Assembly: GCA_023525915.1 (NCBI GenBank)
Contig: CP026657.1
Coordinates: forward strand, 4,054,001 to 4,118,000
DNA length: 64,000 nt
Direction: 5' to 3'
Origin: Acetispira formosa (nom. nud.)
GTDB taxonomy: Bacteria > Desulfobacterota > Desulfarculia > Adiutricales > Adiutricaceae
Below, one piece after another: positions 1 to 64,000 of this stretch. The notes below the pieces were generated by a model. It saw only the letters and a program-made list of their open reading frames with translations, was not told the origin of the DNA and searched no databases. How positions within the stretch are numbered: the stretch's first letter is position 1; each line of letters opens with the position of its first letter. Made by a program: the position numbers and the translations under genes.

Positions 1-2
1 CG

Positions 3-2099
3 GTCAGCATCGCCGTGGGCACCATTCCTCCCTGGGGCATGCCCAAGGGCGGCATTATTGACGCGGCCGCCAAAAAAGACGGCAAGCTCGACATGGACCG
101 CCTCACCCTCATGGACTTCCTCACCGACAAGTGGGCTGAGTGGTCAGTGATTGACGCGGATATCAAAATTCTGGAACAGACCGATAAAAAAGCCGTGGTG
201 CAGATGGACCGGGTCTGGCGCGACGCCTCTCTGGTCTCCACCTACACCGTCCTGGACGGCGATGACCGCGTTTATCTGAAAACCGTTATGACCAATAACG
301 GCAAAGAAGAGATGAAAGATCATTACAGCGGCTACGCCCAGTGGGCCAAGGCCGGCGCGCTGAAGGAACCGGCCGGGGCCGAGGGCGTCCGGGCCAGCCG
401 CAAGACCGTGGCCGAAGTCAAACGCCCCGGCACCCTTCACACCGTGGCCTATGAAGAGGATTGGGCTCTGGCTCTTTACGCGCCTTATGTCACCCACGCC
501 AATTATGAAGGCAAGGACATGTATGGCCTCCACACTTTGAAGCCCGGTGAAAGCCGCTCCTTTGAAGGCTGGTTCCAGGTTCTGCCCAGCGGCGATATTT
601 CCGGCGCTCTGGCCGCCGAAGCCGCATTCGAAGGAAAGAAGCTCGGCACTATCAAGGGCACGGTGAAATCAACCGGCCAGGAAACCGTGAAAGTCCCGGC
701 CATTGTGGTTGAAAAAGACGGCTCAATTTATACCTGGGCGCTGGGCAAAGACGGCCAGTATGAAATGACTCTGCCCGTCGGCGAATATGAATTGTACGCA
801 GCCGCGCTGAATCATTCACCCAGCGAAAAGAAAAAAGTCGCCATCAAAGAAAAAGGCAACGCCGACCTCAATTTTGAAGGACTGGCCGAACCCGGCACCG
901 TCACTTTCAAGGTCATGGACCAGGACGGCCAGCCCCTGGCCGCCCGTCTGGCTATTGAAGAGGGTGTGGAGCAGCCCATCGTCTTCCTGGGCCCCAACAC
1001 CATCTTCACTGAGATCAAACCCAAGGGTGAAGTGGTCGTGCCGCTGGCTCCCGGGGCCTACACTTTTTCGGCCACCCATGCCGGGTACTTCATGGCCCCG
1101 CCCATCCCGGTGACCATCACCGTCGAGCCCGGCCAGCCCATGACCGCCGATGTGGCTATCGCCCTGGAGGCCCAGCCCAGAAAGCGCGGTTTTTACAATG
1201 CCGATCTCCACCACCACTCCAACCTTCTGGATTCCGATACTCCTCCGGAATATCTGGTTCGCTCCCAGACGGCCGCCGGTGTGGATTTCACCTTCATCAG
1301 CGATCATGACACTGTGGCCAACCACCACGAGATAGAAAAATTCAGCCAGGAAGCCGGTCTCCAATTTATCCCCGGCCTGGAAATTTCACCTTCGTGGGCC
1401 CACTTCAACGTCTACCCACTGCCTCTCGGCAAGGGCCTGGATCTTGATGCCAACGTCACTCCCATCGCTGAAACTTTCAAGGCGGCCCGCGACCTGGGCG
1501 CGCGCGTCATCGTGGTCAACCATCCGACCATCGAATACGGCTACTTCACGGCCCGTGACCGCGGCACCATCCCCGGCGGCGTCTTTGACGAAAGTTTCGA
1601 CCTGATGGAGATCAACTCGCTGGAGAAATTCGAAAAGGACGTACCCCTCTATTGGGAAATGTGGAATCAGGGCAAACGCAAATATTTGAGCGGCGGCACC
1701 GATAACCACAACGTCTGGAAAACCACCAGCGCGGTTATGAGAGCTTTTGTCAAGGTTGACGGCGAATTGACCATGGATAAATTCATCGACAGCCTCCTGG
1801 ACGGTCAGTCCTTCATCAGCCAGGGGCCGTTGATTTATCCCGAAACAATGTTCGGCTCAGCTATCCCGGCCGGTAAAGACGCCACTCTGAAATTCGAAGT
1901 GGAAAGCGTCATGGGTCTGGGCAAGGCTGTGTTGATCGGCAATGGCGAAGAGCTTCAGGTGTTGGAATTCGAGAGCGCGCCCAAAATGGCGGAAGTCTCT
2001 TTCGACGTCAAAGCGCCTGAAGCCGGCAAGTGGTTCTCACTGGTTGTCTATGACAAAGACGGTCTCCGGGCCTGGGGCAACCCGGTCTGGGTGGAATAA
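3..2099 (+). CDS. CehA/McbA-type PHP metallohydrolase, 5'-truncated
   Basis: The frame is open to the left edge, so the N-terminus lies outside the window; 698 codons are visible. The C-terminal third carries the PHP phosphoesterase signature: DLHHHSN (about codon 401), SDHD (about 433), GLEIS, VNHP and GGTDNH (about 566). These His/Asp residues bind the metal cluster in PHP proteins. Upstream, around codons 215-395, two beta-rich segments resemble carboxypeptidase-regulatory or Ig-like modules, an arrangement seen in CehA/McbA-family proteins. Family members hydrolyse phosphate or carbamate esters, but the substrate cannot be read here. The C-terminal 80 residues look like a small beta domain. 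The gene precedes the kinase/permease/methyltransferase cluster in the same direction, with a hairpin between. A role in releasing a substrate for that cluster is only an inference. Confidence 0.75.
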   Translation, partial: VSIAVGTIPPWGMPKGGIIDAAAKKDGKLDMDRLTLMDFLTDKWAEWSVIDADIKILEQTDKKAVVQMDRVWRDASLVSTYTVLDGDDRVYLKTVMTNNGKEEMKDHYSGYAQWAKAGALKEPAGAEGVRASRKTVAEVKRPGTLHTVAYEEDWALALYAPYVTHANYEGKDMYGLHTLKPGESRSFEGWFQVLPSGDISGALAAEAAFEGKKLGTIKGTVKSTGQETVKVPAIVVEKDGSIYTWALGKDGQYEMTLPVGEYELYAAALNHSPSEKKKVAIKEKGNADLNFEGLAEPGTVTFKVMDQDGQPLAARLAIEEGVEQPIVFLGPNTIFTEIKPKGEVVVPLAPGAYTFSATHAGYFMAPPIPVTITVEPGQPMTADVAIALEAQPRKRGFYNADLHHHSNLLDSDTPPEYLVRSQTAAGVDFTFISDHDTVANHHEIEKFSQEAGLQFIPGLEISPSWAHFNVYPLPLGKGLDLDANVTPIAETFKAARDLGARVIVVNHPTIEYGYFTARDRGTIPGGVFDESFDLMEINSLEKFEKDVPLYWEMWNQGKRKYLSGGTDNHNVWKTTSAVMRAFVKVDGELTMDKFIDSLLDGQSFISQGPLIYPETMFGSAIPAGKDATLKFEVESVMGLGKAVLIGNGEELQVLEFESAPKMAEVSFDVKAPEAGKWFSLVVYDKDGLRAWGNPVWVE

Positions 2100-2100
2100 T

Positions 2101-2164
2101 CTTTTACCGGAGTACACTCGACTTGCCTTGAACAGGCGGCCAACAGTGCGTATCGGTTTACAGC
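2101..2164 (+). repeat. Repeat H, copy 1 (post-stop repeat)
   Basis: This segment begins one base after the stop codon of the PHP gene and resembles 32117-32180, which also begins just after a stop codon (remA). The two share TTTTACCGGAG, ACTTGCC and a GTGCG/TTGCG block at matching spacing; I estimate about three quarters identity over 62 bases. Its function is unknown. Confidence 0.45.
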
Positions 2165-2179
2165 AAACGAACGAACGCC

Positions 2180-2208
2180 AGGCCTCCCGCTGAAGGGGCG
2201 GGAGGCCT
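2180..2208 (+). terminator. Hairpin after the PHP gene
   Basis: A perfect 11 bp stem (AGGCCTCCCGC, 2180-2190, with 2198-2208) encloses a 7-base loop. No T-run follows, so it may be a weak terminator or an mRNA-stabilising hairpin before the kinase gene at 2319. Confidence 0.5.
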
Positions 2209-2318
2209 GAATCAGGACGAAACCCGTCCGCAGCAATTAATCACGGGCGGATATGCCCGGCTCAACGCCGCCCGGCGGCACACCACGAAGAAGCCAACGG
2301 CTTCCAAGGAGTTCAGTA

Positions 2319-3563
2319 ATGGAAAAGTCTAAGATGGACACTTCGAAAATGTTGCATTTCAAAAACCCCGATTCGGCTTTTGCCAACAAGCAATTGATCG
2401 ATTCGGCCAAGCTCCTGAAAAGAGCCCGGAGCGTTTATGAAAAAACCGACATGAACTTCATCCGCACCCAGATCAAGGAAGTTGTGGAGCAGAACTACGA
2501 TCTGGGCGAAGTCAAGGAAGTGTATGAAATCTTCGGCGGCTACGTCAACCGCAGCTTTGGCGTTATCTGTGAAAAAGACGGCAAGCGCACCGATTATTTC
2601 GTCCGCAAATACAAAGCCAAATTCAACAGCGAAGCCAATCCCGACGACATCCTCTACGAACACAATCTCATCAATTATTGCCTTGAGCACGGCCTGAAAG
2701 AGGCGGCCAAAGTTTACGTTTCCAAAAACGGCACCACCATGGTCAGCCTGGTCGATCAGGATGAAACCGGCAAAGACCTGAAGCGCTATTTCGCCGTCTA
2801 TGACTACCTTGAAGGCGAAGACCGCTACACCTGGATTAATAACGAAAACAAGCCCGAAGAATTCCGCAACCTCGGCGCTCTCCAGGCTCGCTTCCACAAT
2901 TTCGGCCGTGAGTTCGACCCCGGTAAGCTGGCCAAAGCCGAGCCGAAGATTCAGTATCTTCTGCCCACCTTCGTCAACCTCTTCACCCGCCTGGCCTCAA
3001 AAGACCTGCCGGATTCGATGTTCCACGCTTTCTTTAATTCCAAGCTGCCTGAAATCGTGGAGAACATCAAAAAGAACCAGATTCCCGACGAGGCTTTCAA
3101 GAAAATGCCCGAAAGCCCCATTCACAGCGACCTCCACGCCGGCAATGTGAAATGGCAGGGCGACAACTGCACCGGCATCTTCGACTTCGACTGGTCCAAG
3201 ATTGAAGTGCGCCTCTTCGACATCTGCTTCTGCCTGGTTTACTGCACCGCCTCCTGGCGGCCGGAAACCGACGGCATCATCCGCCTTGACGACTGCCGCT
3301 ACTTCCTGGAAGGCTACAACCGCCAGCTCAAGGAACTCGGCCAGCTCGAGCCCCTGAACGAGACGGAGAAGGAACACTTCCCCACCATGATGGCCGCGGC
3401 CTGCCAGTATCTGATCAACTGGTGCACCGCCCTGTTCTTCTATGAGGACCCCACTTTGGTGAACGACTATGAAGCTCTTTACTATCTCCTGCACATCACC
3501 CGCGTGATGGACTGGATCGATACTCACAAAGCTGATCTGGCCAAGGTCATTGCCGACGTTTAA
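2319..3563 (+). CDS. APH/choline-kinase-like phosphotransferase (paralog 1)
   Basis: A 414-residue protein of the aminoglycoside phosphotransferase/choline kinase fold. The catalytic loop is HSDLHAGN (H269, D271, N276), followed by FDFDW (D289, D291) for metal binding; the nucleotide-binding lobe includes FGGYVNRSFG near residue 73. The start at 2319 is chosen because AAGGAG lies 8 bases upstream and the next paralog begins in a similar way; an upstream in-frame ATG at 2253 has no comparable support. A second copy of the same family lies at 7104-8318 with the same blocks (VYE.FGGY, EDRYTWI/EDKYTWI, HAGNVK, VRLFD). The family transfers ATP gamma-phosphate to a hydroxyl of a small molecule such as choline, homoserine or methylthioribose. 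The DMT permease and MttB-like neighbours suggest an alcohol-bearing quaternary amine, but this is inference. Confidence 0.8.
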   Translation: MEKSKMDTSKMLHFKNPDSAFANKQLIDSAKLLKRARSVYEKTDMNFIRTQIKEVVEQNYDLGEVKEVYEIFGGYVNRSFGVICEKDGKRTDYFVRKYKAKFNSEANPDDILYEHNLINYCLEHGLKEAAKVYVSKNGTTMVSLVDQDETGKDLKRYFAVYDYLEGEDRYTWINNENKPEEFRNLGALQARFHNFGREFDPGKLAKAEPKIQYLLPTFVNLFTRLASKDLPDSMFHAFFNSKLPEIVENIKKNQIPDEAFKKMPESPIHSDLHAGNVKWQGDNCTGIFDFDWSKIEVRLFDICFCLVYCTASWRPETDGIIRLDDCRYFLEGYNRQLKELGQLEPLNETEKEHFPTMMAAACQYLINWCTALFFYEDPTLVNDYEALYYLLHITRVMDWIDTHKADLAKVIADV

Positions 3564-3576
3564 TTTCAACCGCCAC

Positions 3577-3662
3577 GCTCCGGCCCGCCTTGTCGGGGGC
3601 CGGAGCCGCTATGGAAACATCCCTCTCTCCAAAGGCCGCATCCGCCGGCTTTTGGAGAGAGG
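3577..3662 (+). other. Two intercistronic hairpins
   Basis: Two perfect inverted repeats follow the first kinase gene: a 10 bp stem (3577-3586 with 3597-3606) and a 12 bp stem (CCTCTCTCCAAA, 3622-3633, with 3651-3662). Neither is followed by a T-run. They could stabilise the upstream mRNA or attenuate read-through into the permease gene. Confidence 0.5.
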
Positions 3663-3688
3663 CGGAACAGCGATAGCCACCCCGGCCG

Positions 3689-3762
3689 TTTCCCGGCCGA
3701 AAACCTTAGCGGGTCGCAAAGGCCGCGTCGGACTAATCCAATGTGGTCACGCACCCACGCAC
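3689..3762 (+). repeat. Repeat E, copy 4 (upstream of DMT permease)
   Basis: This 74-base segment aligns with 57245-57317 inside truB at about three quarters identity. Both start TTCCCGGCCGAAA and end with a CACGCAC tail. Here it ends 14 bases before the ATG of the permease gene, directly before its GAGAGG ribosome binding site. Confidence 0.6.
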
Positions 3763-3775
3763 AAGAGAGGAATGA

Positions 3776-4915
3776 ATGGCTGAAAATAACGCTAACGCTT
3801 TGCAGCTTCTCGAGGCCAAGCAACTAAAGCTGGCCAAAATCGGTATCATAACCGGTATTATCTCCGGTATGCTCTGGGGCGCTTCCGGCACCACTCTTTG
3901 GGAGGCCCTCAATTTTGAACCTTTCACCAGCCTGTGGCCTGAAGCCGTCGGCTCCAGCGGGGCCGGCCTGGAAGGCGACGCGGCCACTGTCCACATCGAA
4001 TATCTTCAGATGATGTTCGGCGTGGCCAGCGGCCTGTCCCTGGCTTTCATGCACGACTTTTTCGCGGCCCTCTGGGTGCTTGGATTCAACGGTGCCAAAG
4101 GGAAATTCGCTGAATACGCCCGCAGCCTTAAAACCACCCCCGGCAAGCTCGTCTGCGTCGGCGCCATTCTGGGCGGCCCCGTGGGCATGAGCGGCTACCT
4201 TTTAGGCGTCACCTTTGCCGGTCCTGTCTATTCACTGCCGATCACAGCCTCATATCCGGCCCTGGCCGCCGTGCTGTCCTTCTTCATCCTGAAGGAACGC
4301 AACCCGCTGCGCGTTTGGATCGGCGTTCTGGCCTGCATCTGCGGCTCGCTCATCATCGCCTGGGGCGATCCGGGCGTGGCCCCCAACTTTAAGCTGGGCA
4401 TCGCCCTGTCGACTCTGGCCTGCATCGGCTGGGCCACTGAAGGGCTCTTCTCCACCTACGGCATGGACATGCTTGATCCCGACGTGGCCCTTGGTATCCG
4501 CGAGGGCTTCAGCGCCCTGGTCCTGGGTCTGATAGTTCTGCCCTGCATCGGCTTCTACATGGCTTCCAAAGGCATCACCGCCGACGTGGCCACCAGTTGG
4601 GAACTGGTCGGCAAAACCTTCACCATGCTCAACAGCCCGGCTGTCTGGCTGTGCCTCCTGGGCGGCCTCTTCGGCGGCTTCTCCTATATCGCCTGGTATC
4701 GCACCCTGAACGCTTGCGGTGTGGCCCGCGGTATGGCTTTCAACGTCACCTACGCTTTCTGGGGCGTCCTGTTCGGTTTCCTCATGGCCAAAATCATGGG
4801 CCGTGAAGCCTACATCACCGCCAACGCCTGGATCGGAGCGGCCATTATCTGCGTCGGCGCCATCCTGGTTTCCATTAACCCCAAAGAGCTCTTCAAGCTC
4901 AGGGACGCCTGCTGA
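3776..4915 (+). CDS. DMT/EamA-family permease
   Basis: A 379-residue integral membrane protein with about ten hydrophobic segments in two repeated halves, the pattern of drug/metabolite (EamA) carriers. The first half contains GMLWGASGTTLWEAL and GPVYSLPITASYPALAAVL; the second contains GGFSYIAWYRTL and a final helix ending in SINPKELF. An extra soluble loop of about 45 residues follows the first helix, making it longer than the usual 290-310 residues. The start at 3776 has GAGAGG 5 bases upstream. It sits between the kinase and methyltransferase genes, probably in one transcription unit. LicB, the choline permease paired with the choline kinase LicA, is a DMT protein; by analogy this one may import the substrate of the neighbouring kinases. 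That substrate is not shown. Confidence 0.8.
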   Translation: MAENNANALQLLEAKQLKLAKIGIITGIISGMLWGASGTTLWEALNFEPFTSLWPEAVGSSGAGLEGDAATVHIEYLQMMFGVASGLSLAFMHDFFAALWVLGFNGAKGKFAEYARSLKTTPGKLVCVGAILGGPVGMSGYLLGVTFAGPVYSLPITASYPALAAVLSFFILKERNPLRVWIGVLACICGSLIIAWGDPGVAPNFKLGIALSTLACIGWATEGLFSTYGMDMLDPDVALGIREGFSALVLGLIVLPCIGFYMASKGITADVATSWELVGKTFTMLNSPAVWLCLLGGLFGGFSYIAWYRTLNACGVARGMAFNVTYAFWGVLFGFLMAKIMGREAYITANAWIGAAIICVGAILVSINPKELFKLRDAC

Positions 4916-4930
4916 GGGAGGATGTAACCT

Positions 4931-5221
4931 ATGGCTATCAAATTACCCCTGCGTTTCAGCATCCTGTACGTTTTAAACAAGGCCGGCAACCAGTCCCTGA
5001 CCACCAAGGAGATCTATGAACAGCTCTCCAAGGAATATGAGGGCGAAGGGCAGTTCAGCCTGGACAAGATGGAAAACCATCTAATGGCCGTCAAGGCCAC
5101 CGGCATCATCGAAGCCCGCGAGGCTTACTTCGATGAAGCGGGCGAAGCGCGCTACAAATACGCCATTACCGATTACGGCCGCACCCGCACCAAGTATCTG
5201 CCGCCGGAACTTCAGAATTAA
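4931..5221 (+). CDS. Small winged-helix-like protein
   Basis: A 96-residue soluble protein that starts 15 bases after the permease stop, with GGGAGG upstream. Residues 9-60 look like a winged helix: SILYVLNKAGNQSLTTKEIY, then a recognition-helix-like SLDKMENHLMAVKATGIIEA, then a beta wing YKYAITDYGRT. The layout recalls PadR-like or ScpB-like single-domain DNA-binding proteins, though no name can be assigned. No effector domain is present. Its place inside the cluster suggests local regulation, or a protein-protein role in the transport/methyltransfer pathway. Confidence 0.6.
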   Translation: MAIKLPLRFSILYVLNKAGNQSLTTKEIYEQLSKEYEGEGQFSLDKMENHLMAVKATGIIEAREAYFDEAGEARYKYAITDYGRTRTKYLPPELQN

Positions 5222-5230
5222 CCCAATAGA

Positions 5231-5257
5231 CCGGCGGCCTCTTTCGGAGGCCGCCGG
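5231..5257 (+). other. Intercistronic hairpin before the methyltransferase gene
   Basis: A perfect 11 bp GC-rich stem (CCGGCGGCCTC, 5231-5241, with 5247-5257) and a 5-base loop lie between the small winged-helix gene and the MttB-like gene. No T-run follows, so an RNA stability or processing role fits better than termination. Confidence 0.5.
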
Positions 5258-5333
5258 AGACGACACATCCACATATGTCGAAGGAGCGGTTCCTCACGGT
5301 TGTCCGTACGGAGTGCGCCCTTTGGAGGATTTT

Positions 5334-6770
5334 ATGAATTTTTACAACTTCTTCACTGAGGAACAAAAGAAAAACATCCACGAAGCTTCACTGACCATTC
5401 TTGAAGAAACCGGCATGCTGGTCAAGAACAAGGAAGCTGTGGAAATTTTTAAAAAGAACGGCTGCCAGGTGGACGGCCAGATGGTCCGTTTCCCACGCAA
5501 TATCGTCAATGAAAAAATGTCGTCCGTGCCGCCCACGTTCACCTTCAAGGCCCAGAACCCGGATTTCGACGTGACTCTGCCCGATTCCCGGCCCGTCATC
5601 GTCACCGGCTCCTCCGCCCCCAACGTGGTGGACCCCATTACCGGCGAGGAACGCCGGGGCACCAGCCGCGACATCGCCAATATCGCCTATCTCATCAATG
5701 AACTGCCCGGCTTCGACGTTTTTTCCATCTCCATCCTGGCCGATGAAGCGCCCCCGGACATGCGTTCGCTCTACCGCTTCTATCCGGCCCTGAAAAATTG
5801 CAAGAAGCCGGTGCGCTCCAATACCCCCACCATCCCGGATCTGGAAAAGGTTCTGGATATGGGCTATACCATCGCGGGCAGCAAAGAAGCCTACATGGCC
5901 CGCCCCTTCATCAACCATCACTACTGCCCGGTCATTTCCCCGCTCACCTATGACGTGGAATCAACCGAGAGCGTGATTCATCTGGTGAGAATGGGCCTGC
6001 CGGTTTACGGCACCATAGTCCCCAACGCGGGCATGACCTCGCCCATGAGCTTACTCAGCACCCTGACCCTGGGCAACGCCGAGTTCCTTTCGCTGTGTTT
6101 CCTGATGCAGTCGGTCAAGGTCGGCGCTCCGGTCATCTACGCGGTTCTCTCCACCGTGGCCGACATGCGGGCCGGCGACTACGCCCCCGGCGCTATTGAA
6201 ACCGGCATCCTTCAGATGGGGCATTCGGAAATGGCCCGCTTCTACAACGTGCCCTCCGGCGGCTACATTGGCCTCACCAACTCCCAGCTCAACGATGTCC
6301 AGAACGGTTATGAGACGGCCATGAACACCACGGCCGCGCTTCTGGGCGGGGCGGATCTGTTCAACATGGGCGGCCTTCTGGGCGGCCTGATGGCCTTCGA
6401 TTTCGCCAAGGCCGTCATCGACAACGAAATCGCCATGAACCTCAAGCAGCTTCGCCGGGGCATCCCCTATCAGGAAAAAGATTTCTGCCTTGATCTCATC
6501 CACAAACTGGGACCGGCCGGAAACTACATGGACCAGCCCCACACGGCCAAGAACATGCGCAAGGTTACGCACTATCCTTCCATCGGCGTGCGCGGTTTCC
6601 GCAGCAAGTGGGAGCATGACGGCAAGCCCTGTGCGGCCGATCAGGCCTATGCCCTGGCCAAAAAAATTCTCACCCAGCCCAACAAGAACGCCTTCCCGGC
6701 CGAACTGGACAAAAAGGTGCGCGATCACATTCCGGGCCTGCCCGCTGGTGACGCTTCCTGGTACGAATAA
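5334..6770 (+). CDS. MttB-superfamily (trimethylamine methyltransferase-like) protein, non-pyrrolysine
   Basis: A 478-residue protein of the MttB/COG5598 family, which moves a methyl group from a methylated amine to a corrinoid protein. The start at 5334 follows GGAGG by 5 bases; the open frame upstream of it lacks a good start. Family features include an N-terminal helical region (EEQKKNIHEASLTILEETG), a central segment near FINHHYCPVISPLTYD, and a glycine-rich barrel region near GGYIGLTNSQLNDVQNGYE. No in-frame UAG interrupts the gene, so it belongs to the non-pyrrolysine group, whose studied members use glycine betaine, proline betaine, carnitine or gamma-butyrobetaine. The substrate here is unknown. 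A corrinoid partner is not adjacent; the nearest in the window is at 45248-45982. Confidence 0.85.
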   Translation: MNFYNFFTEEQKKNIHEASLTILEETGMLVKNKEAVEIFKKNGCQVDGQMVRFPRNIVNEKMSSVPPTFTFKAQNPDFDVTLPDSRPVIVTGSSAPNVVDPITGEERRGTSRDIANIAYLINELPGFDVFSISILADEAPPDMRSLYRFYPALKNCKKPVRSNTPTIPDLEKVLDMGYTIAGSKEAYMARPFINHHYCPVISPLTYDVESTESVIHLVRMGLPVYGTIVPNAGMTSPMSLLSTLTLGNAEFLSLCFLMQSVKVGAPVIYAVLSTVADMRAGDYAPGAIETGILQMGHSEMARFYNVPSGGYIGLTNSQLNDVQNGYETAMNTTAALLGGADLFNMGGLLGGLMAFDFAKAVIDNEIAMNLKQLRRGIPYQEKDFCLDLIHKLGPAGNYMDQPHTAKNMRKVTHYPSIGVRGFRSKWEHDGKPCAADQAYALAKKILTQPNKNAFPAELDKKVRDHIPGLPAGDASWYE

Positions 6771-6792
6771 TCGGAGCTTGGCCCCGGTGTTC

Positions 6793-6830
6793 CCGGAAGC
6801 CGCGTGTCGTAACTGACGCGCGGCTTCCGG
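6793..6830 (+). terminator. Strong hairpin after the MttB-like gene
   Basis: A 16 bp stem with one G-T wobble (6793-6808 with 6815-6830) closes a 6-base loop 22 bases after the MttB-like stop codon. There is no T-run, so termination efficiency is uncertain. It separates the methyltransferase gene from the second kinase gene, which has its own possible promoter region. Confidence 0.55.
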
Positions 6831-6970
6831 CCATTGAGAATTCGGGAGGCTTGGGTTGATAGGTCTTGCCGTCAGCGGAATCATTCCGGCGGAAGTTCTA
6901 TCAGCCGAATCCTCTGGAATTTAAGCCCTTTCCGTGACGCTTCCGCAGCGGACTGGCGAAAATACATAAA

Positions 6971-6984
6971 ATAGTATATACTAT
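6971..6984. promoter_or_regulatory. AT-rich palindrome upstream of kinase paralog 2
   Basis: ATAGTATATACTAT is a perfect 14 bp palindrome in an AT-rich patch of the 333-base gap before the second kinase gene. It contains TATACT, a plausible -10-like core. It could be an operator overlapping a promoter, but no clear -35 was found. Confidence 0.35.
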
Positions 6985-7012
6985 ATCCGATATGCTACTT
7001 GTATGAACATTG

Positions 7013-7038
7013 TTCGCGGACTTGACTATGTCCGCGAA
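7013..7038 (+). promoter_or_regulatory. Leader hairpin upstream of kinase paralog 2
   Basis: TTCGCGGAC (7013-7021) pairs perfectly with 7030-7038 around an 8-base loop, 65 bases before the ATG at 7104. If transcription starts near the palindrome at 6971, this would be a leader hairpin or a second operator. Confidence 0.4.
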
Positions 7039-7103
7039 AGTCTGATTTCTTTAACCAAAAAATATGGAAAGATCGTCAGACAGCTTATGAGGAGGTTACT
7101 CGT

Positions 7104-8318
7104 ATGGCTATGGACACATCTCGAATGGAGAAGATTAAAAATATCAACTCCAACAAATTCCTGGAACTCCTGGACAGGGCCAAGAATCTAAAGCGCTCTT
7201 TTGATTATCTTTACAAGACCATTGATAATCAGGTTTTGCGCAATCAGGTGGTGGATCTGGTGGAAAATCACTATGACCTTGGCACTGTGCAGGAAGTTTA
7301 CGAAGTTTTCGGCGGTTACACCAACCGCAGCTTTGGCATTATCTGTGAGAAAGACGGCGCGCGCGGCGAATATTTCGTCCGCAAATATAAGGCCGCCGCC
7401 ATAGATGAGGATGTCGAGCTGGAACACAAGCTGATAAACTATGCCATCAGCCAGGGCTTTAAGGAAGCGGCCCGCATTTACATCAACAAAGAAGGCACCA
7501 CCTTTGTCAAAATCAAGGAAATCATCGGCGGCAAGCCTAAGACGCGTATTTTCGCGGTCTATGAATATCTGGGCGGTGAAGACAAATACACCTGGATCGA
7601 CAACGAGTGCACCCCCACGGAACTGAAAAACCTGGGCGCGCTCCTGGCCCGTCTCCACAATTCCACCTGTGATTTTAAACCGCAGGCGGTGACCAAGGCC
7701 GAGCCGAGAATTGAAGTGCTGCTGCCGGAAATGAAACGGATTTTCGATGAGTTGGGCGCGCAGCCGCTGGATACCAAATTCCACGATTATTTTAACATGA
7801 GCCTCCCCAGGATCAAGGAAGTGATCGACCAGCACCTCATCCCGGCTGAAGATTACGCCCAAATGCCCCAAACGCCTATTCATGGTGATTATCATGCCGG
7901 CAATGTCAAATTTGAAGGCGAAGAAACCACCGGTCTGTTCGACTTTGACTGGTCGAAAGTCGATGTGCGCCTCTTTGACGTCTGCCTGGGCCTGGTCTAT
8001 TGCTGCAGTTCCTGGCATGTGGCCACTGACGGACAGATCCGCATTGATGACTGCCGTCTTTTCCTGGAGGGCTACAATAGCGCGCTGGATGGCACATGTC
8101 TGCCGAAATTCAATGAAGTTGAGAAAAAGCGGTTTTCAGCCATGATGACCATCGCGGCCATTTATCTGGTCTACTGGTGCACCGAGCTGTGGTATTACCT
8201 TGACCCGGAAGGAACCAATGACTATGAGTCCATCTACTATCTGACCCACTTCATCCGCAACATGAAATGGATTGCGGCCAATGAGGGCCGTCTGGCTGAA
8301 GTGATCGCTTCCGTCTGA
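7104..8318 (+). CDS. APH/choline-kinase-like phosphotransferase (paralog 2)
   Basis: A 404-residue paralog of the protein encoded at 2319-3563. It has HGDYHAGN (H260, D262, N267) as catalytic loop and FDFDW (D280, D282) for metal binding, so it should be an active kinase. The two copies align almost end to end, including VYEVFGGYTNRSFGIICEKDG and FLEGYN, but differ next to the catalytic Asp (DYH against DLH), which might alter substrate choice. AGGAGG lies 8 bases before the start. It follows the MttB-like gene after a hairpin and has its own upstream palindrome, so it may be regulated separately. A strong terminator follows. The substrate is unknown. Confidence 0.8.
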   Translation: MAMDTSRMEKIKNINSNKFLELLDRAKNLKRSFDYLYKTIDNQVLRNQVVDLVENHYDLGTVQEVYEVFGGYTNRSFGIICEKDGARGEYFVRKYKAAAIDEDVELEHKLINYAISQGFKEAARIYINKEGTTFVKIKEIIGGKPKTRIFAVYEYLGGEDKYTWIDNECTPTELKNLGALLARLHNSTCDFKPQAVTKAEPRIEVLLPEMKRIFDELGAQPLDTKFHDYFNMSLPRIKEVIDQHLIPAEDYAQMPQTPIHGDYHAGNVKFEGEETTGLFDFDWSKVDVRLFDVCLGLVYCCSSWHVATDGQIRIDDCRLFLEGYNSALDGTCLPKFNEVEKKRFSAMMTIAAIYLVYWCTELWYYLDPEGTNDYESIYYLTHFIRNMKWIAANEGRLAEVIASV

Positions 8319-8336
8319 TGAGTTTGGTTTACGGCC

Positions 8337-8378
8337 AATCAAAAAGGGAGCCCTGGTGTATGGGCTCCCTTTTTGATT
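8337..8378. terminator. Rho-independent terminator after kinase paralog 2
   Basis: A 17 bp stem (8337-8353 with 8362-8378) with a GGGAGCCC core, 8-base loop, A-rich left arm and T-rich right arm (CTTTTTGATT). It begins 19 bases after the stop codon and could act on both strands. Confidence 0.85.
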
Positions 8379-8456
8379 CAGGCACGTCAGTGCCTGATCA
8401 ATCTGGTAGCTCTGTAATCCCGCCGGCTCAAAGCCCGCATCCTCCGTCTCCGTCAC

Positions 8457-8856
8457 ATTGGTGTTGCCCTCTGGCGTTGTTGCTCACGTTTTTTAATGCT
8501 CGAACACGTCTCGTAGGTAGTCAAGGTTGAATTTTCTTTTCGGAAAGCGAGTGACCGCTGCCGGGAGAAATGTTTTTGCCCGGCTCCGGTTCCGGGGGTC
8601 TTTAGTCACCGGAGCCGGGCAAAAACATTTCTCCCGGCAGCTACATGGTCGGCTTCCCCCGGCCTGGAAAGTATGCATAGCTGAAGCAGGAGCCGGAAAC
8701 GGGGGATTGTTTTTGTCCCGGCTCCGGGACTAAAGACTTCCGGAGCGGAGCCGGGACAAAAACAATCCCCCGTTTCAGGCGGGTCTATGCTGTTCCGAAA
8801 TTACAACCTTGACGATGTAAGCCAGAGAACAAAATCCCTTATTTACGACAAATTCT
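8457..8856. repeat. Repeat C, copy 1, interrupted by a palindromic composite
   Basis: The left part (8457-8502, with CTCTGGCGTTGTTGCT and TTTTTTAATGCTCGAA) and the right part (8821-8856, GCCAGAGAACAAAATCCC then TTATTTACGA) match the two halves of the intact 143 bp element at 49032-49174. Between them lies a block of about 294 bases holding palindromes A1 and B1. This looks like one repeat inserted in another. Confidence 0.6.
8520..8813. repeat. Composite palindromic element A1+B1
   Basis: The block is bounded by a 10 bp inverted repeat (GTCAAGGTTG, 8520-8529, and CAACCTTGAC, 8804-8813). Inside are two separate long palindromes. A1 has a perfect 34 bp stem (8557-8590 with 8608-8641) and B1 a perfect 31 bp stem (8696-8726 with 8746-8776). 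The A1 loop contains TCTTTAGTC and the B1 loop its near complement GACTAAAGAC. No coding capacity is evident. It lies between two convergent genes, so it may act as a transcription barrier or RNA stabiliser. Confidence 0.75.
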
Positions 8857-8860
8857 AAGG

Positions 8861-11800
8861 CTAAAAAGACACTTTTAAGCTTACATTGCCAGCGTGGCTT
8901 TGCGTATCCGCACCCACCAGGAAGTCATAACCCAGGCTTAACGAAACATTTTGGTTAACGGGGATTTCCCCGAACAGGCCCAGGCCCAGGGAGTGTTCAT
9001 CAACCGGGTTGCCGCTGGTGGGCAGCGGAGTGCGGGCAGCGTCAATGTTAAAGAAAGCGCGGGTAGTGGCTTCGCGGTCGCCGTACATACCCTGGTAATA
9101 GGCGGCGGCCCCGGCCTTTAGACCGTTTTCCGAAACATACTCCAGCTCCGCCCCGGCTTTCAGGCGGTGGAGGCCCTGGGTAAAGCCTTCCATGTTCAGA
9201 TTGTTATTGCCCATTCCTTCGTCATAGCCGCTGACGTCGATATGCATGTACTCATAGCTGGCCAGGGGGCGCAGGAGGAACTTTTCATTTAAGGCAAATT
9301 CGCGGGAGAGTCCGGCGCCGGTAATGAAATTCTTGGAATGGTAATCCGCGCTGATACGCTGGTCACTCACCCGGCGGGTCTGGTCATAGCCGGTATAGCC
9401 AAAGCCCAAAAGCAGGGCCAGGTCCAGGTCAAGCGGCAGTTTGACGCCGCCGTAGAGCAGGCCGGTAATGTCCCTGGCATTCACATCGGCTTCATCACTT
9501 TCGTAATCAGGCCAGGAGCCAACCACCGCCACACCCACAAGCGCTTGGCCAAAGTTGTAGTCCAGGCCGAAAGCTATGGAGGGGGTGGAGATATCGTAGC
9601 CGGAAAGTCTGCCGGCCGAGCTTTGCGAGCTATAGGAATAGGACGGGGTGAGCCACAAACGCACGGGGCGATACTCCCGGCTATCCAGAGGCGACGCGCT
9701 GCCTGCCGACGCCGCGTGGGAGCCAGCGAACGGCCCGGATTCCCAAACGGCACTGCCGCTGCCCAGGCCGCCGCGTATGCGGCTGAATACCTCCCGGCTG
9801 CCGGGCAGTTGGGCGGCAATGGCCGAGGGCGCGGTTATGGCGGACACCGCGGCGCGGGCGGTGTTCTCCTGGCGGTTTCCGCCAAGCACCAGATTATTGC
9901 CCGCCCATTCCAGATGATAGCTGTCATAATCATAAAAACCGATTTCAATCGCCCCGCCATCTCCCAGCAGGGTGCTGTCCTTTTTGATCTCGCCGCTGGC
10001 GCTCAGGCTTAAAAGCACAGGCGAATAAAGCCGCCGGCCGGTAACGTCATCCAGCAGGCCAATGGTGGAGCCGCTTTCCAGATCAATGCTGTCGGCAATA
10101 ATGGAATGGGGCTGGCCGGGCAGGTTCATGCGCAAATCAGCGCCGGAACTCAAGGTGAAGCTGGAGTTGGGGGCGTTCAAACTGAAATCATTGGCCAGAA
10201 AGGTGGTGCCGGCTGTCAGCGCCACGCTTCCCTTGTTCGCGCTGTCATGGAGCAAAATCTCGTTATGTCCGCCCCAGATAAAATCGCCGTCGCCGATTTT
10301 TTGCATGGTGAAGCTGGATTTATTCCGCGACTGGTCATGGGCGCGGCTGTCGGTCATGTCCACCTTTAGGGGATTGAACAGGGCAACCGTGCTGTTGCTG
10401 GCCATGGGGTTTATGGTCAGATCCCCGTCGGCCTGACTGGGCAGGTTGATGATGGTGGTTAGAGGTTGGCCGTTTTCATCAGTGGTTTTTAGTTCGCCCA
10501 GCTTGAGCGAACCGAAATAAATGCCCGCCATGGTGCTGGAGGGGCTGTTCAGATTATCGGCGATAATGGTGGATTGGCCGGCGGTGGCTTCCAGGCTAAG
10601 GCTGTGGCTTGTCTCGCCGGTGGGCAGTGAGAAAGCTGTGTCTATGGTAATGGCGCTGCTATACACCGTGCCTTTGGCCTCAAAGGTGTTGTTGACAAAC
10701 TGGCTGTCCGTCACTTTAAGCCCGCCGCCGCTGTAAACAATGCCGCCCCAGATATCGCCGTTAAGCGGATCTTTTTCGTCAGTGGAGCCGCTGGCAATGA
10801 AGCTGTTGCCCGCAAAATAGCTGTCGGTTATGTTTTTAACCGTGGCTATGGCTGGGCCGTGGTTACTGCCGGCGGCCACCCCGATAAGCCCGCCGCCCTG
10901 GATTTCAAAGGCTTCCACCTTGGTTCCCTGGACATACATCTTGCTTATGCTGTCTATATAGGCGGATGCCTTGGTGTCGCCAGGGGTGGTGGAGTTGTCA
11001 AAGGCCCCGGCGCTGACCCCGATAAGCCCGCCGCCGGTAAGTTCCCCGGTTTTAATGGAAACATCGTTGAACACCAGGTTGTCCAGGCTGCCCAGCTTGG
11101 CTTCGGCCTCGGAGGATGAGAACAGGGTCAGGCCGATAAGGCCGCCGCCCTGCAAATCGCCCTCCGGTTCAGCGGAATCGGGGTTGAAAGCGGTTATGCT
11201 GATATTGTCGAAAACCGAGTCGCTTATACTGCCAATGCTGAAATTGGTGGCCGGTGGGGAATAGAGTTTTACCCCGATAAGCCCGCCGCCTTCAATGGCC
11301 TTGGTGGCCGTGACTTTAATGTCGCTAAAGATATTGTCCTTCATGTCGCCAAAAGAAGTTCCGGTCAGGGCCGGGCTGGCGGAAAGGCCCACCACTCCGC
11401 CGCCGTTGATTTTGGCAAAATCGACTTCAATATCCGTAAACAGGCTGCCGGTTATTTTACCCAGGCTGGCGGAAGAGCCGGTTGTCTGCGGCCCGGGCCG
11501 TGGAGATGGCGGGGTGGTGGTGTAGTCGGTGCCCTTAAAGCCGCTCTCCGCCATTACCCCGATAACCCCGCCGCCGCTTAAATCGTAGTCGGGCGCGGAC
11601 ACTTTGATATTACGGAACAGGCTGTCAGTTATATCGCCCAGCTTGGCTTCCACCTTTATGGTGCTGGCCTCCGCATTGGGTGCGGCAGCAAGGGTCCAGT
11701 TTTCCACGGCGGAGGTGGCGGACACGCCCACCACCCCGCCGCCGGTGGCCTCATTACCATCATCATTGGCATAGTTGGGGCTGGCGGTTACTTCTATGTT

Positions 11801-12475
11801 CTCAAAAGCCACATTCTTAAGATGCACTATACGCGACAGCGCTTCGAAGTCATTCCGAGCGGCCAAGTCGTCCGCGATTTTCCAGGTCAGGCTGCTATGG
11901 CCGCCCATAACCCCGCCGCCATGGAAGCCGCTGGTGCCCAGGTCTACCTTGCCGCTGTCCAGAACGAGATTTTCCAGTCGGAAGCCGTTGCTGTTGCCCG
12001 GGGTTCCAGAATCCTTTGTGGAGTCGGCCACATCCTTGGTGGAATACCAGTAGAATATGCGGCTGTCGTTGCCGGATATTTTGGTACGGTCCATGTCGCC
12101 GTCTATAGAGCTAAGAGCGTTTGTCACATCTGTGCTGAAATTATTGTCCATATAGGCGCCAATATCGTCGGGCTTGCCCCACAGGCCGCTTAGGCTGGTT
12201 ATGATTGCGGCGGTTTGGGTAATGTCAGCGCTATTGCCGATCAGTATTGAGTCGGGCAGGTAAATGTAAATGGGGCCTTTTGTCGGGTTAAGGCTGGGGT
12301 TTATGCCGCTATTTATGCCAAAGTCAGCGGGTGGGATGAGGGTATCCTGCAAGAAGGTGCGCAGTTCCCCGAAATCGCCATTATCCGTATCCTTCGATAT
12401 AAAAACTGTCTGGGCCCAGGCCGGGGCGCAAATGGCCCAAATTGCCAGGCTTATCAATACTAAAATTTTCCGCAT
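8861..12475 (-). CDS. Autotransporter with GGGxxG-repeat passenger
   Basis: A 1204-residue type V secreted protein. The start at 12475 gives a signal peptide (MRKILVLISLAIWAICAPAWA) and follows an AGGGG site; a longer open frame to 12610 is less likely. The passenger contains eight or more spaced units of a beta strand followed by GGGVIGV, GGGVVGVSA or GGGLIGL, roughly every 45-65 residues, the pattern expected of a beta-helix. The last 270 residues form an outer-membrane beta barrel beginning near RPVRLWLTPSYSYS and ending NVSLKVSF, with the terminal Phe typical of barrels recognised by the Bam complex. No protease triad or other enzymatic motif was recognised. The likely role is a surface-exposed or adhesive protein; the ligand is unknown. 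Confidence 0.85.
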   Translation of the reverse strand: MRKILVLISLAIWAICAPAWAQTVFISKDTDNGDFGELRTFLQDTLIPPADFGINSGINPSLNPTKGPIYIYLPDSILIGNSADITQTAAIITSLSGLWGKPDDIGAYMDNNFSTDVTNALSSIDGDMDRTKISGNDSRIFYWYSTKDVADSTKDSGTPGNSNGFRLENLVLDSGKVDLGTSGFHGGGVMGGHSSLTWKIADDLAARNDFEALSRIVHLKNVAFENIEVTASPNYANDDGNEATGGGVVGVSATSAVENWTLAAAPNAEASTIKVEAKLGDITDSLFRNIKVSAPDYDLSGGGVIGVMAESGFKGTDYTTTPPSPRPGPQTTGSSASLGKITGSLFTDIEVDFAKINGGGVVGLSASPALTGTSFGDMKDNIFSDIKVTATKAIEGGGLIGVKLYSPPATNFSIGSISDSVFDNISITAFNPDSAEPEGDLQGGGLIGLTLFSSSEAEAKLGSLDNLVFNDVSIKTGELTGGGLIGVSAGAFDNSTTPGDTKASAYIDSISKMYVQGTKVEAFEIQGGGLIGVAAGSNHGPAIATVKNITDSYFAGNSFIASGSTDEKDPLNGDIWGGIVYSGGGLKVTDSQFVNNTFEAKGTVYSSAITIDTAFSLPTGETSHSLSLEATAGQSTIIADNLNSPSSTMAGIYFGSLKLGELKTTDENGQPLTTIINLPSQADGDLTINPMASNSTVALFNPLKVDMTDSRAHDQSRNKSSFTMQKIGDGDFIWGGHNEILLHDSANKGSVALTAGTTFLANDFSLNAPNSSFTLSSGADLRMNLPGQPHSIIADSIDLESGSTIGLLDDVTGRRLYSPVLLSLSASGEIKKDSTLLGDGGAIEIGFYDYDSYHLEWAGNNLVLGGNRQENTARAAVSAITAPSAIAAQLPGSREVFSRIRGGLGSGSAVWESGPFAGSHAASAGSASPLDSREYRPVRLWLTPSYSYSSQSSAGRLSGYDISTPSIAFGLDYNFGQALVGVAVVGSWPDYESDEADVNARDITGLLYGGVKLPLDLDLALLLGFGYTGYDQTRRVSDQRISADYHSKNFITGAGLSREFALNEKFLLRPLASYEYMHIDVSGYDEGMGNNNLNMEGFTQGLHRLKAGAELEYVSENGLKAGAAAYYQGMYGDREATTRAFFNIDAARTPLPTSGNPVDEHSLGLGLFGEIPVNQNVSLSLGYDFLVGADTQSHAGNVSLKVSF

Positions 12476-12661
12476 ATCAACCCCTATTCCCGCAAGATAA
12501 TTATAATGGATAATAAAAAGCCGGGATGGCCGGCTGCCGCCACCGCCGCCGGGGCAATGCGCCATTGGGGCAACGGCGGCTAACCGGCGGTTCAGGCCGG
12601 GCCAGGGCAATAAAGATCCCTGGCCTCATCGGCCGCGTCTGCGCTGAAATGGCCGCCCGGC

Positions 12662-13054
12662 TTATTGGAGGGCGTCCCTTTTGGCTTTGGCCTCTTCCAG
12701 CTCGGCCTGGGCTTTCCTGAGCTTTTCCTCCCGTTCGGCTATCTTGTCCTTATCGCCTTTGGCTTTAGCCTCTTCCAGATCCAGTTCCCGCTGTTTGACC
12801 TTCAGCTCCTTTTCCTGCACTTTCATATCGATCTTGGTCTCCAGCCGGGCGTCGTCGCAGTGGCGGCGGGTCTGCTCCAGGGCTTCCTCCAGCCCGGCTA
12901 TCTGCCCGGCGTTGCCCGCGTCACGGGCAATGGCCAGTTGCTTTTCGATCTCCGCCTCCTTGATCTTGCAGCCGCCTTCGGCCAGAGCGGGGGAGAGGGG
13001 CAGAATCAGGACCAGAGCGGCCAGGGCCAGAATCAGCTTCATTTTCAATTTCAT
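12662..13054 (-). CDS. DUF1090 family periplasmic protein
   Basis: A 130-residue protein with signal peptide (MKLKMKLILALAALVLI...ALAEG) followed by a helical, highly charged body. Cys residues in GGCKIKEAEIEKQLAIA and RRHCDDARL, with AGNAGQIAGLEEALEQ between, match the DUF1090 family (E. coli YqjC). The tail is a Lys/Glu-rich coiled coil of about 60 residues. The start at 13054 is preceded by GGAG at 6 bases; a longer frame to 13102 would hide the signal peptide. The biochemical role of the family is not established. It lies upstream of the autotransporter on the same strand, 186 bases away. Confidence 0.75.
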   Translation of the reverse strand: MKLKMKLILALAALVLILPLSPALAEGGCKIKEAEIEKQLAIARDAGNAGQIAGLEEALEQTRRHCDDARLETKIDMKVQEKELKVKQRELDLEEAKAKGDKDKIAEREEKLRKAQAELEEAKAKRDALQ

Positions 13055-13580
13055 GATAACTCCATAAATGTTTGAGATTAGGTATCCGCCAGCCAAAACC
13101 ACAACCTATTTGTGGTTCCTCTGAAACATACTTTTTATGACCATTTTCATCAGGCACGCCAGCTCTGAACTTTCCTGGATTTCGGCGGCATCACTGGTGG
13201 CGAATTTATAGTATAGCGGAAAAATCGCCCTAAAGGTACTGTACTAACCTTGTACCTTTTGTCTTTTTTAAGCTGTTTTTTGATTTTTTTGGCGATGAAA
13301 CGAAGGCGTGAGATACAGGGGAGGCTCTCTCCAGAGCGATTCCAGGGCCGGAGCGTCGGCGGCCTGAGTTAATTTTTTATTATTGTTAGGATGGAAAACT
13401 TGGCCAGAATTTTTAGCTAAAAATACCAAAAACACCGCTGAAAAAAACGATAAAAGTTGGTAATAATGCACATGGCATAATTCCATTGAGGCAATGCGCC
13501 GCCGTAGCGGCGGTGATGCTCCGACAATTCGGCCGGGCAGGGGCGAAAGTCGCCCCGCACCTTGGTGATCTAGGGCCGGG
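13055..13580. other. AT-rich gap, possible promoter region
   Basis: This 526-base gap holds no convincing gene. Read on the minus strand it contains TATACTATAAAT (near 13202-13213), a possible -10 for the DUF1090 gene. An inverted repeat AAAGGTAC / GTACCTTT (13232-13239 with 13252-13259) lies just upstream of it and could be an operator. A short minus-strand frame at 13268-13486 has no recognisable domain or good ribosome binding site. Confidence 0.4.
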
Positions 13581-15143
13581 TCAGGGCCGGTCCGCCGGGC
13601 TCCAGCAGGCGTAAAAGGCCGCCAACCGGCGCCGGTTGGGCTGCCCGGTTTTCCTTAATAGACCGGAGAGATGGTATTTCAGGGTCCGTTCGCTGATGCC
13701 CAGCGATTCGGCCAGGGCCGGGGAATTCAGCCCCCGCAGGAGACCGGCCAGGACCTCGGCCTCCCGTCCGGTCAGCTCGAAAGCCATTGTGAACAGAGCC
13801 GTTTTGGAATTTTCCATGGGCGTAGAGTCGATCGTTTCCGCCGCCGCTTTGTCCCCGGCCGGAATATCTTCGTCCGGGGCCGGCCAAGTCTCACGTCTGA
13901 GGGTCAGCCAAAAGCAGCCCAGGCCCAGGGCCAGGCCCAGGGTCAGGCCCGCTTCGCCCAGGATCAGGCCCTGAGAGCCCCAGCGCCCATAGAGGCCCCG
14001 CCCGGCCGCCGCCCCTAAAAATTGCAGCAGATAGATGGAATAGGCCAGGGAACCCCACAGCGGCAGCCAGCGGCCCGACAGCCGGGCCGCCCCTAAAAAG
14101 AGCAAGAGCAGACAGGAGCTCCGGGCCACGTTCATTAACGTAAAAGCGGCCGGAGAATAAGCCCCGCCCGACAAATTGCTCAGCGGCACGGCCAGAGCGG
14201 CCAGGACCAGGGCGGCCAGCAGCGCCGCCAGCCCCCGAGACCTTCCAAACCGGGCCCGGTCCAGCAGCCAGCCGGCCAGGGGCGCGCCGAAGAGCTGAAA
14301 ATAGTGCAGGTTTTCCCGGGTAGCCGGGGCAATCACCGAGCGCGGCAGGCCCGAGCCCCAGGCCAGCCCGAACAGGGCGAAAAAACAGACCCCGCCCACG
14401 AACAGCCACCCCAGCGGCCGTCGGCAGGTTCCCGTCCCCGGCCGGGCGGCTTCGGCCGGGGCCTGAACTCCGTCCCGGCTCAGGCGGAAGGTGATCAGGG
14501 CCAGGCACAAAGCGCTCAAGACCGGCAGAAGCCCCAGAGTCTTGACGATATACAGCACCTGCCCGGCCGACATGGGGCCGGCGAAAGCCGCCGATAACAG
14601 CGGCACCAGCAAAATCCAGGTCATCTCCCCGGAAGCCATGGCCAGGCCCAGGGTCAGCCCGGCCCGCTCCGTCCGGGTTCGGAAAAACAGCCACAGGCCT
14701 ACCGGCCAGTTCACGGTCAGGATCAGAGCTGTCGGCAGGAAAGAAAACCGTCCGCTCAGGCCGCTCTCGCTCAGGCTGAGCATCCAGACCACCCCCAGAA
14801 CCGCGCCCCCGCCCAGCATTAGCGGCCAGCCCCGCCAGAGCCGGCCGCCCAGCGCCAGGCCCAGGGTCAGCCCCAGCCCGGCCAGGGGTACGGTCAGGAA
14901 ATGGATAAGCACGCCGGCCCGGTCCGGGTCGGTAGCCCCCCGGCCAACGACGATGACGGCCAGGGCCAGGTACATGGCGCAGAAGTGCAGGCCCAGGTTG
15001 AAAGCCGGCCACAGCCCGGCCTCCCGGCTCATGGCCAGGCCGGCCCGTTCCAAAGCCGGTTTAACCGTTTGCTCCAGGCCCGTGTGGGCCAGTTGCTTTA
15101 TTTGTCTGAACAGCCCCTGGGGCTGTTTTACGGTCAGGCTCAT
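13581..15143 (-). CDS. Polytopic membrane protein fused to LuxR-type HTH
   Basis: A 520-residue protein with about twelve hydrophobic segments (residues 40-410), a linker, and a C-terminal LuxR/GerE helix-turn-helix (about 455-515: LTGREAEVLAGLLRG, ALAESLGISERTLKYHLS). The membrane part resembles a major facilitator-like fold. Such MFS-LuxR fusions are known mainly from Eggerthellaceae and some anaerobic Proteobacteria, where they are thought to sense or transport a ligand and control nearby genes. The ATG at 15143 is chosen because GGAAGGA lies upstream; a GTG six codons earlier is also possible. The gene is unusually GC-rich. The regulated target may be the porin or the autotransporter, but this is only a neighbourhood guess. 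Confidence 0.7.
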   Translation of the reverse strand: MSLTVKQPQGLFRQIKQLAHTGLEQTVKPALERAGLAMSREAGLWPAFNLGLHFCAMYLALAVIVVGRGATDPDRAGVLIHFLTVPLAGLGLTLGLALGGRLWRGWPLMLGGGAVLGVVWMLSLSESGLSGRFSFLPTALILTVNWPVGLWLFFRTRTERAGLTLGLAMASGEMTWILLVPLLSAAFAGPMSAGQVLYIVKTLGLLPVLSALCLALITFRLSRDGVQAPAEAARPGTGTCRRPLGWLFVGGVCFFALFGLAWGSGLPRSVIAPATRENLHYFQLFGAPLAGWLLDRARFGRSRGLAALLAALVLAALAVPLSNLSGGAYSPAAFTLMNVARSSCLLLLFLGAARLSGRWLPLWGSLAYSIYLLQFLGAAAGRGLYGRWGSQGLILGEAGLTLGLALGLGCFWLTLRRETWPAPDEDIPAGDKAAAETIDSTPMENSKTALFTMAFELTGREAEVLAGLLRGLNSPALAESLGISERTLKYHLSGLLRKTGQPNRRRLAAFYACWSPADRP

Positions 15144-15245
15144 ACCATGTGGTCCTTCCACTGTTGATCGGCACTATGAAATTGTTCGGTTTTCATAAAT
15201 ATATCAGGAATCAGCGCCTCAATCAACGGGTGTGACAATTTTGCG

Positions 15246-15414
15246 GCAATTCTCAAAGTAAACTTTTTCTTCTGAACTTGCGGCGTGCAGCTTCACAAAA
15301 AGCCTGGTTTTGTGCAGCAAGTTACTATTTTGCCTCAAAAACCAGTCGCAGACGCTCCGTCTCCCCTGTGGGGCGACCTGCTATTTCGAAATTGCCATCT
15401 ACTTTGAGAATTGC
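15246..15414 (-). repeat. Repeat G, copy 1 (MITE-like, 15 bp inverted ends)
   Basis: A 169 bp element bounded by GCAATTCTCAAAGTA (15246-15260) and its exact complement (15400-15414). Read on the minus strand its interior contains a D-type core with GAGACGGAGCG, GACTGGTTTTTG and a hairpin near CAAAACCAGGCTTTTTG. A second copy in opposite orientation lies at 31628-31797. It has no open frame. Size, inverted ends and dispersed copies fit a miniature transposable element. Confidence 0.65.
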
Positions 15415-15445
15415 TGACAATCTTGCTTCGGACTTGCACTGACCC

Positions 15446-15535
15446 GCCGGAAGCGGAGGATTGTTTTTATCCCGCCTCCGGTTCCGGAAGTCTTGGTCAC
15501 CGGAGGCGGGATAAAAACAATCCTCCGCTTCCGGC
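15446..15535. repeat. Palindrome B2 (37 bp perfect stem)
   Basis: 15446-15482 pairs perfectly with 15499-15535 around a 16-base loop containing TCTTGGTC. The arm carries GGAGGATTGTTTTTATCCCG, related to B1 (GGGGATTGTTTTTGTCCCGG), but several bases differ on both arms together so that pairing is kept. Confidence 0.75.
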
Positions 15536-15572
15536 TCCCACTCGGCCAGGCAGGCTTTCCAGCCTTTATGAA

Positions 15573-15645
15573 AGCCGACCAGAGAGCCGCCGGGCAAAAA
15601 CATTTCTCCCGGCGGCGCTCAACCGCTTTTTCCGAAAATTCAACC
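15573..15645 (-). repeat. Palindrome A2, internally deleted copy
   Basis: On the minus strand this reads GGTTGAATTTTCGG..GCGGTTG, then the A-type arm GGGAGAAATGTTTTTGCCCG, then directly the outer flank CTGGTCGGCT. The central part of the palindrome present in A1, A3 and A4 is missing, leaving only a 9 bp stem. Confidence 0.6.
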
Positions 15646-15684
15646 ATGACTACGCAGCAGTATATTAGGCGAGATCAAATTACA

Positions 15685-15713
15685 AGGGCTTCAGGGTGAT
15701 TTCCTGAAGCCCT
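15685..15713 (-). terminator. Terminator hairpin after the porin gene
   Basis: AGGGCTTCAGG (15685-15695) pairs perfectly with 15703-15713. Read on the minus strand, it follows the porin stop and is followed by TGTAATTTG, a weak T-rich tail. Confidence 0.6.
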
Positions 15714-15738
15714 ATATCATATACTTATAACTCACCCA

Positions 15739-17502
15739 CTAGAAACTAAAGGTGAGGCTGTTGAACCAGACGTAGCTGTCGGCGGCGTTCTCCCACACAC
15801 CCTCGACACTGTCGCCATTGCTTAAGTCTCCGCTGTTGTCATTGTCGTTAAGCCTATAGCCTTTTAACTCTTTATAGGCCTTGCCGTTGAACATATAGCC
15901 GAAAGCGGTGACGAACTGAAGGTTGTCGAGCAACTGAAAGGAGAAGCCCAAATCAATCTCAAAGCCGAGATCCTTATCCTGTTCACGATAGATTTTGTCA
16001 TTCCAGGAGACTTCGCCAAGCCCACTCTCATGGAAAGTTGAGCCTTGGACAACCCGGTAGTTTGGTTCGTTCAAGGCCAGGTAGGCCAGGCCATAGTGCA
16101 TGGAAATGTCATCCGTGAACGCGTGATTGCCGGTCAGGGCAATGGCCCAGTGATTGGTTTCGGTGCCGTTGTTGAATGAAGATGTGATGGCTCTGTCAGA
16201 AGATGTGCCAAGCACATCCCAGACAAACCCGCTGGGAATCCCGCTGCCGCTCATATTCAGGTCCACTCCGTTCAAAGACATATAGACCGGGTTCCAACTA
16301 CCCGAGTAAAACGTTTGAGCGGGTTTGACATAATTCTCATAGCCGTTGTTGGCCATGCCGATGGCGCTGATATTATAGCCTCCGTTCACATAACTACCCC
16401 CCGGGGTGGAATCCAGGCCGTTATAGGCCACCAGCAATGGATAGAAATTGCCGCCGACCAAATTGACCAGACTTTTACTTTTATTGTCAACATCCCTGAC
16501 GTCATTCAATTCAGTGCCGGAAACCCACCAGGCCGCCAAAGTGGCGTTACCTGGGCCATAGTTATAGTCGAAGTCCAGATAGGCGCCGTAGCCCTGCCCG
16601 TCCCTATTCACAAAGGGGGCGTTGGACATTATATAATTGGCCCGGCCAAAGGCGGCCATACCCTCGAAATGAAGGCTGATACTACCCCAGCTATGCATAA
16701 AGGCCGGGTTCAGGCTCCATGTTTCAGTCTTCTTGAGCACACCGTAGTAGCCCCACCCATAGGGATTCCCCCGTAAATGCTGGTCCTTGGCATTGCCGGT
16801 GGCGTTGCGGTCATAGGCGACATTAAGGGCCAGGCCGCCGCCGTCCCAGGCATATGCGGCCTGCACCTGGTAGCGGTCATAATCCTGGTCGATATAAGGG
16901 GTTCGGCCGTCAACATAGACCCAGCCGCCGCTGCCTACTTCTTCCTTTTGAATCAGGCCGCCGGTCTTGCCTTTGTTGTCCAGCTTCCCATATTGGGCCA
17001 TAATGCTGAAACCGTTGTCCCAGGCGTGAGAATAGCGGATCCCGTCAAAGATGTCGGCCCGGTCGAAAGGCCCGACATTGGTATAGACCGGGATGCCCGC
17101 CGGCTGATAGCCGAGAGCGGCCAGGCCGTAAACATCGAGGTCGTCGCTGAGGCGGCCGACCAGTATGGTGCCCCAATTCTGCTTAATTTCCCCATAGACG
17201 AAATGGGTCTCCAGGTTTGTGTATACGTCCTGAGAGCCCCAGCGGCGGTAGCTGCTTGGGGTGCGCATGCGCCAGTGTACGGCTATTTCGTCGGTGGGCC
17301 GGAAGGTCATTTCTATATTGAAACGATCCTGAAAGTAGGAATCGGTAAAAGATCCATGTTTGGGGCCGTAACCGGTGTTGGTCTCACTCATGTACATGGC
17401 CCGGTAGTATCCTGAGAAATCTATGAGGCTGGCCGCCTCCGTCAACTGAGCTGAAGAGGCGGCCAGAAAACCGCCCAAAAATGCGGATACAACTTTTTTC
17501 AT
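15739..17502 (-). CDS. Outer-membrane porin
   Basis: A 587-residue secreted beta-barrel protein. The N-terminus is a signal peptide (MKKVVSAFLGGFLAASSAQL...EA), followed by alternating amphipathic strands such as FSGYYRAMYMSE and FNIEMTFRPTDEIAVHWRMR, and the chain ends WFNSLTFSF with a terminal Phe. Length and opening strand resemble the large porins of Desulfovibrio-type bacteria. It probably forms a general or anion/sugar-selective channel. The ATG at 17502 has AGGTG 9 bases upstream; in-frame starts at 17511 (ATG) and 17514 (GTG) overlap that site and are less likely. No operon partner is evident. Confidence 0.8.
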   Translation of the reverse strand: MKKVVSAFLGGFLAASSAQLTEAASLIDFSGYYRAMYMSETNTGYGPKHGSFTDSYFQDRFNIEMTFRPTDEIAVHWRMRTPSSYRRWGSQDVYTNLETHFVYGEIKQNWGTILVGRLSDDLDVYGLAALGYQPAGIPVYTNVGPFDRADIFDGIRYSHAWDNGFSIMAQYGKLDNKGKTGGLIQKEEVGSGGWVYVDGRTPYIDQDYDRYQVQAAYAWDGGGLALNVAYDRNATGNAKDQHLRGNPYGWGYYGVLKKTETWSLNPAFMHSWGSISLHFEGMAAFGRANYIMSNAPFVNRDGQGYGAYLDFDYNYGPGNATLAAWWVSGTELNDVRDVDNKSKSLVNLVGGNFYPLLVAYNGLDSTPGGSYVNGGYNISAIGMANNGYENYVKPAQTFYSGSWNPVYMSLNGVDLNMSGSGIPSGFVWDVLGTSSDRAITSSFNNGTETNHWAIALTGNHAFTDDISMHYGLAYLALNEPNYRVVQGSTFHESGLGEVSWNDKIYREQDKDLGFEIDLGFSFQLLDNLQFVTAFGYMFNGKAYKELKGYRLNDNDNSGDLSNGDSVEGVWENAADSYVWFNSLTFSF

Positions 17503-17620
17503 AACTTTCATCACCTACGCTATCGCTTGCTGCTTTCGGACATTCACTGTAAATTGCATGAAGCGGGAAATATGTCTACAGTAGGCGGTCATCCTCTATT
17601 TAGCGAAGAATTACACCGCA

Positions 17621-18478
17621 CTAAAGAATCATTGACAGATACCAGTTAACAAGAGCCGGGCCGAAAAAGAGATAAAAGAAGGAGGCCAGCACCAGGAACG
17701 GCCCAAAAGGCAGCGCTTTCAAACCCCAACCCTCATCAGGCGATTTTTTGGAGATAAGCATCATGATGCCCACGCTGGCCAGCCCGATGATAGTTGAGCC
17801 GAGAATGATCACCGGTATGGCCTGCCAGCCCAAAAAGGCCCCGATCATGCCCAGAAGCGGCGGATCTCCATCGCCCATGCCATCGTGTCCTCTGGCCAGT
17901 TTGTAACCTACCGAGACGGCTTTCAGCGAACCCCAGCCCAGAACCAGCCCGGCCAGTGAACCGGCCAGCGAGGCCGCGCGCGGCCCCCAGAGGGGCTCCA
18001 CCTTCATCCACAGCCAGGGGCCGGGTAAATTAACCGACGGCTCCAGAACAGCGCACAAAAGACCGGCTAAAGCAGGCGGATACATCAGGGCCGTGGGGAT
18101 AACCATCAATTCCAGATCGATCAGGGCAATGGCCAGAAGACACATTACAAAGTAAAAATAGAAAAAGAAATTGAGGGAGGGGCCAAAGTGGTAATAAAGA
18201 TAGACGGCCAGAAGACCGGAGGCCAGCTCAACCAGCGGATACCTGGCCCCGATCGGTTCGCCGCAATCGCGGCATCTGGCCTTGAGAATGAGCCAGCTTA
18301 AGACGGGAATGTTGTCATACCAGCGAATGGGTTTGCCGCAGACCGGGCAGAAAGAGCGGGTGGGTTTACTGACGCTGAGGCTCTCCCGTGGCAGGCGATA
18401 GATGACGACATTCAAAAAACTGCCGACCGACAGTCCGAAAGCAAATATCAGAATGTAAATGGCGATGATATAGTCCAT
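17621..18478 (-). CDS. Prepilin peptidase (type IV leader peptidase)
   Basis: A 285-residue inner-membrane aspartyl protease that cleaves and N-methylates type IV prepilins or type II secretion pseudopilins. It has the N-terminal methyltransferase domain with SFLNVVIYRLP and a four-cysteine motif (C44, C47, C69, C72), which many bifunctional members have. The catalytic aspartates are D121 (DLELMVIPT) and D205 in the GDGD motif (residues 202-205). About eight membrane helices are visible, and the length is typical. No pilin genes are in the window, so it is a stand-alone locus. The family assignment is firm; the choice between pilD and gspO cannot be made. Confidence 0.9.
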   Translation of the reverse strand: MDYIIAIYILIFAFGLSVGSFLNVVIYRLPRESLSVSKPTRSFCPVCGKPIRWYDNIPVLSWLILKARCRDCGEPIGARYPLVELASGLLAVYLYYHFGPSLNFFFYFYFVMCLLAIALIDLELMVIPTALMYPPALAGLLCAVLEPSVNLPGPWLWMKVEPLWGPRAASLAGSLAGLVLGWGSLKAVSVGYKLARGHDGMGDGDPPLLGMIGAFLGWQAIPVIILGSTIIGLASVGIMMLISKKSPDEGWGLKALPFGPFLVLASFFYLFFGPALVNWYLSMIL

Positions 18479-18498
18479 ATATCAGGGTACCTTCCCTA

Positions 18499-18656
18499 GT
18501 AATTACGGTGGCCGTCATCGTATTAAGAGTGCTGCCCCCTTGGACGGTGTTGCATTTATAGCCGAGGGGGCACCGATCTTAATACGATGACGGCCTCCGA
18601 AGTTACCGGATACGGGAAACCGCCACCTAGACATAGCCCCGTGCGGGCCACGCACA
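18499..18656. repeat. Repeat E, copy 1, with an inverted partial copy
   Basis: 18561-18656 (+) aligns with 23884-23979: GCC.AGGGGGC, CTTAATACGATGA, TACGGGAAA, ACCTAGACATAG and a GTGCG..CGCAC hairpin. An inverted partial copy occupies 18499-18545, so the locus folds into an imperfect stem of about 40 bp. It fills the gap between the prepilin peptidase start and the cheY stop codon. Confidence 0.6.
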
Positions 18657-19037
18657 TTAAGGGAACATTTTTTCCAGTTTTTCCTGGAGTGTGTCGGCTG
18701 TGAAGGGTTTGACCACATAGTTGGAGACTTTGGCCTTGACCGCTTCGATGATGTTTTCCTGCTGCGCTTCAGCCGTGACCATCAGGAAGGGAATGTCCTT
18801 GAGATGTTCGGATGAACGCACGTGGCGAAGCAGTTCAATGCCGGTCATATTGGGCATGTTCCAGTCGCTGATTATGATATCGAATTTTTCGATTTCCAGG
18901 AGCGCCGCCGCCTTTTCGCCGTCTTCAGCTTCGGAGATATTGCTGAAACCCAACTGACGAAGGATATTTTTGACAATGCGGCGCATGGTTGAAAAATCGT
19001 CAACCACCAGAACTTTCATGTTTTTGTCGTAACCCAT
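18657..19037 (-). CDS. cheY: CheY-type response regulator
   Basis: A 126-residue single receiver domain. It shows VLVVDDFSTMRRIV (acidic pair), the phospho-acceptor Asp in IISDWNMPNMTG, the conserved Thr in FLMVTAEAQ and the Lys in NYVVKPF, the full set needed for phosphorylation-driven signalling. The opening segment matches flagellar CheY proteins, which bind the FliM switch. The start at 19037 (MGYDKNMKV) is preferred over an extension to 19055; an internal ATG (MKVLVVDD) is also possible. No chemotaxis neighbours are present. Confidence 0.85.
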   Translation of the reverse strand: MGYDKNMKVLVVDDFSTMRRIVKNILRQLGFSNISEAEDGEKAAALLEIEKFDIIISDWNMPNMTGIELLRHVRSSEHLKDIPFLMVTAEAQQENIIEAVKAKVSNYVVKPFTADTLQEKLEKMFP

Positions 19038-19317
19038 TGTTATCTCTCTCCACAAAGATTGTGATAGAGTTCACGAATCCGCCGCCTGTTCAGGCGCGGC
19101 CGCCAACTCTTCTGAAATTTGCCAAATGATATTTTACCAGAATAAGGCTCTGATATCAAATTTAAATATAAACTTTCAGCGATTTCCGGGCTTTTTTTCA
19201 AACCGAGCTTCGCGGCCAAGCGAAAAGTGTGCTTCGGTTCTCCAGGAGTCCGCCAGCTGTCCGGCGGGGTTTGGGCCGACTGACTGACCTGTGGGCGGTT
19301 ATTGGCGATCGTTTGCG
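19038..19317. other. Gap upstream of cheY
   Basis: No convincing gene is seen here. A minus-strand frame at 19040-19330 overlaps the cheY start and has no recognisable domain. A patch around 19120-19180 is AT-rich and may contain the cheY promoter, although no clear -35/-10 pair was recognised. Confidence 0.35.
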
Positions 19318-19360
19318 GCCAAAATAACAAACCCGCCGCAGGCCGGTGGGCGCGGCGGGT
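19318..19360 (-). terminator. Rho-independent terminator of the secreted-protein gene
   Basis: ACCCGCCGC and GCGGCGGGT (19331-19339 with 19352-19360) form a 9 bp stem. On the minus strand the stem is followed by TTGTTATTTT, which fits termination of the gene at 19415-19951. Confidence 0.7.
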
Positions 19361-19414
19361 CTGTCCGGGCTGAACGGCCTGGAGAAATCATCTGGAAGTC
19401 ACCAGCGGGCCATA

Positions 19415-19951
19415 TTATTTAGTTTTTGATCTCATCAGCTTATAGTCGTCAGCGTATTTGGGGGCCTTATACAGATCCTCACCGCCGGCAGCCACTTCTT
19501 CCACCAGAACCATGCAATTGCCGCCCTGGGGAGCATCTCCGATCAGCTCGGCCGCGCGCGCATCCATCATATCGCGTATTTCCTGAGTCAGTCCTCCATT
19601 AAGCTTAACCTGTTGCATCACCTGATTCATCGTGGTGCCGTTGCGGCTAAGATAATTGGAAAGGGCCTTTTTAACTTCAGGAGCATTGGTGGAGGCGGCG
19701 CAGGTGCGAAGTTGGGTCGCCGTGACCGTGTAGGCGTTGAGAAGCCGCAGAGAGGCCTTGAATTTGGCCATTTCCACGCTGTCGCCTTCCCGGTTTTCCA
19801 AGGTGAATGGTTCAGGTTTCAACGCCTGCTCTTCACCTTCCGCCTGTTCGGCCGGGGCCTCGGTCTCCGGTGGCTGTTCCTCGGTAAACAGCAACGGCGA
19901 GGTGGCCAGAGCCAGCGCCATTGATATGATCAGAGCCAGTAAGAACTTCAT
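19415..19951 (-). CDS. Hypothetical secreted protein
   Basis: A 178-residue protein that I do not recognise. It starts with a signal peptide (MKFLLALIISMALALATSPL), then an acidic Glu/Pro/Ala linker (residues 24-48) and a mostly helical domain with two cysteines (LRTCAAS and GGNCMVLVEE) that could form a disulfide in the periplasm. AGAGG precedes the start at 19951. It has its own terminator downstream and lies 126 bases from nrdR, so it may be monocistronic. Confidence 0.6.
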   Translation of the reverse strand: MKFLLALIISMALALATSPLLFTEEQPPETEAPAEQAEGEEQALKPEPFTLENREGDSVEMAKFKASLRLLNAYTVTATQLRTCAASTNAPEVKKALSNYLSRNGTTMNQVMQQVKLNGGLTQEIRDMMDARAAELIGDAPQGGNCMVLVEEVAAGGEDLYKAPKYADDYKLMRSKTK

Positions 19952-20077
19952 TGGTACCTCTCAGTCCGGCCGATAGACCGGGAGTTGCGGCTCCACACAA
20001 ATGTGGACTTTTCTCCAACACGTCCTGGACAGCTCCCACAAGCCGATTCGCTGAAACTTTACAGTGACGCGGCTTTT

Positions 20078-20557
20078 TTACTGCTTGAACCTTATCTCGC
20101 CAGCGAGATCGGGAGCCAGTTCTTTCAATTCCTTGTTGAAATCATCCAAGGTGGTGAACTGACGATAGACGCTGGCAAAGCGGACATAGGCTACGGGGTC
20201 TGCCTGCTTCAGAAATTCTATAACTTTTTCACCGACTTCCCAGGCCGGAATTTCCTTGGAATTGGCCTCCTGGAACTGGCGTTCCAACTGGTCGATGAAG
20301 TTGTCGATAACTTCGACGGAAACAGGGCGCTTTTGAGTTGCCTTTAAAATGCCGCTCCTGATCTTTTCGCGGTCAAAAGATTCCCGGCGTCCATCCTTTT
20401 TGATCAGAAGAGGGGTCTGCTCCTCAACTTTTTCATAAGTGGTGAAGCGGCGCGTACATTTAAAACATTCGCGGCGGCGGCGGATCGACAGGGCGTCTTT
20501 GCCCAGGCGTGAATCAATGACCTTATTGTTGAGGTCACCGCAAAAAGGGCATTTCAT
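20078..20557 (-). CDS. nrdR: Transcriptional repressor NrdR
   Basis: A 159-residue protein with an N-terminal zinc ribbon (C3, C6, C31, C34; KCPFC and CFKCTRRF) followed by an ATP-cone domain (LIKKDGRRESFDREKI to about residue 140). NrdR senses dATP/ATP and represses ribonucleotide reductase genes by binding NrdR boxes. Length and domain order are those of the family. No nrd gene lies in the window. The start at 20557 gives the expected MKCPFCG terminus. Confidence 0.95.
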   Translation of the reverse strand: MKCPFCGDLNNKVIDSRLGKDALSIRRRRECFKCTRRFTTYEKVEEQTPLLIKKDGRRESFDREKIRSGILKATQKRPVSVEVIDNFIDQLERQFQEANSKEIPAWEVGEKVIEFLKQADPVAYVRFASVYRQFTTLDDFNKELKELAPDLAGEIRFKQ

Positions 20558-21017
20558 TGTTCAAAAGCCTCCTGGTTAATCCGGTGCCCCCCTGGAGCTC
20601 CGGCACTGTTTTGGAACGATTCACCACTGTGAATCCATGCTATTTTTATGCCACCTTTAGCGGGTAAACGCGGCTATATTTTCCGGATTGCGCCTGTCCC
20701 CGGCTGACATTTGGGGGATCAATAGTATTGGTGAAAAAAACGATAAAAAATTACATCCAGCCCCGCCATATTGTGGTCTGTATAGTAAAGCGTCCATATA
20801 TTGGCTAAATAACCCGACTGTGCATCAATAATTGGACGTCAATAGTCCTTCACTTAAATAAAAAAGGATGATAGTCGTTTTACAATAAGAGTTACCTGTC
20901 GATTAGTTATAGTAAATTATATGATAATTTGCAATACATATTTCAATTTTATTTAACAAATTTTGAAAAACGCATGTAATTTAGCACCTTTTCAGCCAGT
21001 GTTGAATGTGGTGTATG
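20558..21017. other. AT-rich intergenic stretch
   Basis: About 460 bases with no gene. Bases 20860-20980 are strongly AT-rich (for example TAGTAAATTATATGATAATT), unlike the rest of the window, and run up to the left end of foldback element F1. It may contain the nrdR promoter at its left side. Confidence 0.4.
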
Positions 21018-21849
21018 GAGTGCGGCCCGGAGGGCCGCGTGATTAAAGGACTTGGCCCGAAGGGCCAACCAAAGGGTTCCACCCTCTGGACTCCGGCTGG
21101 GGGAGGGCCCACGCGGGCCCTACCCCAGACCCCACCCGCGCCAGGGGGGCGGAGCCCCCTGGACCCCCAAGAGGTCTGGGTCGGCTTCAACTTACTTTTT
21201 CCAGCATCGCCGCAACTCGCTTCGAGTACGAAGCTCAGACAAGCGGCGACGCTTCATACCGCTTCCGCTTTAACCGCTGTCGGTCGCTTCACATTGGGTT
21301 GTTACATTTTGCTATAGGCAGCTTCATTGAATGATTGCTGCTTCACGTATGTTCGGCTGGTTAATTTTTCCCCTCCAATAGTTTTTCCAGCGCTGTGACG
21401 GTGAGACTTGGCCGTCTTTTTTTTAATGAGCAACTCATTGAAAAGCGATAGGTGGCGGAGAAACGGACTAACAGCACTGGAAAGGGCCTTTAAGGGTAAG
21501 CTGATTTAAGCCGAACATACGTGAACTACCACTCAGCCGATGAAGCTGCCTATCGCGGAATGTTACAGCACAACGTAAAACTGCCTATAGCACCAGAAGC
21601 TGACACAGTAAGAAGCGTCGCCGCTTGTCTGAGCTGAGCTTGCGAAGCGAGTTGCGGCGATGCGGGAAGAAGAAAGTTAAAACTGACCCTGACCTCTTGG
21701 GGGTCCAGGGGGCTCCGCCCCCCTGGCGCGGGTGGGGTCTGGGGTAGGGCCCGCGTGGGCCCTCCCCCAGCCGGAGTCCAGAGGGTGGAACCCTTTGGTT
21801 GGCCATCAGGCCAAGTCCTTTAAATCGCGCGGCCAAAGGCCGCATTCAT
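21018..21849. repeat. Foldback element F, copy 1 (about 830 bp)
   Basis: A non-coding element with two long inverted arms. The left arm (21018 to about 21358) and right arm (about 21510-21849) share GTGCGGCC..GGCCGC, ATTAAAGGACTTGGCC, TGGACTCCGGCTGGGGGAGG, GGGGCGGAGCCCCC, GCATCGCCGCAACTCGCTTC and ACAAGCGGCGACGCTTC. An inner inverted repeat GTATGTTCGGCT (about 21348-21359 with 21510-21521) brackets a core of about 150 bases with a central AATGAG-CAA-CTCATT hairpin near 21425-21439. A second copy, reverse complemented, lies at 35278-36106. No open frame above about 100 codons is convincing. Confidence 0.85.
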
Positions 21850-21981
21850 TTTAGGCCCTAATTAGAATCGCTGGATAAATTGAATGGAATGTGATATAAA
21901 AGCTGGAATGATAATTATACAGTGATGATGGCCCGGCAACGGCCGGTTTTTTAATTCATAATATTGTAATACGGAGGAGCA

Positions 21982-22521
21982 ATGAAAAACATTAACCTTA
22001 AGATTTTTAGTCTGGTGGCGGCCGTGGCCATGGTCGCTTTCCTTGGCCTGTCGCTTGAAGCCCGTGCCCAGCAGCAGTCCAACATCGGCGTGTTCGATCT
22101 CCAAAAAGTATTGAACGACTCCAAAAAAGGCAAGGCCGCCCGCAGCGGTCTGGAATCAAAGTTTAAAAAGCTTCAGGGCGAACTGAAAGCTAAAGAAAAC
22201 GAACTGAGCAAACTCAGCGGCGATCTGCGCAAACAGGTTGAAGCCAAAACCATCTCCGCTGAAGATTTCCGCAAAAAAGACGAAGAACTGAAGAAAAAAG
22301 TCACCGCCTATCAGGAACAGTTGGCCAAGCACAATGAGGATATGCGCAAAAGCGAAGAAGCCTCTCTCAAGCCCCTGGTCGACAAGGCTGTCAAGGCCGC
22401 CGGTGATATTGGCCGTCAGCGCGGCTATGTTGTGGTGCTGGAAATTCAGCAGGCCGGTGTGGTCTTTGCGGCCGACGGGCTGGATCTGACCTCCGAAGTT
22501 ATGAAGGTTGTCGATAAATAA
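21982..22521 (+). CDS. skp: Skp/OmpH-family periplasmic chaperone
   Basis: A 179-residue protein with signal peptide (MKNINLKIFSLVAAVAMVAF...ARA) and a mature start SNIGVFDLQKVLNDS, the typical Skp opening strand. A Lys/Glu-rich coiled-coil arm of about 80 residues follows, then the closing segment GYVVVLEIQQAGVVFA. Skp trimers carry unfolded outer-membrane proteins across the periplasm. GGAGGAG precedes the ATG. The gene is usually next to bamA and lpxD; lpxD follows, but the upstream side is occupied by foldback element F1 rather than bamA. Confidence 0.9.
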   Translation: MKNINLKIFSLVAAVAMVAFLGLSLEARAQQQSNIGVFDLQKVLNDSKKGKAARSGLESKFKKLQGELKAKENELSKLSGDLRKQVEAKTISAEDFRKKDEELKKKVTAYQEQLAKHNEDMRKSEEASLKPLVDKAVKAAGDIGRQRGYVVVLEIQQAGVVFAADGLDLTSEVMKVVDK

Positions 22522-22526
22522 TAACA

Positions 22527-22556
22527 GGGCCGCCCGATGGTCCGGCCTTTTGTTTT
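22527..22556 (+). terminator. Weak terminator after skp
   Basis: GGCCG (22528-22532) pairs with CGGCC (22543-22547) and is followed by TTTTGTTTT. The short stem suggests partial termination. Confidence 0.5.
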
Positions 22557-22602
22557 GACGGCGGATTTCCCGGCCACCTGCCAGGATGCGCGCCTCAAGC
22601 TG

Positions 22603-22642
22603 GCCCACCGGCTTTTTTTAAAATCGCTGGTGGGCTTTTCTT
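22603..22642 (+). terminator. Second terminator-like hairpin before lpxD
   Basis: A 10 bp stem with one G-T wobble (GCCCACCGGC, 22603-22612, with 22626-22635) is followed by TTTTCTTTA. It ends about 20 bases before the lpxD ribosome binding site and could attenuate lpx expression relative to skp. Confidence 0.6.
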
Positions 22643-22665
22643 TATTCTGGTTGCGGAGGTGACCT

Positions 22666-23832
22666 GTGCTCAGGTTTGAACGACCGCTCACATTGAAAGA
22701 ACTTTATGAGACCGCCGTCTCTTCCCTGACAGAAGGGATGACCGCTCTGGGTGCTCCCGGCGCGGCTCCGCCTGTTGAATTGCGCGGGGACGGTTCAGTG
22801 GTGGTGATGGGGCTGGCGGCGGCCGATGAGGCTGAACCGGGGGCTCTTGCTTTTGCCATTGCGCCCAATTATTTGAAAAAAGCCGCTGAAGCCGGTGCTT
22901 CAGCTGTTATAATAACTCCGGCCCTGGCGGGCGAGGAGTTGCCGCTTCAGGCCATTATCTGCCCTGAACCGCGCCTGATTTTCGCTATTCTGCTGGAAAA
23001 TCGCAGCCGGGAACTCAAGCCCGCTCAAGTGGCCGGTGAAGCTTTTTTTGCCGACCGTGCCTCTGTTGATATTGGTTACGGTGCTCAGATAGGCCAGGGG
23101 GCTTATATCGGCCGCAATGTACAAATCGGCCGCGGCACGGTTATCGGTCCTATGGCCTATCTTGAGGATGGAGTCGCTATTGGCGCGGACTGCATCATTC
23201 ACCCCAGGGCGGTCCTGCGCCACGGGGTTCGGGTGGGCAACCGCTGCCAGATACACTGCGGCGCGGTGATCGGCGACGATGGTTTTGGCTACACCCAACT
23301 GCCGGACATGAAAACCGGACGGCTGATCCATTATAAAAATGTGCATCTGGGTAGCGTGACAATTGAGGATGACGTAGAGATCGGGGCACAGTCAACTATT
23401 GACCGGGGGCTGATCTCTGATACAATTATCGGGCGCGGCACTAAGATCGACAATTTGGTCCAGATCGGCCATAATTGCCGCATTGGGCAGGACTGCATAA
23501 TTGTCTCGCAGGTGGGCATCGGCGGCCATACGGTTCTTGGCGACCGGGTTTTCCTTTTGGGCCAGGTGGGGCTGGGGCCGGGCGTGACCATTGGCGCGGA
23601 TGCAATTTTAACCGGGCAGACCGGCTTCGGCAGCGGCACCATTCCAGCCGGCCGTCAGCCTTGGAGCGGCACTCCGGCCCGCACTCAGAAAGATCACCTT
23701 CAGGTTTCAGCCCTCAGCTTTTCACAATTGCCCAAAGTACGGAAATTTTTTCAGCTTTTGAAAAAAGCCGATTCCTTCAACGCCTTGAAGGAGGCCTTTT
23801 TCGCGCCCGATGACAAAAAAGACCAAAGCTGA
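22666..23832 (+). CDS. lpxD: UDP-3-O-acylglucosamine N-acyltransferase
   Basis: A 388-residue enzyme of the third step in lipid A synthesis; it adds an acyl chain to N-2 of UDP-3-O-acylglucosamine. Residues 1-125 form the uridine-binding N-terminal domain and 126-345 a left-handed beta-helix of hexapeptide repeats (for example IGQGAYIGRNVQIGRGTVIG). The catalytic His is H269 in VQIGHNCRIG. A C-terminal helical tail follows. The gene starts with GTG at 22666, 5 bases after GGAGGT. It is slightly longer than the usual 340-350 residues because of an insertion near residues 24-45. It opens the lpxD-fabZ-lpxA-lpxI-lpxB order. Confidence 0.95.
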   Translation: MLRFERPLTLKELYETAVSSLTEGMTALGAPGAAPPVELRGDGSVVVMGLAAADEAEPGALAFAIAPNYLKKAAEAGASAVIITPALAGEELPLQAIICPEPRLIFAILLENRSRELKPAQVAGEAFFADRASVDIGYGAQIGQGAYIGRNVQIGRGTVIGPMAYLEDGVAIGADCIIHPRAVLRHGVRVGNRCQIHCGAVIGDDGFGYTQLPDMKTGRLIHYKNVHLGSVTIEDDVEIGAQSTIDRGLISDTIIGRGTKIDNLVQIGHNCRIGQDCIIVSQVGIGGHTVLGDRVFLLGQVGLGPGVTIGADAILTGQTGFGSGTIPAGRQPWSGTPARTQKDHLQVSALSFSQLPKVRKFFQLLKKADSFNALKEAFFAPDDKKDQS

Positions 23833-23883
23833 AGCCCTGCCGCAATTTGATAATCGGCTGGCGCGAACCATACGCAGACCATA

Positions 23884-23979
23884 GCCAAGGGGGCCACACT
23901 CTTAATACGATGATGGCTGCCGTAACCAACTATTACGGGAAAGGGCTACCTAGACATAGTCCAGTGCGGACCACGCACA
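23884..23979 (+). repeat. Repeat E, copy 2 (upstream of fabZ)
   Basis: A 96-base element matching 18561-18656. It contains CTTAATACGATGA, TACGGGAAA, ACCTAGACATAG and a terminal hairpin GTGCG-GACCA-CGCAC (23964-23978). The hairpin ends 14 bases before the fabZ ATG, next to its AGGGA ribosome binding site, so it could influence fabZ translation. Confidence 0.65.
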
Positions 23980-23992
23980 TATAGGGAATTTT

Positions 23993-24469
23993 ATGATTGA
24001 GACGCAGTTTGATATTTCCACCATTCTTTCCATAATGCCCCACCGCTATCCCTTTTTGCTGGTGGACCGCATTACCGGGCTCGACCCTTGGAAATCAATA
24101 GCCGCCTATAAAAACGTGACTTTTAATGAACCTCACTTCCAGGGGCATTTTCCAGGGCAACCCGTCATGCCGGGCGTACTCATAGTTGAAGCCATGGGCC
24201 AGACGGCGGCCATGTTCATCGCCCTCTCATTAAAACACGCGCCTGACGCGGTGCCCGACGGGGTGTCGCTCCCGGAACTGGAAGGGCGGGTGGCTTTTTT
24301 CGCCGGTTTTGACAAAGTGAAGTTCCGTCGCCAAGTGATTCCGGGCGACAGGCTGGATATGGAAGTGAAGCTTCTGCGCCTGGGCAGCCGCATCTGGAAA
24401 GTGGCGGCCACCGCCACTGTCGATGGCCAGAAAACAGCCGAAGCCGAAATGACGGCGGCTCTTTCCTGA
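23993..24469 (+). CDS. fabZ: 3-hydroxyacyl-ACP dehydratase FabZ
   Basis: A 158-residue hot-dog-fold enzyme that dehydrates 3-hydroxyacyl-ACP in fatty acid elongation and competes with LpxA/LpxD for that pool. PHRYPFLLVDR opens the domain; the catalytic residues are H52 in HFPGQPVMPG and E66 in VEAMGQ. AGGGA precedes the ATG. Its position between lpxD and lpxA is the classical Gram-negative order. Repeat E occupies the gap upstream. Confidence 0.95.
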   Translation: MIETQFDISTILSIMPHRYPFLLVDRITGLDPWKSIAAYKNVTFNEPHFQGHFPGQPVMPGVLIVEAMGQTAAMFIALSLKHAPDAVPDGVSLPELEGRVAFFAGFDKVKFRRQVIPGDRLDMEVKLLRLGSRIWKVAATATVDGQKTAEAEMTAALS

Positions 24470-24599
24470 TCCGACTGGTCTCGTTTCTGGTTTTTAACCG
24501 CCTCGTCGTGGACTTGTCCTGAATGGACGATTAATAAGCGTGTGTCAATCTACCGTAACCAATATGCTTGTTTTATAAGAAATCCAAAGAAAGCTCAAC

Positions 24600-25382
24600 A
24601 TGCCAATTCATCCTACCGCCATAATTGATCCCAGCTCGGAAATCGATTCCACCGCTTCCGTCGGCCCCTATGCGGTTGTCGGCCCGCGCGTGGTTATCGG
24701 GCCCGATGTTCAGATCATGGCCCATGTATATATAGATAAAGACACCACTATCGGGCGCGGGACCAAGGTGTTCCCCTTCGTTTCACTGGGGGCCGATCCC
24801 CAGGATTTGAAATATCAGGGTGAACGGACCCGGCTGGTCATAGGCGAGAGGGTCACCATCCGCGAATCCACCACTATCCATCGCGGTACCGAAGGAGGCG
24901 GCGGCATTACCGAAATCGGCGACGGCTGCCTGATCATGGCCACTGTCCATGTGGCCCATGACTGCCGCATCGGGGCGGGGGTGATTCTTTCCAGCTATGT
25001 GGTGTTGGCCGGGCATGTGATTGTGGGCGAAAATGCCATTATCGGCGGCCAGACCGCCATTCACCAGTTTACCCGCATTGGTAAATACGCATTTGTCGGC
25101 GGCGGTTCCGGGGTGGTCAAGGATTGGCCGCCCTATATGAACGGCGCGTCCAAAGGTTCACGCGATGTGGTGCTGGGCGGACCCAATAAGGTGGGGTTGA
25201 AGCGACGCAACATGCCTGATGAGACTCTGGAGGCCCTGTGGGGCGCTTTCAAAATCGTCTGCAAGAACCGCCGCCCCCTGAACGAAGTGCTGGAAGAAGC
25301 GGAGAACAAGTTTGGGGCTACACCTGAAGTGGCCGACTTCATTAAGTTTTATCGCGACTCTGAGCGCGGTACCTATCGGTGA
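24600..25382 (+). CDS. lpxA: UDP-N-acetylglucosamine acyltransferase
   Basis: A 260-residue enzyme that starts lipid A synthesis by moving a 3-hydroxyacyl chain from ACP to UDP-GlcNAc. The first 190 residues form a hexapeptide-repeat beta-helix (IHPTAIIDPSSEID, VGPYAVVGP); the catalytic His is H120 in VHVAHDCRIG. GGGSGVVKDWPPYMNGAS and the C-terminal helical domain (LEALWGAFKIVC...) are typical. The ribosome binding site is weak (AAAGAAAG). The stop overlaps the region of the lpxI start, indicating translational coupling. Confidence 0.95.
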   Translation: MPIHPTAIIDPSSEIDSTASVGPYAVVGPRVVIGPDVQIMAHVYIDKDTTIGRGTKVFPFVSLGADPQDLKYQGERTRLVIGERVTIRESTTIHRGTEGGGGITEIGDGCLIMATVHVAHDCRIGAGVILSSYVVLAGHVIVGENAIIGGQTAIHQFTRIGKYAFVGGGSGVVKDWPPYMNGASKGSRDVVLGGPNKVGLKRRNMPDETLEALWGAFKIVCKNRRPLNEVLEEAENKFGATPEVADFIKFYRDSERGTYR

Positions 25383-25393
25383 GGTCAACGGAT

Positions 25394-26212
25394 ATGGCGG
25401 CTCCCATTGGTCTGATTGCCGGAAATCGTGAACTGCCCCTGATGGTGGTACGCAAGGCCAAGGAACTTGGCCGGTCGGTGATTGTAGTTGGTATAGAAGG
25501 TGAGGCTGAGCCGGAGCTGGAGCAGTTGGCGGACGGGTTCGCCTGGATCAGGCTGGGCCAGCTCCAGGCCACGATAGATTTTTTCCGGGCCGGCGGTGTG
25601 CGCGATTTGATCATGATCGGGGGCATCAGCCGCGATAACATCATTTTCAATTATGAGCCTGATGATATGGCTTTGGAAGTGATGGAGTCCATAGATGATT
25701 TTCACACGGATAAAATTCTGCGAGCTGTCACCGCCCGTCTGGAGCGGGAAGGAATGGCTTTCGGGGCGGTGACTGACCTCCTGCCCGAACTTCTGACCGC
25801 TCCGGGGGTACTGACCAAAAAAGTGCCCGATGAGGAACTTACCGCCGATCTCAAAGTGGCTTGGCGAATCGCCAAGGAACTGGGTCGGCTGGACGTCGGT
25901 CAGTGCGCCGTGGTCAGTGACCGCATTACCCTGGCCGTGGAAGCGGCCGAGGGCACGGATGAAACCGTGCGGCGCGGGGCGGCTTTGGCCAACAAGCCCG
26001 TGGCCGTGGCCAAGGTGGTCAAGCCCATGCAGGATCTGCGGCTGGACCCGCCGGTTATCGGGCCGGACACCATCAGGGTCATGGCTGAGGTCAAAGTTGG
26101 CGCTCTGGCGGTGGATGCTTCCAGCGTTCTGATCGTCAACCGTGAAGAGACTGTCCGGCTGGCTGACGAAGCCGGTCTGGCTCTGGTGGTCTGGGATGAA
26201 AATTGCTTCTAA
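25394..26212 (+). CDS. lpxI: UDP-2,3-diacylglucosamine pyrophosphatase LpxI
   Basis: A 272-residue LpxI (DUF1009) enzyme that hydrolyses UDP-2,3-diacylglucosamine to lipid X and UMP, replacing LpxH of enterobacteria. It shows the N-terminal IGLIAGNRELPLMVV fold, GGISRDNI, and the C-terminal catalytic part with GQCAVVSDRITLAVEAAEGTD. The ATG at 25394 follows GAGGT by about 9 bases; a GTG at 25379 overlapping the lpxA stop is an alternative that adds five residues. LpxI is common in alpha- and deltaproteobacteria. Confidence 0.93.
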   Translation: MAAPIGLIAGNRELPLMVVRKAKELGRSVIVVGIEGEAEPELEQLADGFAWIRLGQLQATIDFFRAGGVRDLIMIGGISRDNIIFNYEPDDMALEVMESIDDFHTDKILRAVTARLEREGMAFGAVTDLLPELLTAPGVLTKKVPDEELTADLKVAWRIAKELGRLDVGQCAVVSDRITLAVEAAEGTDETVRRGAALANKPVAVAKVVKPMQDLRLDPPVIGPDTIRVMAEVKVGALAVDASSVLIVNREETVRLADEAGLALVVWDENCF

Positions 26213-26321
26213 ATAATAGAGGCGGCAAAGTTTAGGGATAGTTCCCGGCCGACCTTTTACACGTCGCTGAAGTTACGGCGGCGCATTGCCCCGCTTGGGG
26301 CCTGGAGTGTTATTTAACTTT

Positions 26322-27542
26322 ATGCAGCCTGACGCTGATCATAGTCATCATAAATCTTCGGAGGCGGAACGCCCGTTGAAGATCATGATTTCGGCCGGGG
26401 AAAGTTCCGGTGAAATACATGGGGCGGCCCTGATGGAAGAGGCGGCCGCCAGAGGCCTGAACTGGAAATTCGTCGGGCTTGGCGGCGACCGCATGGCTGC
26501 GGCCGGGGCTCGTCTTCTGGCCCATATCAATGACACAGCTGTGATGGGCCTGACCGAGGTGGTCGGGCATCTGAAGAAAATCCTCTCCATACGGAGCGCT
26601 ATGAAGCGCGGCTTGGAACTGGAACGGCCGGCCGCTCTCATTTTGATTGATTTCCCTGATTTCAATTTTGGCCTGGCCCGCCATGCCCATGAACTGGGTA
26701 TACCGGTCATCTATTACATCTGTCCCCAAGTCTGGGCTTGGCGCTCGGGCCGTCTTAAATTTCTGGCTCGCTATATTGATCGCCGGGCCGTCCTTTTTCC
26801 CTTTGAAAAGAAGTTTTATGAAGAACGCGGCGTCAGCGCCGACTGGGTGGGCCACCCTATTCTGGATGAATTGCCGCCCATGCCTCTTCCGGCGGAAATC
26901 AAAACATCACTGGGTTTTGAAGCGGCCCGGCCGCTTCTGACCCTGATGCCCGGCAGCCGCAAAAAAGTGGTGGAGCGGTTAACTCCGGTCATTCTGGGGG
27001 CGGCGGAGATTCTTCTGGCCGAAAGGCCGGATTTGCAGCTGGCCATGCCGAAGGCTGATTCCATCGCCCATGATTATCTGAATTCTTTTTTACAGGCCGC
27101 TTCACCGGCCTTGCGCGAACGGGTGGTGATTACGCCTGGCCGCTCCAGGGAGCTTCTGGCCGCTTCCGAGGCGGCCCTGGTGGTTTCCGGCACTTCCAGC
27201 GTTGAGGCTGTCTTCCTGGGGACGCCCATGGCTGTCACCTATAAGGTAAGTGACCTTTCCTGGCTCCTGGGCCGTCTGTTGGTCTCCGTGCCTTATGTTT
27301 CCATTGCCAATCTGGTGGCCGGGCGTGAGGTTATACCTGAATTCCTTCAGGACAGGGCCACGCCTGAGAACCTGGCCGGAGCGGTGCGGCCTCTTTTGAG
27401 CGGCGGCCCCGAAAGGGATAAAATGACTGCCGATCTGGCTTCGGTCCGCGCCCAGCTTGGTGAGCCGGGCGCCTCCGGCCGTGTGCTGGACATTGTTTCA
27501 GAGGAGATATCCAAAGCTGAAGGAGGCCGGAACGCCCTATGA
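26322..27542 (+). CDS. lpxB: Lipid-A-disaccharide synthase
   Basis: A 406-residue inner-membrane-associated GT19 glycosyltransferase that joins lipid X and UDP-2,3-diacylglucosamine. Visible motifs are the N-terminal Rossmann start MISAGESSGEIHGAALM, IDFPDFNFGLA, YYICPQVWAW, VGHPILDE, LMPGSRKKVV and the nucleotide-binding VVSGTSSVEAVFLGTPMAVTYK. The ATG at 26322 is chosen; TTG at 26286 or the ATG opening MISAGESS at 26385 are alternatives. The stop overlaps the next gene start (ATGA at 27539). Confidence 0.93.
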   Translation: MQPDADHSHHKSSEAERPLKIMISAGESSGEIHGAALMEEAAARGLNWKFVGLGGDRMAAAGARLLAHINDTAVMGLTEVVGHLKKILSIRSAMKRGLELERPAALILIDFPDFNFGLARHAHELGIPVIYYICPQVWAWRSGRLKFLARYIDRRAVLFPFEKKFYEERGVSADWVGHPILDELPPMPLPAEIKTSLGFEAARPLLTLMPGSRKKVVERLTPVILGAAEILLAERPDLQLAMPKADSIAHDYLNSFLQAASPALRERVVITPGRSRELLAASEAALVVSGTSSVEAVFLGTPMAVTYKVSDLSWLLGRLLVSVPYVSIANLVAGREVIPEFLQDRATPENLAGAVRPLLSGGPERDKMTADLASVRAQLGEPGASGRVLDIVSEEISKAEGGRNAL

Positions 27543-29551
27543 TAGTGGAGTTTCTTGAGGGGCGGGATTTCATGACCGCCTGGGTGATGGAGCCGTCGCC
27601 GCGACGATTGGCCGTTCTGGGCCAGAACGGGCGCGATATGACCATTTCCCAGAACCGGGTGCTGAATTCGGCCGAATTGCCCGATCCCGGCAATAAATCC
27701 GGGCGGCTGGAACTTCTGCGGGCTACTGACAGTGTCCGGCGCTCACTGGCAGAGGCGGTGGAACTTGACGAGATGTGGGAAATATTGGAAGGGGAGGGCG
27801 ATCAGTTTGCCTTTGGTGCCCTGGCCTCCCTATATTTCGGGCGCTCTGTTTCAGCCGACGACGTGTCGGCCATCACCCGGGCCGTATTCAACGACGGATT
27901 GAAATTTCGCTTCACCCCCGAAGGCGCGGTGCGCAATTCGACCGATGAGGTAACGAAAATACTGGAAGAGCGCCGCCGGGCTGAGGAGTCTGAACGCGCC
28001 CTGAAAGCCCTGGCCGAATGGGTGGCCCTGGCGGTGCGCGGCGAAGTGGCCCCGGAGCCGCCAGAAGCGGACAGCGCCCGCCAGGCTCTTCTGGATCTGG
28101 CCCTCTCGGGCGAGAAAGCGCCCAGGCGCGGCGAAGCTAATCGGATTCTGGAGCGGGCCGGTCTCCCGGCCGATGAGAAGGGGGCCGTTGAGGCCCTGAC
28201 GGGCTTAGGTGAATTCACCCGGCATGAGAATTTGGAACTGCGGCGCCTGGATATCCCCCTTTCTTTCGAACCAGAGGTCATGGAGGAAGTGGCCGGGCTC
28301 TCGTCTTCAGTGGCGGCCAAAAAGGCCGGGCGGCTGGATCTGACGGGCCTGTACACCATGACCATTGATTCCAACGGGGCCAGGGATCTTGATGATGCTA
28401 TTTCCATCAAATCACTGGCAGGCGGCCGCTGGCAGGTGGGTGTTCATATAACGGATGTGGCCGCCTTTATCACGCCCGATTCCCCCCTGGATCTTGAAGC
28501 CAGAAGCCGGGGGTGCTCCATTTATCTCCCGGAAGGGAAATATCCCATGCTGCCGGCCGAGCTTTCCGAAGGGCTTCTCAGCCTGACTCCCGGAGACGTT
28601 AAGCCGGCTTTCTCGTTTCTGGCCACGGTTGAAAAAGACGGATCGGTCAGTGAATATTCCACCGCCTCCAGCCTTATAAGGGTGGACCGGCAGCTCTCCT
28701 TTTCCGAAGCTGATCAGACCATGGATGATGATTCCGATCTGGTAGATCTGTGGGACATGGCTCAGGCCCTCATCGCCTGGCGCGAAGCCAAGGGCGGCGT
28801 CAACCTCAACATTCCCAAGCTGAACGTCTATTTCCAGCCCGACGGCGCCCTCAGCGTGGGTCTGACCCAGTGGGACACCCCGGCCAAGACCATAGTCAGT
28901 GAGCTGATGATCCTGGCCAACTATCTGGCGGCCGATCTTCTGCATAAGAACGGCTATCCCTGTCCCTACCGCTTTCAGGAAAAGCCGCGCCAGCCCGACC
29001 CGTCAGAAGCGGCTCTCAAGGCCGGAAACAAGGACCCGGACCTGGAATTGGCCCTGAACCTGGCCGCCCGGCGGCGCACCGGCCGTTCGGGCCTGAGTTT
29101 CGTCCCGGCCACCCATTACGGCCTGGGTCTGCCGGTCTATACCGCTTTCACCGCCCCTATGCGGCGTTACGTCGATCTCCTGGTGGCTCGCCAGCTTCGT
29201 TCATTGAGCGACGGCGGCCCCCCGGCTATGAACGAGCAGGAATTTCTGCGCCTGGCCCTGCCGGCCCATGATCTTCAGCAGCGCATCCAGAAGATGCAGA
29301 ACAACCGGCAGCGCTATTGGCTGATGACCTATCTGGCCGGCAGTGTCGGGCGTGAATATTCGGCCCTGGTGTTCGAACAGCGTGACCGCCGCCTTCGGGT
29401 CTGCGTCACCGATTACATGCTGGAAACAGAAATGTTTCTGCCGCGTGAGAGCGGCGGTCCGACCCCGCAGATGTTCGGCAAGCGTTTGAAATTGAAACTG
29501 GCCGCCGTGGAACCCGGCGAGATTATGCCCCGTTTTGTGATAGTATCGTGA
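27539..29551 (+). CDS. RNase II/RNB-domain exoribonuclease-like protein
   Basis: A 670-residue protein of the RNase II family, which degrades RNA 3' to 5'. The RNB domain spans about residues 265-580, with the metal-binding aspartate cluster TIDSNGARDLDDAIS and the late TAPMRRYVDLLVARQL motif. The first 250 residues form a divergent N-terminal region with a helical, charged segment (ILEERRRAEESERAL) rather than clear cold-shock domains. A clear S1 domain is not seen at the C-terminus. The start overlaps the lpxB stop by 4 bases, so it is probably translated with the lpx operon. Whether it is a full RNase or a specialised RNB protein is open. Confidence 0.85.
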   Translation: MIVEFLEGRDFMTAWVMEPSPRRLAVLGQNGRDMTISQNRVLNSAELPDPGNKSGRLELLRATDSVRRSLAEAVELDEMWEILEGEGDQFAFGALASLYFGRSVSADDVSAITRAVFNDGLKFRFTPEGAVRNSTDEVTKILEERRRAEESERALKALAEWVALAVRGEVAPEPPEADSARQALLDLALSGEKAPRRGEANRILERAGLPADEKGAVEALTGLGEFTRHENLELRRLDIPLSFEPEVMEEVAGLSSSVAAKKAGRLDLTGLYTMTIDSNGARDLDDAISIKSLAGGRWQVGVHITDVAAFITPDSPLDLEARSRGCSIYLPEGKYPMLPAELSEGLLSLTPGDVKPAFSFLATVEKDGSVSEYSTASSLIRVDRQLSFSEADQTMDDDSDLVDLWDMAQALIAWREAKGGVNLNIPKLNVYFQPDGALSVGLTQWDTPAKTIVSELMILANYLAADLLHKNGYPCPYRFQEKPRQPDPSEAALKAGNKDPDLELALNLAARRRTGRSGLSFVPATHYGLGLPVYTAFTAPMRRYVDLLVARQLRSLSDGGPPAMNEQEFLRLALPAHDLQQRIQKMQNNRQRYWLMTYLAGSVGREYSALVFEQRDRRLRVCVTDYMLETEMFLPRESGGPTPQMFGKRLKLKLAAVEPGEIMPRFVIVS

Positions 29552-30090
29552 GTACCTTAAAACCATTACCCTTGGTAAAACCGTTCGCCGCCATTTTTTC
29601 CTGGGACCGGGCCCTGATCGTTCAGGCCCTGGTCGGCCTCAGTGATCTTCTGGGCGGCGAGCCCGACATTCTCAGCCCTGAATTCCCGGTCATTGAAACC
29701 AAATATTACGAGCGGGAAATGGGCGGAGGCCTGTTTAAAACCTATGCTTCCTGGCCGGACCTGATAACTCCTGATCGGCTGGTGGCCATAAAGCTGGCCT
29801 CTATGAAGCTGGAGACGCGCCATTCCAATGAGGACAGACGCATGGTCAACATCGACCCCGGCTACGTTTTCAGCGGCGGCCTGGTTCTGTCCACCGGCAA
29901 ATTCCGGGGGCACCGTCTCCATCTAGGCCATGGCATCTGGGGCGAACTGACCCTCCACTTTCACCAGGGTGAATTCCAGGCCTTTCCCTGGACCTATCAG
30001 GATTACAAAACGCCTGAAATACAAACCTGGCTGATAAAGATGCGCAAGGCCTGCATGGTCCGCCTGCGGGAAACCGGCGGGGAAGGTTAG
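29548..30090 (+). CDS. DUF4416 family protein
   Basis: A 180-residue protein of DUF4416, a family largely found in deltaproteobacteria and related phyla, with no established function. Characteristic segments are PVIETKYYEREMG, NIDPGYV and FPWTYQDYKTPE. The GTG start overlaps the stop of the RNB gene (GTGA), so the two are coupled. There are no membrane segments. A 32 bp palindrome (A3) begins 39 bases after the stop. Confidence 0.8.
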   Translation: MSTLKPLPLVKPFAAIFSWDRALIVQALVGLSDLLGGEPDILSPEFPVIETKYYEREMGGGLFKTYASWPDLITPDRLVAIKLASMKLETRHSNEDRRMVNIDPGYVFSGGLVLSTGKFRGHRLHLGHGIWGELTLHFHQGEFQAFPWTYQDYKTPEIQTWLIKMRKACMVRLRETGGEG

Positions 30091-30103
30091 CGCATATCAA
30101 GAT

Positions 30104-30232
30104 TGAGTTTTCGGAAAAGCGGTTGGCCGCCGCCGGGAGAAATGTTTTTGCCCGGTGAGGTTCCGGGGGTCTTTAGTCACCTCACCGGGCAAAAACATTT
30201 CTCCCGGCGGCTCCCTGGTCGGCTTTCTTAAG
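30104..30232. repeat. Palindrome A3 (32 bp perfect stem)
   Basis: The core 30129-30160 pairs perfectly with 30180-30211 around a 19-base loop with GGGGTCTTTAGTCA. The flanks GATTGAGTTTTCGGAAAAGCG and CTGGTCGGCTTTCTTAAGG match A1 and A4. The inner arm is GGTGAGG where A1 has GGCTCCGGT; the opposite arm changes with it. It begins 14 bases after the DUF4416 stop. Confidence 0.75.
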
Positions 30233-30261
30233 GCTGTGTGCCTGGCCAAGAGGGCGCAGGG

Positions 30262-30497
30262 GCTTGTTTATGTATGACCCACGCCGCTACCGAAAGCGGG
30301 GGCTTGTTTATGTATGACTCAAGCCGTTGCTAAAGCGGGGGCTTGATATGTATGACCCACGTCGCTATCGAAAGCGTGGGCTTGTTTATGTATGACTCAC
30401 GCCGTTGCTAAAGCGGGTGCTTGTTATGTATGACCCACGCCGCTACCGAAAAGCGGGTGCTTGTTATGTATGACCCACACCGCTACCGAAAGCGGAG
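30262..30497 (+). repeat. Six tandem 39-40 bp repeats
   Basis: Units begin near 30262, 30302, 30341, 30380, 30419 and 30459. Each reads about GCTTGTTTATGTATGAC, then CCACGCCGCTACCGAAAGCGG, with two alternating versions (CCGCTACCGAAAGCG and CCGTTGCTAAAGCG). They are direct repeats without spacers, so not CRISPR. The array lies between palindrome A3 and the D repeat upstream of yicC. Confidence 0.8.
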
Positions 30498-30499
30498 GG

Positions 30500-30600
30500 T
30501 CGAGTCTTCGAGACGGAGCGCCAGCGACTGGTATTGAAGCCGAAGAAGCAACACGCGAAGCAAAAACCACGTTTTTTGCGTAGCACCGAGACGCATGTTA
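30500..30600 (+). repeat. Repeat D upstream of yicC
   Basis: It contains GTCGAGTCTTCGAGACGGAG, GCCAGCGACTGGTATTG and the inverted pair GCGAAGCAAAAACCACG / TTTTTTGCGTAGC that defines the D core. It ends 19 bases before the yicC ATG and so would form part of its leader. Confidence 0.65.
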
Positions 30601-30618
30601 AAGGGAGAACATTTTAAT

Positions 30619-31494
30619 ATGATAAGAAGTATGACGGGCTTTGGCTCGGCTTCGGGCGAATTTGCCGGACGTACCCTGACTGTGGAGATTAAGAGCGTCA
30701 ATAACCGCTTCCGCGAAGTGGTCACCAGAATGCCCAAAATTTGCGCGCCTCTGGAGGACTCTATCAAGAAGCTGGTGGCCTCACGCCTGGAGCGCGGCCG
30801 GGTCGACCTGTGGCTCCAGCTTGATGACCGGGAGGCCAAGCGGCGAGGCCTGACCATCGATCTGGAATACGCTTATGAGGTCAAGGGCCTCCTGACCCAG
30901 TTAAAGGATCATCTGGATCTGAATGATTCCATCACCCTTGATCACATCCTGGCCCACGGCGTCATCGGCCAGAGTGACGACAGCCCGGCTCTGGAGGAAC
31001 TTTGGACCGCGGTCAGTCCCCTGGTGGAAGAGGCCCTGACCGCCCTGGTCACCATGCGGGAGGCCGAAGGGGCCAATCTGATTCATGATCTGGAAAAGCG
31101 TCTGGCCCGTCTTCTGGCCGCCAACCGCAAAGTGGAGGAACTGGCCTCCAGCGCGCCGGACATGTTGCTGGAAAAGCTCAAGAATCGACTTTCTGAACTG
31201 GGGGCCGGGGTCAAGGTGGATCAGACCCGTCTGGCCCAGGAGGCCGCCCTTCTGGCCGATCGGGCCGACATCACTGAAGAAGTGGTGCGGTTGAACAGCC
31301 ATATTGCCCGCTTTCAGAGCATACTCTCCGATAATGAGGCCGCCGGCCGCCGCCTGGACTTTCTGCTTCAGGAAATGGGCCGCGAGGTCAACACCATGGG
31401 TTCCAAAGCCCAGGATCTGGAAGTGACCGGTCTGGTGCTGGATATGAAAGCCGAATTGGAAAAACTTCGCGAGCAGGTGCAGAACATCGAGTAA
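30619..31494 (+). CDS. yicC: YicC family endoribonuclease
   Basis: A 291-residue YicC-family protein. The N-terminal domain opens MIRSMTGFGSASGEF and contains VEIKSVNNRFREVVTRMP; the C-terminal DUF1732 domain ends with RRLDFLLQEMGREVNTMGSKAQD and a helical tail. YicC proteins are endoribonucleases acting on small RNAs. The start at 30619 (GGGAGA upstream) gives the canonical N-terminus; an earlier frame start at 30595 lies inside repeat D. The yicC-remA-gmk order is common in anaerobic bacteria. Confidence 0.92.
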   Translation: MIRSMTGFGSASGEFAGRTLTVEIKSVNNRFREVVTRMPKICAPLEDSIKKLVASRLERGRVDLWLQLDDREAKRRGLTIDLEYAYEVKGLLTQLKDHLDLNDSITLDHILAHGVIGQSDDSPALEELWTAVSPLVEEALTALVTMREAEGANLIHDLEKRLARLLAANRKVEELASSAPDMLLEKLKNRLSELGAGVKVDQTRLAQEAALLADRADITEEVVRLNSHIARFQSILSDNEAAGRRLDFLLQEMGREVNTMGSKAQDLEVTGLVLDMKAELEKLREQVQNIE

Positions 31495-31501
31495 GCCGCG
31501 A

Positions 31502-31527
31502 AACCGCCGCTTTCGGCGGCTGTTTTA
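31502..31527 (+). terminator. Terminator after yicC
   Basis: CCGCCG (31504-31509) pairs with CGGCGG (31514-31519) around a 4-base loop, followed by CTGTTTT. The stem is short but GC-only. Confidence 0.6.
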
Positions 31528-31540
31528 ATTGCGGAAGCCG

Positions 31541-31617
31541 AATGCGATGAGGCGAAGCGTCAGCGACTGATTATAGCCGAAGCGGTCACTCGCCGGGCAA
31601 AAGTCACACTTCTGCCA
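31541..31617 (+). repeat. Degenerate D-type repeat
   Basis: GAGGCGAAGCGTCAGCGACTG and GGGCAAAAGTCACACTTCTGCC match the D core loosely. It lies directly before repeat G copy 2. Confidence 0.4.
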
Positions 31618-31627
31618 GGCTGCGGCA

Positions 31628-31797
31628 GCAGTTCTCAAAGTAGATGGCAATTTTAAATAGCAGGTCGCCCCGCAAGGGGAGACGGAGCGCCAGCGACTGG
31701 TTTTTACGGTAAAATAGCAACTCGCGGAACAAAAACCACGCTTTTTGTGTAGCTGCACGCCGCAAGTTCAAGGGAAAAAGTTTACTTTGAGAATTGC
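31628..31797 (+). repeat. Repeat G, copy 2 (MITE-like)
   Basis: A 170 bp element with ends GCAGTTCTCAAAGTA (31628-31642) and TACTTTGAGAATTGC (31783-31797), one mismatch apart from perfect. The interior carries a D core (GAGACGGAGCGCCAGCGACT; hairpin AACAAAAACCACGCTTTTTGTG). It is the reverse complement of copy 1 at 15246-15414, with nearly the same length. It ends 27 bases before the remA ATG. Confidence 0.65.
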
Positions 31798-31824
31798 TGC
31801 GGCTGCGGGCTGAAAGTTGGAAAT

Positions 31825-32115
31825 ATGCTAAAATTAATGAACGCCGGGTTCGGCAACATGGTGGCGGTAGATAAGGTGGTGGCTGTGGTCTCACCTAATT
31901 CGGCCCCGGCCAAACGGCTGAAAGATGACGCCCGTGACGGCGGGAGGCTGGTGGACATCACCCAGGGCCGCCGCACGCGCTCAATCATCATTACCACGGC
32001 TAATCAGGTTATTCTGAGTGCCGTACAGGTTGAGACCCTGGCCTCCCGCTATCAACAGGAAGCCTCACGCGCCGTCCATGATTCACTGGAAAGACAGGCC
32101 GGCGGTAATTCCTGA
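31825..32115 (+). CDS. remA: RemA/DUF370 family protein
   Basis: A 96-residue protein matching Rem[36 protein letters not shown]-like segment [15 protein letters not shown] and [14 protein letters not shown]. In Bacillus, RemA is a ring-forming DNA-binding activator of matrix genes; in other phyla it sits between yicC and gmk, as here, with unknown function. It ends 103 bases before gmk. Repeat G occupies its upstream region and could carry or disturb its promoter. Confidence 0.85.
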
Positions 32116-32116
32116 G

Positions 32117-32180
32117 TTTTTACCGGAGGACAGTCAACTTGCCCTGGACTGGCGTTGGACATTGCGTGTAAGTATATAGC
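32117..32180 (+). repeat. Repeat H, copy 2
   Basis: It starts one base after the remA stop and aligns with 2101-2164: TTTTACCGGAG, ACTTGCC, GGCG and ATTGCGT blocks in the same order. Only two copies were noticed. Confidence 0.45.
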
Positions 32181-32218
32181 AAATGATGATTATGCATGTT
32201 TAAAATGGATATTTTATT

Positions 32219-32845
32219 ATGACCGAGAATACGAAAAAAAAGGGCCGTCTGTTTGTCCTCAGTGCGCCGTCAGGTTCAGGCAAATCAACTGTCAAGGAAC
32301 TGGTGATGCGGCGTCTGCCGGATCTGGTTTATTCCGTATCTTACACCACCAGAAATCCCCGGCCCGGCGAGGTTGACGGGCGTGATTACAATTTTGTGGT
32401 CAATGAGAAATTCAGAGCCATGATCGACGAAGGGGATTTTCTGGAATGGGCCGAAGTTTTCGGCCGTTTTTATGGCACCGGCCGACATTGGGTGGAAGAC
32501 CGGCTGGCCGCGGGTAATGATGTTCTGGCCGATCTTGACGTTCTGGGCGCGTCCTCTGTGAAAAAGCAGATGCCAGAGGCCACCCTGATATTTATGGTGC
32601 CGCCGTCGGCCATTGAGTTGGGCCGCCGTCTGGCCGGGCGGAACACTGAAACTGTGGAAGAGGCGCGCAACCGTCTGGCCAGGGCCAGGTCGGAAATAGA
32701 TCGACGCCATGTCTATGATTTTCTGGTGATTAACGATGATCTGGAAACCGCCGCCAGCGAGATGATTGAAATTATTGAACACGGGCGCGGCCGCTCCATG
32801 TCGGAGATGGAAAATTTCTGGCCGGTATTTTTTGAGGGACTATGA
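32219..32845 (+). CDS. gmk: Guanylate kinase
   Basis: A 208-residue enzyme phosphorylating GMP to GDP. The P-loop is APSGSGKST (residues 16-24), the GMP-binding region VSYTTRNPRPGEVDGRDYNFV and the lid region ARARSEIDRRHVYDF. Length is normal. The stop overlaps the next start by four bases (ATGA at 32842), so the two genes are translationally coupled. Confidence 0.95.
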   Translation: MTENTKKKGRLFVLSAPSGSGKSTVKELVMRRLPDLVYSVSYTTRNPRPGEVDGRDYNFVVNEKFRAMIDEGDFLEWAEVFGRFYGTGRHWVEDRLAAGNDVLADLDVLGASSVKKQMPEATLIFMVPPSAIELGRRLAGRNTETVEEARNRLARARSEIDRRHVYDFLVINDDLETAASEMIEIIEHGRGRSMSEMENFWPVFFEGL

Positions 32846-33714
32846 AACCGGATTATTCAGGGAAAAAAAAGCGGCGTGAGGCACAGCCGCCGGAGCGCTC
32901 CATCATTCTTAAACCCGGTCCCGCACCGGCGACAGAAGATGCGGCCGTGTCTGAAGAAATGCCGGAAGCCAATGGACATAGCGAGGTGGTGGGCGGGCTG
33001 AACGCTGTTCTGGCCGCTCTGAACCACCGGCCGCGCAGTTGCCGCACGGTCATGGTGGCCGAAGGCCGCCATCGTAACGCCGCCCTGGACGAAATATTCA
33101 ACCTCATCCGTCGGCATGGGCTGGGTTACCGGACCGTGCCGCGCCAGGCTCTGGACCGGACCTATGGACGACCGGGTCATCAGGGTGTGGTGGCACTGTT
33201 TGACCGCCGCGATTATCTGTCGTTTGAGGATTTTCTGGATACCCTCCCGCCGGAGGGGCCGGTGATGCTCCTGGCTCTCGATCAAGTGGAAGATCCCGGC
33301 AACCTGGGCGCCTTGATGCGTAGTGCCCTGGCTTTTGGCGCGGCCGGGGTCATCGTCCCCAGGGAGCGCTCGGCCGCGCTCACCCCAACGGCAGTCAACG
33401 CGGCGGCCGGGGCGGCGGAAGTTCTGCCCCTCATCCGGGTGGTCAATCTTCGTCGCAGTCTGGAAGTTTTGCAGAAATGCGGTTTCTGGCTGGCCGCCGC
33501 CGAAGAGGACGGCGAGACGGATCTTTTCAGCTTTGAATTTCCCGAGCGGCTGGTGATGGTTCTAGGATCTGAGGGCCGGGGGGTCAGTCCGAACATAAAA
33601 AAAACCTGCGATTACCTGTTGGCCATCCCGCAGGAACGCAATCATGTGGCTTCGCTCAACGTATCGGTGGCCGGGGCTATTTTTATGTGTGAGTTTTTCA
33701 GGCGTTTTCGCTAG
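32842..33714 (+). CDS. rlmB: TrmH/SpoU-family 23S rRNA 2'-O-methyltransferase (RlmB-like)
   Basis: A 290-residue SPOUT enzyme that methylates ribose in rRNA using S-adenosylmethionine. After a basic, disordered N-terminal 45 residues comes the substrate-binding domain (VVGGLNAVLAALNHRP, HQGVVALFD), then the knotted catalytic domain with LDQVEDPGNLGALMRSALAFG, VLGSEGRGVSP and IPQERNHVASLNVSVAG. The family is certain; which rRNA base is modified is an assumption from similarity to RlmB. It ends tail to tail with dgt, the two stop codons sharing CTAG. Confidence 0.88.
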   Translation: MKPDYSGKKKRREAQPPERSIILKPGPAPATEDAAVSEEMPEANGHSEVVGGLNAVLAALNHRPRSCRTVMVAEGRHRNAALDEIFNLIRRHGLGYRTVPRQALDRTYGRPGHQGVVALFDRRDYLSFEDFLDTLPPEGPVMLLALDQVEDPGNLGALMRSALAFGAAGVIVPRERSAALTPTAVNAAAGAAEVLPLIRVVNLRRSLEVLQKCGFWLAAAEEDGETDLFSFEFPERLVMVLGSEGRGVSPNIKKTCDYLLAIPQERNHVASLNVSVAGAIFMCEFFRRFR

Positions 33715-34769
33715 TTTTCAACTGGCCAGCATTGGGGGAGAAACAGATCCTGATGCACTTGAAGGGCGTAGCGGTCGGTCATTCCGGCGATGAAGTCACA
33801 GACGTCCCATTCCGCCTGGGGGCTGGGCCTTGAGGCCGCAGCCGGATAGTATCTTGTCAGTAAAGTCTTATCGCGCAGAAATTCCTCAAAAAGATTGATC
33901 AGAATTTTATCGGCCTTTTCCATGCTCCGGTCGAGTTTGGGATGACGATAGACGTTTTGGTAGAGAAACTCCCGCAGGTCATTCATGTTTTGTTCCATGG
34001 CCGGGGAGAAAGCCAGGGTGAGTTTATCATCTTCAATCTGGCTGTTGGTCAGAAGGTCGTCCACCATCGCCCCTATTCTGGTGGAGCCGCGGTGACCAAA
34101 GGTTTCTCTGAAAGTGAGGGGTACATCATCCTGAATCAAAAGGCCGGAACGCAGGGCGTCATCAAGGTCGTGGGCCAGATAGGCGATGATGTCGGAAACC
34201 CGGACCAGCTGCCCTTCCAGGGTGGCCGGGGCGCACCCTTCCGGGGCGAAGATGGGGCCGCCGCCTTTGGAGTGTTTCAGAATGCCGTCACGCACCTCTC
34301 TGGTCAAGTTTAGTCCCTGGCCTTCCTTTTCCAGATAGTCAACGACTCTGAGGCTTTGTTCCTGATGTTTGAAGCCGCCTGGCCGCAGTTTGTTCAGCAC
34401 CCTTTCGCCGGAGTGGCCGAAAGGGGTGTGGCCTAGGTCATGGCCCATGGCAATGGCTTCGGTGAGATCTTCATTGAGGCCCAGAGCATGAGCCAGAGTA
34501 CGGGATATCTGGCCGACTTCCAGGGTGTGGGTGAGGCGTGTGCGATAGTGGTCACCGGCCGGATTGATGAAGACCTGGGTTTTATAGGCCAGACGGCGGA
34601 ATGCTTTGCAGTGAATGATGCGGTCACGATCCCGCTGGAAAGCGGTGCGGAAGGGGCAGGGGGCCTCTTCCGCCGCGCGTTCAGCTTCGCGGGATTTGGC
34701 GGCGAAGGGAGCCAGAATCTGAAATTCGCGTTGCTCCGCCGCTTCCCTGACGATTGCCTTGGTGGTCAT
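33711..34769 (-). CDS. dgt: dGTPase-like HD-domain nucleotide hydrolase
   Basis: A 352-residue HD-domain enzyme of the deoxyguanosinetriphosphate triphosphohydrolase-like family, which removes triphosphate from dNTPs. The metal ligands are in RLTHTLEVGQISRTLA, GHDLGHTPFGHSGE and SDIIAYLAHDLDDAL. PCPFRTAFQRDRDRIIHCKAFRRL is the usual N-terminal stretch. The ATG at 34769 overlaps the stop of the upstream response regulator gene (TGATG), so the two are coupled. That pairing is unusual. Confidence 0.9.
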   Translation of the reverse strand: MTTKAIVREAAEQREFQILAPFAAKSREAERAAEEAPCPFRTAFQRDRDRIIHCKAFRRLAYKTQVFINPAGDHYRTRLTHTLEVGQISRTLAHALGLNEDLTEAIAMGHDLGHTPFGHSGERVLNKLRPGGFKHQEQSLRVVDYLEKEGQGLNLTREVRDGILKHSKGGGPIFAPEGCAPATLEGQLVRVSDIIAYLAHDLDDALRSGLLIQDDVPLTFRETFGHRGSTRIGAMVDDLLTNSQIEDDKLTLAFSPAMEQNMNDLREFLYQNVYRHPKLDRSMEKADKILINLFEEFLRDKTLLTRYYPAAASRPSPQAEWDVCDFIAGMTDRYALQVHQDLFLPQCWPVEN

Positions 34770-35125
34770 CAATCTGAGAGGAGTTCTGAAATTTTGCTTT
34801 TCAGTTCCGCAAGGTCGAAACTTTTGATGACATATTGATCGGCGGCAATGGATTTTATGTCGTCTTTGAACGTATCATAGGCCGAGCAGAGGATTACCGG
34901 CAGATCATAGAATTTATTGCGAATATCCTGAAGAAGGTCCAGGCCGTTGTAATCCACCATTTTGATGTCCAGAACCACCAGATCCGGCTTTTCAGTTTCG
35001 ATTCGTTCCAGAAGGTTCAAGCCGCCTTCGGCGGTAATAACTTCGTAGCCTTCTTCGGTCAATTCTTCGCTGTAAAGCATTCTGATATGGGCTTCGTCAT
35101 CGACAACCAGGATTTTCTTTGACAT
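34769..35125 (-). CDS. Single-domain response regulator
   Basis: A 118-residue receiver domain (MSKKILVVDDEAHIRMLY; phospho-acceptor Asp in VVLDIKM; switch residues in ILCSAYD; Lys in YVIKSFD). AAGGAGAT precedes the ATG at 35125. There is no output domain, so it must work through a partner. It is co-translated with dgt; no histidine kinase is nearby. Compared with cheY at 18657 it is a different subfamily, closer to Spo0F-like relay regulators. Confidence 0.85.
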   Translation of the reverse strand: MSKKILVVDDEAHIRMLYSEELTEEGYEVITAEGGLNLLERIETEKPDLVVLDIKMVDYNGLDLLQDIRNKFYDLPVILCSAYDTFKDDIKSIAADQYVIKSFDLAELKSKISELLSD

Positions 35126-35277
35126 TTCGGATCTCCTTAAGGGACGTTTACCGGCAAGGCCGCCTGAACACTGGCGGTCCGTTTGTAACCGGCTCATTTT
35201 TGAAATTATCATTATACCAGACTGCAGCCAACCCGGCAACTGGAGTGATGATTTTCCTTGAAAGAAAAGAAGGCAAT

Positions 35278-36106
35278 GGAGTGCGGCCTTTGGCCGCGCG
35301 ATTTAAAGGACTTGGCCTGATGGCCAACCAGAGGGTTCCACCCTCTGGACTCCGGCTGGGGGAGGGCCCACGCGGGCCCTACCCCAGACCCCACCCGCGC
35401 CAAGGGGCAAGCCCCTTGGAACCCCAAGAGGTCAGGGTCAGATTCAACTTTCTTCTTCCCGCATCGCCGCAACTCGCTTCGGGTACGAAGCTCAGACAAG
35501 CGGCGACGCTTCATACAGCTTCCGCTTTAGGTGCTTTTAGGTTGCTTCACGTCGAGCTGCTACAGCTTTCTATAGGCGGCCTCATCGGCCGAGTGATAGT
35601 TCACGTATGTTCGGCTTAAATCAGCCACCCCTTAAAGGCCCTTTCCAGTGCTGTTAGTCCGTCTCTCCTCCACCTATCGCTTTTCAATGAGTTGCTCATT
35701 AAAAAAAGACGGCCAAGTCTCACCGTTACAGCACTGGAAAAACTATTGGAAGGGAAGAAGTAATCAGCCGAACATACGTGAAACAACAATCATTCAATGA
35801 AGCTGCCTATTACAAAATGTAACAGCCCAATGTGAAGCGGCCGACAGCGGTTAGAGAGAAAGCGGTAAGAAGCGTCGCCGCTTGTCTGAGCTTCGTACTC
35901 GAAGCGAGTTGCGGCGATGCGGGAAGAAGAAAGTTGAATCTGACCCTGACCTCTTGGGGGGGTCCAGGGGGCTCCGCCCCCCTGGCGCGGGTGGGGTCTG
36001 GGGTAGGGCCCGCGTGGGCCCTCCCCCAGCCGGAGTCCAGAGGGTGGAACCCTCTGGTTGGCCTTTCAGGCCAAGTCCTTTAATTGCGCGGCCGTAGGCC
36101 GCATTC
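35278..36106. repeat. Foldback element F, copy 2 (about 830 bp)
   Basis: Reverse-complement copy of 21018-21849. The left end is GGAGTGCGGCCTTTGGCCGC and the right end GGCCGTAGGCCGCATTC. The inner repeats GTATGTTCGGCT (near 35605) and AGCCGAACATAC (near 35765) and the central AATGAGTTGCTCATT hairpin (about 35686-35700) are kept. It ends 8 bases before the tkt stop codon. It contains no convincing gene; short frames inside it reflect the repeated arms. Confidence 0.85.
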
Positions 36107-36114
36107 CCTTTTTC

Positions 36115-38118
36115 CTACAAGCTTTCAACCAGGGCGGCTACATTTTCCGCCGTAAATCCCATCTCCTTAAACACGCGTTCAGCCGGAGCGGACGCGCCAA
36201 AGCTTTCAATGGAAAGACATTTGCCGTCATTACCGGTATAACGCTCCCAGCCCATTGAAATGCCGGCCTCCACAGATAAACGCTTCTTCACCTCTCGCGG
36301 AAGCACCTCATCACGATAGGCGGCAGACTGTTCATTAAACAGCTCCCAGGAGGGCATGGATACAACCCGCACCTTACGCCCCTTTTGGGTCAGGAGCTTC
36401 TGGGCTTCCAGGGCCAACGACACCTCAGAACCACTGGCCATGATGAGCGCCTCCGGCGCTCCGCCCTCAGCTTCGGACAGAATGTAGCCACCCTTCTCCG
36501 GGCCGCCGATCACCGAAGGAAAATCATCAGGATGGAGAGTCGGCAGATTCTGACGCGAAAGGGCCAGGGCCGTGGGGCCTTTGCGCTTGACGGCCACACG
36601 CCAGGCGGCAACCGTTTCATAGCCGTCCGCCGGGCGAATCATCGCCAGGCCGGGAATGGCCCGCAAAGCGGCCAAATGCTCTATCGGCTGATGCGTCGGC
36701 CCATCCTCACCCACACCGATGCTGTCATGGGTGAAAATGAAAGTGGCGGGCAACTTCATCAGCGAGGCCAGCCTCAAAGCCGGACGCACGAAATCCGAAA
36801 ATACCATAAAGGTTGCGCCATAGGGCCGTATGCCGCCATAAAGGGCCATGCCGTTGACCGCCGCCCCCATAGCTTCCTCACGCACCCCAAAATGAATATT
36901 GCGGCCGGAAGGCGTGTGCGCACTGAAAGAGCCGCCATCATCTATCGATGACTTGTTGGAGGGGGAGAGATCCGCACTGCCGCCAATGAGTTCCGGTATT
37001 TGCGCGGCCAGAGCATTCAAGGCCTGCCCGGAAGCGATACGGGTAGCCATGGCCTTGCCCTTTTCAAAGGACGGCAGTCCGTCAGCCCACCCTTCAGGCA
37101 GTTCACCCGCCAGACGGCGCTTCAGTTCAGCCGCCTCAACTGGATAAGCCTTCTCATAGGCCGCTAGTTTTTCGCCCCAGCTATTATAGGCCTCCAAATG
37201 GGGCTGGCTCAGGGTTTTGAAATTTTCATAAACCCGCTCATCTACCGTAAACTCTTGATCTTCAGGATAACCGTAAAAAGCCCGGGTGGCCTTGATGGCC
37301 TCTGACCCCAGCGGTTCACCGTGGGCTTTGGGCGAATCTGCTTTTGGGCTGCCCGCGCCGATCTTGGTCTTCACCATGATAAGGCTTGGGTGCTCCTTGT
37401 CGGCGACGGCATTTTCAATAGCCATATAAATGGAACCTAAATCTTCACCCTCGGTCACCACGATAACCTGCCAGCCGTAGGCCAGGAAACGGCCGCGCAC
37501 ATCTTCTGTAAAGGCCAGGCCGGTGCGCCCTTCAATGGTGATGCTGTTGTCGTCATAGAGATAGATGAGGTTGCCCAGTGACAAAGTCCCGGCCAGAGAG
37601 GCCGCCTCGGACGACACACCCTCCATCAGGTCGCCATCGGAAACAATGGCGTAGACCTTGTGATCGAAAAGGTTGAATTCAGGGCGGTTGAAGCGGTCGG
37701 CCATCATTTTTTCAGCCATGGCCATGCCCACGCCCATGGCAAAACCATGCCCCAGGGGGCCGGTGGTGGCGTCAACACCGGGCGTGTGCCCATGCTCAGG
37801 GTGGCCGGGAGTCAGGCTGCCCCACTGACGGAAATCCTTCAATTCATCCAGACTCAGACCGTAACCGGCCAGGTGCAGCCAGGCGTAAAGTAAAGCCGAA
37901 CCATGCCCGGCCGAAAGAATGAAGCGGTCGCGGTCAGGCCAGGCCGGATCGGCCGGATTGTGCTTCAGGAAACGGCTCAAAAGGACATAGGCCATTGGCG
38001 CAGCGCCCAGAGGAAGGCCCGGGTGCCCGCTTTTGGCCTTTTCCACCATGTCCGCGGCCAGTAGACGCATGGTGTTGACGGAAGCCTGATCTTTACGGTT
38101 GAATGATGGGACTGCCAT
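36115..38118 (-). CDS. tkt: Transketolase
   Basis: A 667-residue thiamine-diphosphate enzyme of the non-oxidative pentose phosphate pathway. Motifs include the N-terminal [21 protein letters not shown], the ThDP/Mg segment [18 protein letters not shown]-like (VSDGDLMEG...NNS equivalent DDNSITIEG), and the pyrimidine domain [19 protein letters not shown] with the catalytic Glu. The C-terminal domain holds [13 protein letters not shown]. The start at 38118 follows AAGGGG; an upstream frame start at 38154 is less likely. It is monocistronic, with foldback element F2 directly downstream. Confidence 0.95.
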
Positions 38119-38283
38119 GATATAACCCCTTGTTTTTATTATCCCGCCGCGCAATCGCCAGAACTGGCGGGGGCTGCGGCCGTTGGTTGTGGGAAACGGA
38201 CTTCATAATATCACACCGGCCGTTTGAAAGACAACTTTAGATACTCAGGCTCAACAGTATTTTGTGATGAGGCCGCCATCAGC

Positions 38284-38311
38284 TTGACAAGTCTTCATAC
38301 TTCAGTATAAT
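38284..38311 (+). promoter_or_regulatory. Sigma70-type promoter of the FNT gene
   Basis: TTGACA (38284-38289), a 16-base spacer and TATAAT (38306-38311) are both perfect consensus hexamers. The promoter lies about 165 bases before the FNT start codon, leaving a long leader. Confidence 0.75.
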
Positions 38312-38328
38312 TTAGCGAATCCGCTAAA
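38311..38328. promoter_or_regulatory. Palindromic operator candidate at the FNT promoter
   Basis: TTTAGCG-AATC-CGCTAAA is a perfect 7+7 bp inverted repeat that begins at the last base of the -10 box, where a bound repressor would block transcription initiation. A matching regulator was not identified. Confidence 0.55.
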
Positions 38329-38475
38329 AGATGACCCCCCCTTTTTTATCATAATATCTCATCTTTATCTTATATTTATATAGTGTTGCTGTGCCGCGGC
38401 AGTCAAAGGTGTTGTTTGCGTTCCAACTGCCCGGTCTGAAAACAGCGGCCGGTTTCAAAAAGAGAGGAAAGGTCT

Positions 38476-39357
38476 ATGGGCTATATCAAATCACCGGCGG
38501 AGTGCACCGGTTCAGTGTGCGCCATCGGACAAGGTAAATCACAGGCCATGTTGGGCCGGTCGCTTTATCAGGGAGTGCTGGCCGGGGCCTACATCGGCCT
38601 TGGCGGTATTCTGGCCATTAAAGTGGCCGCCGGAATGCCGTTCGAATACTGGGGAAATATTCAGAAACTGGTCTTCGGGGCGCTCTTCCCGGTCGGCCTT
38701 CTGCTGGTTCTCCTGACCGGCGGCGACCTGTTCACCGGCAACTGTATGTATATGCCCTCAGCTGTTGCCACTAGAAAATGCGGCCTCACCGGCCTTTTAA
38801 GAAATTGGGGCACATCCTATGGCAGCAATTTCGTGGGCGGCCTTCTGGTCGCCTATTTCCTGGGGCTGGCGGCCGGAATCTTTTTTGACAGGATTGACGG
38901 CGCCATGCCTCTGGCCAACTACGCGGTCAATTTGGCCAATGCGAAATGTTCCCTGCCCTGGGAGGTGGCTTTTATCCGGGGAGTAGGCTGCAACTGGCTG
39001 GTTTGCCTGGCTATATTCATATCGCTGGCCGCCCCGGACGCTGTTTCCAAAGTAGTGCTGATCTGGCCGCCGGTCACCGCTTTCGTGGCTTTGGGTTTTG
39101 AACACAGCGTCGCCAATATGACCTTTATTCCACTGGGAATTTTTCTTGGCGAAAGCCAGGCCTATCTGAACAGCGTCGATCCTTTGCCACTGACCGCCAC
39201 CTGGTCTTCCATGCTGTTTAATAACCTCATTCCCGTCACTTTGGGCAATATTGCCGGGGGTGGTTTGCTGGCGCTGATGGTCAGGGCCTATCCCGCCGCC
39301 GGAGCCGTTCAGACGGGTGCCGATAAGGCTATGGATAAGGGCACGGCGGTTTTATAA
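38476..39357 (+). CDS. Formate/nitrite transporter (FNT) family channel
   Basis: A 293-residue inner-membrane protein with six hydrophobic helices. FNT signatures are GVLAGAYIGLGGILAIK, LTGGDLFTGNCMYM, the half-helix region RGVGCNWLVCLAIF and GFEHSVANMTFIP, whose His is the central pore residue. The family conducts formate, nitrite or hydrosulfide. Homologs of the FocA type contain similar DLFTGN motifs, so formate is a reasonable guess. AGAGGAAAGG precedes the start. A consensus promoter with a palindromic operator lies upstream. Confidence 0.9.
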   Translation: MGYIKSPAECTGSVCAIGQGKSQAMLGRSLYQGVLAGAYIGLGGILAIKVAAGMPFEYWGNIQKLVFGALFPVGLLLVLLTGGDLFTGNCMYMPSAVATRKCGLTGLLRNWGTSYGSNFVGGLLVAYFLGLAAGIFFDRIDGAMPLANYAVNLANAKCSLPWEVAFIRGVGCNWLVCLAIFISLAAPDAVSKVVLIWPPVTAFVALGFEHSVANMTFIPLGIFLGESQAYLNSVDPLPLTATWSSMLFNNLIPVTLGNIAGGGLLALMVRAYPAAGAVQTGADKAMDKGTAVL

Positions 39358-39465
39358 GTCTCTATGCTAAAGAAATAAAGGTTGACTTTAACTCTTATTC
39401 TTTATAAACTTTTATTGGTTGGCATAAATATTTGCTGGCAAAATAAAGAAAAGGGAGTAGAGATT

Positions 39466-39861
39466 ATGAAAAAAATAATGGTCGCCTCAATGGCAATGGT
39501 TCTCGGTCTGATGCTGCTGCCCGCTTTGGCCATGGCCAGTCCCGTCACTGTACATAACAATACTGGCTCCACCATCGTGGGTTATGCCTATTCCGACTCC
39601 GGTCGCAACACCTGGCACGATGTGGCCATGGTTAAAGAGGGCATGATGCCTGGTGAGGCCGCTGTTGAAATGGTCAACACTCCGATGGTTCCCATTCGTA
39701 TCGGCCAGGGCCAGAGCTTTGTTCTGGACGTGCCCAACAATTATGACCGGTTCGATCTGCGTGTTGTGTATGAAGATGAATCCCGCCACGAATACATGAA
39801 CCTCAAGAACAGCCACCTGCCCAACATCCGGCTGAATTCTGACGAGGCGGTGATGTATTAA
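39466..39861 (+). CDS. Small secreted hypothetical protein
   Basis: A 131-residue protein I do not recognise. The signal peptide is MKKIMVASMAMVLGLMLLPALAMA; the mature part (SPVTVHNNTGSTIVGYAYSD ...) looks like a compact beta-sandwich, with VHNNTGSTI resembling the opening strand of small periplasmic domains. GGGAG lies 8 bases before the ATG at 39466. It follows the FNT gene by 108 bases and has its own strong terminator. Confidence 0.7.
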   Translation: MKKIMVASMAMVLGLMLLPALAMASPVTVHNNTGSTIVGYAYSDSGRNTWHDVAMVKEGMMPGEAAVEMVNTPMVPIRIGQGQSFVLDVPNNYDRFDLRVVYEDESRHEYMNLKNSHLPNIRLNSDEAVMY

Positions 39862-39904
39862 TCTTGTCGGCCTTCAATGGCTGAAAGGCCAAACGGCTTA
39901 CAGA

Positions 39905-39938
39905 AACGCGCGCCTGACACATCAGGCGCGCGTTTTTT
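39905..39938 (+). terminator. Rho-independent terminator
   Basis: A 13 bp perfect stem (AACGCGCGCCTGA, 39905-39917, with 39922-39934), a CACA loop and a run of six T. It ends the FNT/secreted-protein unit. Confidence 0.9.
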
Positions 39939-40075
39939 ATGCTTCCGCCGCCTGCGTTATCAAACGCGGCCAGCAGTGGATACCGCGAAATCCGGGGGGA
40001 GTGAAATGTTTGGGATAGAGGACCTGGGCGGGCTTTTGGCGGCCCCCCAAGCCGGACTTGCCGGTCTGCTATGGA

Positions 40076-41470
40076 TTACCGGGCCGATATGAGCCCGGCC
40101 GCATATTCCAGTGCCGCCTCTTTGGTGGTAATAATTCCCTCATCAGACGCCTCTTCGATTAATCGCAAAAGACGGCCAATCTCCGGCCCCGGCGGCAGAC
40201 CGAAATGACCGATCAGGTCCCGGCCCATCAACAGCGGCGGCGGACTGTCGGCCCGCCCGCCCAGCGGAGCCAGAAATTCTTGCAGCGACATTGGGAATCT
40301 GCCCATCTCCGGCCCCCGTCCGTTCCAATCCGCGGCCGCAATGGCCCAGAAATCAATCAGGTCGCATTCCGGCGACAAGCGTCGGGCCAGCCGCCGCAAG
40401 GCCTTGGGCGAGACAATCTGAAAAGCCAGATCCATGTGGCGCTCCACCAGCTTCAGAACCGGCCGAATGATTTTCGGCGGCGTTTTGATTGATTCCAGAA
40501 AATTCAGGGCCAGCGGCGGCCCAGCCTGGGCATGGCCCCGCGATACCCACTTGCCATCTACCATCTGGGTCACCACTGGTTTGGCTATATCATGAAGCAA
40601 CGCGGCCAGGGTCAATACCTGACGGTCCGCCCCCTCCGGCAGTTCCAGCTCTCTCATGGCTTTCACTACCATCACCGTATGCACCCAGGCGTCGCCTTCC
40701 GGGTGAAAACGCTCATTCTGGGGCGTTTTCGGAAGTTCAGCCAGGTCCGGCCAGAAATTCAACAAACCGCTGTCCTTCATAAAATCCAAGCCCAGATGAG
40801 GTTTGGCGCTGAGGCACCACTTGCGCCATTCCGGCCACAGCCGCTCCGGCGGAACGGTTTTCAACAAGCCCGCCGCCGCCTCCGTGGCCGCCAAAAAATC
40901 CATTTGGGCGGTAAATTCGAAGCGGGAAACCAGCACCATCGCCCGCATCACCCGCACCGGGTCCATTTCCAAGGCTCTGGCGCCGCACAGCCGAAGGTTC
41001 CGACGCTCTGCATCGGGAACCCCGCCCAGTGGATCTTCAAGCCGTTCCGTCAGAGGGTCAAAATAGACAGCGTTGACAGTGAAGTCCCGGGCAATCGCGT
41101 CATCCATCAGGCTGGCTTCCGAAGAGAACTCCGCCTCACTTCCGTTCAGCCGCCGGGCCGGACTGACTTCCAACAGATCCGGCGGCAGCGACAGGTGGGC
41201 AATGGAATCTTCCTTTTCCCGTTCCATTGAGGTGCGGCGGCCCACGGCCCTGGCCGCGCCAAAGGGAGCCAGGGCCGCCAAAATTTCTTTCAGCGGCAGG
41301 CCCAAAACCACCAGGTCGGAATCCTTCAACGTATCCGGTTCGTGGTTGTCGGTCTCCGCCCCCAGCAAACAATCACGCACCCGGCCGCCAACCAGGAACA
41401 GCCGTCCCCCGGCAAGATGAATGGCCTCAGCCACAGCTTTGAATTTTTCCATATCAGTATGGGACAGCAC
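40076..41470 (-). CDS. CCA tRNA nucleotidyltransferase/poly(A) polymerase family with HD domain
   Basis: A 464-residue class II nucleotidyltransferase. The head contains LVGGRVRDCLLG and the catalytic DSDLVVLG (DxD), then RDFTVNAVYFDP and the neck region DPVRVMRAMVLVSRF. A C-terminal HD domain follows with HTVMVVKAM, LHDIAKP and VERHMDLAF. CCA-adding enzymes of this type repair or build tRNA 3' ends; poly(A) polymerases share the fold. The GTG at 41470 has AAGAGG about 11 bases upstream; an ATG six codons later (41452) is an alternative. Confidence 0.88.
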   Translation of the reverse strand: MLSHTDMEKFKAVAEAIHLAGGRLFLVGGRVRDCLLGAETDNHEPDTLKDSDLVVLGLPLKEILAALAPFGAARAVGRRTSMEREKEDSIAHLSLPPDLLEVSPARRLNGSEAEFSSEASLMDDAIARDFTVNAVYFDPLTERLEDPLGGVPDAERRNLRLCGARALEMDPVRVMRAMVLVSRFEFTAQMDFLAATEAAAGLLKTVPPERLWPEWRKWCLSAKPHLGLDFMKDSGLLNFWPDLAELPKTPQNERFHPEGDAWVHTVMVVKAMRELELPEGADRQVLTLAALLHDIAKPVVTQMVDGKWVSRGHAQAGPPLALNFLESIKTPPKIIRPVLKLVERHMDLAFQIVSPKALRRLARRLSPECDLIDFWAIAAADWNGRGPEMGRFPMSLQEFLAPLGGRADSPPPLLMGRDLIGHFGLPPGPEIGRLLRLIEEASDEGIITTKEAALEYAAGLISAR

Positions 41471-41794
41471 AGTTATAAAGCCTCTTAATTCCAGGTCAGA
41501 TTTTTAAGATGGTCTCAGGCGGAGCATCTAAGATTTGTCCATAAATGACATTATACTTTTCCTGAAGTCTGGTGGCAATGAAATGGAACCGGCGGAATTT
41601 GTTCTCGGCGGAATCGGAATCCCTGACAATCCGTGGCCATAGAAGCGTTGTTCAGTATGGATTTCAACCTCCCTCTTTCAAGCGATGGCTCTGCAATTAA
41701 CTTTCGGCTATATTGCATTTATTTCTGTTTTGGAGTATTTTAATGGGCTGAACCTTTTAGATTCATCCCATTATCTTTAAGAAAACGGTAAATT
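41471..41794. other. Divergent intergenic region
   Basis: 324 bases between the CCA-enzyme gene (-) and the TPR gene (+). It should contain two divergent promoters. AT-rich spots such as GACATTATACT (about 41547) and GGCTATATTGC (about 41706) could be -10 regions, but no paired -35 is convincing. No repeat was recognised. Confidence 0.35.
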
Positions 41795-42643
41795 ATGTCA
41801 GCCAACACTCCTGTTGAGAAAAAGCCCATTAAGGATCTTCTTTCGGAAAAAGACGCCTTTTTGACTACGTCAGATAGAATTTATGAATATTTTCTGCGTC
41901 ATACAAAAGGATTCATAATCGTGGCCGTGGCCGTGGCCGCTGTTGTCATAGCCTTTGCCGCCTACAATAAATATGAAGCCTCGGCCGAAGAAAAAGCTTT
42001 GATGGCTTATGAAAGCGCCCTGGAATCCATCGTGGCCAATCCCGATAAAGCCACCGAAGCTCTCGAAACCGTCCGCTCTGATTTCAAGGGCCGCAAGGCC
42101 GCACGCATGGCCGCCTATACCCTGGCGAGCTTCTATTCCGCCCAAAATGAAATCGGCAAAGCTCTGGCTATATCTGAAGAACTTTTGCGCACCCTGCCCG
42201 CCGCGGAAACAGCCCTGAAGCCGGTCCTTCTCGGAAATCTGGCCGGACTTTATGAGGCGGAAAAAAAATACGACGAAGCCGCGGTCACATATGAAACCCT
42301 TTTGAACCTGGGAACCTCTCAGCCGGCCTTGCGGCGTGACTGTCTTCTGGCTCTCGGCCGCATCAATGTCGCCAGGGAAAAAACAGAAGAAGCCATAACC
42401 AACTATCAGGCTGTGGTAAACGAATTCCCCAATGATACCAAAGCCTATATGGCCAACAGCATATTGGTTTCCCTCAAAGGCGGGCCGCAGGCTTTCCCCG
42501 GCAGTGTGTTGCCTGAAGTTGCGGAAGTTCCCGCCCCGGCGGATTCAGAACCGGCTGCCGCCGCGGATGAAAACGCGGCTTCAGCGGACACAGCTGAACG
42601 GGCCGACGCCCCGGCCGGGGAAGCGGCTGCTGAATCAAACTGA
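41795..42643 (+). CDS. Membrane-anchored TPR protein (YfgM-like)
   Basis: A 282-residue protein with a cytoplasmic N-terminus, one membrane helix (about residues 39-57, GFIIVAVAVAAVVIAFAAY) and a periplasmic helical-repeat domain. Repeats such as AAYTLASFYSAQNEIGKALA and LLGNLAGLYEAEKKYDEAAV match tetratricopeptide units. The last 55 residues are Ala/Glu/Pro-rich and probably disordered. The architecture resembles YfgM/TPR_21 proteins that assist periplasmic chaperones. It is 30 bases upstream of the SPOR gene and probably co-transcribed. Confidence 0.72.
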   Translation: MSANTPVEKKPIKDLLSEKDAFLTTSDRIYEYFLRHTKGFIIVAVAVAAVVIAFAAYNKYEASAEEKALMAYESALESIVANPDKATEALETVRSDFKGRKAARMAAYTLASFYSAQNEIGKALAISEELLRTLPAAETALKPVLLGNLAGLYEAEKKYDEAAVTYETLLNLGTSQPALRRDCLLALGRINVAREKTEEAITNYQAVVNEFPNDTKAYMANSILVSLKGGPQAFPGSVLPEVAEVPAPADSEPAAAADENAASADTAERADAPAGEAAAESN

Positions 42644-42673
42644 TTTCTTTATCAAAGTAACAGAGGTTAGGCC

Positions 42674-43831
42674 ATGAACGATAACAATCAGGAACGCCGT
42701 GACAGCAAAGATATGGTTGAAGATATTATTGACGATTTGTCTCGTGAAAACGAGTTTGATGTCGGCAACGACATCAAACCCGGTGAATCACGCCGTCCGG
42801 AAGCACCGACGCCCAAAAGCGGCGGCCGTGCTTGGCTGGGCGTGATTGTAGCCATTATTGTTCTGGCCGGAACCTATTATCTTTTCAAAAGCGGTTCCGA
42901 GCCGGAGGAAAATCCGGCTCCGGCTGATAATGCCGCCACTGCCGCCCCGGTTGCCCCAGCCGGCGAGACCCTTTTTCCGCCTGCCGCCGATCCCGAAGAA
43001 ACGGCTCTGGAAACTGCTGAAGCCGCCTCCGTGGCTGTGGCGGAGGAACGTGGGACCAACACGGATGCCTCCGCACAGGCCGCCTCTGGGACAGCGACGG
43101 AACAACCGGGCGCTGAAGTTCAGGCTGTCGGCTCCGATCCTTTCAGTGCGGCGGAAAGCGCGATGCAGTCTTCTGGGGCCGAGGCCCAAACCGAGGCGGC
43201 GGAACTAGCATCGGCAGAGGCGGCCAAGGCTGAAGAAGCCGCACGTCTGGCGGCGGAAGAGAAAGCGAAAGCCGAAGAAGCCGCCCGTAAACAGGCTGAA
43301 GAGAAGGCCAAAGCTGAGGCGGCCCGTAAGCAGGCCGAAGAAAAAGCCAAAGCTGAAGCGGCCGCGCGCAAGCAGGCCGAAGAGAAAGCGGCGGCAGAAA
43401 AAAAGGCCCAGGAAGAAGCGGCGGCCAAAACTGAAGCCATGCCAGAGGCTGTCGCTGAACCCTCTAAAGTTCAGGAGACTGCCGCTGCCGAGACCAAAGC
43501 TGAAAGCGGCCAGACAGCGGAACCTGCTGAACAGGCGGCCAGCCTGCCGATATCCAATTTGTGGGTGGTGAACATCTCATCAACTCCCAATGCTTCTGAG
43601 TCTCTGAGGATATTGTCTCAAGTGATGGGCTCCGACGCTGGCGGTCAAGTCTATGCCTATGAAACCACTGTAGACGGAAAACAACAGCATCGTATTCGCG
43701 TGGGCTTTTTCGCCACGAAGGAAGAGGCTGAGGCGGCTGGGAAAAAGATTCAGGAAGAACAGAAACTTTCCGCCGCCCCCTGGGTCGTCCGCCCCACCGA
43801 GGATGAGGTAACGCGTTACCAGAAAAAATAA
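42674..43831 (+). CDS. SPOR-domain membrane protein with TolA-like charged stalk
   Basis: A 385-residue protein with an acidic cytoplasmic head, a membrane helix (about residues 54-71), an Ala/Pro linker, a long Ala/Glu/Lys repeat region (about 175-260; repeated KAEAARKQAEEKA) predicted to be a rigid helix, and a C-terminal SPOR domain (about 295-380: LWVVNISSTPN, HRIRVGFFATKEEAEAAGKKI). SPOR domains bind denuded peptidoglycan at division sites. GAGGTT precedes the ATG. A terminator follows. Confidence 0.85.
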   Translation: MNDNNQERRDSKDMVEDIIDDLSRENEFDVGNDIKPGESRRPEAPTPKSGGRAWLGVIVAIIVLAGTYYLFKSGSEPEENPAPADNAATAAPVAPAGETLFPPAADPEETALETAEAASVAVAEERGTNTDASAQAASGTATEQPGAEVQAVGSDPFSAAESAMQSSGAEAQTEAAELASAEAAKAEEAARLAAEEKAKAEEAARKQAEEKAKAEAARKQAEEKAKAEAAARKQAEEKAAAEKKAQEEAAAKTEAMPEAVAEPSKVQETAAAETKAESGQTAEPAEQAASLPISNLWVVNISSTPNASESLRILSQVMGSDAGGQVYAYETTVDGKQQHRIRVGFFATKEEAEAAGKKIQEEQKLSAAPWVVRPTEDEVTRYQKK

Positions 43832-43900
43832 GCGGTGACCATGCCGGGCTATTGGGTCTATGTTGAACCTGCCGGGCGCCTAATGATCTAATCTGCTTCA

Positions 43901-43927
43901 GAGCCGGGACGACCCGGCTCATTTTTT
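43901..43927 (+). terminator. Rho-independent terminator after the SPOR gene
   Basis: GAGCCGGG (43901-43908) pairs with CCCGGCTC (43913-43920), loop ACGA, followed by ATTTTTTG. Confidence 0.88.
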
Positions 43928-43994
43928 GTACTCTATAGCTGTTTCGGCCCAGAATTTACGATAATTGAAAATTGGGTAAAAATTAAAAACACCT

Positions 43995-44046
43995 GATATA
44001 TATCGGGCCGTTTTATATTGCGATAGGCTCTTATCTGATATATATT
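43995..44046. promoter_or_regulatory. Repeated GATATATAT sites upstream of gntR-like gene
   Basis: GATATATATC (43995-44004) is a perfect palindrome, and CTGATATATAT recurs at 44035-44045, 42 bases (four helical turns) downstream. Two similar sites on the same DNA face upstream of a GntR-type regulator are plausible autoregulatory operators, though AT-rich chance matches are possible. Confidence 0.35.
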
Positions 44047-44167
44047 AATAAAGGTGATGCACGGAATGATTCTTCTGAACGCTCTATAAGATTGCGCGCC
44101 TTCCATGTCCCCCGGCCTTTAACCATTTGGGCCGGCCTCTGTTTCGCTTCTGAAAAATTGCCGCAAT

Positions 44168-44965
44168 ATGGAATTCAAATTTGGATTTAAAATGGCCCGA
44201 TCCAATATGACCGACAAAAAAAACAGCCGCTCGAAGAAAGCCGCTCTGGAAGCCGCGCCAGCCGAGCATCACGCCTATGTTCAACTGGCGGAAATACTCA
44301 AAGAGCGCATTCTGAATGAATACAAGTGCGGCGACAAGATCCCCTCTGAGGCCGCGCTCAGCCGCGATTATGGGCTGGCCCTGATGACGGTGCGTCAGGC
44401 TGTGGGGGTGTTGGCCGAGCAGGGCCTCCTGGAGCGGGTGCCCGGACGCGGCACTTTCGTCAAGGAACTGAGTTGGAGCGGCGCTCCTTTCTTTATCGAT
44501 GGTTTGGTTGAGACCGTGCGGTCGCGCCAGACCAAGGTGAACATCATCAAATCCGAAGTGCGCCGGGCCAACGCCCAGGTCGCCGCCCAACTGGGCATTG
44601 AACTGGGCGACTCGGTGATTTTTCTCCGCCGCCACATTGAAGGTGAAGAGGGGACTCTCCTGGTGCAGGAAGGCTATCTGCTTCTGGACCCGCGCCGCCC
44701 GGTGGTGGAGGCGGAGCTGGAAGCCACTTATCTGACCGGACTTTTTACCGGCAGCGGGCAGGGCTTGATCAAGAAAGCGGCTCTCTCGATAACCCCGATT
44801 ATTCTGGATGAGGAAAATGCCCGCACCCTGGCTGTGCCTGTGGGCTCGGTGGGTTTTAATCTGGAATACGCTTTTTTCGATTCGGGCTTGTCGCCCCTGG
44901 CGGTTGGCCGCTTCATCAGCCCGGAAAACCGATTGAAGTTAAGCGCCCGAATTGGCATTAACTGA
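44168..44965 (+). CDS. GntR/HutC-family transcriptional regulator
   Basis: A 265-residue regulator with an N-terminal winged helix (about residues 35-100: YVQLAEILKERILNEY, KIPSEAALSRDYGLALMTVR, LLERVPGRGTFV) and a C-terminal UTRA ligand-binding domain (about 110-262, ending LAVGRFISPENRLKLSARI). HutC-type members sense small metabolites and usually repress nearby catabolic genes. The start is uncertain: 44168, 44192 or 44207 are in frame and none has a strong ribosome binding site. The corrinoid protein gene follows 282 bases downstream, separated by two D repeats, and is the most likely target. Confidence 0.85.
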   Translation: MEFKFGFKMARSNMTDKKNSRSKKAALEAAPAEHHAYVQLAEILKERILNEYKCGDKIPSEAALSRDYGLALMTVRQAVGVLAEQGLLERVPGRGTFVKELSWSGAPFFIDGLVETVRSRQTKVNIIKSEVRRANAQVAAQLGIELGDSVIFLRRHIEGEEGTLLVQEGYLLLDPRRPVVEAELEATYLTGLFTGSGQGLIKKAALSITPIILDEENARTLAVPVGSVGFNLEYAFFDSGLSPLAVGRFISPENRLKLSARIGIN

Positions 44966-45014
44966 TTTTGGTCTTGAGCGGTTTTAATTACAAAATTTGT
45001 CGCCTGCCGCCAAA

Positions 45015-45260
45015 GTCGAGTCTTCGAGACGGAGCGCCAGTGACTGGTATTGGCGGCAACAAGGCAACGAGCGAAGCAAAAATCACATTTTTTGCGTAGC
45101 GCCGGGCTGTAAGTTTGGAAATGCAAAGTAATGAACAGTCGAGTCTTCGAGACGGAGCGCCAGCGACTGGTGTTGACAGCAACAAGGCAACGAGCGAAGC
45201 AAAAATCACATTTTTTGCGTAGCGCCGGGCTGTAAGTTTGGGGATAAATGCAAAGTAATC
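45015..45260 (+). repeat. Two tandem D repeats upstream of the corrinoid gene
   Basis: Units starting at 45015 and 45138 (period 123 bases) each read GTCGAGTCTTCGAGACGGAG, GCCAG.GACTGG and GCGAAGCAAAAATCACA / TTTTTTGCGTAGC, then GCCGGGCTGTAAGTTTGG and ATGCAAAGTAAT. The second copy runs into the start codon region, so the first codons of the corrinoid gene (MQSNQTQSNQ) are made from the repeat tail. Confidence 0.75.
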
Positions 45261-45982
45261 AAACGCAAAGTAATCAAATGGCAGAGCTGCGCAAGCTGAT
45301 TGTCGCCCTCAATGAGGTGGCGGTGCTTCAGGCCGTGGCCAACCTCCTCCACGACGGAGTCTCCCCGCACGACATTCTTCAGTGTTTCCAGGAAGGCCTC
45401 CTGGAAATCGGAGAGATGTACCAACGCGGCGAATACTATGTGGCCGGGCTGATCCTGTCGGGCGAGATAATGCGCCAATCCATGCGCCTTCTGATGCCCC
45501 GGCTGGTGAAAGAGGGCGGGGCGGCCGGAAGCTCTGGCGTTATAGTGCTGGGCACTATCGAAGGCGATATCCACGATCTCGGCAAGAATATGGCTTCCTA
45601 TTTTCTGGAAGCTTATGGCTTCGAAGTGATTGATCTTGGGGTGGACGTCCCGCCGCGCGTGTTCCTGAAAGAGATTTTGCAGCGCGAGCCGGACGCGGTG
45701 GGCATTTCATTGCTCCTGAGCAGTTGCCTGGAGCCGCTCAAGCGGCTGGTGCACCTCATTCGAGAGACCTATCACGGCCGTCAGGCCCCGCCGATATTCG
45801 TCGGCGGCGGGCTTCTGACCTCCACCTGGGACGGCGAATCATTTGCCGCCGATACGGCGGGTTTGGGCGTGGATTACATTGTGGGCGACGCCTATGAGAC
45901 CTTGAACCTGTGCCTGAAACTGACCGAGTGGAAACGCCGTCAGGCGGACGGGGGCCCGGCCGACTTGACCGGCCGCGATTAA
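45248..45982 (+). CDS. Corrinoid (B12-binding) methyltransferase partner protein
   Basis: A 244-residue corrinoid protein of the MtbC/MtqC type. The N-terminal helical cap (about residues 11-90, with ILQCFQEGLLEIGEMYQRGEYYV split across helices) is followed by the Rossmann B12-binding domain with GDIHDLGKN; H109 is the lower cobalt ligand. Later motifs GISLLLSS and FVGGG contact the nucleotide tail. These proteins carry a methyl group from an MttB/MtbB-type enzyme to a second methyltransferase. The MttB-like protein at 5334-6770 is a possible partner. The start at 45248 lies in repeat D; an in-frame ATG at 45278 would remove ten repeat-derived residues. Confidence 0.9.
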   Translation: MQSNQTQSNQMAELRKLIVALNEVAVLQAVANLLHDGVSPHDILQCFQEGLLEIGEMYQRGEYYVAGLILSGEIMRQSMRLLMPRLVKEGGAAGSSGVIVLGTIEGDIHDLGKNMASYFLEAYGFEVIDLGVDVPPRVFLKEILQREPDAVGISLLLSSCLEPLKRLVHLIRETYHGRQAPPIFVGGGLLTSTWDGESFAADTAGLGVDYIVGDAYETLNLCLKLTEWKRRQADGGPADLTGRD

Positions 45983-45989
45983 ACCCAAA

Positions 45990-47351
45990 GTGGCCGCTGT
46001 GAAGGAATCCGTGGCCTGCCCGGCTTGCGGAAGACCCCACCGTCTGACCCGGCGAAGCCTTGGCCGCAGCATCACCTGCCGCCAATGCGGCGCTCCCTTC
46101 CATCTCCTGCCCAAATCCGGGGAAGCCCCCACCTTTATTTCCGGGCCGGGAGGTGACGACGATCTGCGCAACCAGGTGGGCCGCCAGTGGCTGGATCTGC
46201 GCCCAGGTCAGATTGTGGCTGGCGGCTGTGAGGTCATCAGCCTTCTCGGCCGGGGCGGCCTCAGCAGTGTCTATCATGTGCGCCGCCACGATTGGGAGCT
46301 GGATATGGCCCTGAAACTGCCCCAGGCCGCCACCCTTGATCGTCTGACGGCCGAAGCGTTTATCCGGGAAGCTTCCGCCTGGCTGGTCCCTGCCCCGCAT
46401 CCCCATGTAGTGGCCTGCCACTATGTGATTAACCTCATGGGGCGGCCGGCCATTTTTATGGAGTATGTAAAGGGCCGCAACCTGTCCGTGCTGATGGATG
46501 AGGGGCTGGGCCCTCTCTATGACGGCCAGGCGGATGAACTGGCCCTGAAATTGGTGGACCTGATGATTCAGGCCGCCCGGGGGTTGGCCTATGTTCATAG
46601 TTTGGGGCTTCGCAATCTGGATGTAAAACCGGCCAATCTTATGCTGGAAGAAAGCGGCCGGCTTCTGATAGCTGATTTCGCTCCCTTGAATAAGGATGAG
46701 GCTGTGGAAGCGCCGGACAACTCGCGCGACTTTGACAATGACGCGATGACGGAAGTTTCTCCCGCCCGTCTGATGGGCACCCATCAGTATTTTTCCCCAG
46801 AGGCGGCCGGGTCAAAGCAGACCGGCGACACCCACCCGGACCTGTGGGCCTTGGCCTTGAGCGGCTTGGAGTGTTTTTTGGGGCGGCGGCCCTGGGAGGC
46901 CGGTTCCATGGTGGGGGACGCGCTGGAGTCTTATCTATCCGGCCCCTGCGCCGTGCCGGTTCCGCTTTCGCTGGCGGCTTTTTTCCATAAAGCCCTGTCT
47001 TCCCATCCGGTTAGGCGCTATCAGAGCGCGGCTGAGATGGAAATGGCCCTGACGGACATTTACGCCCGCCTGAGTTTCGGCCCTTATCCGCGACGCCCTG
47101 TCGGGCCGTTGCCGGAGACGGCCGATCGCCTCAACAATAAAGCCGTATCTTTCATGGAACTGGGCCAGCCGGCCGAGGCCCGGCGACTGTGGGCCGAGGC
47201 CCTGGAGCTTGCGCCCGGCCACCGCGTCAGTGCCTTTAATCGCCTCATCAACCGTTTCGGCCCGGACCTGGCCTCTCTCCCGGAGGCCGCGCCAGGCACC
47301 GACACCGCCCTCAAGCTGGCCAGAGTTGCGCCGGGCGAATGGGATTTTTAA
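45990..47351 (+). CDS. Atypical Ser/Thr protein kinase with zinc ribbon
   Basis: A 453-residue protein. Residues 9-42 form a zinc ribbon (CPACG ... CRQCG). The kinase domain (about 75-360) has the glycine loop LLGRGGLSSVYHV, the ATP-binding Lys in ALKLP and the catalytic loop as RNLDVKPANLML, where the usual HRD is replaced but Asp, Lys and Asn are kept. DFG is DFA, and the activation segment ends YFSPEAAG. A C-terminal helical segment (RLNNKAVSFMELGQPAEARRL) resembles a TPR. The GTG start is 8 bases after the corrinoid stop, so the two are probably coupled. Activity may be reduced or specialised; its link to corrinoid metabolism is unexplained. Confidence 0.82.
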   Translation: MAAVKESVACPACGRPHRLTRRSLGRSITCRQCGAPFHLLPKSGEAPTFISGPGGDDDLRNQVGRQWLDLRPGQIVAGGCEVISLLGRGGLSSVYHVRRHDWELDMALKLPQAATLDRLTAEAFIREASAWLVPAPHPHVVACHYVINLMGRPAIFMEYVKGRNLSVLMDEGLGPLYDGQADELALKLVDLMIQAARGLAYVHSLGLRNLDVKPANLMLEESGRLLIADFAPLNKDEAVEAPDNSRDFDNDAMTEVSPARLMGTHQYFSPEAAGSKQTGDTHPDLWALALSGLECFLGRRPWEAGSMVGDALESYLSGPCAVPVPLSLAAFFHKALSSHPVRRYQSAAEMEMALTDIYARLSFGPYPRRPVGPLPETADRLNNKAVSFMELGQPAEARRLWAEALELAPGHRVSAFNRLINRFGPDLASLPEAAPGTDTALKLARVAPGEWDF

Positions 47352-47352
47352 A

Positions 47353-47490
47353 GGTTGAGTTTTCGGAAAAGCGGTTGACCGCCGCCGGGAGAAATGTTTT
47401 TGCCCGGTGAGGTTCCGGGGGTCTTTAGTCACCTCACCGGGCAAAAACATTTCTCCCGGCGGCTGCCTGGTCGGCGTTCTGAAAGGTTTG
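47353..47490. repeat. Palindrome A4 (32 bp perfect stem)
   Basis: The core 47381-47412 pairs perfectly with 47432-47463 around a 19-base loop. It is almost identical to A3, including the flanks GGTTGAGTTTTCGGAAAAGC and CTGGTCGGC. It starts immediately after the kinase stop codon. Confidence 0.75.
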
Positions 47491-47540
47491 ACAACGGACA
47501 ATTCTAATTATGTCCAACTCTGCCGCATATAAATGGGTCG

Positions 47541-48035
47541 AGCCATGGATGGCGAGACGGAGCGCCAGCGACTGGGTTTGACGGCCAAACAGCTTCGTGC
47601 GAAGCAAAAACCACGCTTTTTGCGTAGCTACAAGCCGCAAGTTCAAGGGAAAAAGCCATATTTAAAGCCAAGCCATGGATGGCGAGACGGAGGGCCAGCG
47701 ACTGGTTTTGACGGCCAAACAGCTTCGCGCGAAGCAAAAACCACGCTTTTTGCGTAGCTACAAGCCGCAAGTTCAAGGGAAAAAGCCATATTTAAAGCCG
47801 AGCCATGGATGGCGAGACGGAGGGCCAGCGACTGGTTTTGACGGCCAAACAGCTTCGCGCGAAGCAAAAACCACGCTTTTTGCGTAGCTACAAGCCGCAA
47901 GTTCAAGGGAAAAAGCCATATTTAAAGCCGAGCCATGGATGGCGAGACGGAGCGCCAGCGACTGGGTTTGACGGCCAAACAGCTTCGCGCGAAGCAAAAA
48001 CCACGCTTTTTGCGTAGCGGAGAGGCCGCAGGTTC
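47541..48035 (+). repeat. Tandem array of four D repeats, 130 bp period
   Basis: Units start at 47541, 47671, 47801 and 47931, exactly 130 bases apart. Each holds AGCCATGGATGGCGAGACGG, CCAGCGACTGG, GACGGCCAAACAGCTTCG and the hairpin GCGAAGCAAAAACCACG / CTTTTTGCGTAGC, then CAAGCCGCAAGTTCAAGGGA. Units 2 and 3 are nearly identical, pointing to recent duplication. The last unit degenerates after 48017. The frames that cross it are artefacts of the repeat. Confidence 0.88.
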
Positions 48036-48152
48036 AGGGAAAGCAGCCGTATTGCAATCGCTACCGCCGCACAATGTGCTTGACATTAATGAGGCGTTGG
48101 AGTATAACGCTCCAAGGTGGTCGATGTACCACCTAGAAGCGTTTGGATTCGA

Positions 48153-48228
48153 GCGGGCATAGCTCAGTTGGTAGAGTACGAGCTTCCCAAGCTTGGGGTC
48201 GCGGGTTCGAACCCCGTTGCCCGCTCCA
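48153..48228 (+). tRNA. tRNA-Gly(CCC)
   Basis: A 76-base tRNA with encoded CCA. The acceptor stem GCGGGCA (48153-48159) pairs with TGCCCGC (48218-48224). The D arm is AGCTCAGTTGGTAGAGT. The anticodon stem CGAGC/GCTTG encloses the loop TTCCCAA, giving anticodon CCC for Gly codon GGG. The T arm contains GGTTCGAACCCC. It lies upstream of rimP-nusA, where E. coli has an initiator tRNA (metY), and is followed by a terminator. Confidence 0.95.
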
Positions 48229-48318
48229 GATTCGATTCGCTGACACACAATGGCAATCGCCCTTTCAGGGCCAGTCGAGAGTGTCCGCAAGAAAACGCTT
48301 CCTGTCTCGTTTTTTCGA

Positions 48319-48350
48319 AAGTGGGCCGATGCCCGCTTTTTTATTTTTTT
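48319..48350 (+). terminator. Terminator between tRNA-Gly and rimP
   Basis: AAGTGGGC and GCCCGCTT (48319-48326 with 48331-48338, one G-T wobble) enclose CGAT and are followed by a T-rich tail (TTATTTTTTT). It may terminate the tRNA transcript before rimP. Confidence 0.75.
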
Positions 48351-48422
48351 ACCGGCGTCCGGGCAACCATTCTTTGAACAGGAGGCGGTCAGTGTGTCGG
48401 TATGTTGTAATTTTTTATCCGA

Positions 48423-49031
48423 ATGGGGTTAAAATCAGTGGCCGCCGCTTCACCCAAAAGAAAAGCCGCTCCGAAACGAGCGCCCGTCTCCAAGGCTGTG
48501 CTGAAAGATTTTTTGTCCGGCGCGATTGAGCTGGCCGGGCCGGTTCTGGATAAAATGGGGCTGGAACTGGTTCAGGCTCAGTGCCCGCTGGAGGGCGGTC
48601 AGCCGGTTTTGAGATTTTTCATCGACCGGGCCAATGCCGGGCCGGACGACACCATCGGCCTTGATGACTGCGCCGCTTTCTCCCGAGCGCTGGACGATGT
48701 TCTGGAAGAGGCCGGTTACGACCACCCCGAACTGGACGATTACCTTCTGGAGGTTTCTTCGCCGGGGCTGGATCGACCCCTGGTGAAACCCGCCGATTAC
48801 GAGCGCTTCCAGGGCCGCCTGGTGAAAATGAAGCTCAGGCGCGGTGATAAGAACGCTTCAGCCCGCGGCCGCCTGGGGCGGAGCGCTGATGGCGGCCTTG
48901 TTTTGCAGGCGGCCGATGAAGTGATCGGCTTTGCTTTTGACGATGTGATTTCATGCCGTCTGTCGCTGGATGAAGTCTTTGCCGGAAAGGATGATTCCGT
49001 CGGTGAAGCCTCCGAAGGTGAAGAGGCTTAA
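48423..49031 (+). CDS. rimP: Ribosome maturation factor RimP
   Basis: A 202-residue protein needed for 30S subunit maturation. After a basic N-terminal extension of about 25 residues come the alpha/beta domain (AGPVLDKMGLELVQAQ, LRFFIDRA, DDCAAFSRALDDVLEE), the hallmark EVSSPGLDRPLVKPADYERF, and a C-terminal SH3-like barrel. The family is usually 150-170 residues; here the charged ends make it longer. The start has no strong ribosome binding site; GTG at 48438 is possible. It opens the rimP-nusA-infB block. Confidence 0.92.
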   Translation: MGLKSVAAASPKRKAAPKRAPVSKAVLKDFLSGAIELAGPVLDKMGLELVQAQCPLEGGQPVLRFFIDRANAGPDDTIGLDDCAAFSRALDDVLEEAGYDHPELDDYLLEVSSPGLDRPLVKPADYERFQGRLVKMKLRRGDKNASARGRLGRSADGGLVLQAADEVIGFAFDDVISCRLSLDEVFAGKDDSVGEASEGEEA

Positions 49032-49174
49032 GAACTTGTTCGTAAATAGTGATTTTGCCCCCTGGCGTCGTTGCTCCTGGTTTTTTAATGCTCGAAATAT
49101 TAATATATTACTCCGCTTAAAAAACACTCGCGCCTAGCCAGGGAACAAAATCCCTTATTTACGAACAAGTTCTA
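49032..49174. repeat. Repeat C, intact copy (18 bp perfect inverted ends)
   Basis: AGAACTTGTTCGTAAATA (49032-49049) is the exact complement of 49157-49174. A second inner pair, CCCTGGC and GCCAGGG, follows a few bases in. The 143 bp element has no coding capacity and sits directly after the rimP stop, in the gap before nusA. A disrupted copy lies at 8457-8856. Confidence 0.75.
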
Positions 49175-49248
49175 AATATCAGGCTTCGGCCACCAGCCCC
49201 TTAGGGCGGGCCTCACCATGTGAATCCTTGTAAAAACGTAGGAAAATT

Positions 49249-50664
49249 ATGAACAGCAACGAACTGAAAAGAATCATAGAGCAGGTCAGCCGCGACCGGG
49301 GCATTGATAAAATGGTCCTGATCGGCACCTTGGAAGAAGCTATCAAGTCGGCGGTGAAACGCAAATACGGCATGAGCGAAAACTTCGAAGTCACCTATAG
49401 CGATGAAACCGGCGAAATCGATGTGTTTCAGTTCAAGGAAGTGGTGGACGAAGTCACCGAGCCTGATACCCAGATATCCCTGTCCGAGGCCAAAAAGCTG
49501 GACCCTGAATCCTCTGTGGGCGAAGAGCTGGGCGTCAAACTTGATACCGCGGATTTCGGGCGCATTGCCGCTCAGTCGGCCAAGCAGGTCATTATCCAGA
49601 GAATGAAGGACGCCGAGCGCGACCTCATTTTTGACGATTACAAGGACCGGGTCGGCGAAATCATCAGCGGCATCGTCCAGCGGGTGGACAAGGGCAACAT
49701 CGTCCTCAACCTGGGCCGGGCCGAAGCTCTGCTCCCTTCATCAGAGCAGATCCCCAGGGAAACTTATTACCGCCGGGGCGACCGTCTGCGCGCCTTGGTC
49801 ATTGACGCCAAGCTGGTCAGCCGTGGCCCCCAGATCATCCTTTCGCGCACCCACCCCGATTTCCTGGCCGCCCTCTTTGCGGCCGAAGTGCCGGAAATCG
49901 CGGAAGGTATCGTTAAGATCGTCTCGGTGGCCCGCGAGCCTGGCAGCCGAGCCAAAATTTCCGTCACCACCGAAGACGGCGACATCGATCCGGTGGGCGC
50001 CTGCGTCGGCATGCGCGGTTCGCGCGTCCAGGGGGTGGTGCAGGAGCTGAAGGGTGAAAAGATCGATATCATCCCCTACAGCCAGGATATCGCCCACTAT
50101 GTGGCCAGCGCTCTGGCCCCGGCTGCCGTAATCCGGGTGGTCGTCGACGAAGCCACCCGCTCACTGGAAGTGATCGTGCCGGACGAACAGCTCTCCCTGG
50201 CCATTGGCCGCAAAGGGCAGAATGTCCGCCTGGCCTCCAGGCTGGTGGGCTGGCGCATTGACGTCAAGAGTGAATCAAAATATCAGCGTGGCTTGAAAGA
50301 CGGCTATCAGTCGCTGATTCGCCTGCCGGGTGTTAGCGAGACCATGGCCGACGCCCTCTTCGAGGCCGGTTACGGTTCAGCCAGAGAGGTGGCCGAGGCC
50401 GACAGCCAGGGTATGATTGAAGCTTTGAAGCTGGATGAGGCCAAGGTTGATCAGGTCAAGGAGGCCGCCCGTCTTTACCTGGATAATCTGGCGGAGGAAG
50501 ACGCGGTGGAGGAAGCCCGTGAGTTGATGGCCAAGGAAATTCTAGCCATGCCCTCCACATCGGAATCTGATGATGAAGTCGCCGCCGAGGAACCCGCACC
50601 GGTGGAAGAAGCCCCGGCGGAAGAGCCTCAAGAAGATGCCTCTGACGATGGGGAACTTCAGTAG
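49249..50664 (+). CDS. nusA: Transcription termination/antitermination factor NusA
   Basis: A 471-residue RNA polymerase-binding factor. The N-terminal domain (MNSNELKRIIEQVSRDRGID) is followed by S1 (about residues 132-200, GEIISGIVQRVDKGNIVLNL), KH1/KH2 (about 205-345, with DPVGACVGMRGSRV and LAIGRKGQNVRLA), and a C-terminal helical region with GVSETMADALFEAG, ending in an acidic tail of about 40 residues. It modulates pausing, termination and rRNA antitermination. It lies between rimP and ylxR as in most bacteria. Confidence 0.97.
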   Translation: MNSNELKRIIEQVSRDRGIDKMVLIGTLEEAIKSAVKRKYGMSENFEVTYSDETGEIDVFQFKEVVDEVTEPDTQISLSEAKKLDPESSVGEELGVKLDTADFGRIAAQSAKQVIIQRMKDAERDLIFDDYKDRVGEIISGIVQRVDKGNIVLNLGRAEALLPSSEQIPRETYYRRGDRLRALVIDAKLVSRGPQIILSRTHPDFLAALFAAEVPEIAEGIVKIVSVAREPGSRAKISVTTEDGDIDPVGACVGMRGSRVQGVVQELKGEKIDIIPYSQDIAHYVASALAPAAVIRVVVDEATRSLEVIVPDEQLSLAIGRKGQNVRLASRLVGWRIDVKSESKYQRGLKDGYQSLIRLPGVSETMADALFEAGYGSAREVAEADSQGMIEALKLDEAKVDQVKEAARLYLDNLAEEDAVEEARELMAKEILAMPSTSESDDEVAAEEPAPVEEAPAEEPQEDASDDGELQ

Positions 50665-50676
50665 GGGCTGATTCTG

Positions 50677-50967
50677 ATGAAGGGGCAATCCATTCAGCCG
50701 CTGCGCACCTGCATTGGTTGCCGCGCCAGGCGCGGCCAAAGTGAAATGGCCCGTCTGGTTCTGGTCGATGATGAGGGGGGGCTTTCAGTCAAATGGGATT
50801 TCCGCCGCCGCCTGGCCGGACGCGGAGCCTGGCTCTGCCGGGGCAGTGGAGAATGTCTGGCGGCCGCCCTGAAAAAAAAGGCTTTCAATCGAGCTTTCAA
50901 GGTGTCCAGGCCTTTGGATTTGAAAGAAGTTGAAACACCGCAAGTCATAAATACCGCGGCAACTTAA
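50677..50967 (+). CDS. ylxR: YlxR (DUF448) RNA-binding protein
   Basis: A 96-residue basic protein with the YlxR signatures RTCIGCRARRGQSEM, a beta strand LVLVDDEGGL, and RRLAGRGAWLCRG followed by ALKKKAFNRAFK. The conserved position between nusA and infB confirms the family. YlxR proteins bind RNA (RNase P RNA in some species). It starts 12 bases after nusA. Confidence 0.92.
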   Translation: MKGQSIQPLRTCIGCRARRGQSEMARLVLVDDEGGLSVKWDFRRRLAGRGAWLCRGSGECLAAALKKKAFNRAFKVSRPLDLKEVETPQVINTAAT

Positions 50968-51029
50968 AACAGCGGGTCGGCCCAAGGGGATGGACTCGGC
51001 AATTCCACCCCCCACTCCAGCTATAGCCG

Positions 51030-51142
51030 GGGTCGAACGCAGTGAGACGGAGCGGCAGCGACTGGTATTGAAGCCGAACAGGTCGCCCGCCAAGCAAAAA
51101 TCACTCTTTTTGCTTGGCAACGGGCCGCCGGTTCAAGGGAAA
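51030..51142 (+). repeat. Repeat D with a perfect internal hairpin
   Basis: It contains GGTCGAACGCAGTGAGACGG, GCGACTGGTATTGAAGCCG and the inverted pair GCCAAGCAAAAA / TTTTTGCTTGGC, a perfect 12 bp stem with loop TCACTC, then GCCGCCGGTTCAAGGGAA. Other copies have GCGAAGC/GCGTAGC in the stem. It lies between ylxR and infB. Confidence 0.7.
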
Positions 51143-51307
51143 TTTGATTTTTATAATAGTAGCCGGGTCGGGTTCAGTTTAAAAGCGCGTCTGAACCACG
51201 AACCTCTGAAAAAAAAACACCAAACCGGGATTTCAGGAAACATGGCCGCTGGAGCGGGCGGTCTGAATTGTCTATAAAAATATGGCAACCCTGCCGCATA
51301 TGGCCGG

Positions 51308-51429
51308 GGTCGAGCGGGAGCGAGACGGAGCGTCAGCGACTGGTTTTGACGGAAAAACAGTTGCCCGCGAAGCAAATACCACTTTTTTGCTTAGCTGCAA
51401 ACCGCCGGTTCAAGGAAAAAACGCCATAT
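51308..51429 (+). repeat. Repeat D upstream of infB
   Basis: It reads GGTCGAGCGGGAGCGAGACG, GTCAGCGACTGGTTTTGACG, GCGAAGCAAATACCAC / TTTTTTGCTTAGC and CCGCCGGTTCAAGGAAAA. It is the second D copy in this 535-base gap and ends about 75 bases before the infB start. Confidence 0.7.
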
Positions 51430-51440
51430 TAAAATAGCTA

Positions 51441-51469
51441 TGGCAAGTGTTTTCAAATTAAGGTATAAT
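51441..51469 (+). promoter_or_regulatory. Possible infB promoter
   Basis: A perfect TATAAT (51464-51469) lies 34 bases before the infB start. The hexamer 17 bases upstream (TGGCAA, 51441-51446) matches the -35 consensus poorly, so the promoter is tentative. Confidence 0.35.
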
Positions 51470-51502
51470 GCCCGGATGTCGCAACATAGTGAAGGTAATG
51501 GG

Positions 51503-54500
51503 ATGGGTAAAAAAAGAATTCATGAGTTGGCCAAGGAACTTTCATTGACCAGTGCCGACCTGATTCAGAAAATTATTGACTGGAAGCTTATGCCGGGCCA
51601 CAAACTGGTGGCCTCCAGCGGGCTGGAAGATTATATGGCTGAAGAAATAAGCCGCCGACTCAATTCACCCGGCGGCGGTGATCCCTCATCCACGCCTCAG
51701 GTTGTGCGCCGCCGCAAAAAAGTCGCGGCCGGCGCGGAAGACGCTGTCTCTTCAGATTCGACCCAGGTGGCCGAAGAAGCCGAGGCGCAGGAACATGCCG
51801 AACCCGTCGAAACAAAGCCGGAGCCCGCTCCCAAGGCTCTGGAGGTGACGGTGCGTCCGCCCAAATCGGAATCGGCGACTATTATCGCCACTCTGTCCCC
51901 TTCACAATTCAAGGATTCTCAGGTTAAGAAAAACGTGCCAGCGACCGCCGAAAAAAACCAGGTAGTTCCCGATTTCAAAAAACTGGTTCCCACTCCTGTC
52001 CAGTCTTCAGAGCCGCCTCAGTCTGTGTCTCTTCCTTCGCGTGAGGAGAAAGCGGCGGAGCCGTCTCAGGCTGTTATCTCTGAAAAGGTTGAGGTGAAAG
52101 CCGCGCCCACGGCTGAAAAAGCCACACCAGGCGCGGCGGCGGCTGAAGCCGCCCCGGCGCCGGAGGCTCCGGCCCCGGTGGCGCCGCGCAAAATCACCCG
52201 TGAACTGGGGGATACGCCAGCCAAGATCATCAGCCCGCCCAAAAATTTTGACGCGGCCAAGGTCATCGGCAGCAAGCCAAACTGGAAAGACTCCCAGGGC
52301 GGCGGCGGAAGGCCCGGTGGTGGCCCCGGCGGAGGCGCGCCGCGCCGTCCGGCCGGTGACGGCCGTCCGCCGCGTGAAGGCGGCGGCGGTGATTGGCAGA
52401 ACCGGCGCGGGACCACAACGGAACCCGGACGCGGCGGCGCTCCGGCGCGGACCCCCGATTTCCGGCGGACCGAGCCTCAAGCCGCGCCCCCGCCCGAAGC
52501 CGATACCAGCCGCAGGCGCGATAAAAAGAAAAAAGGTCCCGGCGGCGGAACCCGTTTTGACAGCGACGACGGCGCCAACAAGAGCCGCCGCCGTGATGTG
52601 GTGGAGCGCACCGACCTCTATTCCGAAGGGGATTGGGAACGCGTGCGCCGCCGGGGCAAGAACGCCAAAAAGGGCCTGAAAGCCAAGGCCGAGGCCAGTG
52701 TGCCTAAGGCCATCAAGCGCCGCATCAAAGTTGATGAGGCCATCACCGTTTCCGAACTGGCCCACCGCCTGTCCATCAAGGCCGGCGACATCATCAAAAA
52801 GCTGATGAGCATGGGCGTTCTGGCCAATCTCAACCAGTCGCTTGATTTTGATACGGCCACTATCGTAGCCTCCGAATTCGGCTATGAAGTTGAGAAGTCG
52901 GCCTTTGATGAGGAAAACATCCTTCAGCTGGAATATGCTGATTCCTCACCGGAGGAGACACGTCCTCCGGTGGTGACCATCATGGGCCATGTCGACCACG
53001 GCAAGACTTCGCTTCTGGATTATATCCGCAAGACCAATATCCAGAGCGGTGAAGCCGGCGGCATAACCCAGCACATCGGCGCTTATCACGTCCGGGCCGG
53101 TGGCCGCAACATCACCTTTCTGGACACTCCCGGCCATGAGGCTTTTACCTCCATGCGTTCGCGCGGCGCGCAGGTGACGGACATCGTCATCCTGATCGTG
53201 GCCGCCGACGACGGCCTGATGCCCCAGACCCGTGAAGCGGCCGACCACGCCAAGGCGGCTGAGGTGCCCATAATCGTGGCCATCAACAAGATCGACAAAC
53301 CCGCCGCCGACCCGGAAAGGGTCCGCCGGGAAATGATGGAGATCGGCCTGGTGGCGGAAGCCTGGGGCGGTGATACCGTCTTTGTGGAAATTTCCGCCAA
53401 AACCGGCCAGGGCGTTGATGAACTCCTGGACATGATTCTCCTTCAGGCCGACATTCTGGACCTGAAAGCCCGTCCCGACGGCGCGGCCAAGGGCCGCATC
53501 ATCGAAGCCCGCCTGGACAAGGGGCGCGGCCCGGTGGCCACCGTTCTGGTGCAGGACGGCATGCTCAAGCAGGGCGACACCTATGTCTGCGGCGTTTTTT
53601 ACGGCCGCATCCGGGCCATGCTTGATGATCAGGGGCAGCGTGTGGCCGAGGCCGGTCCGGCCATTCCGGTGGAAGTGCAGGGAATTTCCGGCGTGCCGCA
53701 GGCCGGTGACGAGTTCATCGTGCTGGAAGATGAAAAGCAGGCCCGCCAGGTCAGTCAGCACCGCCTTCTCCGGCAGCGCGAAAGCGAACTGACCAAAACC
53801 TCCAAACTGACTCTGGAAAACCTTTTTGACAACATCAAGGCCGGGGCGGTCAAGGCTCTCAACCTGATCATCAAGACCGACGTTCAGGGTTCCCTGGAAG
53901 CCATTGTGGATGCGGTGCTGAAACTTTCCACTTCGGAAATGAAGATCAATGTCATCCACCAGTCCACCGGCGCGGTGTCGGAAACCGACATCCTTCTGGC
54001 TTCGGCCTCCAACGCGCTGGTCATCTGCTTTGGTGTGCGTCCGCCCACCAAGGTTCAGGAGCTGGCCGACGCTGAACACATTCAGATTCGTTATTATGAC
54101 GTCATCTATAAGCTCATCGACGACATCAAAGAGGCCATGGCCGGTCTTCTGGATCCGGTCAAGAGCGAAAAGGTGCTGGGCCGGGCCGAAGTGCGGGCCA
54201 CCTTCGCTGTCTCCAAGGTCGGAACCATTGCCGGTTCCTATGTCCTCGACGGCAAGATCGTGCGCGGTTCGCGTGCGCGCCTTTTGCGCGACAGCGTGGT
54301 CGTCCACGACGGCAAGCTCTCGTCCCTCAAGCGCATGAAGGATGATGTGCGTGAAGTCCTCAGCGGTTACGAGTGCGGCATCGGTTTTGAGAACTATAAC
54401 GATCTCAAAGTCGGCGACCACATCGAAGCCTATCAGGTGGAGGAAACCGCGGCCACTGTCGACCTTATCGACGAGGCCCTGGCCAGGGCGGCGGCCAAAG

Positions 54501-54568
54501 ATAAGGCTGATAAAGACAAAGCCGACAAGGAAAAGGCCGAAATAGAAAGGGCCGAAGGCGGCGAATAA
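51503..54568 (+). CDS. infB: Translation initiation factor IF-2
   Basis: A 1021-residue GTPase that brings initiator tRNA to the 30S subunit. It has an N-terminal IF2_N module ([20 protein letters not shown]), a long low-complexity linker rich in Ala, Pro, Gly and Arg (about residues 60-390), a second IF2_N module ([20 protein letters not shown]), then the G domain from about residue 490 ([21 protein letters not shown]), and the C-terminal domains II-IV. The tail is Lys/Asp-rich. The start at 51503 follows GAAGGT; ATGs at 51440 and 51476 are in frame but less supported. Confidence 0.96.
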
Positions 54569-54570
54569 CC

Positions 54571-54870
54571 GTGCATGTCGGCGTGATGGAAGTCACTTTG
54601 AGGCTGGAGGGCAACTCCAGCCTCAAAGGCAAGCGCAAGGTGGTCAAGAGCATTCTGGGGCGGGTCAAGGCCCGCTTCAATGTGGCCGCCTCTGAAGTGG
54701 GCGGGCAGGATGTTTATGAAGTCGCCGTTCTTGGCTTTGCCGTCTGTGGGCCTGATCATCGCATTTTGAATACGGTTCTGGACAACGTTCTGGATTTCAT
54801 CGAAGATAACGCGGATGCGGAGGTGGTCGATTCCGAAATGGAATTTGACCTCTTCTTCCCCGCCGGATAA
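54571..54870 (+). CDS. ylxP: YlxP-like DUF503 protein
   Basis: A 99-residue protein of DUF503 (YlxP). It starts with GTG two bases after the infB stop, showing tight coupling. Typical segments are MHVGVMEVTLRLEGNSSLKG, KRKVVKSILGRVKARFNVA and VLGFAVCGPDHRILNTVLD. The family has a ferredoxin-like fold and an unclear role linked to translation; the infB-ylxP-rbfA order is widespread. Confidence 0.9.
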   Translation: MHVGVMEVTLRLEGNSSLKGKRKVVKSILGRVKARFNVAASEVGGQDVYEVAVLGFAVCGPDHRILNTVLDNVLDFIEDNADAEVVDSEMEFDLFFPAG

Positions 54871-54914
54871 ATAGATAAAAAGGCGGCTGTGGCCGCCACA
54901 TTTTTGGGGAAGCA

Positions 54915-55307
54915 ATGAGTCAGCGCCGATTGGAAAAAATGAGCGAACTTCTGCGCGAAACCATCGCCGATCTTTTGCTGCGCAAAAGTAAAGATCCGCG
55001 CCTGAAGCAGATTAACGTCACCGGGGTTAAGGTGACGGCCGATCTGAAAAAGGCTGTGGTCCATTACAGCGTCATGGGCGGCGAAGAGCAGAAGGAAGCT
55101 GTGCGGGTGGCTTTAGCCAAGGGTTCGCGGTTCGTCCGCGCGGCCTTGGGCGAAGCGCTGCACCTTAAATACGCGCCGGAAATAAAATTTGAATTCGACC
55201 GCAACCTTGAATATGCCCAGCATATGAACGACCTTCTGACCGGCCTGGTCGACCAGGACGATGGTGAGCGGCAACCGGAGCGGAGCGACGATGACGACCA
55301 GGAATAA
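54915..55307 (+). CDS. rbfA: Ribosome-binding factor A
   Basis: A 130-residue KH-like protein that binds the 30S subunit during late maturation. It shows RRLEKMSELLRETIADLLLR, VTGVKVTADLKKAVVHYSV and LHLKYAPEIKFEFDRNLEYA. The acidic tail (residues 115-130) overlaps the start of nrnA by 17 bases. The start has GGGGAAG upstream. Confidence 0.95.
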   Translation: MSQRRLEKMSELLRETIADLLLRKSKDPRLKQINVTGVKVTADLKKAVVHYSVMGGEEQKEAVRVALAKGSRFVRAALGEALHLKYAPEIKFEFDRNLEYAQHMNDLLTGLVDQDDGERQPERSDDDDQE

Positions 55308-56325
55308 TCAATGTCCGGTTCGCCGGCCGGTCAGTCAGGACGTTCTGTCGCTCTTTCAGGGGGCGGAAAGGGTGCTGGTGCTGACCCACCAAAATCCGGA
55401 CGGCGACGCTCTGGGTTCGGCCTCCGGCTTGGCTCTGGCTTTATGCGGGCAAGGCAAGACGGCCCATATCTACCTCACCGGCAACCGCTCGGACAACCTT
55501 TTGTTTCTGGTTGAGAACCTGACCGTGCTGGAAGCGGTGGAGGAGCCGGAGCAATACGATCTGGTGGCCCTTCTGGACTGCCACGGCTTCGACCGTCTGG
55601 GGCCTGATGAAGGCCCGGCGTTGGCCGCCCTTCTGGCCGGCACCAAAAAAACCGCGCCGCTGGCGGTCATTGACCATCACCTTCTGGGTGACCGGGAGAC
55701 GGCCTCTTCCACCTGGCTGTGGGATTCATCGGCTTCTTCCACCGGCGAACTGGTGACTGACCTTTTATCAGCTTTGGAGTGGAGTTATTCCAAAGAAGCG
55801 GCCGACGCCTTGTTACTGGCCATTGCTTCCGACACCGGCTTTTTCAGCCAGACCAACGCCACGTCCGGCGCTCTCGCGGCCGCTTCCGATCTGGTGGCGG
55901 CGGGCGGCAGCCTGGAGGAGGTGGATCGCCGCATCCGCAAAGACTGGCCGCCCCGGCGGCTGCGCCTGATGGGGCTGGTGCTGAATTCGCTGGAATTGCA
56001 TTTCAACGGACGGGTGGCCATTATGAGCGTTACTCCGGCCATGCTGGAAGCGGCCCAGGCGGAAATGTCCGACACGGAGGATTTCGTGGAAATGGGCCGC
56101 AGTCTGGCCGGGGTGGACCTTTCCGTTTTGATCAAGGATTCCGGCGGCGGGCAGGGAGCTGTGCGGGTCGGTCTGCGCAGTCGCGGCGAGGTGAACGCCC
56201 AGGCTCTGGCCAAGTCCTTTGGCGGCGGCGGGCATCGCCAGGCCTCCGCCTACAATGATCCTTGCGCGGCCGATGCGCGTGAAGTGAAAACGCGTCTATT
56301 GGCTGTGGTGGAAAAGTATCTGTGA
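55291..56325 (+). CDS. nrnA: DHH-family oligoribonuclease/pAp phosphatase (NrnA)
   Basis: A 344-residue DHH/DHHA1 phosphoesterase that degrades nanoRNA and often dephosphorylates pAp. Metal-binding motifs are NPDGDALGS (D37, D39), LLDCHGF (D96) and VIDHH (128-130). The DHHA1 domain ends with GGGGHRQASA, the substrate-binding glycine loop. The ATG at 55291 follows GGAG; an open frame from 55261 is less likely. It overlaps rbfA and precedes truB by 16 bases, so it is in the same operon. Confidence 0.93.
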   Translation: MTTRNNQCPVRRPVSQDVLSLFQGAERVLVLTHQNPDGDALGSASGLALALCGQGKTAHIYLTGNRSDNLLFLVENLTVLEAVEEPEQYDLVALLDCHGFDRLGPDEGPALAALLAGTKKTAPLAVIDHHLLGDRETASSTWLWDSSASSTGELVTDLLSALEWSYSKEAADALLLAIASDTGFFSQTNATSGALAAASDLVAAGGSLEEVDRRIRKDWPPRRLRLMGLVLNSLELHFNGRVAIMSVTPAMLEAAQAEMSDTEDFVEMGRSLAGVDLSVLIKDSGGGQGAVRVGLRSRGEVNAQALAKSFGGGGHRQASAYNDPCAADAREVKTRLLAVVEKYL

Positions 56326-56341
56326 GGACGGAGTCCGCTTC

Positions 56342-57370
56342 ATGAGTGCCGCCAAAGCTCCGCCGCGTCACCACGGCCTTTTGCTGATTGATAAACCGGC
56401 CGGTCTGACCAGCCATGACGTGGTCGGCCGCGTCCGCCGTCTGGCCGGGCAGAAGAGGGTGGGGCATACCGGTACGCTTGATCCTATGGCCACCGGCCTC
56501 ATGGCTGTCCTTCTGGGAGCGGCTACCCGGCTGGAGCCCTATCTCACCAAGATGGATAAAACTTATTCCGGCCGGGTGCAGTTGGGTCTGACCACTGATT
56601 CCGACGACATCACCGGTGCGGAGATTAGCCGCGTTAGCGGCCCCTGGCCGGAGGCGGCGGCGGCCGAACTGGCCCTGAAAGGCAAAGTGGGGGAGGCCGA
56701 TCAGGTTCCGCCCGCCTATTCCGCCATAAAAGTTGACGGCTGCCGGGCCTATAAGGCCGCCAGGGCCGGAAACCCCCTGAAGCTGGCCGCCCGGCGGGTA
56801 ACGGCCTATCGCCTGGAAATGACCGGCTATCAGGCCCCGTTTCTGGATTTTATAGCCGAAGTTTCGTCAGGGTATTATATTCGGTCGCTGGCCCGCGACC
56901 TTGGGGCCGAACTGGGGCTGGGCGGTGCGCTGGCTTCTCTGCGGCGCGAGTCTGTGGGGCCGTGGGCGGTCAGCCGGGCCGTGACCCTGGAGGAACTGGC
57001 CGAATGGGGCGATGATGACTGGTCGAGAGGCCTCATGCCCCCGGCCGAAGCCCTGCCGCACCTGCCGGGTTTGACCCTTGAGGGCGATGGGGTCCGTTTC
57101 TTTACCCAGGGACGGCCGGTGCCATTGGGCGATTATGAAAATAATGTTGACAATCGCCCCATAAAAGTATTAAATGCTGAAGGTCTTTTAATCGGCCTTG
57201 GAGAAATAATTAACACTTTCCCAGAAAGAAATGAGTCCGGGCCACTTCCCGGCCGAAACCCTGGGCAGGTCGAAAGCGCCGCATCGGACCAGTCCAGTGC
57301 GGACCACGCACACGCACCCCATGGGCCTTACTTGCGGCCCATGCGGGTATTATCAACCGGAGCTGAATGA
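56342..57370 (+). CDS. truB: tRNA pseudouridine(55) synthase with repeat-derived insertion
   Basis: A 342-residue enzyme making pseudouridine 55 in the tRNA T loop. The catalytic Asp is D47 in GHTGTLDPMATG; other motifs are DKTYSGRVQLG, PPAYSAIKVDG and SSGYYIRSLARDLG. The C-terminal PUA-like part runs VLNAEGLLIGLGEI, then about 35 unusual residues (PERNESGPLPGRNPGQVE... HAPH), then GPYLRPMRVL, which resembles the normal family end. The inserted part corresponds to repeat E copy 3, which keeps the frame. The rest is a standard TruB. Confidence 0.93.
   Translation: MSAAKAPPRHHGLLLIDKPAGLTSHDVVGRVRRLAGQKRVGHTGTLDPMATGLMAVLLGAATRLEPYLTKMDKTYSGRVQLGLTTDSDDITGAEISRVSGPWPEAAAAELALKGKVGEADQVPPAYSAIKVDGCRAYKAARAGNPLKLAARRVTAYRLEMTGYQAPFLDFIAEVSSGYYIRSLARDLGAELGLGGALASLRRESVGPWAVSRAVTLEELAEWGDDDWSRGLMPPAEALPHLPGLTLEGDGVRFFTQGRPVPLGDYENNVDNRPIKVLNAEGLLIGLGEIINTFPERNESGPLPGRNPGQVESAASDQSSADHAHAPHGPYLRPMRVLSTGAE
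57245..57317 (+). repeat. Repeat E, copy 3, inside the truB reading frame
   Basis: It aligns with 3689-3762: TTCCCGGCCGAAA, GGTCG, CGCC/CCGC, TCGGAC, TCCAGTGCGG and CACGCAC. The hairpin GTGCG-GACCA-CGCAC (57297-57311) is identical to that in copy 2 upstream of fabZ. Here the element is translated as part of TruB. Confidence 0.6.
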
Positions 57371-57403
57371 ACGCCCGGGCGCCTTTTAGGCAAGGAGTTG
57401 AAA

Positions 57404-57673
57404 ATGTCCATCACCACTGAAAAAACCCGTGAATTGATCGATACCTATCGCACCCACGAAAGCGATACCGGCAGCCCTGAAGTGCAGGTGGCCCTGTTGA
57501 CCGAGCGCATCGTCAACCTCACCGCCCATTTCAAATATCATCACAAAGATCACACCTCCCGTCGCGGCCTTCTGAAACTGGTCGGCCAGCGCCGCCGTCT
57601 TCTGAATTATCTGAAAAAACAGGATATCAATCGCTATCGCGAACTTATCGGACGCCTTGGTCTGCGCAAGTAA
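57404..57673 (+). CDS. rpsO: 30S ribosomal protein S15
   Basis: An 89-residue S15 protein ([59 protein letters not shown]). It binds 16S rRNA at a three-way junction and nucleates the platform. AAGGAG lies 6 bases before the ATG at 57404; a TTG two codons earlier is not needed. The truB-rpsO-pnp order is standard. Confidence 0.97.
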
Positions 57674-57687
57674 GTTGCGGCGTAGGC

Positions 57688-57715
57688 GCGGGCCGGGAAA
57701 AGGTTCCCGGCCCGC
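57688..57715 (+). terminator. Hairpin between rpsO and pnp
   Basis: GCGGGCCGGGAA (57688-57699) pairs perfectly with 57704-57715. No immediate T-run follows. In E. coli the same gap holds a terminator and an RNase III site that controls pnp; this hairpin may play a similar role. The remaining sequence to 57987 shows no other element. Confidence 0.6.
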
Positions 57716-57987
57716 ATACGCCATTTTGGGTTTTGTGCGTAAATTCTGATCACCGCCGATTGTCGGATGCGGGTATATTGCCTTGCGTCCTTTACTATGT
57801 TACGGCGACAGGATTTGGAAAACCCGCCATGAACCGGCATATGTATGCCATGCTTCAGGTGCTTTTCGGGAAGAAACGGGAAGAAAAAAGAAGCCATGGA
57901 TTTTGGAGAATGCCGGGAGAAATTGCCCGGGGAACCAGGGGTTCCCAACTGGCCGCTTGGAGCGTCCGGCGGGCTGAAGGAGAAAAG

Positions 57988-60066
57988 ATGAAAGTAGAAA
58001 CCAAATTCGGCGACGCCGTCGTCAGTATTGAAACCGGAAAGCTGGCCCGTCAGGCCGGCGGCTCGGTGGTGGTCCGCATGGGCGAAACCATGATCCTGGC
58101 CACGGCCGTCGCTTCCAACGACAAACGTGAAGGCCTGGATTTCGTCCCCCTGACCGTAGACTACATGGAACGTTTTTATGCCGTGGGCCGCATCCCCGGC
58201 AATTTTTTTCGCCGGGAAATAGGCCGTCCTTCGGAAAAGGAAACCCTGACCTCCCGCTTTATCGACCGTCCCTGCCGTCCGCTTTTCAACAAGAGCTGGA
58301 CCTATGAGACCCAGGTCATCGCCCAGGCCATCAGCGTGGACGACAAATATGACCCCGACCTTCTGGCCATGCTTGGCGCTTCCGCCGCCCTGACCATATC
58401 GGATATTCCCTTTGACGGCCCCATTGCCGGCGCCCGCGTGGTGCGTGTTGACGGCAAGCTCATCGTCAACCCCACCCAGGAACAGCTTGAATCTTCCGAC
58501 CTGACCCTGATCGTGGCCGCCAGCCGCGAGGCCGTGGTTATGGTCGAGGGCGGTTCCCAGGGGGCCAGCGAAGCTGAAATCCTGGACGCGGTCTTTGCCG
58601 CTCAGGAAGCCATTCAGCCGCTCCTGGACATCCAGATGGAGCTTCAGAAGGCCGTGGGCAAGGAAAAACGCGCGGTTGAGGAAATCGTGCGCAATGAGGA
58701 AGTGCTGGCCAAAGTGGCCGCCGATTTCCGGGCCCCCATGCTGGAAGCCCTGACCACCAAGGAAAAACAGGCCCGTCAGAAAAGCATCAGCAAAGTTAAA
58801 AAGGACGCTGTGGCCGCTTTGGCCGAACAGTATCCCGACAGCGCCGGTGATGTGGGCTATGCCGTCCACAAGCTGGAGAGCGACATCCTGCGCGGCATGA
58901 TCGTCAATGAGGGCCGCCGCATCGACGGCCGCGCCTTGGATGAAGTGCGCCCCATTAACTGCGAAGTTTCATACCTCCCGCGCGCTCACGGTTCGGCCCT
59001 GTTCACCCGCGGCGAAACCCAGAGCCTGGGCGTGACCACTCTGGGCACCAGCTATGACGATCAGCGCCTGGACACCCTCATCGGGGAAACCTCAAAAACT
59101 TTCATGCTGCATTACAACTTCCCCCCGTTCTCCACGGGCGAAGTCAAGCGCCTGGGCGCTCCGGGCCGACGCGAAATCGGCCACGGCGCTCTGGCCGAAC
59201 GGGCCATCCGGGCCGTCATTCCGCCGCATGACAAATTCCCCTACACTATCCGTGTGGTCTCGGAAATCCTGGAATCCAACGGCTCGTCCTCAATGGCTTC
59301 GGTCTGCTCCGGCACCCTGTCGCTCATGGACGCGGGTGTGCCCATTGCCGCCCCGGTGGCCGGTGTGGCCATGGGCCTGGTGGTGGAAGGCGAAAAAGTC
59401 ATCATCCTCACCGACATTTTAGGTGACGAAGATCACCTTGGCGATATGGACTTCAAAGTGGCCGGCACGGCCGAGGGCATCACCGCCGTTCAGATGGACA
59501 TCAAGATCAGCGGCGTGACCCGGGAGATCATGAGCCGGGCCCTGGAACAGGCCAGAGGCGGCCGCCTTCACATTCTGGAAAAGATGAAGACCGCGCTTTC
59601 CGCGCCCAAAACTGAAATTTCCCAGTATGCGCCCAAGATGACCATCATTGAGATCAATCCTGAGAAAATCAAGGATCTGATTGGCCCCGGCGGCAAGATC
59701 ATCAAGTCCATTCAGGCTGAAACTGAAACCCGCCTGGAGGTTGAGGACAGCGGCAAGGTGACCATCTACGCTCCCACGGCCGAAAAGGCCGAGGCCGCCG
59801 TCAGTGCGGTGCGCCGCTACACCCAGGAGCCGGAAGTGGACAAAATTTACCACGGCCGAGTGGTCAAGATCATGGATTTCGGCGCGTTCGTGGAGATTCT
59901 CCCCGGCACCGACGGCCTGGTTCATATCTCCCAGCTGGCCCCGGAACGGGTTCAGCGGGTCACCGATGTGGTCAAGGAAGGCGATATGATCGACGTCAAG
60001 GTTCTGGGCATCGACAAACAGGGCAAGATTCGCCTGTCGCGCCGGGCCGTGATTGAAGAGCAATAA
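57988..60066 (+). CDS. pnp: Polyribonucleotide nucleotidyltransferase
   Basis: A 692-residue phosphorolytic 3'-5' exoribonuclease. It contains two RNase PH domains (GSVVVRMGETMILATAVAS; second with ALFTRGETQSLGVTTLG and the catalytic-core segment GDEDHLGDMDFKVAG), a helical linker, a KH domain (IGPGGKIIKSIQAETE) and a C-terminal S1 domain (YHGRVVKIMDFGAFVEILPG). AAGGAG precedes the ATG at 57988; an open frame from 57733 is an unsupported extension. Length matches the family. Confidence 0.97.
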   Translation: MKVETKFGDAVVSIETGKLARQAGGSVVVRMGETMILATAVASNDKREGLDFVPLTVDYMERFYAVGRIPGNFFRREIGRPSEKETLTSRFIDRPCRPLFNKSWTYETQVIAQAISVDDKYDPDLLAMLGASAALTISDIPFDGPIAGARVVRVDGKLIVNPTQEQLESSDLTLIVAASREAVVMVEGGSQGASEAEILDAVFAAQEAIQPLLDIQMELQKAVGKEKRAVEEIVRNEEVLAKVAADFRAPMLEALTTKEKQARQKSISKVKKDAVAALAEQYPDSAGDVGYAVHKLESDILRGMIVNEGRRIDGRALDEVRPINCEVSYLPRAHGSALFTRGETQSLGVTTLGTSYDDQRLDTLIGETSKTFMLHYNFPPFSTGEVKRLGAPGRREIGHGALAERAIRAVIPPHDKFPYTIRVVSEILESNGSSSMASVCSGTLSLMDAGVPIAAPVAGVAMGLVVEGEKVIILTDILGDEDHLGDMDFKVAGTAEGITAVQMDIKISGVTREIMSRALEQARGGRLHILEKMKTALSAPKTEISQYAPKMTIIEINPEKIKDLIGPGGKIIKSIQAETETRLEVEDSGKVTIYAPTAEKAEAAVSAVRRYTQEPEVDKIYHGRVVKIMDFGAFVEILPGTDGLVHISQLAPERVQRVTDVVKEGDMIDVKVLGIDKQGKIRLSRRAVIEEQ

Positions 60067-60212
60067 AATCGAGGGTGTTAAGCAAAGAATGCCAGCATCG
60101 TATCCAGTGCTTTCGTTAGCAAGCGAATTCAGATACTTAAAGCTTTGCCTTACGCATGTATCATTCGAAAGTTAACCCCCTGATAAAATCTTCCATCAAC
60201 CCTGAACCAAAC

Positions 60213-60252
60213 GCGGCGGCCACAATCCATAAATTGCGGGCCGCCGCTTTGT
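60213..60252 (+). terminator. Terminator-like hairpin before the M16 peptidase gene
   Basis: GCGGCGGCC (60213-60221) pairs with 60239-60247 and is followed by TTTGTTA. The loop of 17 bases is long, so termination strength is uncertain. Confidence 0.5.
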
Positions 60253-60298
60253 TATAGCGGGCTTTCCTACTGCGGAGGACTCGCAAAAAGTTAGCTTT

Positions 60299-61555
60299 AT
60301 GACCTCTTTTTATAATAAAACCACTCTCGGCGGCGGATTGCGGGTTGTCAGTGAACGGGTTGATTCCTCTTCTTCGGTGGCGGTCGGCATATGGGTGGCC
60401 TGCGGCAGCCGGGACGAGAAGCCCGAGGAGAACGGCCTGGCCCACCTGATTGAGCATATGGTCTTCAAGGGCACGGCCGACCGCGACAAGCTGGCCATTG
60501 CCAAGGCCATCGACCATCTGGGCGGCCAGACCAACGCCTTTACCACCAAGGAACATACCTGCTTTCACACCCGTGTCCGGCCTGAGCATCTGGCTGAGGC
60601 CATAGATCTGTTGAGCGATATTTTCAACAATTCGCTATTCGCCTCTGATGAGCTGGAGCTGGAAAAAGGGGTTATTCAGCAGGAAATAGCCATGGTGGAG
60701 GACGACCCGGAAGAGCTGGCTCATGATCTGGCTTCGCTCTCGGTCTGGCCGGATCATCCTCTGGGCCGCCCGGTGGCCGGAACTCCCGAAAGCGTGGACG
60801 GGTTGGGGCGCGATTCCATCGTCTCGTTCATAGACAGGACCTACACCGGGCCGCGCATAGTCATCAGCGCGGCCGGGCAGGTCGAGCACCAGCAGTTGCT
60901 TGACCTTATCGCGGAGCGCATCAAACCGCGCTCCGGGGTGGAAGCCCGGTTCGGCGGCGGGCCGGTTTCCCGTTACGGTCTGATCGTCAAACGCCGCAAA
61001 CTGGAACAGGCCCACCTGGTGATCACCTGCGATTTTCCCAGGGTTAATGACGACCGGCGGCGGGCGGCGGCTGTTCTGAATCTGGTTCTGGGCGGCAACA
61101 TGTCCAGCCGTCTGTTTCAGGAGATCAGGGAACAGCGCGGACTGGTCTATAATGTTTATTCGTATTACACCGCTTACCAGGACGCCGGCGCATTGGAGAT
61201 TTACGCGGCCGCCGCACCGGACCGCATTGAGGAAACCCGCGATTTGATCATGAAGGAGCTTCTGGCTCTGCGCTCGGCCCCGCCCACCAAAGAGGAACTG
61301 AACGAGGCGGTCAATTCGTCCAAAACCAGCCTGATTCTCGGCGGCGAATCAATGGACAGCCGCATGTCCCGCCTGGGCAAGAATGAGCTGATTTTCGGGC
61401 GGGCCATTGATCTGGCCGAAACTTTTTACAATCTGGAACAAGTTACCCGTGAAGGTTTGTCGGCCCTGGCTGAAGAGTTTTTCAGCGAAGGGCGAACCAG
61501 CGTTTATGTTTTAGGGCCGGTGAAAAAAACTGCCGGCGGATTGGCGGCGGTTTGA
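60299..61555 (+). CDS. M16 family zinc peptidase
   Basis: A 418-residue pitrilysin-family metalloprotease. The inverted zinc motif HLIEH (H49, E52, H53) and a downstream Glu in the VIQQEIAMVEDDPEE segment complete the active site. The second half contains GGNMSSRLFQEIREQRGLVYNVYS, typical of the non-catalytic M16_C domain. Such proteins (YmxG/PqqL-like) commonly lie after pnp in bacteria. There is no signal peptide. Its TGA stop overlaps the TTG start of the next gene. Confidence 0.92.
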   Translation: MTSFYNKTTLGGGLRVVSERVDSSSSVAVGIWVACGSRDEKPEENGLAHLIEHMVFKGTADRDKLAIAKAIDHLGGQTNAFTTKEHTCFHTRVRPEHLAEAIDLLSDIFNNSLFASDELELEKGVIQQEIAMVEDDPEELAHDLASLSVWPDHPLGRPVAGTPESVDGLGRDSIVSFIDRTYTGPRIVISAAGQVEHQQLLDLIAERIKPRSGVEARFGGGPVSRYGLIVKRRKLEQAHLVITCDFPRVNDDRRRAAAVLNLVLGGNMSSRLFQEIREQRGLVYNVYSYYTAYQDAGALEIYAAAAPDRIEETRDLIMKELLALRSAPPTKEELNEAVNSSKTSLILGGESMDSRMSRLGKNELIFGRAIDLAETFYNLEQVTREGLSALAEEFFSEGRTSVYVLGPVKKTAGGLAAV

Positions 61556-62310
61556 GGTTTTGTCTGTTAGCCAGCGGCAGCAAAGGCAATGCTATCTGGG
61601 TGGAAGAGGGGCCGTTGGCCGTGGTGATCGACTGCGGCCTGTCGGCTAAGGAATTCAAGGCCAGGGCGGCTATGCGCGGACTGGATTTGAAGAAGCTGAA
61701 AGCCGTCATCATCAGCCATGAGCATCGCGATCACATTCAGGGCGTGGGGCCTCTGGCCCGGTCCCTGGATTTGACGGTGATAGCCAACGCGGCGACTCAG
61801 GCGGCCTGTGCCAATTTTGTCGGCAAAGTCAGATGGGATGAGTTTGCCACCGGCGACACCATGAATTTCGGGCATCTGCGAGTTCAGACCATGTCCATAT
61901 CTCATGACGCGGCCGAGCCGACCGCTTTCGTTATCGAGAGCGATTCCGGTGCGCTGGGATTGGCCACCGATCTGGGTGCGGTAACAAATCTGGTGCGCCA
62001 GCGGCTTTTGGGACTGCGTTCGCTCATTCTGGAATTCAATCACGATTATGACCGGCTGATGGAAGGGCCCTACCCCTGGCCGCTGAAGCAGCGGGTGCGC
62101 GGCCGGACCGGGCATCTGGCCAATGAAGAGGCGGCCGAACTGGCGGCCAGACTCTATCACAGTGATTTGAAGCATTTGGTTCTGGCCCATTTGTCGCAGA
62201 CCAACAACACCCCGGAGCTGGCCCTGAAAGCCGCCAACCAGGCTTTGAAGGAAGTTATCGAGCCGATTGCCGCCGGGCAGGACGAGCCCACTATTGTTTT
62301 CGATCTGTAA
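61552..62310 (+). CDS. Metallo-beta-lactamase-fold hydrolase (YycJ-like)
   Basis: A 252-residue MBL-fold protein. The zinc-binding motif is SHEHRDH (near residue 55), with further ligands in SISHDAAEP, ATDLG and LAHLSQTNN. The order and the N-terminal RFCLLASGSKGNA resemble YycJ/WalJ proteins, proposed 5'-3' nucleases. The gene starts with TTG, overlapping the previous stop, which implies translational coupling with the M16 gene. No membrane segments. Confidence 0.85.
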   Translation: MRFCLLASGSKGNAIWVEEGPLAVVIDCGLSAKEFKARAAMRGLDLKKLKAVIISHEHRDHIQGVGPLARSLDLTVIANAATQAACANFVGKVRWDEFATGDTMNFGHLRVQTMSISHDAAEPTAFVIESDSGALGLATDLGAVTNLVRQRLLGLRSLILEFNHDYDRLMEGPYPWPLKQRVRGRTGHLANEEAAELAARLYHSDLKHLVLAHLSQTNNTPELALKAANQALKEVIEPIAAGQDEPTIVFDL

Positions 62311-62404
62311 TTGTATGCGGCCATAAAAGCCGGTTCCCGGCTGGGCTGTGTGGGGGTGTCACACCCGCGCGGCGGCATAAAGCATCGGGGCTGTGAGGTG
62401 ATCT

Positions 62405-64000
62405 TTGACCGGATTGAAATACCTGTATCCCATATTGAAAAAATACCGGCTGATGATAGCGGCCGGTTTTTTAGCTTTAATCATATGTGATCTGGCCCAG
62501 TTGACCATTCCCTCCGTTCTGGGGGGCGGCATTGACCTGATGGGGGCCGACGGCACGGTCGTCTCCGACCTCTGGCGGCCGGTGACCCGTATTCTGGGGC
62601 TGGCCCTGGTGGTGGCTGTTACGCGCTTTGGCTGGCGCAATCTCATTATCGGTTTTTCGCGCCGGGTGGAAAGGTCGCTTCGGGATCGCCTCTATGAGAA
62701 AATCGTTAAACTCTCGCCCCGCTGGCATCTGGAAAACGCCAGCGGCGACCTCATGGCCATGGCCACCAATGATGTGGAAAGCGTGCGCATGGCTCTGTCG
62801 GCCGGGATGATAAGCATAACCGACACCGTGGTTATGGGCTGCACTTCCCTTATTTTTATGATCACCATCAGCCCCACCATGACCCTGTGGGCCCTTCTCC
62901 CCATGCCGGCCATCACCCTGATGACCCACTTTTTGGGCCGCCGCATCTATCAGCTTGTTCTGGAAGTGCAGAACGTTTTCGGGCAACTGACGGAAAGCGT
63001 CCGTGAACAGCTCAGCGGCCTCCGGGTTATCCGGGCCATGGGGCTGAGTCACCTGGCCCTGGCCGAAGTCGAACGGACCGGGCGGCGCTATTTGAATATA
63101 AACGTGCGGCAGGCCACCCTGGCCGGGACTTTCTTTCCCTTCCTCCATTTTATGAGCAATCTGGCCGTGGCCCTGGTGCTTTATTTCGGCGGCCGCGAAA
63201 CTATTCTGGGCCATATTTCCACCGGCGATTTCGTGGCTTTCATCACCTATCTGGCCATGCTCACCTGGCCCCTTATGGCCCTGGGCATGATTATCGGCTT
63301 CATTCAGCAGGGGCTGGCTTCGTTGAATCGTCTCGGCCGGGTCTTCTCGGCTGAGGAGGTTGAGGCAAAGACCAAAGAGCTGGTTGCTCCGGCCAAAGAC
63401 ACGGCGCTGGATATTGAATTTATCGATCTCAGTTTCAAATATCCCACCAGGGAAAAGCCCGCGCTCAAAAATATCAGCCTGTCCCTGGCCCATGACCGCG
63501 TCACCGCCCTGATAGGGCCCATGGGCAGCGGCAAAAGCACTTTGGCCGCTTTGCTCCCGGCCCTCTATGAGGCCGCGCCGGGGACGCTCAAGGTGGCGGG
63601 GCGATTTGTGGAGGAGTGGCCGTCCGCCGATCTCCGGGCCCGCTTTGGCTACGTGCCGCAGGACGGCTTCATGTTCAGCGGCACCCTTTTCGATAACCTG
63701 GCGTTCGGAAAGCCGGAAGCCACGGAAGACGAGGCCATGGCCGCCGCCGCCGTGGCCGGTCTGGCCGATGATATTCTGGGCTTCCCTGACGGATTGAACA
63801 CCATGGTCGGTGAAAGGGGTATCACTCTTTCAGGCGGGCAGAGGCAGCGTCTGGCCCTGGCCAGGGCCCTTCTGATTGATCCTGATTTTCTGATTATGGA
63901 CGATACCCTCTCGGCCGTGGACGCGGCTGTGGAAACGGAGATTATGTCGCGCCTCTTGCCGCTGAGGCGGGAGAGGGGAGCGTTGATCATCAGCCACCGC
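62405..64000 (+). CDS. ABC exporter (MdlA/MsbA-like), 3'-truncated
   Basis: 532 codons are visible and the frame continues past the right edge. The N-terminal half has six membrane helices (first: YRLMIAAGFLALIICDLAQL) and the coupling segment GDLMAMATNDVESVRMALSAG. The ATPase domain has Walker A GPMGSGKST, Q-loop YVPQDGFMF, signature LSGGQRQRLALARAL, Walker B FLIMDDTLSAVD and the switch His in ISHR. Here Walker B has Asp where Glu normally follows, as in one half of heterodimeric exporters. The TTG start at 62405 follows GAGGTG; no earlier in-frame start exists because of a stop at 62399. A partner gene is likely downstream. Confidence 0.9.
   Translation, partial: MTGLKYLYPILKKYRLMIAAGFLALIICDLAQLTIPSVLGGGIDLMGADGTVVSDLWRPVTRILGLALVVAVTRFGWRNLIIGFSRRVERSLRDRLYEKIVKLSPRWHLENASGDLMAMATNDVESVRMALSAGMISITDTVVMGCTSLIFMITISPTMTLWALLPMPAITLMTHFLGRRIYQLVLEVQNVFGQLTESVREQLSGLRVIRAMGLSHLALAEVERTGRRYLNINVRQATLAGTFFPFLHFMSNLAVALVLYFGGRETILGHISTGDFVAFITYLAMLTWPLMALGMIIGFIQQGLASLNRLGRVFSAEEVEAKTKELVAPAKDTALDIEFIDLSFKYPTREKPALKNISLSLAHDRVTALIGPMGSGKSTLAALLPALYEAAPGTLKVAGRFVEEWPSADLRARFGYVPQDGFMFSGTLFDNLAFGKPEATEDEAMAAAAVAGLADDILGFPDGLNTMVGERGITLSGGQRQRLALARALLIDPDFLIMDDTLSAVDAAVETEIMSRLLPLRRERGALIISHR

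Follow-up and report, generated by a model that had tools for sequence, protein, structure and literature searches.

A non-coding element of 830 bp that occurs twice in the window (the whole stretch of 64,000 nucleotides analyzed here) is a dispersed palindromic repeat of the host genome. Most of its copies lie just behind stop codons, and the small hairpins that make up its arms are maintained. On balance, we find it somewhat probable that the element is a REP/BIME-like palindromic repeat of giant size, in which a hairpin array specific to the genus forms an inverted dimer, and that it has spread as a non-autonomous DNA element and is tolerated, or used, as a bidirectional 3′-end structure. 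The likeness concerns how the element works; identity as a REP/BIME is not claimed.

The limits of the element were set by comparing copies, and its parts are listed in Table 1. A hairpin series, H1 to H6, is present twice in inverted orientation, on either side of a variable core of 350 bp; after H6, each arm continues with an inner arm, a 15-bp box and a dyad. A repeat search of the window placed the arms of copy 1 at 21033-21358 and 21509-21834 (326 nt, 83% complementary). The left end begins with GGAGTGCGGCC (end consensus, RRRWAAGGARTGCGGCC), and the right end is its imperfect mirror: GGCCGCATTCA in copy 1, and ..ATTCC in most copies. An earlier note made from the sequence alone had described inverted arms, an inner inverted repeat, a central palindrome and a full second copy, all of which were found. 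Its contrast between GC-rich arms and an AT-rich core also holds, the arms themselves being strings of six small palindromes.

Table 1. Parts of the element in copy 1, with the location of copy 2 (window positions).
Feature	Position	Strand	Evidence or remark
Whole element, copy 1	21017..21848	+	Copy alignment, end consensus RRRWAAGGARTGCGGCC; at another copy, comparison with a paralogous locus fixes a terminus of this type
Whole element, copy 2	35278..36107	.	Stop codon of the transketolase gene (36115-38154, minus strand) is 7 nt from its right end
H1 terminal hairpin, GCGGCC-CGGAG-GGCCGC, GGAG before it	21022..21038	+	Loop variants, end consensus; local covariation z 4.4
H2 hairpin, TTGGCC-CGAAG-GGCCAA	21052..21068	+	Compensatory loop-closing pair T-A/C-G, z 9.7
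H3 hairpin, CCAAAGGG-TTCCA-CCCTCTGG	21069..21089	+	z 11.5; IS110 insertion site in two other copies
H4 hairpin, CTGGGGGAGGGCCC..GGGCCCTACCCCAG	21097..21128	+	Few singletons (0.08-0.14 per site); position conserved in three congeners
H5 hairpin, CCAGGGGGGCGGAGCCCCCTGG	21141..21162	+	960/960 Watson-Crick cells, G-C 65 / A-T 55 exchange, z 11.9
H6 hairpin, invariant internal loop ACTCG..CTCAGACA	21204..21252	+	Covariance model; prophage-remnant insertion site in other copies
Inner box, left, CACGTATGTTCGGCT	21344..21358	+	Genome-wide box search
Dyad centre (central palindrome), AATGAGCAACTCATT	21425..21439	.	Sequence; three half-copies end nearby
Inner box, right (inverted CACGTATGTTCGGCT)	21509..21523	-	Genome-wide box search
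H6', mirror of H6	21615..21663	-	H6 covariance model
H5'	21705..21726	-	Sequence, covariation
H4'	21739..21770	-	Sequence, covariation
H3'	21778..21798	-	Sequence, covariation
H2'	21799..21814	-	Sequence, covariation
H1' terminal hairpin, then outward T-rich, G-poor tract	21829..21843	-	Exit-tract analysis

The earlier note gave two copies, and the true copy number had gone unnoticed. The inner box has 82 forward and 78 reverse matches genome-wide (one each for a reversed control), so that the genome (4.68 Mb, three contigs) contains about 80 copies. Nearly full-length copies number at least 40, at 88-96% identity, and 2.79 Mb of the main contig, C1, contain about 50 full-length copies plus truncated ones. 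Statistics on genomic context refer to this portion (C1:1-2.79 Mb, 62% of the main contig), and sequence from the window and from other loci served for alignments only. Divergence among 60 aligned copies averages 12% (minimum 4%, maximum 21%), and there is no sign of recent movement because near-identical copies are absent. Since the 300-bp flanks of the copies do not match one another, the element is a dispersed repeat. Confinement to two places by segmental duplication, an outcome contemplated in the earlier note, is contradicted by the copy number, by the unrelated flanks and by the empty orthologous sites described below. Three half-copies elsewhere stop near the dyad centre, as would be expected if the hairpin centre were cut, for example by SbcCD. 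An internal-deletion derivative of about 150 bp, made of H1-H2-H3-H2'-H1' only, is found at C1:1692188-1692350 and probably arose by slippage between H3 hairpins.

With 61-65% identity in LpxB, the host is related to Candidatus Adiutrix, which belongs to Desulfobacterota and lives in termite guts. The gene order nrdR-ompH-lpxD-fabZ-lpxA is the same in L178 and L179, two genomes of Ca. Adiutrix, and their nrdR-ompH gaps are too short for the element. Hairpin arrays of congeners, in turn, sit at gene ends whose orthologues in the host genome have none. Within the host, a 3.26-kb duplication (98.8%) is also informative: at 541354 the element directly follows an intact terminator, while in the other copy (around 15410) a different palindromic family begins at the same point. 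Empty orthologous sites and differing duplicate loci thus indicate that copies were gained in a lineage-specific manner.

When genes were called with an approximate hexamer-based caller made for this analysis, 23 of 50 full copies were found in convergent gaps, 24 in tandem gaps and 3 in divergent gaps. The corresponding figures for all intergenic gaps longer than 60 bp are 198, 872 and 227. The element is therefore enriched in convergent gaps (23/50 vs 198/1297, Fisher p = 5e-7) and depleted in divergent ones (p = 0.03). Copy 1, located between the divergent nrdR and ompH-like genes, is an exception. In 61 cases the 3′ end of a gene faces an end of the element; 43 of these lie no more than 30 bp away (median 13), and several are at distance 0, with the stop codon directly against GGA. 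In convergent gaps, the spacing beyond the element has a median of about 55 bp, compared with 190 bp in gaps without it (p = 0.002). The 10-nt tract outside both ends is T-rich, and G makes up 1-7% of the outgoing strand vs around 21% at control gene ends; five or more Ts in 10 nt are found at 44% of element exits and at 17% of control gene ends, the T-tract being impure. A GC hairpin between purine-rich and T-rich tracts, behind converging genes, is also the arrangement of bidirectional intrinsic terminators. The element differs from them, however, in that it is mobile, very long and followed by an impure T-tract.

The absence of a convincing gene, as stated in the earlier note, was confirmed. 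A gene reading was discarded because H5 has two common forms, with a 2-nt difference in length that shifts every frame; no open reading frame is conserved, and a conserved protein encoded in the core can be set aside. The suggestion of a structured RNA locus did not prosper either. No Rfam family matches the element at E values up to 1, its orientation is random relative to the transcription of flanking genes, and G-T mismatches between arms are about as frequent as A-C when pairs are taken from a neutral alignment. Random orientation and equal mismatch frequencies mean that nothing points to one RNA strand. An excess of G-U in the core vanished with pairs from the neutral alignment, and was an artefact of using an RNA fold. 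A many-copy gene for a large structured non-coding RNA would fit the conserved structure and a terminator-like site within the core. However, copy 1 has no promoter-like site inside, a G-U excess is absent on both strands and arm-arm co-variation is absent, all of which, together with the random orientation and the lack of an Rfam match, make this the least probable reading considered here. Two further candidates were rejected: a group II intron of the kind that inserts at 3′ ends (a GTGCG-like start is present in fewer than half of the copies, and there is no Rfam domain match) and a K-turn in the H6 loop, where the flanking pairs, judged by eye, are unsuitable.

The consensus of 60 copies has a folding energy of -710 kcal/mol. 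The giant hairpin, anticipated in the earlier note, is not the unit that is maintained. In every segment, the left arm pairs with its own right arm no better than with that of another copy, and variants of H5 or H2 often differ between the left and the right arm within one copy. Each of the six small hairpins, in contrast, shows better internal pairing than permuted pairs do (z 4 to 12). All 960 cells of H5 are Watson-Crick, despite one pair that alternates between G-C (65 arms) and A-T (55 arms). Because the small stems co-vary and the long arms do not, the giant hairpin is a by-product of the arrangement, and the small hairpins are the persisting units.

Maintenance of the stems admits more than one explanation. 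Template switching in replication is reported to create and maintain hairpins (PMC8794818). Because it can keep stems palindromic, stems alone are no proof of selection, and the compensatory changes in the small stems could come from template switching rather than selection. The near-invariant internal loop of H6 is harder to explain in this manner than the stems. Singletons are also unevenly distributed: 0.08-0.18 per site in H4 and H6 vs about 0.5 in the core and H3, a 4- to 7-fold deficit in H4/H6 relative to the core. The singleton substitution spectrum across the element alignment is nearly flat, with 110 transitions and 186 transversions. One may thus conceive a passenger repeat with no 3′-end role, inserted at random, surviving only behind genes and with its stems kept by replication template switching. 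This explanation, which we consider possible though unlikely, would accommodate the flat spectrum, the variation of stems by Watson-Crick exchange with G-T pairs almost absent, and the reported capacity of template switching to make and maintain hairpins. It does not predict that copies lie nearer stop codons than convergent gap lengths would give, nor that singletons are scarce in H4/H6, and pairing-based correction cannot maintain a loop that is near-invariant in four species.

The four species are the host and three congeners. A DNA search of 98 relatives yielded short arm matches in two congeners only. These two and a third (together G002, G004 and G006; loci L031-L036 and L258-L268) have the order H3-H4-H5-H6 with different stem sequences, and a linker, ACCCGCGCC, joins H4 to H5 in G002 and G004. 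In the congeners, the arrays consist of one arm or of units repeated directly at a spacing of about 93 nt, at non-orthologous sites of fragmented drafts in which inverted dimers may be hidden. A covariance model of H6 has at least 150 matches in the host, 37 in G006, 16 in G004, 5 in G002 and none in 33 other genomes of the family. Compensatory changes rebuild the H6 stem: in an alignment fitted to the structure, its paired cells amount to 96% vs 80% in shuffled controls, with 49 vs 16 double changes. The internal loop, ACTCG/CTCAGACA, hardly varies; this loop and the hairpin order are what the element has in common with the congener arrays. The same loop motif is found as the tip of a different stem in a second foldback family of about 210 bp (C1:373675, 645682, 928620, 1030925, 1541147 and 2713099, among others). 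A tentative proposal, which we rate as unlikely, is that these repeats form a genus-specific class of mobile hairpin arrays. The H6-type hairpin with its invariant loop (ACTCG..CTCAGACA) would be the recognized unit, and an enzyme acting on single strands would move monomers and inverted dimers to positions just behind stop codons; from one species to another the stems would be replaced, with order and loop retained.

The non-autonomous transposon proposed in the earlier note stands in part. About 80 copies, unrelated flanks and empty sites support a dispersed non-autonomous repeat; the classical MITE or foldback type is not supported. No consistent target-site duplication was detected in 53 copies (lengths 2-9, offsets 0-11, compared with permuted pairs), and no autonomous, gene-carrying element with the same ends was found in C1:1-2,790,000 (62% of the main contig). 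Arms split by genes in this region are nested insertions. Versions of 7 kb and 4.5 kb were discarded as autonomous elements, because prophage inserted in one arm (D12 methyltransferase, tail fibre, CI-type repressor) makes up the additional DNA. An inverted repeat reaching into the flanks, striking in single copies such as that at 1099449, does not exceed permuted pairs. The exact pattern ACGTATGTTCGGC-N130-160-GCCGAACATACGT has no match in genomic or viral contig collections, and blastn of the element against plasmids and phages returned nothing. A classical derivative of a DDE transposon, with terminal inverted repeats read by a transposase encoded elsewhere, would explain inverted ends, lack of coding capacity, dispersal and lineage specificity. 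We deem it improbable, however, in view of the absence of target duplication at every offset tested and of a same-ended, gene-bearing element in 62% of the main contig, of ends that are themselves hairpins with variable loops, and of the strong post-stop placement.

Nested insertions occur at fixed points of the element. Identical IS110-family elements of 1296 bp (PF01548, PF02371) are found at C1:93256-94551 and C1:1831695-1832990, at the same point of H3 (CCCTCT^..GCTGG). All six IS110 copies found have the target CCCTCY^GCT, and the other four lie in another repeat family; such insertions look like the repeat-targeted, bridge-RNA type. Prophage remnants (D12 DNA methyltransferase, tail-collar fibre, CI-type repressor) at C1:256895-263349 and C1:1166451-1170091 interrupt two copies at the same point of H6, and a third remnant (C1:488082-488712) adjoins a truncated arm. 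Hence, the recombination substrate envisaged in the earlier note is upheld only in the sense of an insertion target for prophage remnants and the IS110 element. In other bacteria, REPs are bound by gyrase and further proteins, and one might view the element as a landing pad, that is, a genomic site for an integrase or a chromosome-organizing protein. The recurrent insertion points in H6 and H3 agree with this view. However, IS110 uses this short target motif in a different repeat family as well; with 4 of about 80 copies affected, the insertions look incidental, and they leave 3′ placement unexplained, so that we regard the landing pad as very unlikely.

MITEs and long bacterial palindromic repeats (ERIC, Correia/NEMIS, YPAL) are non-coding, dispersed and hairpin-forming, with inverted ends, and the element resembles them in all these traits. 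It is however longer, lacks target duplication, is composed of small palindromes, and no related insertion sequence was found. With REP/BIME the element has in common many intergenic copies in convergent or tandem gaps, within about 20 bp of stop codons (PMC3733652), palindromes in inverted pairs, and a hairpin with a conserved non-paired motif (PMC8266576). GTAG and CGTC REPs follow convergent genes at less than 20 bp from the 3′ end and also lie a short way behind tandem genes (PMC3733652); for E. coli TnpA_REP, the tetranucleotide is needed as well as a bulge conserved in the REP stem (PMC8266576). Differences are also evident. The element, at about 830 bp and with a structured interior, is around 20 times as long as a REP (20-50 bp, with dimer spacers of 20-100 bp), and each arm carries six different hairpins. 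Its ends are mostly GGAR instead of the GTAG/CGTC tags of REPs: in 89 main-type ends we counted 27 GGAA, 23 GGAG and 1 GTAG, and GTAG-like tags are present in only some of the 12 minor-type ends. A RAYT gene flanked by the same repeat would be a further mark of a REP/BIME. Nine Y1 transposase genes were found in the genome, which correspond to two IS200 sets plus two RAYT-like genes (222 aa, at C1:1606499 and 3755153), and no cognate RAYT was recognized. Flanks were read at C1:1606499, where a link with the element was rejected, as this gene is bordered by GGGGACAGTATACT ends with inverted repeats GGGGACAGTATACTTAT, unrelated to the element. By the tests run, the element is neither a GTAG-REP nor a classical MITE.

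If the giant REP/BIME-like reading is correct, the element would be spread in trans, through a single-strand mechanism, by an enzyme that recognizes one or more small hairpins, as TnpA_REP reads REPs. Candidates for recognition are H6, with its invariant internal loop, and the terminal H1 with GGAR. Copies would persist almost only behind genes, where promoters stay uncut, and might there act, or at least be tolerated, as bidirectional 3′-end structures of genes whose transcription enters them.

Other repeat families are also present in the window. A foldback family with centre GGTTCCGGGGGTCTTTAGTCAC and arms TTTTTGCCCGG (30099-30238, 47351-47490, 8537-8655, 15466-15637) has 107 near-full copies in 2.79 Mb and a weaker 3′ bias. 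The family GAGACGGAGCGCCAGCGACTGG..GCAAAAACCACGCTTTT (47539-48042, 45014-45241, 30498-30602, 51032-51388), with about 205 near-full copies in 2.79 Mb, lacks 3′ preference; three to four of its 130-bp units are in tandem at 47539, and related sequence is present in congener G004 (L035). A third family, ..GTGCGGACCACGCACA (18499-18665, 23881-23988), also lies behind genes and forms 108 match clusters, 20 of them near-full.

The usual view of REP-type repeats is that they measure some tens of bases and that RAYT enzymes mobilize them. An element of 830 bp at about 80 gene ends, whose hairpin order and loop outlast its sequence, would extend the REP class in size. The series formed by the single arm, the direct array and the inverted dimer is natural material on the growth and spread of palindromic repeats, and the approximately 80 sites offer a place to ask whether such elements end transcription. 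Long palindromes of this kind may also help to account for the poor short-read assembly of genomes in the genus.
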